From NCBI GenBank assembly GCA_023250995.1, contig JAHEZO010000013.1, positions 1-33,509 of the forward strand: a stretch of 33,509 nucleotides of DNA, given 5' to 3'. How positions within the stretch are numbered: position 1 is the first letter of the stretch; each line of letters opens with the position of its first letter. Both the position numbers and the translations under genes were made by a program. Of the stretch, positions 1 through 33,509 are shown one piece after another. This DNA is from Flavobacteriales bacterium (GTDB lineage: Bacteria > Bacteroidota > Bacteroidia > Flavobacteriales_H > JAHEZO01). The notes beneath the pieces were generated by a model. It had not been told where the DNA came from. It saw only the letters and a program-made list of their open reading frames with translations, and made no database searches.

Positions 1-1978
1 CAAGACCTACTCCAGTCCCTTCAAAATCCTCAGGGGAATGCAGTCTTTGAAATACCCCGAAAAGCTTATGGGCATATTGCATATCAAAACCAACCCCGTT
101 ATCCTTTATTGAAAAAATAATTTCAGAATCCGTTTTTTCCGAATTAATTTCGATGGAAGGATTTTTTTGCTTGGAGGAATATTTTATTCCGTTGGAAATC
201 AAATTTACAAATACCTGGCTTAGCAGAGAATAATCAGCTTTTACCGGTAAAAGATTTAGAATATTAATTTTTGCAGTATGATTAACCGACTTTTGAATTT
301 CATACAAAGCCCCTTCAACCAGTTCGGGAGTATCAATACTTGTTTTTAGTAATTCTTTGCGGCCTAGGCGTGAGAAGGCAAGCAAATCATCAATGAGGGT
401 CCCCATTTTTTTAGCGTTGTACTGAATTATTCCCAAAAGGCGTTTTCCCTCAGAGTCGAGCAATTTTGAATATTCTTCCCCGATAATGTTTGAATATCCG
501 TCAATGGCCCTCAGAGGTGCCCTCAGATCATGTGAAACCGAATATGTGAATGCCTCCAGTTCTTTATTGAGACTTGCCAATTGTTCCTCTGCTTTTTTCC
601 TGTCGGAAATATCATAAATAATACTTAGGGAGTAACTAATTCCATTTAAAATGATCCTTTCCACCGAACCCAGAATTTCAAGAACTTTTCCCGATTTTAT
701 TCGAACAGTCATCTCAAAATTTCTTGCATAACCTTTCTCCATGATATCTTTTAGTATCTCCTCCCTTTTTTTAAAATCCATAATTATTCCAACCTCTAGA
801 GAGGTCCGGTTTAATAATTCATCCCTTGAATAACCCGTCATTTTAACAAAGGAATCATTCACCTCAAAAAACTTTGAATCAGAAGAACAGGTTATTGTAA
901 TTCCGGCCGGACTTACCTGGAATGCTTTATGAAATTTTTCTTCGCTTTCCTTTAATTCCTGCATTTTCTGATTCAGCATTTTTGTTCTTTCTTCAACTTT
1001 CTTTTCCAATTCCTGATTCATTTTCAGAATTTTTTCTTCGCTAGTTTTTAAATCCGTAGTCCTTTTCTCCACTCTCTGTTCGAGTTCAAGGTTTAGGTTT
1101 TTTAACTCCTCTTCCGCTAATTTTCTCAATGAATCCTTTTTATTAATGGATTTTGTTGCAACCCAGATGAAGTATAAAAAAATAATAATTGTTGAAAACG
1201 CAAACAATGCGGTTCCAAACTGAGGAATGAACAAGCCAACCCGTTCGCCATATAACCTTAACAAACCCAAAATAACTGGAATTACAATGGCAGCAGGAAT
1301 TAGAATTCTGGCCAGGTATCCACCGGAATGTTGACTGGTAAATTCCGCCATAAACCCTCTTGGAGGGGAGGCAAATAAAATTCCTGAACCGAGGAGCATA
1401 AAACAAACCGAAGAATAAAAGGACATGGGAATGTATGAAAGCACTCCGTAGAAAATTTTAACCCCATAAAGGTAGCCTATGGTGGCAAATAGCCCCAAAG
1501 CTATTACCATTAGGGATAAATACATTGACGTATTTTGCCTGGTAACTGATTTGGAGGGAAGCAACCATAAAGATATTCCAATCAGTACAAAATTCAGGGC
1601 CGTGTTGGGGGCCATTCTGTTGGTGGTGTTTTCAATGATTTCGGCATGGACTTTTTCATAAAAAATAAAATCATCCAGATGAAAATCGGCATTTAATAAT
1701 ATTTCCAGAATTTTGGCCGCTCCCATAAAAATGACCATTCCGGAAAGGAAAAAAGCCGGAATTTTTTTATTCTTTCCTGAATCACCGGCTGAGAGGAAAA
1801 TAAAACCCAGAGCGGCTAAAATAAAGGTGATGGCAGTGGCGGGGTTCATTGAAACCAATCCCGGCAAAGGATGTTTAAGGATGCTAATTTCAAATTTCCA
1901 CCCGGCAAGAACAAGAATGCAAAAAATAATTAAAACGTAACAGGAAAGCAGGGAGTAGCTTTTTAAGGATTTTTGCAT
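1..1978 (-). CDS. Multi-TM PAS sensor histidine kinase (3' end cut by window edge)
   Basis: This frame is open from the ATG at 1978 to the window edge and is absent from the ORF track because it has no stop here. It encodes at least 659 residues. About eight hydrophobic segments (roughly residues 8-277) form a membrane sensor. A coiled coil (280-345) follows with two similar blocks ending in VEKRT and VEERT, then a PAS domain (about 350-460). The HisKA phospho-acceptor helix contains SVSHDLRAPLRAI. The HATPase domain shows the N box NLISNGIKYS, G1 DNGVGFD and EGTGVGL at the edge, where the end of the domain is lost. Known of the family: autophosphorylation on His and transfer to a response regulator, not visible here. 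The start lies 15 bp after the accA stop, so the two may be cotranscribed. The signal sensed is unknown. Confidence 0.9.
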   Translation of the reverse strand, partial: MQKSLKSYSLLSCYVLIIFCILVLAGWKFEISILKHPLPGLVSMNPATAITFILAALGFIFLSAGDSGKNKKIPAFFLSGMVIFMGAAKILEILLNADFHLDDFIFYEKVHAEIIENTTNRMAPNTALNFVLIGISLWLLPSKSVTRQNTSMYLSLMVIALGLFATIGYLYGVKIFYGVLSYIPMSFYSSVCFMLLGSGILFASPPRGFMAEFTSQHSGGYLARILIPAAIVIPVILGLLRLYGERVGLFIPQFGTALFAFSTIIIFLYFIWVATKSINKKDSLRKLAEEELKNLNLELEQRVEKRTTDLKTSEEKILKMNQELEKKVEERTKMLNQKMQELKESEEKFHKAFQVSPAGITITCSSDSKFFEVNDSFVKMTGYSRDELLNRTSLEVGIIMDFKKREEILKDIMEKGYARNFEMTVRIKSGKVLEILGSVERIILNGISYSLSIIYDISDRKKAEEQLASLNKELEAFTYSVSHDLRAPLRAIDGYSNIIGEEYSKLLDSEGKRLLGIIQYNAKKMGTLIDDLLAFSRLGRKELLKTSIDTPELVEGALYEIQKSVNHTAKINILNLLPVKADYSLLSQVFVNLISNGIKYSSKQKNPSIEINSEKTDSEIIFSIKDNGVGFDMQYAHKLFGVFQRLHSPEDFEGTGVGL

Positions 1979-1993
1979 TTAGAAAAGGGCTAT

Positions 1994-2953
1994 TTAGGTT
2001 TCATGAAATACCCCCATGGAACAAAATTTTTTGATGCGTTTGTCAATTCTTTTTTGGGGGTCGAGTTCTTTAAGTTTTGTAATATGTTTTTTTAATTCAA
2101 CTTTCATAATTTTAAACATTTCTTCAGGGTTTGTATGAGCCCCTCCAAGCGGCTCTTTAATAATTCCATCAATCAGTTTTTGCTCGAGCATGTTTTCGGG
2201 AGTAAGTTTTAAAGCCGAGGCAGCAGTTTCTTTAAAATCCCAACTCCTCCATAAAATAGAAGAGCATGATTCGGGTGAAATTACCGAGTACCAAGTGTTT
2301 TCAAGCATAAGCACCTTATCACCAATACCTATTCCCAAAGCACCACCGGATGCACCTTCGCCTACAATAACGCAAATTACCGGAACCTTTAACTGAAACA
2401 TTTCATAAAGATTTTTTGCAATGGCTTCTGCCTGTCCTCTTTCTTCTGCTTCCAAACCCGGGAAAGCCCCGGGGGTATCAATAAATGTAACTATGGGTTT
2501 ATTAAATTTTTCGGCAAGTTTCATTAAGCGCAAAGCTTTGCGGTACCCTTCGGGGTTGGCCATTCCAAAATTGCGGTATTGTCTCATTTTGGTATTTATT
2601 CCTTTTTGATGGCCAATAAACATTATTGTTTCCCCATCCATCATCCCAAAACCCCCTACAATGGCTTTGTCATCTTTCACATTCCTATCACCGTGCAATT
2701 CTAAAAAGGTTCCATCCGTTAACGCATTGGCATAGGCAAGGGTATAAGGACGTTCAAGGTGCCTTGAGGCAAGAACCCTTTGCCATGGACTGAGGTTTTC
2801 ATAAATTTCAGCCGTTTTTTCTTTTATCTTTTTCTCTAACTCCTTTACAGTCTTTGAAACATCAACATTACTTTCAGCCGAAATTTCTTTGGCTTTTTCA
2901 AGTTGATCGTGAAGTTCTTTAATGGGAGTTTCGAATTCCAGGTATGTTGGCAT
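1994..2953 (-). CDS. accA: Acetyl-CoA carboxylase carboxyltransferase subunit alpha
   Basis: The 319-residue protein has the same length as E. coli AccA. With AccD it transfers the carboxyl group from carboxybiotin to acetyl-CoA to make malonyl-CoA, the first committed step of fatty-acid synthesis in the cytoplasm. The N-terminal helical region (about 1-60, [11 protein letters not shown]) and the crotonase-like core with [21 protein letters not shown] and [10 protein letters not shown] are those of the family. The subunit is free-standing, not fused to AccD. It lies upstream of a histidine kinase on the same strand with a 15 bp gap. A box TACTTTTG at 3100-3107 may be its promoter, giving a leader of about 140 nt that includes the ggtata repeat tract. 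Identification is secure. Confidence 0.97.
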
Positions 2954-2982
2954 CAGGTTTTGGGTTTAAGTTAATTGGTTAA

Positions 2983-3039
2983 GGGTATGGGGTATATGGT
3001 TTATGGTATAAGGTATATGGTATAGGGTATAGGGTATAA
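2983..3039. repeat. Degenerate ggtata/gggtata tandem repeat
   Basis: Short units of the form gggtata, ggtatat and ggtataa are repeated about seven times in the accA-ispE spacer, ending 44 bp before the accA start codon. The units differ in length (6-8 bp), so this is a decayed simple repeat, not a CRISPR or an iteron array of fixed period. It would be transcribed in the accA leader if the box at 3100 is used. No function can be read from it. Confidence 0.8.
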
Positions 3040-3099
3040 TTATTTAGCTGAGGTTAATTAAATAGTTTCGTTTCTCCAAAGTTTTTTTTTGTAGTAAAT

Positions 3100-3107
3100 C
3101 AAAAGTA
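3100..3107 (-). promoter_or_regulatory. Candidate -7 box upstream of accA
   Basis: The minus strand reads TACTTTTG, a full match to the Bacteroidota -7 consensus TAnnTTTG. No clear TTG element was found about 20 nt upstream. It would give a long leader (about 140 nt) crossing the short tandem repeats. An 8-mer this loose also occurs by chance in AT-rich DNA. Confidence 0.35.
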
Positions 3108-3145
3108 GAAAGTCGCATTTTAGGGATCTATTCATTTTGTGATTT

Positions 3146-3170
3146 AAACTATAAACTATAAACTATAAAC
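3146..3170. repeat. aaactat x3 heptanucleotide repeat
   Basis: Three perfect copies of AAACTAT followed by AAAC lie in the same spacer, about 80 bp before the ispE start. It is a second simple 7-bp repeat close to the ggtata tract. The 276 bp between accA and ispE otherwise hold no convincing gene. Confidence 0.85.
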
Positions 3171-3247
3171 CTTAAATTATTTAAGAAATTTTTTTCTTCT
3201 TTTGTTTTGGTGGTTTAAACTTTTCATTTTTGTACTTTAATTTTTTT

Positions 3248-4114
3248 ATGATTTGTTTTCCAAATGCTAAAATAAACATTGGTTTGGATATTGTTGAAAA
3301 AAGAAAGGATAATTTTCACAATATTGAAACTTTATTTTACCCTATCGGACTGGCAGACATCCTTGAGGTAAATGAAAATTTCACACCCAAAAAATTAAAG
3401 AATTATGTGGAAAATGAAAGGGGGATAAGTAGAAGAAACAGTTTCAAGTCCACCGGGATAAACATACCCGGAAATTCAAAAGAAAATTTATGCCTAAAGG
3501 CCTATGAGTTAATTAAAAAGGATTATAGTGTTCCCCCTGTTAAAATTCACTTGCACAAAATTATTCCTATTGGTGCCGGCCTTGGGGGAGGGTCGTCCGA
3601 TGCGGCCCATTTCATTCATCTTTTGGAAAATCTTTTTTCGTTAAAAATTCCGGTAAAACAAAAGCTTAATTACGCCCTGCAGCTCGGGAGTGATTGCAGT
3701 TTTTTTATTAAAAATAAAGCAGCCTTCGCAAAAGGCAGAGGGGAAAAGCTTGAATCGGCAATTTTTTCACTCTATGGATTCTATCTGGTTTTGATTTGCC
3801 CTCCAATTCACGTTTCAACCAAAGACGCTTATTCAGATGTTAAACCCCGAAAACCAAATAAACCACTGAAAGAATTATTGAAAATGCCTGTGAGTGAGTG
3901 GAAAAAAAATATTTTTAATCAATTTGAAGAAACTGTTTTTAAGAAATTTCCCGGAATCGAAAAGATAAAAATTCAACTTTATAATGAAGGGGCAATTTAT
4001 TCATCTATGAGCGGCAGTGGATCATCGGTTTTTGGATTGTTTGATTGCCTGCCCGATGAAAAAAAGTTGAAGAAGAAATTTTTTGACGGCTTTATTTGGG
4101 TTGAAAAGTTGTAG
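3248..4114 (+). CDS. ispE: 4-diphosphocytidyl-2-C-methyl-D-erythritol kinase
   Basis: This GHMP kinase phosphorylates CDP-ME in the MEP pathway, which supplies isoprenoid precursors for quinones and undecaprenyl carriers. The start is placed at the ATG at 3248 (MICFPNAKINIGL, 288 residues) and not at the TTG at 3230 of the ORF track, because the family begins at about this point. Visible motifs are the N-terminal substrate loop PNAKINIGL, the ATP-binding glycine loop PIGAGLGGGSSDAAH, the acidic LGSDCSFF, and the C-terminal GHMP motif MSGSGSSVFGLF. The length fits the family. Nearby, TACTTTAA (3233-3240) resembles the -7 box and would give an almost leaderless mRNA. It is a single-gene unit between two non-coding spacers. 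Confidence 0.95.
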   Translation: MICFPNAKINIGLDIVEKRKDNFHNIETLFYPIGLADILEVNENFTPKKLKNYVENERGISRRNSFKSTGINIPGNSKENLCLKAYELIKKDYSVPPVKIHLHKIIPIGAGLGGGSSDAAHFIHLLENLFSLKIPVKQKLNYALQLGSDCSFFIKNKAAFAKGRGEKLESAIFSLYGFYLVLICPPIHVSTKDAYSDVKPRKPNKPLKELLKMPVSEWKKNIFNQFEETVFKKFPGIEKIKIQLYNEGAIYSSMSGSGSSVFGLFDCLPDEKKLKKKFFDGFIWVEKL

Positions 4115-4218
4115 TTTGGGCAATAGATAATTCCTTCTTAGGCCACCCGCTTTTGCCGGATAAAAACCCAAACAAACCGAATTTCAAATAGGAATTTCCA
4201 AGGAAGTGGAAAAATAAT

Positions 4219-4226
4219 TACTTTGA
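4219..4226 (+). promoter_or_regulatory. Candidate -7 box before lipoprotein pseudogene
   Basis: TTACTTTG lies 14 bp before the ATG at 4241 and matches TAnnTTTG at seven of eight positions. No -33 element is obvious. It suggests the damaged gene once had, or still has, its own promoter. Confidence 0.35.
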
Positions 4227-4240
4227 ACAAAAATTACATA

Positions 4241-4791
4241 TGAAAAAAAACCTTCTGTTAATTTTCCTGCCGGTGATTATAGCCTTAATTGGGCCAGGAT
4301 GATTAAAAAAGGGCGACAACGATCCGGCAATTTCTTTACAAACAAGGAAATCACGGATTACCGGTGAATGGAAATTGACTTCCGGGGAAATTTCATTTGT
4401 AGATTCTGACACGTTAGAATCATTTAGTTTTGATGGTGTTAAAATGAAATACCGGGTAAACAATTACTTAGTTGGTGAATCAAATTTTAAAGAAAAGGTT
4501 ACCATTAATGGGAAGGGAACCTTTGGCCGTTCCTCCGACTTTTTTAGCAATTCGGGATTTTGGTATTTCGGAAATTCAAATGAAGAACTCGATATAAAAA
4601 ATAAGGAGACAATAATTCTGGTAATAAAAGAGAGCTCAAATTCTTCATGGAAAGGTCTTAACAACAATCAAACATTTTATATTGATAGACTAACGGGGAA
4701 AGAAATGATTTTAAAAATGGAATACACATATTATAATTCATACGGAAATAAGGTGGAGGTGAGTGAACTTTGGAGATATGGAAAGGAGTAA
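4241..4791 (+). pseudogene. Lipoprotein gene with frameshift and nonsense lesion in its signal peptide
   Basis: The ORF track calls 138 residues from a TTG at 4375, but the open frame extends back to 4303. Further upstream that frame encodes a complete-looking lipoprotein signal, NLLLIFLPVIIALIGPG, interrupted at two points. First, ATG at 4241 is followed by seven A and then runs out of frame to a TAA; one more A would put it in frame. Second, TGA at 4300-4302 stands where a lipobox Cys (TGT or TGC) is expected, right before LKKGDNDPAISL. That start of a mature lipoprotein, followed by ITGEWKL, is common in Bacteroidota as I recall. The remaining roughly 160 codons are intact. This is either a recent pseudogene or two sequencing errors. 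The body shows no domain I recognise. Confidence 0.75.
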
Positions 4792-4843
4792 TCGTGCCCC
4801 GACCCGAGTTTCTGTGGTAAATTATTTAAATAAAAGTCGCCTT

Positions 4844-5920
4844 TTACTTTGGTGCCTTCCGGTAAAGGTAAATTGAAAACAAACCAAACAAAGCATTGGG
4901 AATCCAAACAGCAATAAAGGGATTTAAACCTGCATTGGTGGCATAAACTGTTGTAACTTTCATTGCCAGAATATAAGTAACACAAATTAACAGTCCGAAA
5001 GCAATATGCAGCCCAATACCTCCCCTTACTTTTCGGCTGGCAACTGATACTCCGATTAAGGTTAAAACAAATGCCGCAAAAGGATAAGAACTCCTCTGAT
5101 GTTTTTCAATTTCGTAAAACGGAATAAATTCAGAACCCGCTTTTGTTTCTGTATCGATAAATTTATTTAGCTCCGAATAATTCATCATTTCGGTGTTGGT
5201 GAGTCGTTTTTCAAAATCCTTCGGGTTGAGATTAATAATGGTATCTAGTTTTTTTCCCTCGCGAATGGTTTCTTTCATTTCATCAAATATCCTTATGTTA
5301 TATCCTTCCAAATGCCATAGGTGCGTGCTGGAATCCCACTGGCAACTATTGGCCATTATTTTATGTTTCAATTCAGTTCCTTCCCATTTTTCGAGAGAAA
5401 ATTTATATCCTTTGTTGCCTGAAACATTGTAGCTTTCAAAATAAATAAATTCCCCCGGATTGGTTTGAATGTGAATGTCGCGTTCGGTATTCATGTACGG
5501 ATTGCGCACATAAGTATTTTCAAAATCCAACCTCCTTTTATTTGCATCGGGAACAAGCCAATGGTTGGCATAAAGGGAAAGCGATGCCAATATGGAGGAG
5601 GCAATGAGGTAAGGTAACATCATACGGTTATAACTAACCCCACTGCTCAGGATGGCAACTATTTCGGTGTTGGAAGCCATTTTTGCAGTAAAAAAAATTA
5701 CGGTAATGAAAATAAGAAGTGAGCTGAAAAGGTTGCCATAAAAAATAACGAAGTTTAAATAATACTCAAAAACAATGGCTTTAAGCGGAGGAGTTGTTTT
5801 AATAAAATCATCAATTCTTTCGGAGATATCAAAAATTATTGCAATTGACATTAATACAACCACAAGGAAAAAGAATGTAGTGAGGAATTTTCCGATGATA
5901 TATAAATCCAGCTTTTTCAT
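4844..5920 (-). CDS. lptG: LptF/LptG-family permease (YjgP/YjgQ)
   Basis: The 358-residue membrane protein belongs to the LPS-export permease family. With LptB ATPase and a partner permease it extracts LPS from the inner membrane and feeds it to the LptC-A-D bridge. The family layout is visible: three N-terminal TM segments (about 12-30, 50-80, 97-118), a periplasmic domain (about 125-265), and three C-terminal TM segments (about 275-352). The opening KKLDLYIIGKFLTTFFF and the TEIVAILSSGVSYNRM loop are typical. It follows tgt with a 24 bp gap on the same strand, an arrangement I recall as common in Bacteroidota. LptF and LptG cannot be told apart by eye, so the symbol is tentative. Confidence 0.85.
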   Translation of the reverse strand: MKKLDLYIIGKFLTTFFFLVVVLMSIAIIFDISERIDDFIKTTPPLKAIVFEYYLNFVIFYGNLFSSLLIFITVIFFTAKMASNTEIVAILSSGVSYNRMMLPYLIASSILASLSLYANHWLVPDANKRRLDFENTYVRNPYMNTERDIHIQTNPGEFIYFESYNVSGNKGYKFSLEKWEGTELKHKIMANSCQWDSSTHLWHLEGYNIRIFDEMKETIREGKKLDTIINLNPKDFEKRLTNTEMMNYSELNKFIDTETKAGSEFIPFYEIEKHQRSSYPFAAFVLTLIGVSVASRKVRGGIGLHIAFGLLICVTYILAMKVTTVYATNAGLNPFIAVWIPNALFGLFSIYLYRKAPK

Positions 5921-5944
5921 ATTATTTCCCTTTTGGGAAAATGA

Positions 5945-7075
5945 TTATAACCGTTCAGCTACTTTTTTAATTGTTGATGTTTTCCATTGGGCAAAAGTTC
6001 CGTTCATTATTTGATTTCTTGCCTCATTCATCAGCCATGAATAAAATCCCAGATTGTGAATGGAAGAAATTTGCAACGCCAGAATTTCTTTTGCCGAAAA
6101 AAGATGATGAAGATAAGCTTTAGAATAATTCAGGGATGCAAATGTAGCCCCATCCACTTCAATGGGTGAAAAATCGTTTTCCCATTTTTTGTTTTTTATA
6201 TTAATGATTCCGTTTTTAGTAAAAAGTTGCCCGTTTCTTCCGTTCCTTGTAGGCATCACGCAATCAAACATATCTATCCCCAACGAAATGTTTTCAAGAA
6301 TATTTGCAGGAGTTCCTACTCCCATAAGGTACCTTGGCTTATCAGGAGGTAATATTTTGCAAACAGTCTCTGTCATGGCATACATTTCATCCTCCGGCTC
6401 GCCAACTGAAAGTCCACCGATTGCATTGCCACCCCGCCCGCAGGAGCTAATGGCTTCTGCCGATTCCTCTCTTAAATCTTTAAAAGTGCTTCCCTGAACT
6501 ATCGGAAATAAGGTTTGATGGTAATCATATTTTCCTTCCGTTTCATCCATACTTTTACAACATCTTTTCAGCCATCGGTGTGTTAACTGCATTGATTTTT
6601 TTGCATATTCATAAGTGCAGGGGTGAGGTGTGCATTCATCAAAAGCCATAATGATATCGGCACCGATTGACCGCTGAATGTCTATTACCCTTTCTGGAGA
6701 AAAAAAATGATAAGAACCATCAATATGAGATTGAAACTTAACTCCCTCCTCATTTATTTTTCTTTTTTCGGCAAGGGAATAAACCTGGTAGCCTCCGCTA
6801 TCGGTAAGGATGGGTTTTTCCCAGTTAATAAAACGATGCAGCCCACCGGCTTTTTCTAAAATTTCAATTCCCGGCCGGAGAAAAAGATGGTATGTGTTTC
6901 CCAGAATTATTTTTGCTTTTATATCCGAATAAAGTTCATGGCGGTGTACTGCTTTCACGCTTCCTGCCGTTCCTACCGGCATAAAAACAGGGGTGGGAAT
7001 GGTTCCGTGTCCGGTTATTATTTCTCCGGCACGGGCAGAGGTTCCTGAATCGGTTTTATGAAGGGTAAATTTCAT
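5945..7075 (-). CDS. tgt: tRNA-guanine transglycosylase
   Basis: Tgt exchanges G34 of GUN-anticodon tRNAs for a 7-deazaguanine (preQ1 in most bacteria) in queuosine synthesis. The 376-residue protein carries the family motifs: PVFMPVGTAGSVKAV, LGNTYHL, DSGGYQV, FDECTPHP, and the nucleophile region IDMFDCVMPTRNGRNGQ. The zinc site is unusual. E. coli and Zymomonas enzymes have CxCxxC followed 26 residues later by His. Here the aligned stretch VDGATFASL (307-315) has no Cys, with G309, T311 and S314 at those sites, while the His (H340 in SSIHNL) is kept. I recall that other Bacteroidota Tgt proteins also lack these Cys. lptG follows directly. A -7 box at 7084-7091 would give an almost leaderless mRNA. 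Confidence 0.95.
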   Translation of the reverse strand: MKFTLHKTDSGTSARAGEIITGHGTIPTPVFMPVGTAGSVKAVHRHELYSDIKAKIILGNTYHLFLRPGIEILEKAGGLHRFINWEKPILTDSGGYQVYSLAEKRKINEEGVKFQSHIDGSYHFFSPERVIDIQRSIGADIIMAFDECTPHPCTYEYAKKSMQLTHRWLKRCCKSMDETEGKYDYHQTLFPIVQGSTFKDLREESAEAISSCGRGGNAIGGLSVGEPEDEMYAMTETVCKILPPDKPRYLMGVGTPANILENISLGIDMFDCVMPTRNGRNGQLFTKNGIINIKNKKWENDFSPIEVDGATFASLNYSKAYLHHLFSAKEILALQISSIHNLGFYSWLMNEARNQIMNGTFAQWKTSTIKKVAERL

Positions 7076-7083
7076 GGCGGTGG

Positions 7084-7091
7084 CAAAGATA
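7084..7091 (-). promoter_or_regulatory. -7 box of tgt
   Basis: The minus strand reads TATCTTTG, a full match to TAnnTTTG, only 8 bp before the tgt ATG. Transcription would begin within a few bases of the start codon. No clear -33 element was found. Confidence 0.5.
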
Positions 7092-7148
7092 TATGGAATC
7101 TTTAGTTTAAATTTTTAACAGCTTCTTATTATCCAAATGCCTTTCGGG

Positions 7149-7179
7149 TTGAGAATATTCCCCTTAAATATTACTTTTG
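7149..7179 (+). promoter_or_regulatory. Promoter of the TolC-like gene
   Basis: TTG (7149-7151) is followed after 20 nt by TACTTTTG (7172-7179). This matches the Bacteroidota -33/-7 pattern, TTG then TAnnTTTG with about 19-21 nt between. The predicted leader to the ATG at 7209 is roughly 23 nt. It diverges from the tgt promoter in the same 133 bp spacer. Confidence 0.6.
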
Positions 7180-7208
7180 CCTTTTGGTACAGAGGTAAAA
7201 TTTTTAGA

Positions 7209-8648
7209 ATGAAAAAACCGACTAGCATTTTTTTCGTAACATTTTTACTTATTTTTTCAGATTTATCCTTTTCTCAGGAACCCGGAATCAATGGTGAATG
7301 GACTCTAAAGCAGTGTATTGATTATGCCCTAGACCATAACCTTCGCGTAAAACAGGCTGGCCTTAACAGTGAAATTTCGAAACAGAATTTATTGCAATCA
7401 AAGGCACAGGCTTTGCCAAACCTGAACGGATATTTAACTCATAATTATAATTTTGGACAAACCATCGACCCTTATACAAACCAATTTGCCACCGACAGGG
7501 TGCAATCAAATAATTTTGCACTCAGCAGCAGCGTTACCTTGTTTAACGGTTTCCAGACCCTCAATAATTTCCGGCAAAATCAACTTAGTTATCTGGCCGG
7601 CAAAAGTGAAGAAGAGAAAATGAAATTTGATATTTCAATTAACATTGCCTCCGCTTATTTGATTATTTTATATAGTGAAGAGGCGGTGGTAACGGCAAAG
7701 AATCAATCGGCAATTACAGGGTTGCAGCTCTCGAGAATGGAAAAAATGGTGAATGCAGGTGCTTTGCCCAAATCAAAAATTTTAGAACTTGAAGCGCAGA
7801 TGGCGTTGGAAGAATTAAATGTTGTAAATGCCGAAAATCAAAAAGACCTTTCCTACCTTACCCTGAAACAGCTTTTAGATATAGACGCGGCCAAAGAATT
7901 AAAAATTGCCCAACCCGAAATATTGATTTCTGCTGAGATGAGCATTAAAAGTACCCCGGGTCAGATTTATGATGCGGCACTTTCCATTTTACCCGAAATA
8001 AAAACGGCCGAATTTCATTTACTCGGCTCTGAAAGAACCTTAAAAATTGCTCAGGGAGGAATGAGTCCCCGATTGAGTTTGCAGGGTTCTATTGCCACAG
8101 GATTCTCAGGCCTGAGAAAAGATATTATAAGCGTTACACCCACGGGGTATAAAGCATCGGGATATTTTACTGCTACCGGAGTAGAAGTGGTTGAACCCAC
8201 CTATAATGTTCAATCGAAGGTAAGGCCATTTAACAACCAGATTAATGATAACTTTAATAAGTCTATAGGTTTAAATCTTTCCATACCGATTTTTAATTCA
8301 CTTCAGGTTAAAACCAATATTTCAAAAGCCAAAATTGCACGTCAGAAGGCGGAATATGATTTAGCCATTACCAAAAATCAGGTGCAAAAAAATGTTCAAC
8401 AGGCCTATGCAGATGCGCTGGCGGCTTTGAAAAAATACAATGCCACAAAAAAATCACTTGAAGCCCTTACCGAATCATTCAAATATGCCGATAAAAGATT
8501 TTCAGTAGGAGATATTAATTCTGTTGAATACAGCGATGCGAAAAATAAACTTGCCAAGGTCCAATCAGATTTGCTTCAGGCCAAATACGATTTTATTTTC
8601 AAGCAGAAAATTCTTGATGTTTACCAGGGAAAAGCCCTGGTGTTATAA
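7209..8648 (+). CDS. TolC-family outer membrane efflux/secretion protein
   Basis: The start is set at the ATG at 7209 (479 residues) because it opens a clear Sec signal, MKKPTSIFFVTFLLIFSDLS ending FSQ. The ORF track's extra 24 residues at 7137 precede the predicted promoter. The mature protein has the two-fold TolC repeat: WTLKQCIDYALDHNLRVKQA at the start, and a second half opening at about residue 255 (TPGQIYDAALSILPEIKTAEF). Long helices rich in Ala, Gln and Lys alternate with strand regions, as in the alpha/beta barrel family. It would form the outer-membrane channel of a tripartite exporter. The membrane-fusion partner lies 174 bp downstream, but no inner-membrane pump gene follows. The substrate is unknown. 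Confidence 0.92.
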   Translation: MKKPTSIFFVTFLLIFSDLSFSQEPGINGEWTLKQCIDYALDHNLRVKQAGLNSEISKQNLLQSKAQALPNLNGYLTHNYNFGQTIDPYTNQFATDRVQSNNFALSSSVTLFNGFQTLNNFRQNQLSYLAGKSEEEKMKFDISINIASAYLIILYSEEAVVTAKNQSAITGLQLSRMEKMVNAGALPKSKILELEAQMALEELNVVNAENQKDLSYLTLKQLLDIDAAKELKIAQPEILISAEMSIKSTPGQIYDAALSILPEIKTAEFHLLGSERTLKIAQGGMSPRLSLQGSIATGFSGLRKDIISVTPTGYKASGYFTATGVEVVEPTYNVQSKVRPFNNQINDNFNKSIGLNLSIPIFNSLQVKTNISKAKIARQKAEYDLAITKNQVQKNVQQAYADALAALKKYNATKKSLEALTESFKYADKRFSVGDINSVEYSDAKNKLAKVQSDLLQAKYDFIFKQKILDVYQGKALVL

Positions 8649-8800
8649 AAAAAAAATTTCCTGGAGGGTTTTACAGAAGTGTTATTTTGAACAAATGAAG
8701 AGGGATTTTTTTTCTGCAGATTTTGCAAATTTTCACTGACTTTTTCTGCCGTTATCTCCGCAGTGTGCAGGAGAATTTTTAGACAGTATTAAATTAATTT

Positions 8801-8808
8801 TATACTTG
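8801..8808 (+). promoter_or_regulatory. Possible -7 box before the membrane-fusion gene
   Basis: TATACTTG matches seven of eight positions of TAnnTTTG and lies 14 bp before the ATG at 8823. The 174 bp spacer after the TolC-like gene leaves room for separate transcription. No good -33 element was found. Confidence 0.3.
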
Positions 8809-8822
8809 GTGATAAAACATTT

Positions 8823-10187
8823 ATGAAAAAAAAACATTACATCCTCTCGGCAATTATTCTGGTAATAATTATTGTTATAGCGGTAATTAAAAGCAAGTCG
8901 GGAAAAGATTCCATCCATGTTACCGTTGAAAAGGCCACCACCAAAACAGTGATTGAAACGGTTAGTGCAAACGGGAAGGTACAACCCGAAGTGGAGGTGA
9001 AAATTAGTCCGGATGTTTCGGGAGAAATTGTTGAACTTAATGCGGTGGAGGGAATGCAGGTGAAAAAAGGTGACTTGTTAGTAAAAATAAAGCCGGATAT
9101 TTATATTTCGATGCAGGAGAGGGCGGAGGCTGCTGTAAATACAGCACAGGCAAACCTGTCGAATGCAAAGGCAAGGCTCGCACAGGCTAAGGCACAGTTT
9201 ATTAATTCGGAATCTTCGTTTAAACGCAGTGATAAACTTTTTAAAGAGGGTGCCATTTCCGAAGCAGATTTTGATGCGGCCAAGGCCTCGCATGAAGTGG
9301 CAAGGGCCGAAGTGGAAGCTGCCGAACACAGCGTGGCAGGAGGGGAATTCAACATAAAAAGTGCAGCTGCATCCCTAAAGGAGGCCTCCGACAATCTTTT
9401 ACGCACCACCATATTTTCACCCATGGATGGAACCATTTCAACTTTAAAGGTGGAAAACGGAGAAAGAGTAGTTGGAACATCTCAGATGGCCGGAACAGAA
9501 ATGATGCGGATTGCCGAATTAAAAAATATGGAGGTGAATGTTGAAGTCAATGAAAATGATATTGTAAGAGTTTCGATAAATGATACTGCCGAAATTGAAG
9601 TGGATGCTTTTTTGGGAAGAAAATTCAAAGGGCTTGTTACCGAAATTGCAAACTCAGCCAATACCCTTGGGGTAAGTGCCGAACAGGTTACCACTTTCAA
9701 TGTAAAAATCAATATCATTCGAAGTTCTTATGAAGACCTAATCCCCGAAGGAAAACCGCATCTTTCTCCTTTCAGGCCGGGTATGTCGGGTACGGTTGAA
9801 ATTCAAACTGAAATTGCACAAAATGTACTTACAGTGCCTATTCAGGCGGTAACAACCAGGGAAGATACTGCTGCAATGGAGGAAGAAAAACCTGATGATG
9901 AAAATTTGGTTAAACAAAAAAGCGAAAACAAAAAGTCGGATGTTAAAAAAGAGGTGGAGGAATGTGTTTTTGTTTTTAAGGATGGTATGGCTTTTAAGAA
10001 AGTGGTTAAAACAGGGATTCAGAATAGCAAGTACATTCAGATTATTTCCGGGCTGGAGGAAAATGAGGAAGTAATTTCTGGGCCTTACTCTGCTGTGGCG
10101 AGGGAACTGGAAAATGAAAGCAAGGTGGAAAAGGTGGAGAAAAAAGATTTGTATAAAAAATATAAGGAGAAATATGGGAAGGATTGA
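8823..10187 (+). CDS. Efflux periplasmic adaptor (HlyD/MacA-like membrane fusion protein)
   Basis: The 454-residue protein has one N-terminal TM anchor (about 6-22). The barrel-sandwich half-domain ISPDVSGEIVELNAVEGMQV comes next. A long Ala-rich coiled-coil hairpin (about 95-190) should dock on the TolC-like channel. The second lipoyl half (TIFSPMDGTISTLKVENG), a beta-barrel domain, and FRPGMSGTVEIQTE with VLTVPIQAVTTRED complete the adaptor layout. An acidic and Lys-rich insertion (about 350-380, KPDDENLVKQKSENKKSD) precedes the membrane-proximal region. The MacA-like form predicts a MacB-type ABC partner, but the next 690 bp have no gene and tsaB follows, so the pump must be encoded elsewhere or lost. 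Confidence 0.92.
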   Translation: MKKKHYILSAIILVIIIVIAVIKSKSGKDSIHVTVEKATTKTVIETVSANGKVQPEVEVKISPDVSGEIVELNAVEGMQVKKGDLLVKIKPDIYISMQERAEAAVNTAQANLSNAKARLAQAKAQFINSESSFKRSDKLFKEGAISEADFDAAKASHEVARAEVEAAEHSVAGGEFNIKSAAASLKEASDNLLRTTIFSPMDGTISTLKVENGERVVGTSQMAGTEMMRIAELKNMEVNVEVNENDIVRVSINDTAEIEVDAFLGRKFKGLVTEIANSANTLGVSAEQVTTFNVKINIIRSSYEDLIPEGKPHLSPFRPGMSGTVEIQTEIAQNVLTVPIQAVTTREDTAAMEEEKPDDENLVKQKSENKKSDVKKEVEECVFVFKDGMAFKKVVKTGIQNSKYIQIISGLEENEEVISGPYSAVARELENESKVEKVEKKDLYKKYKEKYGKD

Positions 10188-10209
10188 GGGTGAATGGAAG
10201 GGGGGAAAG

Positions 10210-10307
<98 letters not shown>

Positions 10308-10596
10308 GGAAAAAACAATTGGTTTGAGTAGATAATTAGCCTGTTATAAGGAAATAGCAAAAAGGGTTAGTGAAATTAAGAATATGTTTTTGATTTTAAT
10401 GCAAGAGAGGCTTGAAAAAAAGTTGCTAAAACCATGATTCAGAAAATAAAATTCATTCGGAATATTTTTGAATAATTCCTTGATTTTTAATCTAGATTCC
10501 TTCCCTTTGAATTTTTTTTAATTTATTATCCGGAGTTTTTCATAAAATCAAAGCTCAAATACAGATTTTTGTTATGAAATTAAAGCCACTAAAACG
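10308..10596. other. Gene-free AT-rich spacer
   Basis: Between the minisatellite and the palindromic element I see no ORF with coding character, no tRNA-like fold and no promoter pair of note on either strand. The stretch is AT-rich and has stops in all frames at short distance. A degraded gene cannot be excluded without a similarity search. Confidence 0.6.
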
Positions 10597-10744
10597 ATAA
10601 AACCATTCAGACATATAAAACAATCTTTTCCTACCCGCACCCTTTAATCCTTAAGGGATCAACGCTTAAGAGTAGGTGGGGTGGTCCCTTCAGGGATAAA
10701 GGGTTGGAAGGAAGAAATTAAAATAAATGTCTAAATGGTATAAA
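10597..10744. mobile_element. MITE-like palindromic element with 5-bp flanking direct repeat
   Basis: The segment 10602-10739 folds back on itself. The left arm (10602-10660) begins ACCATTCAGACAT and the reverse complement of the right arm (10683-10739) begins ACCATTTAGACAT. About 43 of 57 positions match over the whole arm, including ACCCTTTA and AAGGGA, around a loop of about 22 nt. It is flanked on both sides by ATAAA (10597-10601 and 10740-10744), as a target-site duplication would be. There is no coding capacity, so any movement would need a transposase in trans. Other readings are a large transcription terminator or REP-like hairpin; AT-rich flanks make a chance 5-bp match possible. Confidence 0.6.
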
Positions 10745-10820
10745 ACACAAAATCCTGCTAAAAATTTTTGAGGGATTTAGAGATTTTGTTTTTTTTGTGG
10801 CAAGATAAAAAATGTTACTT

Positions 10821-10852
10821 TTTGTTTTTCAGAATGATATTTTTTACTTTTT
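10821..10852 (+). promoter_or_regulatory. Promoter candidate of tsaB
   Basis: TTTG (10821-10824) is followed after 20 nt by TACTTTTT (10845-10852). The spacing matches the Bacteroidota pattern and the -7 box misses only the last base. The ATG of tsaB is 24 bp downstream. Confidence 0.45.
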
Positions 10853-10876
10853 CCAAAACTCACTTTAATAATAATA

Positions 10877-11566
10877 ATGGCTCTGATTCTTAATATTGAA
10901 ACCTCGGGAAGGGCCTGTTCAGTGGCCCTTGGAAAGGACGGTAATCTTATTGCCCTGAAAGAATCGGTAGAAGAAAATTATTCCCATTTTGAAAACCTAA
11001 CTGCTTATATCCATGATGTTTTTAATCAGGCAAATCTCAAAATTAAAGATATTGATGCAGTATCGGTTAGCAAAGGGCCGGGGTCGTACACAGGTTTAAG
11101 GATCGGGGTTTCGGCTGCTAAAGGAATTTGCTTTGCATTGGATAAACCTTTAATCGGGGTTGAGACTCTCAGGGGAATGGCCCGATCACAAATGAAATAT
11201 TTTCCCGAAAAATCTTTTTTGCTTTGCCCTATGCTTGATGCCCGGAGAATGGAAGTGTATTGTGCGGTTTATAATCCTTCGCTTGTGGAAATTAAAAAAA
11301 CAACGGCTGAAATAATTGATGAAAATTCATTTGAGGATATCCTTCTGAAAAATGTGATTCTCTTTTTTGGAGATGGGGCTGAGAAATGCAAAAAATTTCT
11401 TGGTGAAAATCCAAATGCGAAATTTCTTGATTTTGTTTTTCCTTCAGCCCGGAATTTAATTTCGCTTTCAGAGGAATTGTTTAATTCAAAAAAGTTTGAA
11501 GATGTTGCTTATTTCGAACCTTTTTACCTGAAGGATTTTGTTGGAACAAAAAGCGTTGGAGAATAA
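10877..11566 (+). CDS. tsaB: tRNA threonylcarbamoyladenosine biosynthesis protein TsaB
   Basis: TsaB is the ASKHA-fold partner of TsaD. With TsaE it supports transfer of threonylcarbamoyl to A37 of ANN-decoding tRNAs in the cytoplasm. The 229-residue protein opens MALILNIETSGRACSVAL and has the family signature SKGPGSYTGLRIGVSAAKG, followed by MLDARRMEVYCAVY. The length matches the family. It is isolated on the plus strand after a non-coding stretch. Its stop codon (11564-11566) directly abuts the stop codon of the convergent gene, leaving no intergenic base for a terminator. Confidence 0.95.
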   Translation: MALILNIETSGRACSVALGKDGNLIALKESVEENYSHFENLTAYIHDVFNQANLKIKDIDAVSVSKGPGSYTGLRIGVSAAKGICFALDKPLIGVETLRGMARSQMKYFPEKSFLLCPMLDARRMEVYCAVYNPSLVEIKKTTAEIIDENSFEDILLKNVILFFGDGAEKCKKFLGENPNAKFLDFVFPSARNLISLSEELFNSKKFEDVAYFEPFYLKDFVGTKSVGE

Positions 11567-13546
11567 TTATTTCTTTTTTTGCGGCTGAACAGGAACTACG
11601 GGTTTATCCGCCTTTAAAACAATATTTTTTTCAATTTCCGGCTCCCAGGATCCTTTTCCTATTACAATTAACTCCTCACTGTAATCTTTAAATCCGGGTG
11701 CCGCTACAGTTAGGGTATATTCTCCTGGCGGAACTATTATAATATATTTCCCCGTGGCTGCATTGGGGGTATACTCCCCATGGGTAATTCCAGTGCTTTT
11801 CACTGCAACAAAAATTGATGCATTGGTAATTGGCTCTTTTGAAAAAGCGGGCGGGGCCGTTTTTGGTGGTTTATAATTTGGAATCGGAGTCTGGGCAACT
11901 ACGATATCTTTTAAAATATAAGAATCATCTTTTGGAACCTTTTCAAGAGGGAATTTTTTTATTACTCCATCTTTTTCGAGCGAAATCGAAATTGAAAATT
12001 TAAACCCCGGTTTTAATGCTTCAGTTTTTTTCTCTTTAAAAACCCAGCTGCTGTCTTTTGGAAGATAAGATTCGGGAAATCTTTTGGTAACCCCATCCTT
12101 TTCATACAAAAGAAAAGTATGAATTTCGGAATAATCTATGGGTACCATTTTGAGTACCTTTCCCTTGAAAACTGTTGCATTTGCCTCGGCATCATTAAAA
12201 GTAACGCTGAAAATATCAAGGTCCCCTATGGTTCCTTTCCTGAAAGATGAGATGTAAGCCACTGTTTCCTTTCCGTTAAAGCAAATCTCCATATCGTCAT
12301 CGGGTGTATTAATCGGGTACCCAATGTTTACCGGAACTCCCCACAGGGTATCGTTTTCATTCCATTCGCTTTTAAATAAATCAAAACCGCCCATGCTGTT
12401 ATGGCCTTCGGAGGAAAAGTAAATGGTTTTTCCGTCCTTTTTCAGCATCGGGAAATATTCATTGTATTGGGTATTTACATTTTTACCCAGATTAAAAGCA
12501 GGGCTCCACTCCCCGGTTGGAAGCTTTTTTGAAACGTAAAGGTCGGTGCCCCCGAAACCTCCGGGCCTATCGCTTGCAAAAAATATTGTGTTGGTGTCTT
12601 CGGTAGAAAAAACGGTCATATCAATAAATTCAGTATTCACGGGAGTGGGCATGGCGGTGAGAACCTGGAATTGTTTCCCTTTTTTTTCGGTATAAAAAAT
12701 ATCGCCCGAAATTTCCCAGCTGTCGAGGTTGATATAAATTTTTTCTCCATTGCTGGTGAGCCCGATTACCTCCTCATCATTGGGGGTGTTAAGTGTTGGC
12801 CCCAGAGATTTTGCCTTTTGCCATTTACCATCCTTTTCATTGCAAACAAAAATATCTGAAGTAACAAATCCGTCTTCGGTAGCATACCCCTGATTCCCTT
12901 TTGGCCTTCGGGTTGAAAAATAAAGAACTGTTTCGTTGTTATCTACAAAAGGGTAATAATCGGGTTCTGGTGAATTTACCTCGGGGCCCAGGTTGGTAAT
13001 GGTTACGTTGATCGGATTTTTAACAAGGATTTTGGCATTATTGCACATTTCAATATTTCTTTTTGCACGTATTTCGAGTTCTTTGTTTTTCGATATATCA
13101 ATTCCTTTTTGGTAGTCTTTTATGGCATCGTCAAATTTATAACTCAGGTGCTCGGCACGGGCAAGTTGAAAATAAGCATCCTTTTCCTGTACTCCTGCAT
13201 CAACGGCCTTTTGCAGATAGTCTGCAGCAATTAAATAATCAATACTTGCGTTTAAATAACACATTCCGGCCCGGTAGAGGTAGGTAGGGTTTTTGGGTTC
13301 TTTTTTAAGAAAGGCCAGATATTCTGCCAGGGCGGCCCGGAAGTTTCCGGAAGTATAACTGTCTTTTGCTTCCCCTGCATCACCTGTGGCGGGAGGAAGT
13401 TTCAACCCCGACATTTTTTTTTTGGCTGAAGAGGGTTTTGGCCCCTGTTGCTGGGGTGCGGGAGGTTTTGCATCCTGTGCAAAAGCAGAAACTGAAGCCG
13501 AAAAAAGAAAAATGTACAGAAAGTATTTATAGCGGGAATAGAACAT
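11567..13546 (-). CDS. PorE-like TPR / PD40 propeller / CRD protein without OmpA domain
   Basis: The 659-residue exported protein has a Sec signal (YFLYIFLFSASVSAFAQ) and a Pro-rich linker, then TPR-like helices (about 60-170). A PD40-type beta propeller (about 185-450) has repeats such as VLYFSTRRPKG, IFFASDRPGG and IYFSSEGHNSMGG. The C-terminus is a carboxypeptidase-regulatory-like domain (about 570-650, GEYTLTVAAPGFKDYSEEL). T9SS PorE has this order plus a C-terminal OmpA peptidoglycan-binding domain, which is missing here; the protein ends in a Lys-rich tail. Two similar blocks of about 28 residues (KDGVTKRFPESYLPKDSS and KDGVIKKFPLEKVPKDDS) lie between propeller and CRD. It may be an envelope or gliding/T9SS accessory protein. 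The function is inferred from architecture only. Confidence 0.75.
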   Translation of the reverse strand: MFYSRYKYFLYIFLFSASVSAFAQDAKPPAPQQQGPKPSSAKKKMSGLKLPPATGDAGEAKDSYTSGNFRAALAEYLAFLKKEPKNPTYLYRAGMCYLNASIDYLIAADYLQKAVDAGVQEKDAYFQLARAEHLSYKFDDAIKDYQKGIDISKNKELEIRAKRNIEMCNNAKILVKNPINVTITNLGPEVNSPEPDYYPFVDNNETVLYFSTRRPKGNQGYATEDGFVTSDIFVCNEKDGKWQKAKSLGPTLNTPNDEEVIGLTSNGEKIYINLDSWEISGDIFYTEKKGKQFQVLTAMPTPVNTEFIDMTVFSTEDTNTIFFASDRPGGFGGTDLYVSKKLPTGEWSPAFNLGKNVNTQYNEYFPMLKKDGKTIYFSSEGHNSMGGFDLFKSEWNENDTLWGVPVNIGYPINTPDDDMEICFNGKETVAYISSFRKGTIGDLDIFSVTFNDAEANATVFKGKVLKMVPIDYSEIHTFLLYEKDGVTKRFPESYLPKDSSWVFKEKKTEALKPGFKFSISISLEKDGVIKKFPLEKVPKDDSYILKDIVVAQTPIPNYKPPKTAPPAFSKEPITNASIFVAVKSTGITHGEYTPNAATGKYIIIVPPGEYTLTVAAPGFKDYSEELIVIGKGSWEPEIEKNIVLKADKPVVPVQPQKKK

Positions 13547-13608
13547 CTGAGATTTTTACGAAAATTAAATTCTGGTAAAAATAAAAAAATTCAGGGCAAT
13601 TTTCCGGG

Positions 13609-14166
13609 TTATTCTTTTTTAAATCCTTCCACCAGCTTGTCCAGTTCATAATGAAGCTGAACTCCCCTTAAACCCCGGGCAATGATTATTCCGTTTTCGT
13701 CAATGAGAAAGTTGGTAGGAATGGAACTTACTCCATAAATGCGGGCAGGTTCAGATCTCCATCCCCTCAAATCGCTGATGTGCCAGTCCCAATATAAGTT
13801 ATCATTTTTAATGGCTTTTATCCATGCATCTTTTTGCTGGTCGAGTGAAACGCCAAAAATTTCGAACCCTTTTGCCGTTTTAAATTTTGCTTTTGAATAT
13901 TTTTGATAAGCCGCCACCACATTGGGGTTTTCCATACGGCAGGGTCCGCACCAGGAGGCCCAAAAGTCAATTAAAACAATTTTTCCTGAGAGTGAAGAAA
14001 GAGATAATTCTTTTCCGTTGGGGTTGGTGAAAACCAAATCGGGGGCTTTATTTCCAATGTCAATTCCTACAACCGGAACTGGTTTTTTCAATGGGTCGGT
14101 TTGTGCCGAAACATTATAACAAAGCAGAACGGAAAAAAGAAAAACGATTCCTGATATTTGTTTCAT
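13609..14166 (-). CDS. TlpA-family thiol-disulfide oxidoreductase
   Basis: The 185-residue exported thioredoxin-like protein has a signal peptide (MKQISGIVFLFSVLLCYNVS, cleavage near SAQ) and an AhpC/TSA-Redoxin fold. The active site is WASWCGPC (C73, C76), preceded by the TlpA opening GNKAPDLVFTNPNGKELSL and followed by the cis-Pro loop GVSSIPTNFLIDENG. It should reduce or exchange disulfides in the periplasm, for example on cytochrome c maturation or envelope substrates. The substrate cannot be told. It lies 62 bp after murA on the same strand and 62 bp before the PorE-like gene, so it could be read from either the dnaX-murA message or its own promoter. Confidence 0.93.
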   Translation of the reverse strand: MKQISGIVFLFSVLLCYNVSAQTDPLKKPVPVVGIDIGNKAPDLVFTNPNGKELSLSSLSGKIVLIDFWASWCGPCRMENPNVVAAYQKYSKAKFKTAKGFEIFGVSLDQQKDAWIKAIKNDNLYWDWHISDLRGWRSEPARIYGVSSIPTNFLIDENGIIIARGLRGVQLHYELDKLVEGFKKE

Positions 14167-14228
14167 AGATGGTTTATTTTTTTCTTAATTGGCAATTATA
14201 ATTATTGTTTTTGATTTTCAGGGTGTTT

Positions 14229-15539
14229 TTAATTACTCAATCTTTTTATGGAAGCCCCGATATTATTGAGCCTCACATCAATATTCTGATAGCCCCGGTC
14301 TATTTGCTCAATATTATGAATGGTGCTTTTCCCCTCTGCCGACAGGGCCGCAATTAAAAGAGCCACTCCTGCCCTGATATCGGGAGATGTCATTTTAATG
14401 CCTCTTAATTTATGCTCTCTGTTTAATCCGATAACGGTGGCTCTGTGCGGATCGCAGAGAATAATCTGAGCACCCATGTCAATCAGTTTATCCACAAAAA
14501 ATAATCTGCTTTCAAACATTTTTTGATGAATTAATACGCTGCCCTTGGCCTGGGTTGCCACCACCAGGGCCACGCTAATTAAATCGGGTGTAAAACCGGG
14601 CCAAATTTGGTCGGCAATTGTAAGTATAGACCCATCAATGTAATTTTCAATTTCATAATTTTTTTGCTCAGGAATAACAATATCATCTCCTTTTCTTTCA
14701 AGCATTATACCAAGTTTTCTAAAGGTGTCGGGGATGATACCAAGATGATCGTAACCAACATTTTTAATTGTTATTTCCGATTGTGTCATTGCTGCGAGGC
14801 CAATAAAACTGCCCACTTCAATCATATCGGGTAAAATTTCGTGCGTTGTTCCACCCAGGGCATCCACTCCATCAATTACAAGTAAATTAGAACCAATCCC
14901 CGAAATCTTTGCACCCATTTTTACCAGCATTTTACATAATTGCTGCAAATATGGCTCGCAGGCAGCATTAAAAATAGTAGTTGTTCCTTTAGCCAATACA
15001 GCGGCTAAAACAATATTGGCAGTCCCCGTTACCGAAGCCTCGTCAAGCAGCATATAACATCCTTTAAGTTTGGCGGCTTCTGCTTTATAAAAATAATTTT
15101 TTTCATCATAAATAAATTTCGCCCCAAGTTTTTCAAATCCTATAAAATGTGTGTCCACCCTTCTCCGGCCAATTTTATCACCGCCCGGTTTTGGGATGTA
15201 TCCTTTTCCGAAACGTGCAAGTAGAGGCCCCACAATCATTAGCGACCCCCGGAGTGATCCTGCTTTTTTTCTGAATTCATCCGTTTCAAGATAATCAAGG
15301 TTAACATTATCTGCCTGAAAACAAAAAGTTCCGGCAGAAATTTTTTCAACTTTTACTCCCAGTGATTCCAGCAAATCAATTTGCTTATTCACATCCACAA
15401 TGTCGGGTAAATTTTTAATTATTACCTTTTGAGAGGTTAGCAGCGGAGCACACAAAACCTGCAGGGCTTCATTTTTAGCTCCCTGGGGAATGAGTTCCCC
15501 TTTTAATTTTTTACCCCCGGTAATTTCGAATGTTGCCAT
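14229..15539 (-). CDS. murA: UDP-N-acetylglucosamine 1-carboxyvinyltransferase (Asp-type)
   Basis: MurA adds enolpyruvate from PEP to UDP-GlcNAc, the first committed step of peptidoglycan synthesis in the cytoplasm. The 436-residue protein carries PQGAKNEALQVL (the catalytic Lys region), the substrate loop PGGDKIGRRRVDTHFIG and DIRAGVALLIAALSAEG (the conserved Arg region). At the position of the E. coli catalytic Cys115 the residue is Asp121. Natural Cys-to-Asp MurA enzymes are known to be active and insensitive to fosfomycin, which normally alkylates this Cys. From memory the Asp form is usual in Bacteroidota. The gene starts 42 bp after dnaX on the same strand. Confidence 0.96.
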   Translation of the reverse strand: MATFEITGGKKLKGELIPQGAKNEALQVLCAPLLTSQKVIIKNLPDIVDVNKQIDLLESLGVKVEKISAGTFCFQADNVNLDYLETDEFRKKAGSLRGSLMIVGPLLARFGKGYIPKPGGDKIGRRRVDTHFIGFEKLGAKFIYDEKNYFYKAEAAKLKGCYMLLDEASVTGTANIVLAAVLAKGTTTIFNAACEPYLQQLCKMLVKMGAKISGIGSNLLVIDGVDALGGTTHEILPDMIEVGSFIGLAAMTQSEITIKNVGYDHLGIIPDTFRKLGIMLERKGDDIVIPEQKNYEIENYIDGSILTIADQIWPGFTPDLISVALVVATQAKGSVLIHQKMFESRLFFVDKLIDMGAQIILCDPHRATVIGLNREHKLRGIKMTSPDIRAGVALLIAALSAEGKSTIHNIEQIDRGYQNIDVRLNNIGASIKRLSN

Positions 15540-15581
15540 AAATTTTTCTATTCTGAATAATAAAATAATGAATCCGTTAGT

Positions 15582-17342
15582 TTATTCCACTTCCAAATCC
15601 AGTTGCTGTTTAAACTTTAATAACATTGGATTTTTTTCTGATAACTGCAAAAATTTTTCACGGTTGGTGTAAGCCACTTTTTCCCCGATTTCTTTATTTA
15701 CAATAAGAACTATTTCAAGGTGGTGATTATTTAATTCACGGAATAAATATTCAAGCAGGTCGGCCCTGGAAGCAATGAAAGCGGTTTCCATTACCGTGTT
15801 TTCAATGGTAAATTCGATGATATTCTTTTCGCACAGTTTCGGATTCCGTTTTGTAAGAATGCTGAATAAACTTTCTTTTCCCTGCTTTTTGCAAACATTT
15901 GCAAAACTATTCCATACCTCAACAAGCCTGTCTTCTGTAAAAGAATCGCCCGGTTTATTATCAACACCTGAATTATTATTTTTTTCCTTCCCGTTTGAAT
16001 TTCCTGAATTTAAATTCAAAACATCATGAATGGAAATTGATTTTGTTTTTAACCTTGTTTTAGTTTGATAATTTTCAGAATTTTCACCGGCAAGCTGAAC
16101 TTTTAATTCTTCAGGAGGAATTCTTTCTGAATGAATTTTGGGTTCATGGTAAATTTTTTTTGGCGAAGAAATCTGAGGTTCTGTTATTGTTCGGCCTTCG
16201 GGAGGAAGAATTTTCAGTTCAGACTTTTTTTTTTCACCGTTGATTTCGGTGGCTTCAAGGGAACAAAGCTGCATTAAGGTAAGTTCTACCAATAGGCGTT
16301 GATTCTTGCTCGTTTTATACTGAACATCGCATTTATTTGCTAGTTCAAGTCCTTTAAGGAGTAAGGCCTCCGTACAACCCTCGGCCTGTTCTTTATATTT
16401 TGTTTTCACATTTTCACTTACCTCCAGGAGCTGGATGGTTTCTGAATTTTTACAAACCAGCAGGTTTCTGAAATGCTCGGCAAGACCCATTATAAAATTA
16501 TGTCCGTCAAATCCTTTATTAAGAATCTCATTGAAAATAAGCAGTGATTTGGGAATTCGGTGCTGGCGAATATCCTCGGTAATGGAAAAGTAGTAATCGT
16601 AATCGAGCACATTAAGATTGGTAATTACCGATTGATAAGTAAGGGTTTTTCCGGTAAAACTTACCAGTTGGTCAAAAATGGAAAGGGCATCTCTGAGGGC
16701 TCCGTCTGCCTTTTGTGAAATGATATGAAGGGCATCGGGTTCGGCTTCAATTCCCTCGTTTTTCGCAATATATTCAAGATGTGTGGCAATATCCTTAACC
16801 TGAATTCTGCTGAAATCAAATATCTGGCATCGTGAAAGTATGGTAGGAATGATTTTATGTTTTTCGGTGGTGGCAAGAATAAAAACCGCATGTTTGGGCG
16901 GTTCTTCAAGGGTTTTGAGAAATGCGTTGAAGGCGGCCTGCGACAGCATATGAACCTCGTCAATTATGTAAACTTTATATTTACCGAGCTGAGGAGCAAA
17001 ACTCACCTGTGAAATTAAACTTCGAATGTCGTCCACCGAATTATTTGATGCCGCATCCAGCTCAAAAATATTCAGTGAATGGCCGGTGTTAAATGAAAGG
17101 CAGGAATCACAGCCATCACAGGCTTCAATGTTTTCGGTTAAATTTTGGCAATTAATGGTTTTTGCAAGGATTCGGGCACAGGTGGTTTTGCCAACTCCCC
17201 TCGGACCGCAAAAAAGAAAGGCCTGAGCCAGGTGGTTGCTGCGCATGGCATTTTTAAGAGTTGCAGTAATAGCTGATTGCCCCACCACAGAATCAAAAAT
17301 TGCCGGCCTGTACTTTCGGGCAGATACTACAAAGTTTTCCAT
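15582..17342 (-). CDS. dnaX: DNA polymerase III subunit gamma/tau
   Basis: DnaX is the ATPase of the clamp loader; in the full-length tau form it also links the polymerase and helicase. The 586-residue protein has Walker A FCGPRGVGKTT (about 45-54), four zinc-binding Cys (C65, C75, C78, C81), Walker B IIDEVHMLS and the SRC finger ILSRCQIF. Domain III ends near residue 362, and a polar linker and tau-type C-terminal region follow. A run of ten A (16225-16234) encodes the E-K-K-K at 370-373. A one-base gain or loss meets TGA within four codons, which would give a gamma-like form of about 374 residues. The start codon is 3 bp after the STAS-like gene's stop (TAATCAATG), so translation is probably coupled. 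Confidence 0.96.
   Translation of the reverse strand: MENFVVSARKYRPAIFDSVVGQSAITATLKNAMRSNHLAQAFLFCGPRGVGKTTCARILAKTINCQNLTENIEACDGCDSCLSFNTGHSLNIFELDAASNNSVDDIRSLISQVSFAPQLGKYKVYIIDEVHMLSQAAFNAFLKTLEEPPKHAVFILATTEKHKIIPTILSRCQIFDFSRIQVKDIATHLEYIAKNEGIEAEPDALHIISQKADGALRDALSIFDQLVSFTGKTLTYQSVITNLNVLDYDYYFSITEDIRQHRIPKSLLIFNEILNKGFDGHNFIMGLAEHFRNLLVCKNSETIQLLEVSENVKTKYKEQAEGCTEALLLKGLELANKCDVQYKTSKNQRLLVELTLMQLCSLEATEINGEKKKSELKILPPEGRTITEPQISSPKKIYHEPKIHSERIPPEELKVQLAGENSENYQTKTRLKTKSISIHDVLNLNSGNSNGKEKNNNSGVDNKPGDSFTEDRLVEVWNSFANVCKKQGKESLFSILTKRNPKLCEKNIIEFTIENTVMETAFIASRADLLEYLFRELNNHHLEIVLIVNKEIGEKVAYTNREKFLQLSEKNPMLLKFKQQLDLEVE
16225..16234 (-). promoter_or_regulatory. A10 slippage candidate inside dnaX
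   Basis: The minus strand reads GGTGAAAAAAAAAAGTCTGA. In frame this is G-E-K-K-K-S-E. With one extra A the next codons are GTC TGA; with one A fewer they are AGT CTG AAC TGA. Both slips therefore stop right after domain III. Transcriptional slippage on a similar A run makes gamma in Thermus, and E. coli uses ribosomal frameshifting at an A-rich site. Whether slippage happens here is inference. Confidence 0.5.
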
Positions 17343-17345
17343 TGA

Positions 17346-17633
17346 TTATGCTTCTTCAAGTTCTTTTTTTATTTTTTTTCTCCCGTTTTTAACTAATTGA
17401 AACATTTGTTTAAGATTGGAATTCATCTTTAATAAATGAATAATCCTCCCTTCCCTCTTTACAATCTCCATCTTTTTGCATAGTTCATCCGTAAAAGCCC
17501 TGGAAATAAAATAAACTTCAGAAAAATCAATAAAAATATCGGAGTTCATCTTTAAAGATTTGTCAATAATGTTTGAAACATCTTCCCGAAAGCTAACTAC
17601 TTTTTTATTTATTCGAATTGTTTTGGACTTCAT
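17346..17633 (-). CDS. STAS-like domain protein (DUF4325 type)
   Basis: The 95-residue protein looks like the small STAS-like family often annotated DUF4325. The core DIFIDFSEVYFISRAFTDEL (about 34-53) has the pattern beta strand, D-F-x-x-V, then F-I-S-x-x-F-x-D-E-L that opens the helix. A basic tail (GRKKIKKELEEA) ends it. There is no obvious enzyme active site. It lies 71 bp after a GHKL ATPase gene and 3 bp before dnaX, all on one strand. By analogy with anti-sigma kinase and STAS antagonist pairs, the two small proteins may bind each other in a switch. That is inference; no sigma factor or PP2C phosphatase is in the window. Confidence 0.7.
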   Translation of the reverse strand: MKSKTIRINKKVVSFREDVSNIIDKSLKMNSDIFIDFSEVYFISRAFTDELCKKMEIVKREGRIIHLLKMNSNLKQMFQLVKNGRKKIKKELEEA

Positions 17634-17704
17634 TTTATTATTTCATAAATATTTATGGGTTTTGAATTAATTGAAACACTTATCAAAACGCCCTTCTGAG
17701 GTTT

Positions 17705-18172
17705 TTAATTTTCGAAAAATTCTAATTTTCCATTTGAAATTTTTACTGTTGAATTCCCTGAAATAATTTCCATTATTCCCTTTTGATGCTCCACCAATTG
17801 ACGAATTGAATATAATCCAAAAGCCCTTTCATTTGATTTTTTTGTTGACAAACCACTTAACGCAAAGGTAATGGCAGTTTTATCATCCTTTGCATAATTA
17901 TTATTTTGGAGAAATGATTTTCTTATTCCTATACCATTGTCGGAAATTACGAAAGTTACTTTTTGATTTTCAATTTTTAAACGGATTTCTGCCGATTCAG
18001 CTTTTGAATGTTCGGCAATATTTGCCGATATTTCGGAAAGCAGATAAATTAAGGCATCCGGAAACCCTTTAGGAAACGGCTGTTTTAAAATGACCTCCTG
18101 GATTTTTTGAAATTCTTTCTCAAGTTCAAGAAATAAAATATTTTTTTTATGGATATTCATTTTTATTCCCAT
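17705..18172 (-). CDS. GHKL-type ATP-binding protein (anti-sigma-kinase-like)
   Basis: The 155-residue protein is a stand-alone HATPase domain with no HisKA, PAS or TM region. Visible motifs are the N-box-like LLSEISANIAEHS (45-57), with E47, N51 and H55, and the G1 box ISDNGIGIRKSF (76-87). A G2-like ERAFGLYSIRQLVEH (115-129) follows. Compared with RsbW/SpoIIAB the layout is similar but it has a longer insert between the boxes. The start could also be the second Met (residue 5, at 18160). A STAS-like gene follows. A TATATTTG box 24 bp upstream suggests the promoter for this gene pair and perhaps dnaX. The partner and target are unknown. Confidence 0.75.
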   Translation of the reverse strand: MGIKMNIHKKNILFLELEKEFQKIQEVILKQPFPKGFPDALIYLLSEISANIAEHSKAESAEIRLKIENQKVTFVISDNGIGIRKSFLQNNNYAKDDKTAITFALSGLSTKKSNERAFGLYSIRQLVEHQKGIMEIISGNSTVKISNGKLEFFEN

Positions 18173-18195
18173 TCACTTCCCGCTTTTGACTGACG

Positions 18196-18203
18196 CAAAT
18201 ATA
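18196..18203 (-). promoter_or_regulatory. -7 box before the GHKL/STAS-like/dnaX genes
   Basis: The minus strand reads TATATTTG, a full TAnnTTTG match, 23 bp before the ATG at 18172 and inside an 83 bp spacer after the upstream TPR gene. It is the best candidate to start the GHKL-STAS-dnaX-murA message. No strong -33 element was seen. Confidence 0.5.
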
Positions 18204-18255
18204 CAATTGTAAAAGAAAACAGAAATTGGAAATTATCAACAATGAAAATCAAAAG

Positions 18256-20178
18256 TTATTTCCTTAATGACGGATCTAAAGCAAATGCTTTTTCATAAAA
18301 AATTTTGCCTTTTTCTTTCTCCCCTAAATTGTCATAGGTAATTCCCATGTTAAGGTATAGGTTTGGATTGGAAGGATAAAGGGTAATTCCTTTTTCGAAA
18401 GATTTTAAGGCATTCTGCAAATCTCCTTTCATGGCATAAGAAATTCCAAGATTAACATATCCATCGGTGCCGTTGTATCCGTATTTTAATCCTTTTTCAA
18501 TAAACTCAATGGCTTTATCAAAATTGTTAAAACCCTTCCCGTACGACATGCCCAGATAGTATTGACTATTTATGTGTTTTGGTTCAATTTCAAGAACTTT
18601 TTCAAATGCTTTTACTGCTTTTGCGTGGTCGTCATTGGCCTGGTATGCCAGGCCGAGATTATAGAAGGCATGGTAAAATCTTGGGTTGATAAGACAAGCC
18701 TTTTCCATTGCATCAATGGCCTGATGCAATTCGTTTTTATTTTTTGATTTATAATAAGTATTCAGCAGTTCGATTCCATAAAAAAGCTGGGCTCTTGCAC
18801 TTCCGGGTATTATCTTAAGGTCGGTTTTATAAAGTGTAAAATTATCTTTCCAGGCCTTGTTGCGCTGAATCGTGGCAAACGAGCCAAGGGGGATTATCAG
18901 CATCAAAGGAATAAGGAATTTAAATTTATACCTGAATTTTTCAAGCAGGTTAATTTTTAAAATATGTGAAAGAAATGCCCCCCCTGCAAGGCAAAATCCA
19001 ATGGAAGGGAGGTAAGAAAAACGTTCTCCCATGGGTGCTCCTATGTTGAAGAAAAAATTTGAAACGATTGAAAAAGTTATCAGGAAAAAAAGGATTCCGA
19101 AAGCCGAAATTGTACGAATCAAAAAAGGGTTTGCGCCCGTCTTTATTTTATATTTTGCAAACCTGAAAATTTCCAGAAATGAAAAAATTATCATGGCCAG
19201 GTAAACCAAAAGAGAAAGGATCACTTTAACATCCAATAAATTTCTCAAAGGGATGGCATTGTAGGAATAATCATATGAAAGGGGATAGGGAAAAAAAAGA
19301 AGTCCAAGATATTTTCCGCAAACAAAAATTATGGTTGCATATTTTTCCCAAAAGGAAGCAAAAAGGTATGGACTATCCATAATGTTTGTTGCCGACCGTT
19401 CGCCAAAAGTTCCGGCAAATTTTGTTCTTAAGGCAATATAAATAATTGCAATGGCCAGAAAGGGGAGGGTATAAAATATAATCTGTTTAATTTTTTTTTG
19501 CCTGAAAAAAAATAATAAAACCGGAATTATGGCCAGGGCGGTTATAGTGTTTTCCTTCGACAAAAGGGAGAGTAAATAAACAATTGCACCAGTGAAAATA
19601 TATTTTGGCTTTTCGAGAAGGACAAAACAGAGGGTGGAAAGTAAAAAAAACAGGGCAAGGATTTCGTCCCGGCTTTTAATATTTGCCACCACCTCGGTGT
19701 GCAGGGGGTGTACTACAAATAAAGTTGCTGAAAGAAGCGGTATCCATGCATTTTGACCACGGAGTAATAACGATAAAAATAAATAAAACAATACTCCTGT
19801 AAGTGAATATAAAATTACATTTATCAGGTGGCCGTAAAAGGGTTTCAGTCCAAAAAAATGATATTCAATTGCAAACATGGTAATGGCCAGTGGCCGGTAT
19901 CTGCCGCCTTCCAGGTCAAATGCTCTCCCGTGCGCACCAACAAATGCATCATGGGACCATATTTCTTTTATTCCGTGAATTCCTTTAAGGGTAAAATTAT
20001 TACCGGTAATAAACAGGCTGTCGTCAAGCACGTATCCGTTGTTAAGAGAATTTGCATAAATTAAAAATCCCAGGAGGAGCAAAAAAACCGAATGAATGAA
20101 TTTTTGATTTCCGGTAGTTAAAGAAGCGGAAGTTTTTGTTTCGGTTGGGAAAGGAATATTTTTATTTTTTTGTTTCAT
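18256..20178 (-). CDS. TPR-containing polytopic membrane protein, TMTC/GT39-like
   Basis: The 640-residue protein has an N-terminal TM helix followed by YANSLNNGYVLDDSLF (D52, D53). This matches the first luminal acidic motif of the TMTC and other GT-C mannosyltransferase-like proteins. A loop with GGRYRPLAITMFAIEY and about ten further TM segments (to about 440) follow. The C-terminus has four or five TPR units (about 470-635), for example YHAFYNLGLAYQANDDHAKA and DGYVNLGISYAMKGDLQNAL. It may transfer sugar from a lipid carrier to exported proteins or glycans. The activity is inferred from fold family only. Its start overlaps the upstream EEP gene by 17 bp, so the two are surely cotranscribed. 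Confidence 0.78.
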   Translation of the reverse strand: MKQKNKNIPFPTETKTSASLTTGNQKFIHSVFLLLLGFLIYANSLNNGYVLDDSLFITGNNFTLKGIHGIKEIWSHDAFVGAHGRAFDLEGGRYRPLAITMFAIEYHFFGLKPFYGHLINVILYSLTGVLFYLFLSLLLRGQNAWIPLLSATLFVVHPLHTEVVANIKSRDEILALFFLLSTLCFVLLEKPKYIFTGAIVYLLSLLSKENTITALAIIPVLLFFFRQKKIKQIIFYTLPFLAIAIIYIALRTKFAGTFGERSATNIMDSPYLFASFWEKYATIIFVCGKYLGLLFFPYPLSYDYSYNAIPLRNLLDVKVILSLLVYLAMIIFSFLEIFRFAKYKIKTGANPFLIRTISAFGILFFLITFSIVSNFFFNIGAPMGERFSYLPSIGFCLAGGAFLSHILKINLLEKFRYKFKFLIPLMLIIPLGSFATIQRNKAWKDNFTLYKTDLKIIPGSARAQLFYGIELLNTYYKSKNKNELHQAIDAMEKACLINPRFYHAFYNLGLAYQANDDHAKAVKAFEKVLEIEPKHINSQYYLGMSYGKGFNNFDKAIEFIEKGLKYGYNGTDGYVNLGISYAMKGDLQNALKSFEKGITLYPSNPNLYLNMGITYDNLGEKEKGKIFYEKAFALDPSLRK

Positions 20179-21262
20179 CGGTTAAGCGGATATTGCAACT
20201 GATGGGGTAATGGTCTGAAAGCTCCTCGGGAATTGTTTCAAAACCGGAGGAGCCAAGAGATTTGCTGTGCAGAATGTAATCTATTCTGAAAGGTGAAAAT
20301 TTTCCAATGTAAGTAGTTCCGAATCCATTTCCGCTTTCCATAAATGCATCTTTCAGTTTATTTGAAATGGTGGCATAGGCATAAGACATTGGGGTATCAT
20401 TAAAATCTCCGCAAAAAATTACCGGATATGGGGAATTGGAAATATGCAGGGCAATTGCATCGGCCTGCCTGGTTCTTTTTTCAAGGGCTATTTTTATTCT
20501 GAAATATATTTGTTTGATGCCTTTCATTTGTTCTCCGGTTTCCACCTGGGCAATTTCATCCAAAAACTTATAATCAGATTTTGCAAAATGAAGCGAGGCG
20601 AGATGTGCATTGTAAACTCTAATGGTATCGTTGTTAATTTTAATATCTGAAAAAATGCAGATATTGTTACCCATGCTTGCAAATTCAACTTTACCTCGTT
20701 TGATGATTGGAAACCTTGAAAAGGTTGCAATGCCGAAATGGTGTGTGTCGAGTACGGTTTTGGTGTATTCGGCATGAAAAAATTTTGCTTTCTGAAACTG
20801 GAGCAGGGTGTCGAGGGTGTTAAAATAGTTTTTTTGCTCTGAATAAAAAAATTCCTGGAAACAAAGGATGTCGGCTGATTCCTCTTTAACCAGAGAAAAA
20901 ATTTTGTTTCTGGTTTGGGTGTTCCCGGTCCAGTTATAAAGATCGAAAACCCGCACATTGAATGACATTATTTTTATTTCATCCCCTGATAAATTTTCTT
21001 TTTGATTTAAATGAATCTGGGTAAATTTCCCTACTTGATTCCAGCCCAGAAGAACCGGAATAAGGGAGATAAAAATTTGTTTTTTCCAGGTAAATAACCA
21101 GATAAAAACAAATAAAAAATTCAAACCAAGAATAAAAGGGTATGCGAGGCCGAAAAATTCAATAAGCGAAAAAACGGTGGGGCTTGTAAGGGGTGCCAGG
21201 TAAGAAAGAAGCAGTGAGAGGGCAACAAAAATATTTAATATTAAAAGCAATTTTTTTATCAC
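20162..21262 (-). CDS. Membrane-anchored endonuclease/exonuclease/phosphatase-family protein
   Basis: The 366-residue protein opens with two or three TM segments (about 4-75), then an EEP hydrolase domain. The domain shows IKIMSFNVRVFD (Asn at 102), LCFQEFFY (Glu at 137), VIFCGDFNDTPMSYAY, FRIDYILHS and the closing SDHYPISCNIRL, which together carry the metal and catalytic residues of the fold. Family members cut nucleic acids, phosphoinositides or other phosphodiesters, and the substrate here is unknown. The TM anchors probably put the domain outside the cytoplasm. It sits 19 bp after the rhomboid gene and overlaps the TPR gene by 17 bp. Confidence 0.9.
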   Translation of the reverse strand: MIKKLLLILNIFVALSLLLSYLAPLTSPTVFSLIEFFGLAYPFILGLNFLFVFIWLFTWKKQIFISLIPVLLGWNQVGKFTQIHLNQKENLSGDEIKIMSFNVRVFDLYNWTGNTQTRNKIFSLVKEESADILCFQEFFYSEQKNYFNTLDTLLQFQKAKFFHAEYTKTVLDTHHFGIATFSRFPIIKRGKVEFASMGNNICIFSDIKINNDTIRVYNAHLASLHFAKSDYKFLDEIAQVETGEQMKGIKQIYFRIKIALEKRTRQADAIALHISNSPYPVIFCGDFNDTPMSYAYATISNKLKDAFMESGNGFGTTYIGKFSPFRIDYILHSKSLGSSGFETIPEELSDHYPISCNIRLTDETKK

Positions 21263-21281
21263 AAAAATATTGTTTCTGAGC

Positions 21282-22193
21282 TTAAAATTTATTATTGCTT
21301 GTTTTAAACAAAAAATCTTTTTCTTCCCTCGATAAACTTTCGTAACCGGATTTTGAAATTTTATCCAGAATCAGGTCCAGTTTTTTCTGCCGGCTTATTT
21401 TTTCTTCACTGTACCTCTGGTCGGGGTTCCCTTTGTGAACGATTTTTATTTTCGGATTTTTTTTAAATACTCCTGAAATAAAATCAATAGTTCTTTCAAA
21501 AAATTCAGAAAGGTCCTGCCCTTTTTTAAAGCGTACAATGTAAAAATATCCCCACAAGGCGCCACCCAGATGGGCAATGTGTCCTCCGGCATTGCTTGAT
21601 TTAATACTAATAATGTCAATCAGAACATAAACGATTGCAATGTATTTTAGCCTTACCGGGCCGAGCAAAACTAAATTCACCGAGTACTCAGGAACATAAG
21701 TTGCAATGGCAATGATCACCGCCATTACTGATGCGGAGGCCCCCAGGCACAAAGCACAATCTATGGAACCTTGAAAAATGGGAAAAATATTATATGAAAA
21801 AATAAAAAGGGCAGCCCCTGCAAACCCACCGATAAGATAGGTGGTGAGTAATTTTTTTTCACTTAGGTAAAGGAGAAAAATTTTCCCCGAAAAATAAAAA
21901 ACCAACATGTTTAGGAGGATATGCATCAGGCCTTCATGCACAAACATATAGGTGATAATTGTCCAGGGTTTCAGGGCAAGTTGAAATAGATTGGCGGGTA
22001 CAGAAATCCAATAGGATAAAAATGAAACCGGGTTTCCGCAAAGGGAATTAAATTCGGGAATCCTGAAAAGAAAAAAAATCAGGTCAACAATATTGATGAG
22101 TAGAAAAACACCGATGTTTATTATTATCAGTTTTGTGAGTACCGTGCCCTGCCTGAATTCTCTTTTTATTTCTTCCAATATCGGGTTGTTCAT
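21282..22193 (-). CDS. Rhomboid-family intramembrane serine protease
   Basis: The 303-residue protein has six or so TM segments (about 20-220). It carries the rhomboid motifs H91-xxx-N95 in MHILLNMLVFYFSG, the catalytic-Ser loop CLGASASVMA (S153), and HIAHLGGALWGY with the catalytic His (H208). The motif is GASA where the classic form is GxSG. A soluble C-terminal tail of about 80 residues ends LSREEKDFLFKTS, a form I recall from Bacteroidota rhomboids. It would cleave TM segments of membrane proteins; the substrate is unknown. A TATATTTG box 20 bp upstream and a hairpin beyond it suggest it begins its own transcription unit with the EEP and TPR genes. Confidence 0.93.
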   Translation of the reverse strand: MNNPILEEIKREFRQGTVLTKLIIINIGVFLLINIVDLIFFLFRIPEFNSLCGNPVSFLSYWISVPANLFQLALKPWTIITYMFVHEGLMHILLNMLVFYFSGKIFLLYLSEKKLLTTYLIGGFAGAALFIFSYNIFPIFQGSIDCALCLGASASVMAVIIAIATYVPEYSVNLVLLGPVRLKYIAIVYVLIDIISIKSSNAGGHIAHLGGALWGYFYIVRFKKGQDLSEFFERTIDFISGVFKKNPKIKIVHKGNPDQRYSEEKISRQKKLDLILDKISKSGYESLSREEKDFLFKTSNNKF

Positions 22194-22213
22194 TGTAAAA
22201 AATTTTTAGCCGG

Positions 22214-22221
22214 CAAATATA
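22214..22221 (-). promoter_or_regulatory. -7 box before the rhomboid gene
   Basis: The minus strand reads TATATTTG, a full TAnnTTTG match, 20 bp before the rhomboid ATG (22193). It lies just downstream of the hairpin that follows the GWxTD gene, so the 91 bp spacer has both a possible end and a possible start of transcription. Confidence 0.5.
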
Positions 22222-22245
22222 ATGATACAAAAATTTGGCTTGCAC

Positions 22246-22282
22246 CCTTTTCCCGGTCCTGGCACATTAAACCGGGAAAAGG
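22246..22282 (-). terminator. Perfect 12-bp inverted repeat after the GWxTD gene
   Basis: CCTTTTCCCGGT (22246-22257) and ACCGGGAAAAGG (22271-22282) pair perfectly around a 13-nt loop. The stem begins 2 nt after the GWxTD stop codon. There is no uridine run right after the stem on the minus strand, so it is not a textbook intrinsic terminator and could be an mRNA-end stabiliser or attenuator. Confidence 0.5.
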
Positions 22283-22284
22283 AT

Positions 22285-23607
22285 TCAGTTGATGGTAAAA
22301 ACGCGCCCCTCACGCCAGGTATCCACTGCTTTGTAATAGTTGGTTTTAAAAATGGGGGATCTTTCGAGAATAAAATCATTATCGGAAAAAGGATTGATGG
22401 CAAGGGAAAAGTTAAAGCAGATAGACATGAAATTATTTTCTTCACCGTAAAGCCAGCTTTCTGATTCACTCGATTTGTAAACTACATTGGGTGGCCCAAA
22501 TACAATATAAATCATTCCACGGTCGGTTTTCCATCCCTCCATAAATGAAGTAAAAAACCGGTTTGCATCCTGAACCCTTGTATAAAATTGCCTTATTAAT
22601 TCTTTTGCCCTTTCGGGGCTCGATCCAATGCCAAGCCAGAATTTATCGATTGCTTCTTTTTTGTTTTCGGCACCATCAATAACCGAAAATTCTTTTTTGG
22701 AAGTGATGTATCTTAGTGGGGCAATTAGGTCCTGAGCCGAACTTAAATCGGGAAAAGTTTCGTTGAAATAAAAAAGGGAAAGTACTTTTTTAGAGGAAGA
22801 ATCTGCAACAATATGATAAAACCCTTTTTTTGCCAATTCAAAAGCAAATGAGCTGTCGGTACTTAATATCAAGGGGAAAATGCTATCGGGCTGAAAATCC
22901 ATAGGAGCAGGTTCGAAGGCAGAAAATGGGGGAGGGGCGATTGGAAACTCCCTATTATAATAGCGGCACAAAAAATTTTTCCCCGCTGAATTATTATATT
23001 TTACAATTACTTTTTCATTTAAGCCCAGATGCTTTTTAAAAAGCGGAAGTCCTGTTTGGGCCGATTTTACAAAGAAGTTCTGGCTAACATTCGGGGATGA
23101 TTTATCTACATTCAAAAATTTTGTGGTAACCTGATTTCGGTAAACATCAGTTGAATTTATTTCGAGAAGGTATTTTTTAAGTTTAACGGGTTTTAAAAGA
23201 AAATCCCCAATTAAATCAGTCCTTTCAGCCTGGGATGAGCAATCTTTTTCCCGGCAAAAATCGGTGAGGCAGATGGTGGAGCTATCCACAATTTCTCTGG
23301 ATTCAAATGATTCATAAATGCGGTATTGGATCATTACCTTTGCAACAAAATTTTCCTCATTTTCCTTCTTGCTGTATAAAAGTTCCTTTGTTTTAATTCC
23401 GAAATATACTCTTGAAGAAGAATCCGTTTCATTGTGAACCACAAATTCAGGGTTAAGGAACGGCACATTCCTCCTGTAAATTTTATATAAATTGGGCTGT
23501 TTGATTTTACTTACCGTGCAGGAAATAATCAAAAAGAAAAATAAAATTACCCAAAAGGGCTTTACCCTTCTGAATCGTATTATTTTTTCAAAATTTACAG
23601 GGTTCAT
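22285..23607 (-). CDS. GWxTD domain-containing lipoprotein
   Basis: The 440-residue protein has an N-terminal hydrophobic stretch ending in a lipobox-like IISC (LFFFLIISCTVSK), so it is probably a lipoprotein. The C-terminal domain has the name-giving GWKTD (358-362) followed by RGMIYIVFGPPNVV and SWLYGEENN, characteristic of the GWxTD family. The family is widespread in Bacteroidota and related phyla but its function is not established to my knowledge. The N-terminal half (about 60-300) looks like beta-rich extracytoplasmic domains, with paired Cys (ICLTDFCREKDC). It lies 15 bp after rmuC and is probably cotranscribed with it. A hairpin after its stop may end this unit. Confidence 0.85.
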   Translation of the reverse strand: MNPVNFEKIIRFRRVKPFWVILFFFLIISCTVSKIKQPNLYKIYRRNVPFLNPEFVVHNETDSSSRVYFGIKTKELLYSKKENEENFVAKVMIQYRIYESFESREIVDSSTICLTDFCREKDCSSQAERTDLIGDFLLKPVKLKKYLLEINSTDVYRNQVTTKFLNVDKSSPNVSQNFFVKSAQTGLPLFKKHLGLNEKVIVKYNNSAGKNFLCRYYNREFPIAPPPFSAFEPAPMDFQPDSIFPLILSTDSSFAFELAKKGFYHIVADSSSKKVLSLFYFNETFPDLSSAQDLIAPLRYITSKKEFSVIDGAENKKEAIDKFWLGIGSSPERAKELIRQFYTRVQDANRFFTSFMEGWKTDRGMIYIVFGPPNVVYKSSESESWLYGEENNFMSICFNFSLAINPFSDNDFILERSPIFKTNYYKAVDTWREGRVFTIN

Positions 23608-23622
23608 CTGGAATCAAAAAAA

Positions 23623-24948
23623 TTACGGGTTGTCACCGGCAAGCAAGTCGTTGGCTTCGGCCCTTTCAATAAGTAATGGCGGAAGTGATTTGGTGGTGTC
23701 GGCTCCTAGTTTTTTTAAGTTTTCAATTCTTCCAACAATTGTGTCACCTTTTTTTCTCGATTCGGTAAGTTTGTTCATTGCATCAACATAGGTTAATTTG
23801 GCCTTGTCAATGGAAGATCCAACGGTAATCAGATCCTGGATAAAACCATAAAACTTATCATATAATTCACCGCTTTGCCTTGCAATTTCACGGGCATTTT
23901 TATTGTAATTTTCAATTTTCCACATGCTCGAAATTAACCTCAGGGCGGGCAAAAGATTGGTTGGCCCCAGGAGAATAATGTTTTTTTCGTAAGCGTAATT
24001 CCACAATTCGAAATCGGAATTTATGGCAAGGAGGTAAGCCGGCTCAATGGGTACAAACATTAAAACAAAATCAAGGGTTTTAATCTGATACAAGGCCTGA
24101 TAATTTTTTTCACTTAGTTCTTTTATGTGTTTTCTAATGGAACTAACATGCTCTTTCAGCCAAAGACTTTTTTGTGCATCGTCATCTGTGTTCCAGAGTT
24201 TTTCGTAGGCCACCAGCGAAACTTTCGAATCAATAATGATGTTTTTATTATCCGGTAGGTAAATTACTATGTCGGGCTGAAGTCGTTTCCCTGTTTCATT
24301 GGTAATGCTCACCTGTGATCTGAAATGAATATCTCTTACCAGCCCAGATTTTTCAAGAATATTTTCTAAAATCATTTCACCCCAGTTTCCCTGGGTTTTT
24401 GTTTCGCCTTTTAATGCTTTGGTAAGGTTGATGGCATCCTTGCTCATCTGTTCATTCAGCTCTTTAAGAATTTTTATTTGGCCCACCAGTGATGAAGTAT
24501 TTTTTACGCTTTCGGTATGCACATCCTCCACTTTGCGTTGAAATTCACCAAGCCGGTCGCGCAAAGGTTTTAAGGTGTCTTCAAGGTTGACTTTGTTTTG
24601 TTCGGTAAATTTTTTGGTTTTTTCTTCAAAAATTTTTTGTGCAATATTTTCAAATTCAGTTTGAAATCTTTTTTGAAGGGTTTCCACTTCCTGCTTTTGA
24701 TTTTTAAAGTTTTCCAACATATTGTTCAGGTCTGATTTTGCTTCTGCCAGCCGTATGCCCGAAATATTTGCCTTTTCCCGCTCCTCTTTAAGTTCCTCTT
24801 TTAAATTATTATTTTCATTCCCAACAGAATTTAAACGTTCCTGAAGTATGGCCAAATCCTGTCCTTTTTTTAACAAAGAATTTTTTGCAATAAAATAACC
24901 AATGACAGCCCCCGCAGTAAGCCCGGCAAGCAAAAGGATAACTTCCAT
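23623..24948 (-). CDS. rmuC: DNA recombination protein RmuC
   Basis: The 441-residue protein has an N-terminal TM helix (ILLLAGLTAGAVIGYFIAK), a long coiled coil (about 25-160), and the RmuC nuclease-like domain. In the domain TQGNWGEMILENILEKSGL, LQPDIVIYLPDNKNIIIDSK and FVLMFVPIEPAYL are the family hallmarks. The D-x-V, D-S-K arrangement resembles PD-(D/E)XK nucleases. RmuC limits rearrangements at inverted repeats in E. coli; its exact reaction is unclear. Here it sits between a BamA-like barrel gene (30 bp gap) and a GWxTD gene (15 bp gap) and is probably cotranscribed with both. The neighbours do not explain its role. Confidence 0.93.
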   Translation of the reverse strand: MEVILLLAGLTAGAVIGYFIAKNSLLKKGQDLAILQERLNSVGNENNNLKEELKEEREKANISGIRLAEAKSDLNNMLENFKNQKQEVETLQKRFQTEFENIAQKIFEEKTKKFTEQNKVNLEDTLKPLRDRLGEFQRKVEDVHTESVKNTSSLVGQIKILKELNEQMSKDAINLTKALKGETKTQGNWGEMILENILEKSGLVRDIHFRSQVSITNETGKRLQPDIVIYLPDNKNIIIDSKVSLVAYEKLWNTDDDAQKSLWLKEHVSSIRKHIKELSEKNYQALYQIKTLDFVLMFVPIEPAYLLAINSDFELWNYAYEKNIILLGPTNLLPALRLISSMWKIENYNKNAREIARQSGELYDKFYGFIQDLITVGSSIDKAKLTYVDAMNKLTESRKKGDTIVGRIENLKKLGADTTKSLPPLLIERAEANDLLAGDNP

Positions 24949-24978
24949 ATTAAAGGTTTTTTGTAAAAATAAGAAAAC

Positions 24979-26799
24979 TCAAAAGTAATTCACAAATCCG
25001 AAATGAATTTTTCCTGTTTTCAAAAGTAATGGGTTCGAAAATTGCTTTCCCAGAGCATAATCGAGGGAAAATATTCCTGCTTTTGTTTCAAAACTTATTC
25101 CCGTCCCAAATCCATAGGGGGTATCGTATCGGTCGCCATGAAAGGAAATACTAAGATTTTCATAATAGGCTCCGTCAAAAAAAACATGAAAAAAAGAATT
25201 TTGTTCAAGCAAAAACCGGTACTCAAAAGTAAAAATAGAAAAACCGGAAGAGCTAATAGATTCTTCATCAAATCCCCTGAGTGTTTTAAAACCCCCTATA
25301 CGGAAAAGTTCATTCTGGAAAAGAGTGTTGTTTAATAAATACCCGCTTTTTACTCCGAATTTTAAAGTACTTCTTTTTAGCAATGGAATAAAACCTTCAA
25401 AATCAATTCTGGCATTGTATTGAACCGATTTAAGTTTTAACGAATCATAAATCACTGCATTCACCTTTAGATTTTTTTTTATTTGCTTATTGCCGGCACT
25501 GCCGGTTAAATCAATAAAAAATCCTTTCCTGGGATTGTTGCGGTAATCCAGTTTTTCGGCTTTAAACCCTACTCCGTATGAATATATGGCTATATCGGCA
25601 TAGGGGGGCAAAACAGTTATTTTTTCCAGTCCTTTGGTAGATATAAGGTTTGATTTCTGGCTCCCCGCAAAGGCTTTAAAAAAGTTTCCCCCTTTTAACA
25701 AATACTGGAGGCCGTATATCTGATTAATATCAATAAAGGTGGTATCCCTTTTGTATAATTTAAAACTGAGATCAGCGCCAAAAGGAGTGTTAAAAAGAAA
25801 AGGATAATTAATAATTATTTTTAAATCATTCGTTCCTGTTTGCATTTTTCTCCAGTTAATATCCAACAACTCGCCTTTGCCCAGCGGGTTAATTAATTTC
25901 ACACGTGCATCCCCAATAATCTGAGTTTTGCCTGTTTTATATCCTTGTGGTAAAATTCCCATTACTCCATTTACCGAACTTGCTTTTTTTTCATCCGCAA
26001 ATAGAAAGAGTTTGGATTGACTCTCTGAAAAAATAATTACCGGAGGTTTTTTTTGACTTAAAAAAGAAAGTTCCTTCATCCTTACCGGTATTTTTAGTAT
26101 CAAATCTTCATTATATAAATCACCGGGTTTAAGATTAATATAATTCCGGATAAATTTTTCTGAAATCCTTGCATTCCCGTTTAGAATTACACTGTCAATT
26201 AAAAAAAAATTATTTTTCGAAAGGTTTAGTGCGGCCGATACAATGATGCCCTCAAAACCATTTTCTTTTATCATTTCTTTTCTGTCTTCCATTTGAATGC
26301 TGTCGAGCTTTACCGAGGCAAAGGGGTAACCATGGTTTTCGCAGAAGATAATAATTCTCTCGAAAAAATTTTTAAGATTTTCCCCGTTTATTTCTTTATT
26401 GTTGAAATAAGAAGGACTGAAACCGGTTTCATCCAAAAGATCTTCACCAATATTTCCGGGTCTTATTTTTGCCCATCTGTAATATTTTCCAACCCGGAGG
26501 AATGCAGTAAAATTCAGAGAATCCTTTTTAATGCTGTCCACGGATAAAGCGAGGTGCCCCTGCTGATATAATGAGAGGATGACATTGTTTAATTCCTTAT
26601 TTCTTTCCCCTTCGTTAGAAAATTTTTTCACGCAACCGGCCTGCTTGATTTTCTCCACTTCAAGGGTGTCGGTTTGAACAATAAGTAGGGAAAACAAATT
26701 TTGACCATAAACAAATTCATTCAGCAGTAATAATATTATTATTGGAATTTTTCTTTTCAATATCAGGGGATAAAAATGTTTTAACTTTGTAAAATTCAT
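24979..26799 (-). CDS. BamA/TamA-like outer membrane protein (POTRA plus surface-antigen barrel)
   Basis: The 606-residue exported protein has a signal peptide (IPIIILLLLNEFVYG, cleavage near GQ). Next come POTRA-like modules (about 30-270), for example NARISEKFIRNYINLKPGDL, and a 16-strand-type barrel. The barrel contains RIGGFKTLRGFDEE, the LRGF form of the conserved loop-6 (V)RGF motif of the Omp85 family. It is shorter than BamA and closer in size to TamA-type or orphan Omp85 proteins. It probably helps insert or export envelope proteins. The annotated ATG (26799) gives a long n-region; a TTG at codon 14 would give the neater KRKIPIIILLLL signal. The start lies 16 bp from the divergent uvrD start. 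Confidence 0.85.
   Translation of the reverse strand: MNFTKLKHFYPLILKRKIPIIILLLLNEFVYGQNLFSLLIVQTDTLEVEKIKQAGCVKKFSNEGERNKELNNVILSLYQQGHLALSVDSIKKDSLNFTAFLRVGKYYRWAKIRPGNIGEDLLDETGFSPSYFNNKEINGENLKNFFERIIIFCENHGYPFASVKLDSIQMEDRKEMIKENGFEGIIVSAALNLSKNNFFLIDSVILNGNARISEKFIRNYINLKPGDLYNEDLILKIPVRMKELSFLSQKKPPVIIFSESQSKLFLFADEKKASSVNGVMGILPQGYKTGKTQIIGDARVKLINPLGKGELLDINWRKMQTGTNDLKIIINYPFLFNTPFGADLSFKLYKRDTTFIDINQIYGLQYLLKGGNFFKAFAGSQKSNLISTKGLEKITVLPPYADIAIYSYGVGFKAEKLDYRNNPRKGFFIDLTGSAGNKQIKKNLKVNAVIYDSLKLKSVQYNARIDFEGFIPLLKRSTLKFGVKSGYLLNNTLFQNELFRIGGFKTLRGFDEESISSSGFSIFTFEYRFLLEQNSFFHVFFDGAYYENLSISFHGDRYDTPYGFGTGISFETKAGIFSLDYALGKQFSNPLLLKTGKIHFGFVNYF
26782..26789 (+). promoter_or_regulatory. 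-7 box of uvrD inside the divergent gene's 5' end
   Basis: TAACTTTG is a full TAnnTTTG match on the plus strand, 26 bp before the uvrD ATG at 26816. It lies within the first codons of the divergent barrel gene, because only 16 bp separate the two start codons. No strong -33 element was found about 20 nt upstream. Confidence 0.5.
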
Positions 26800-26815
26800 A
26801 TAATTTTTTTAAACA

Positions 26816-29254
26816 ATGGAAATTAATTACCTGGAAGAATTAAATCCCGAACAGCGTGTGGCCGTTGAGCACATAAACGGACCTGTGGTGGTTCTTGCCG
26901 GTGCGGGCTCGGGGAAAACCCGCGTATTAACATACCGCATTGCTCATCTGCTTAAAAATAACATTGATGCTTTTAACATTCTGGCCCTTACATTTACAAA
27001 TAAAGCCGCCAGAGAAATGAAAGAAAGAATTTCAAAAATTGTAGGTGAAAAGGAAGCTAAAAACCTGTGGATGGGAACCTTTCACTCTGTGTTTGCTCGC
27101 ATCCTCCGTTTTGAATCTGAAAAAATCGGGTATCCAAGCCACTTTACCATTTATGATACGGATGATTCGAGGAATTTACTGAAAACGATAATAAAAGAAC
27201 TTTCTCTTGATGATAAAGTGTATAAACCTTCACTGATTCATAACAGGATTTCGGGCGCAAAAAATTCATTAATTAATGCAAATGCTTATTTAAATGATGC
27301 GCAAATACAGGCCGATGACAGGCAATCATCTAAACCTTTACTGGGAGAAATTTACCGCAGGTATGAAACGAGATGTTTTAAAGCCGCTGCAATGGATTTT
27401 GATGATTTGCTTTTTAAAACCTGCGTTCTTCTTCAGCAGTTTCCGGAAGTTTTATATAAGTACCAGGAGAAATTCAAATATATCCTGGTGGATGAATTTC
27501 AGGATACCAATTTTGCCCAATATTCAATATTAAAACAGCTTGCCGCAAGGTTTGAAAACATTTGCGTTGTGGGGGATGATGCGCAGAGCATTTATGCCTT
27601 CAGGGGAGCCACCATAAGAAATATCCTCAATTTTAAGCAGGATTATCCCGATATGGTAACTTATAAACTTGAACAGAATTACAGGTCGACAAAAAATATT
27701 GTTAACGCTGCCAATAGCATAATTTCAAATAACAGACAGCAACTTCATAAAACGGTTTGGACGGATAACGAGGAGGGACAAAAAATTTTGGTTTTCAGAA
27801 CCCTTACAGATAATGAGGAAGGTCTTACTGCCGCACAGCAGATTTTTGAGTTTAAAAATAATTTTCAGCTTCACAACAGGCATTTTGCAATACTTTACCG
27901 CACCAATGCTCAATCCAGAGCTTTTGAAGAAGCCCTGAGAAAGGTGAATATACCCTACAAAATTTATGGTGGATTTTCTTTTTATCAAAGGAAGGAAATA
28001 AAGGATGTGCTTGCCTATTTCAGGTTAACCATAAACAATAACGATGAGGAGGCACTCAAAAGAGTAATAAATTTCCCTGCAAGAGGAATTGGAGATACCA
28101 CCATTGATAAATTAATTTTATGTGCCAACGACCATGCATCGGGCCTGTGGACGGTTCTCGAAAACCTGGATGAATTTAATTTGGGAATTAACAGCGGTGC
28201 GCGAAACAGAATAATTGATTTTGTTACCATGATAAAGAGTTTTGCTTCCATGGCCGCTCAATCAAATGCCTTTGAAATAGGAAACCATATCGCTAAACAA
28301 TCCGGTATTTTAAAAGATTTGTATGACGATAAATCCCCTGAGGGCCTAAGCAAATACGAAAACATTCAGGAATTGCTGAACGGAATGAAGGAATTCAGCA
28401 GTCCGGTCCCTGTACCAACTTCACCCAATGGATCACCAACCGAAAAGGAAGCCTCAGCTCCAAATGAAATACCGGTGGATTCAGAGGGAATTGGGAATGA
28501 CCTTTCCCTAACTTCTTTTATGCAGGATATTGCTTTGCTCACCGACTCGGATAAAAAGGATGGGGAAGAGGAAAGAGATACCGTTTCACTGATGACAATT
28601 CACGCAGCAAAGGGCCTTGAATTTCAGGTGGTATTTATTGTGGGACTTGAAGAAAATCTTTTCCCCTCGCAAATGGCATTAAATACCAGGGCCGACCTCG
28701 AAGAAGAAAGAAGGCTGTTTTATGTTGCTCTTACTAGGGCGCAAAAGCATGCTATCCTTTCCTATTCAGTAAGCCGGTACAAATGGGGAAACCGTTTTGA
28801 TTGCGAACCCAGCCGGTTTATTGAAGAGTTAAATGAAAAATATCTCGACTTTAAACAAGCCGGAAGGCAGGAAAATTCCGGGTTTGGACAAAACAGGCAG
28901 GGTTGGAACCGGGCCGGGCAGGGAAATATAAACGATTTCTGGAAAAAAAATGGTAACCAACAATCGAAGCCCAAAAACGGAACTGAATTAAATCCCACTA
29001 TCCCGAAAGTTCCTTCCATTGAAGGTAAAAAATTAATAAAAGTAAATCCTCAACAGGGAATACCCGGAAATTATTCCACGGCAAGCGAATTAAATATTCA
29101 GGTCGGAATGGAGGTAAAACATCAGCGTTTTGGCTTGGGAAAAGTAATTAATATGGAAGGAGGGTATCCGAACCAGAAGGCCACCGTTTTTTTCCATGAA
29201 GCCGGACAGAAACAATTGCTGCTGAAGTTTGCAAAATTGGAACTTGTGAAGTGA
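26816..29254 (+). CDS. UvrD/PcrA-type 3'-5' DNA helicase
   Basis: The 812-residue superfamily 1A helicase has, in order, motif I LAGAGSGKTRV (28-37), Ia TFTNKAAREM, II DEFQDTNFAQY, III VGDDAQSIYAFRGA and IV QNYRST. Motif V is MTIHAAKGLEFQVVFIVGLE and VI is LFYVALTRAQK. A PcrA/UvrD-type C-terminal Tudor-like fold ends it (GMEVKHQRFGLGKVI), the region that contacts RNA polymerase in relatives. It unwinds DNA in nucleotide-excision and mismatch repair and clears RNA polymerase. A low-complexity Pro/Ser linker (VPVPTSPNGSPTEKEASAP, about 528-546) interrupts domain 2B. Monocistronic; convergent with the subtilase gene, 15 bp between stops. The family does not let me choose between uvrD and pcrA. 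Confidence 0.95.
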   Translation: MEINYLEELNPEQRVAVEHINGPVVVLAGAGSGKTRVLTYRIAHLLKNNIDAFNILALTFTNKAAREMKERISKIVGEKEAKNLWMGTFHSVFARILRFESEKIGYPSHFTIYDTDDSRNLLKTIIKELSLDDKVYKPSLIHNRISGAKNSLINANAYLNDAQIQADDRQSSKPLLGEIYRRYETRCFKAAAMDFDDLLFKTCVLLQQFPEVLYKYQEKFKYILVDEFQDTNFAQYSILKQLAARFENICVVGDDAQSIYAFRGATIRNILNFKQDYPDMVTYKLEQNYRSTKNIVNAANSIISNNRQQLHKTVWTDNEEGQKILVFRTLTDNEEGLTAAQQIFEFKNNFQLHNRHFAILYRTNAQSRAFEEALRKVNIPYKIYGGFSFYQRKEIKDVLAYFRLTINNNDEEALKRVINFPARGIGDTTIDKLILCANDHASGLWTVLENLDEFNLGINSGARNRIIDFVTMIKSFASMAAQSNAFEIGNHIAKQSGILKDLYDDKSPEGLSKYENIQELLNGMKEFSSPVPVPTSPNGSPTEKEASAPNEIPVDSEGIGNDLSLTSFMQDIALLTDSDKKDGEEERDTVSLMTIHAAKGLEFQVVFIVGLEENLFPSQMALNTRADLEEERRLFYVALTRAQKHAILSYSVSRYKWGNRFDCEPSRFIEELNEKYLDFKQAGRQENSGFGQNRQGWNRAGQGNINDFWKKNGNQQSKPKNGTELNPTIPKVPSIEGKKLIKVNPQQGIPGNYSTASELNIQVGMEVKHQRFGLGKVINMEGGYPNQKATVFFHEAGQKQLLLKFAKLELVK

Positions 29255-29269
29255 ATGAACCTCGGGAAG

Positions 29270-30985
29270 TTATAATTTAATTACTATTTCTTTTACCGTT
29301 TTTGCCCCATTTTTTATTTGAAGTATGTTTGGTGAGTTCCCGGACAGACTATTTTTTTCAATGCTGATCCGGTTTAATCCTTCGCTAAGAGTTTTTTCAA
29401 GATTCATTATTTTTTTTCCCGAAACATCAAAAACTGCCATTGAAATTATTTTTTTATCCGTTGAATAATAATCAACAAAAAGTTTTTCGGTGAATGGATT
29501 CGGGTAAATTACAAAGGAGTCGGTGTCGGTAAAAATTTTATTTGTCAGAGATTCATAAGCAGATTTAAAATCAGGAATTCCATAACCCATCAAAGTATCG
29601 GGGTTATTGTATTGCGAGGCACTTTTCCGGATGAAATCAGCAATTTCAATATTTGATTTTCCGGGTGCCGATTGCCAGAAACAAGCTGCTGCCCCTGCCA
29701 TGATGGGTGAGGAGAACGATGTGCCACTTCCCCAGGTTATGCTATCGTTTGAGGTTGCAATAACGGTTCCCTGTCCCTGTGCGCATACATCGGGTTTCAC
29801 CCTGCCGTCAGCACTCGGCCCCTTGCTGCTGAACGAGGCATAAATTTTTGAGGCATCAACGGCACCAATGGTTAATGCACTGTCAGCGTCAGCCGGAACT
29901 CCGATAAAATGCCATGGCCCGTTTCCTGAATTTCCTGCGCTTACCACCACCAGTATTCCTTTGGCCGAAGCAATGTCGGCCCCCGTGGATGCAATAGCGG
30001 TATTCCCATCCATTTCAGCATAGGTATGGTTTTGAGTGCTGTCATCAAAGGTAGTATAGCCAAGGGAGGAGTTTATAATATCAGCTCCTGCACTGTCGGC
30101 AAATTCTGCAGCTGAAACCCAGTTGAATTCTTCAATAATTGTTTCTGATAAAATGTCCTCAGTAATAAAAAGCATGTAATTTGCTTTTGGGGCCGTGCCC
30201 ACAATAAGGGATGGAAGTTCAGCGGCCATGGTAGATAAAACATACGTTCCGTGAGTGGCACTTTTAAAAACTGAATCATTTCCATCCACAAAATTTCTGG
30301 TTGCAATTATGCGGTTTGTTTGAAAAAGATTATCAAAGGCGGCCATGGTGTCGGCTGAAATAAAGCCGGCATCCAAAACTGCAATTAGCATTCCTTCGCC
30401 CCTGAAGCCCAAATTGTGCAGAAAATCTGCATTAATCATATTAACCTGATTAAATGAAGGGCCGTAATCAAAGCCTGCCACATTTAGTTTTTTTGAAGGA
30501 ATGCTGTTGAAATCATCTATTTGATTTTTCGAACCCCGTTGAATTTCTTCGGGTAAAACTTTTGTGAAATCCCGCGCTAATTTTTCTTCGGAAAATTTCG
30601 ATTTGGTTTTTTTCCACCGGATAGAGTTTTTTACAAATGAATAGGAATTAATCAAACCAATTAAAGAACTATCTGTTGTTGAAATGGTAATTGAATTTAG
30701 CCATTTAGAACGGTTTAAAAGTGAAACATTTCCCGAATTTAAAATGCTGTCCAAGTATTCTGGATTTATTGGAAGGTCATTTTCCTGGAGGAGGATGTTT
30801 TGATTATTCCTCCTTAAAATTGCTTTTGGGGATAAAAACTGAGATGGATTGCTTAAAGAAAAAGGACTATTATTTTTATCGGTAAAATCAATTTTATATA
30901 AAAATGTCTGCCCGGATAATTTCAGGAAAGCGAATAAAAAAACGAAAGATGAAATAAAAAATGGGGGGTATTTGTTACTTGTCAC
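29270..30985 (-). CDS. Secreted S8 subtilisin-like protease with T9SS sorting domain
   Basis: The 571-residue protein has a signal peptide (FFISSFVFLFAFLKLSGQ), a propeptide-like region (to about 170) and an S8 catalytic domain. The triad is D205 (IAVLDAGF), H245 (THGTYVLSTMA) and S423 (GTSFSSPIMAG), with N352 in VVSAGNSGN for the oxyanion hole. The C-terminus (about 490-571) begins YPNPFTEKLFV and ends KTVKEIVIKL, a type A T9SS sorting domain. It should be exported by Sec, then passed through the outer membrane by T9SS. The only in-frame start before the signal peptide is a GTG, which follows a stop ten codons upstream. It is the last gene of the right-hand minus block. Confidence 0.93.
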   Translation of the reverse strand: MTSNKYPPFFISSFVFLFAFLKLSGQTFLYKIDFTDKNNSPFSLSNPSQFLSPKAILRRNNQNILLQENDLPINPEYLDSILNSGNVSLLNRSKWLNSITISTTDSSLIGLINSYSFVKNSIRWKKTKSKFSEEKLARDFTKVLPEEIQRGSKNQIDDFNSIPSKKLNVAGFDYGPSFNQVNMINADFLHNLGFRGEGMLIAVLDAGFISADTMAAFDNLFQTNRIIATRNFVDGNDSVFKSATHGTYVLSTMAAELPSLIVGTAPKANYMLFITEDILSETIIEEFNWVSAAEFADSAGADIINSSLGYTTFDDSTQNHTYAEMDGNTAIASTGADIASAKGILVVVSAGNSGNGPWHFIGVPADADSALTIGAVDASKIYASFSSKGPSADGRVKPDVCAQGQGTVIATSNDSITWGSGTSFSSPIMAGAAACFWQSAPGKSNIEIADFIRKSASQYNNPDTLMGYGIPDFKSAYESLTNKIFTDTDSFVIYPNPFTEKLFVDYYSTDKKIISMAVFDVSGKKIMNLEKTLSEGLNRISIEKNSLSGNSPNILQIKNGAKTVKEIVIKL

Positions 30986-31088
30986 TTTATTCCAAAATGG
31001 GTTGATGGCTTAATTAATTTAAGAATTGAACTGAAACGAAATAATTGTCTGATTTACACAATTATATGTAAGTATTTAATTAAACAAA

Positions 31089-31820
31089 TTAGTCCCTTCC
31101 AGAAGAATTAATTTTAAATGTTTGCTCCAGTCCTGATACCGGTTGATGGTTTTCATCCAAACTCAGGTTTATGTACTTTCGGTAAATCATCCCCACATTT
31201 TTTGCGTACTTTTCTTCCCCGAAAAATTGGGTTATGGCATTTGGCTCCTGCGATTGGGTTACTGTAAGTGTTGAATCGAAACTATTCCCGTTAATGGCCC
31301 CCGGAACGTTTACCTCAGTAAATTCATAATCAATTTCTTCCATTGAATTAAACCCGTTCCCATTCCACCTGGCATTTAATTTTACGGGGAAAACAAGTTT
31401 TACATACCAGGTATTTTCTTCAAATCTTTCGGCTCTTGTTTTAGTAGTATCGGCTGCCCACACATCAGTTATGGTCCATGGGTCGTTTGATTTAATTCTC
31501 TTATACCTTTCAATCCTGAAAACTTCTTTGCCGCTGTTATCAATGAATTTGGATTCCACTTTTTCTTTTAATTGATACTGAAAAAGAATTACAGTATCTT
31601 TAAAATCATCGTGCACTATCGAATCAACATCATAAATAATCCAGGAACCAATGGCCAGAGGAAAGTAGGAATAACCCAAATCGGGAGGGGGTGGAGCGGG
31701 TTTATCTTTGTTGCATGACAAAAGGAAACCAAAAGAAAAAATTATGATGACAATTATCCCGTTGGTACAAGTTCTGAATCCCGGAGTAAAAGATAAAAAT
31801 TTATTTATTCTGATTTTCAA
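31089..31820 (-). CDS. Uncharacterised lipoprotein
   Basis: The 243-residue protein has a hydrophobic segment ending in a lipobox (IIFSFGFLLSCNKDK), so Cys is the expected lipidated residue. A Pro run follows (KPAPPPPDLGY). The mature part is a beta-rich domain with the opening YFPLAIGSWIIYDVDSI, a pattern I associate with small Bacteroidota lipoproteins of unknown function. The start may be shorter than annotated because the n-region is long (24 residues). It lies 32 bp after the DUF2490 gene on the same strand. No function can be assigned. Confidence 0.8.
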   Translation of the reverse strand: MKIRINKFLSFTPGFRTCTNGIIVIIIFSFGFLLSCNKDKPAPPPPDLGYSYFPLAIGSWIIYDVDSIVHDDFKDTVILFQYQLKEKVESKFIDNSGKEVFRIERYKRIKSNDPWTITDVWAADTTKTRAERFEENTWYVKLVFPVKLNARWNGNGFNSMEEIDYEFTEVNVPGAINGNSFDSTLTVTQSQEPNAITQFFGEEKYAKNVGMIYRKYINLSLDENHQPVSGLEQTFKINSSGRD

Positions 31821-31852
31821 CTTAATTTGAATTTGTATTAAATTTTGTGAAT

Positions 31853-32542
31853 TTAATAAAATGTATGCTCAAGTCCAATTCCAACTACCCAATTTATTCC
31901 CTGGTTAGTTGTGTGGATATTATTTTCAATCATATAATAATATTCGAGTGCGTTAATTCCGCTAAGGTTGTAAAATGTGCCTAAAAAGTAACGGAGGCGG
32001 TCAACCTGTGACCCGAATTTCTGGTTTCGGTTGGCATCAAAATATATTTCGGTGGCAGCATAAGGTGTAAATTTCCCCAACTCTTTTTCTTTCAGTTTTG
32101 CGGTGGCTTTTGTTCTGAAGTAATAACTTGGGATTATCCCGTTTTCAGAGGTGAAATAATTGTTATATTCAATTTGAAACATTTCGCGTAGGTAAAAGGT
32201 AAAAGGTTTTATTTTCTTTTTTGCTGACAGGGCAAAATAATACTGATGCCTGTAATCCATCCTGTTATTATATTGCTTTTTTAAAACAAAAACATAATCA
32301 GCAGAAAAACGGATCGGTTTAAAAAAGTTATAAGTTAAACCTCCGTCTAAATAAGCATATCTGAATCGCGAAAAATTATCAGAAATTCTCCCCTGTTGGT
32401 TAATATGGGCAAATAATCTTGGTGTGAGGTTTCTTTCAAAATATAGGTTCTCCCAAAATTGAGCATCATTATTTTGTGGGAAGCAACCCCGGATGATACA
32501 AAATGCAAAAAACCCGATCAAAAATCCAACTTTATTTTTCAT
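31853..32542 (-). CDS. DUF2490 family outer-membrane-like protein
   Basis: The 229-residue protein has a signal peptide (VGFLIGFFAFCIIRGCFPQ) and a series of amphipathic strands rich in Tyr and Phe. It begins NDAQFWENLYFERNLTPRLF and ends GINWVVGIGLEHTFY, with the C-terminal aromatic residue typical of barrel proteins. The pattern, with YRHQYYFALSAKKKIKPFTF and RLRYFLGTFYNL, fits DUF2490, thought to be small outer-membrane barrels of unknown function. The Fe-S protein gene stops 10 bp upstream, so the two are probably cotranscribed. A functional link is not evident. Confidence 0.82.
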   Translation of the reverse strand: MKNKVGFLIGFFAFCIIRGCFPQNNDAQFWENLYFERNLTPRLFAHINQQGRISDNFSRFRYAYLDGGLTYNFFKPIRFSADYVFVLKKQYNNRMDYRHQYYFALSAKKKIKPFTFYLREMFQIEYNNYFTSENGIIPSYYFRTKATAKLKEKELGKFTPYAATEIYFDANRNQKFGSQVDRLRYFLGTFYNLSGINALEYYYMIENNIHTTNQGINWVVGIGLEHTFY

Positions 32543-32552
32543 GGGGATGGAT

Positions 32553-33341
32553 CTATAAATCGGAGGCCCTAGCCACGAGTTCGGCCAAATCCAAAACCTT
32601 TACTTTTTCTTCTTTATTGAAATGTTTTACCCCATCAGTGATCATTGTCATGCAAAAGGGGCAGGCGGTGGCAATAACATCTGGTTTGAGTGAAAGGGCC
32701 TCCTCAGATCGTTCAACATAAACCTCCTTATTTCCTTTTTCGGCTTCCTTAAACATTTGTGCTCCTCCTGCACCGCAGCAGAGTCCACGGCTTTTGTTTC
32801 GGGTCATTTCCGAAATATTTCCATCCAGCATTTCCAGAATCTTCCTCGGGGCCTCGTAAATATTATTTCCCCGGCCCAAATAACAAGAATCGTGATAGGT
32901 GATGGTTTTGCCTTTAAATTCACCACCTTCAAATTTAATTTTCCCCGAATCTATTAATTGCTGCAAAAACTCTGAGTGATGCAACACCTCATATTTTCCT
33001 CCGAGTTCGGGGTATTCGTTTTTAAATGTGTTAAAGCAATGCGGGCAGGCAGTAACGATTTTTTTTATTCCGTACCCGTTTAGAACATTAATATTATTCA
33101 GGGCCTGCATTTGGAAAAGAAATTCATTTCCCGCTCTTCTGGCGGGGTCCCCTGTGCATGATTCTTCAGTACCCAGTACAGCGAACTTTATTTGGCAATG
33201 ATGAAGAATTTTTGCGAAGTCGCGTGTAACCATTTGATAGCGGTCGTCAAAAGCACCGGCACATCCAACCCAAAAAAGAACATCGGGTGTTTCTCCCTTA
33301 GCTGTCATTTCAGCAACGGTAGGAACATTAATTGTTGGCAT
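32553..33341 (-). CDS. CCG-domain (Fe-S)-binding oxidoreductase subunit
   Basis: The 262-residue protein is a two-module cysteine-rich protein of the heterodisulfide reductase subunit B / GlpC / LutA type. Cys residues lie at 27, 62, 99, 102, 153, 188, 189, 227 and 230. The second module is canonical: DSCYLGRGN, then GLCCGAGGAQMF, then ACPFCMTM. The first is modified, with SCTGDPARRAGNE where the CCG pair is usual. Such proteins pass electrons between flavoproteins or ferredoxin-like partners. In Bacteroidota I recall this form next to a 4Fe-4S dicluster protein, which may lie upstream, outside the window. The start is the ATG at 33341, and 168 bp before it hold no gene. The substrate is unknown. 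Confidence 0.85.
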   Translation of the reverse strand: MPTINVPTVAEMTAKGETPDVLFWVGCAGAFDDRYQMVTRDFAKILHHCQIKFAVLGTEESCTGDPARRAGNEFLFQMQALNNINVLNGYGIKKIVTACPHCFNTFKNEYPELGGKYEVLHHSEFLQQLIDSGKIKFEGGEFKGKTITYHDSCYLGRGNNIYEAPRKILEMLDGNISEMTRNKSRGLCCGAGGAQMFKEAEKGNKEVYVERSEEALSLKPDVIATACPFCMTMITDGVKHFNKEEKVKVLDLAELVARASDL

Positions 33342-33383
33342 AGAGATTTATTTTAATATTATAAATTTCCATAAAGGGGACAA

Positions 33384-33464
33384 AATCGGAATGTACAGAC
33401 GCCCAATTCGGGCATCTCAATTATTTAAAAAAAATCCAATTAAATGCGACAAAATATTCCGATT
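33384..33464. repeat. Nested inverted repeats upstream of the Fe-S protein gene
   Basis: AATCGGAAT (33384-33392) and ATTCCGATT (33456-33464) form a perfect 9-bp inverted repeat 63 bp apart. Inside it, GACGCCC and GGGCATC (33398-33416) form a shorter stem with a 5-nt loop, better paired in minus-strand RNA thanks to a G-U pair. The Fe-S gene starts 43 bp away, so this could be leader structure or an upstream gene's terminator. I see no gene in 33342-33509. Confidence 0.45.
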
Positions 33465-33509
33465 CATTTTACTAATTTCCAATCAAATTTTCAGCCCATT
33501 TCATCCGGT

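Follow-up and report, generated by a model that had tools for sequence, protein, structure and literature searches.

The window, that is, the whole stretch of 33,509 nt of DNA analysed here, carries a near-palindromic element ahead of a gene at 10877-11566 (ATG at 10877) that matches PF00814 and is consistent with tsaB. The element sits within a second dispersed repeat, which we call repeat B, so that the two parts of repeat B frame it on either side (Table 1). Further upstream, a minisatellite at 10203-10312, made of about 16 copies of the 7-bp unit GGGAAAT, directly follows an HlyD-type efflux gene, and other short tandem arrays occur in the window at 2976-3038 and 3144-3180 (AGGGTAT and TAAACTA units).

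The preliminary description had proposed a palindrome of 138 bp (10602-10739) with a 5-bp flanking repeat, ATAAA. The palindrome itself was borne out, as its arms genuinely pair: alignment of the two arms over their outermost 65 bases scores 23, against a mean of -9.2 in 2000 shuffles (sd 4.4, maximum 9), and the region folded as single-stranded DNA gives z = -4.8, with none of 200 shuffles equally good. Pairing of the arms extends over about 60 bp once a gap of 2 bp is introduced, the ungapped match being just 30/59. The proposed boundaries had to be moved, and the exact limits of the element, which is 140 bp long and has no coding capacity, were set by comparing the copies of its family. Similarly, the flanking direct repeat is present but is better taken as 3 bp long, TAA; the wider ATAAA, which takes in neighbouring A's, is partly a matter of chance, because empty copies of repeat B read C-TAA-AAC or similar at that place.

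Table 1. Coordinates of the element, its ends and the surrounding repeat B in the window
Feature	Position	Strand	Remarks
Left part of interrupted repeat B	10513..10600	+	Positions 134-221 of the joined flanks aligned with uninterrupted B copies; C330:10538-10603
Left target-site duplication, TAA	10598..10600	.	
MITE copy, near-palindromic over its whole length	10601..10740	.	140 bp; ~89.5% identity to the family consensus (143 bp)
Left terminal inverted repeat, AACCATTCAGACA	10601..10613	+	2 mismatches to the consensus TACCATTTAGACA
Right terminal inverted repeat, TGTCTAAATGGTA	10728..10740	-	0 mismatches to the consensus
Right target-site duplication, TAA	10741..10743	.	
Right part of interrupted repeat B, ending just before the putative tsaB	10744..10862	+	Alignment to B copies

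A dispersed family and its target sites

In the draft genome to which the window belongs (3.6 Mb in 341 contigs, 92% complete), a search revealed copies of the element at about 40 distinct places, 33 of them near full length, and the identity of most copies to the family consensus of 143 bp is 85-97%. Well-kept copies start with TACCATTTAGACA and finish with TGTCTAAATGGTA, these 13-bp inverted ends being common to the family. There are also partial copies (C71, C275, C94, C273 and C10), an internally deleted form of 96 bp (C237, L039), and two MITE copies split by about 100-190 bp of other DNA (C283, L032, 10633-10906; C197, L037, 393-720), which perhaps represents insertions of other small repeats. 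Two near-full-length copies located at contig ends (C77:3047, L013; C286:4841, L016) may be a single locus divided by the assembler, because their flanks are identical on both sides.

Directly outside the ends stands TTA or TAA, and an exact 3-bp direct repeat is present in 21 of the 33 copies tested, a number that was reached in 4 of 100,000 trials when the right flanks were permuted among copies. Where TWA stands on both sides the duplication is exact in 21 of 22 copies (12 TTA/TTA and 9 TAA/TAA, with one conflict). Exact duplication is absent from 12 copies, most of which are diverged and off by one base. The duplication has the 3-bp TNA form of IS5/IS1031-derived elements (TTA and TAA; compared with PMC12016507). 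Several copies with differing flanks, expected if the palindrome is mobile as earlier suggested, were therefore found, each place with its own TTA or TAA duplication where this is preserved.

Outside this genome no copy was found in the 60 relatives searched, in the order (one other genome), in 295 genomes of the class (end pattern, three mismatches allowed), or in public genome contigs (exact patterns), viral contigs, phages and plasmids, the public collections possibly lacking the records closest to the window's genome. Since the nearest genome compared shares only the order, this absence says little about the genus. The situation that would have spoken for a terminator or regulatory RNA in the preliminary description, the retention of just one copy ahead of tsaB across relatives, was not seen.

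Empty sites in repeat B

When the window flanks were rejoined with one TAA, they aligned straight across the junction to nine uninterrupted copies of repeat B, all from the own draft genome (L097, L090, L092, L093, L098, L096, L095, L010 and L091), at about 76-84% identity; in these copies the junction is mostly a single TAA, in the form CGC-TAA-AAC or close variants. A second case is independent of the first: in C195, the MITE copy L021 interrupts another copy of repeat B, its target being a different one, GGGAT-TTA-GAG, and its flanks rejoined with one TTA fit the B consensus. The 96-bp copy of C237 occupies the corresponding TAA in a degenerate stretch resembling repeat B, with a weaker alignment. 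These related empty sites, which had been anticipated in relatives and are present in the same genome, directly record insertion accompanied by the duplication of 3 bp, and constitute the decisive evidence.

The family is thus short, non-coding and multi-copy, with terminal inverted repeats at its boundary, a fixed 3-bp TWA duplication and an empty site with a single copy of the target, as defines a MITE. We conclude that the palindrome is almost certainly a MITE, one copy of a dispersed gene-less family with shared ends, TWA duplications and empty targets, in agreement with the non-autonomous element first proposed.

Repeat B is about 181 bp long, with the palindromic core GCCACTAAATC...GATTTAGAG...TTTGTGGC, and has roughly 20 copies in the own draft genome, further ones including C321:903-1079, C331:1768-1947 and C212:48608-48762. 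The core recurs in other families of the class (14 matches in genome G006, 27 in G008 and 6 in G026). Of the roughly 40 MITE copies, about six are located within a B copy or immediately next to one (C330, C195, C237, C272, C222 and C5). This association seemingly exceeds the small share of the genome that repeat B occupies; it could reflect a target preference, or both repeats could be tolerated in the same gaps.

Candidate movers

The presumed mover is a DDE transposase that was encoded elsewhere and is now lost or missing from the draft; it would have bound the ends and transferred the element in a cut-and-paste manner, with cuts staggered by 3 bp. After insertion the copies would have drifted, surviving mostly in gaps between genes. 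In the own draft genome there was no match to the transposase domains PF01609, PF13359, PF13586 and PF13612, and no IS5-type or IS982-type transposase. Lone ends were considered as remains of an autonomous parent (C71, C275, C94, C219 and others), and in this genome they turned out to be half copies, diverged copies or fortuitous matches, and no transposase was seen to adjoin them. With 341 contigs and a completeness of 92%, the draft could have missed the parent IS; draft assemblies often lose mobile elements.

Strict TWA is the target of PIF/Harbinger (PMC4482050) and a 3-bp TNA that of the IS1031-group elements of IS5 (PMC12016507), so our best guess is that the mover would be an IS5-family enzyme of the IS1031 group, related to PIF/Harbinger; the IS1031-group ends given in PMC12016507 are unlike those of the MITE. 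The same MITE might instead have been moved by an enzyme from another family with 3-bp duplications, which would change the mover only and leave the MITE claim untouched, and this we consider unlikely although far from negligible. Relatives of IS3/IS150, IS30 and IS982 can make duplications of about 3 bp, and the own draft genome has a single gene with an rve domain (PF00665; C135, L127), but around this gene there was no convincing pair of matching ends, the best having 3 mismatches of 13. The MITE of Cardinium does derive from IS982 (PMC9769881), whereas the draft has no IS982-type gene and the strict TWA is typical of PIF/Harbinger, as TNA is of IS1031-type enzymes.

The hairpin and its relation to known elements

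Folded as RNA, the family consensus forms one long hairpin of -76 kcal/mol, and the copies, nearly all of them intergenic, are found between convergent genes more often than between divergent ones (9 versus 2), as might be expected of a structured regulatory RNA, an attenuator or a bidirectional terminator kept here by selection. However, covariation over the 54 consensus pairs was not above that of shuffles (both-side changes numbered 4, the shuffled mean being 6.4), in a control that takes no account of relatedness and so would, if anything, make covariation easier to find, and the paired cells of the consensus stem were 86.7% versus 86.9% in shuffles; therefore there is no sign of selection on RNA holding the hairpin. 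The element had no Rfam family at gathering score and no terminator-like site, its target duplications and empty sites demonstrate insertion, and no copy was found in the 60 relatives searched. Together with the near-total intergenic spread, these results led us to reject a conserved RNA or terminator, which is very improbable; the intergenic placement with its convergent bias would fit the removal of harmful insertions. An element of REP or PATE type, with a single-strand transposase (Y1, IS200/IS605-type) as its mover, would share the full-length palindrome, the intergenic location and the many copies, but Y1 elements make no target duplication and here TWA is duplicated on both sides of matching inverted ends at the boundary, so that the REP-like family named as an alternative in the preliminary description is contradicted and retains hardly any probability.

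As a MITE, the family resembles those of other prokaryotes (reviewed in PMC10969869) in that it is short and gene-less, is bounded by terminal inverted repeats, duplicates its target, occurs in many intergenic copies and has long hairpin potential, whereas neither its sequence nor its ends had a match in the searched collections, and the draft yielded no parent IS. In Porphyromonas gingivalis, BrickBuilt and MITE239 (PMC4596501) are likewise intergenic MITEs of a Bacteroidota genome with long stem-loops, and their ends match IS5-family elements; BrickBuilt, however, has 4-bp duplications (GAAA, AAAA) and GAGACC-type ends, in contrast to the 3-bp TWA and TACCATTTAGACA of the window family, which is without an internal minisatellite. 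MITECca01 of Cardinium (PMC9769881) is also very numerous in one genome and mostly intergenic or within other repeats, but its parent IS982 element is present. With the IS1031 group of IS5 and PIF/Harbinger, the family shares the 3-bp TNA/TWA target duplication (PMC12016507, PMC4482050), and differs in its ends from those quoted for the IS1031 group and in the lack of such a transposase in the draft.

The MITE family itself is new and of a well-known kind. More tentatively, it is possible, though less likely than not, that this is a lineage-restricted family whose bacterial transposase had a strict PIF/Harbinger-like TWA target and unfamiliar ends, with one dispersed palindromic repeat preferred as a landing place. 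The ends, the target and the empty sites of a MITE family were derived here from one draft genome, in a lineage that would, judging by its genes, be Bacteroidota-like and that had few related genomes for comparison, and a dispersed palindromic repeat such as repeat B, found in several families of the class, can act as an internal record of insertion. Biologically, the family is ordinary selfish DNA.
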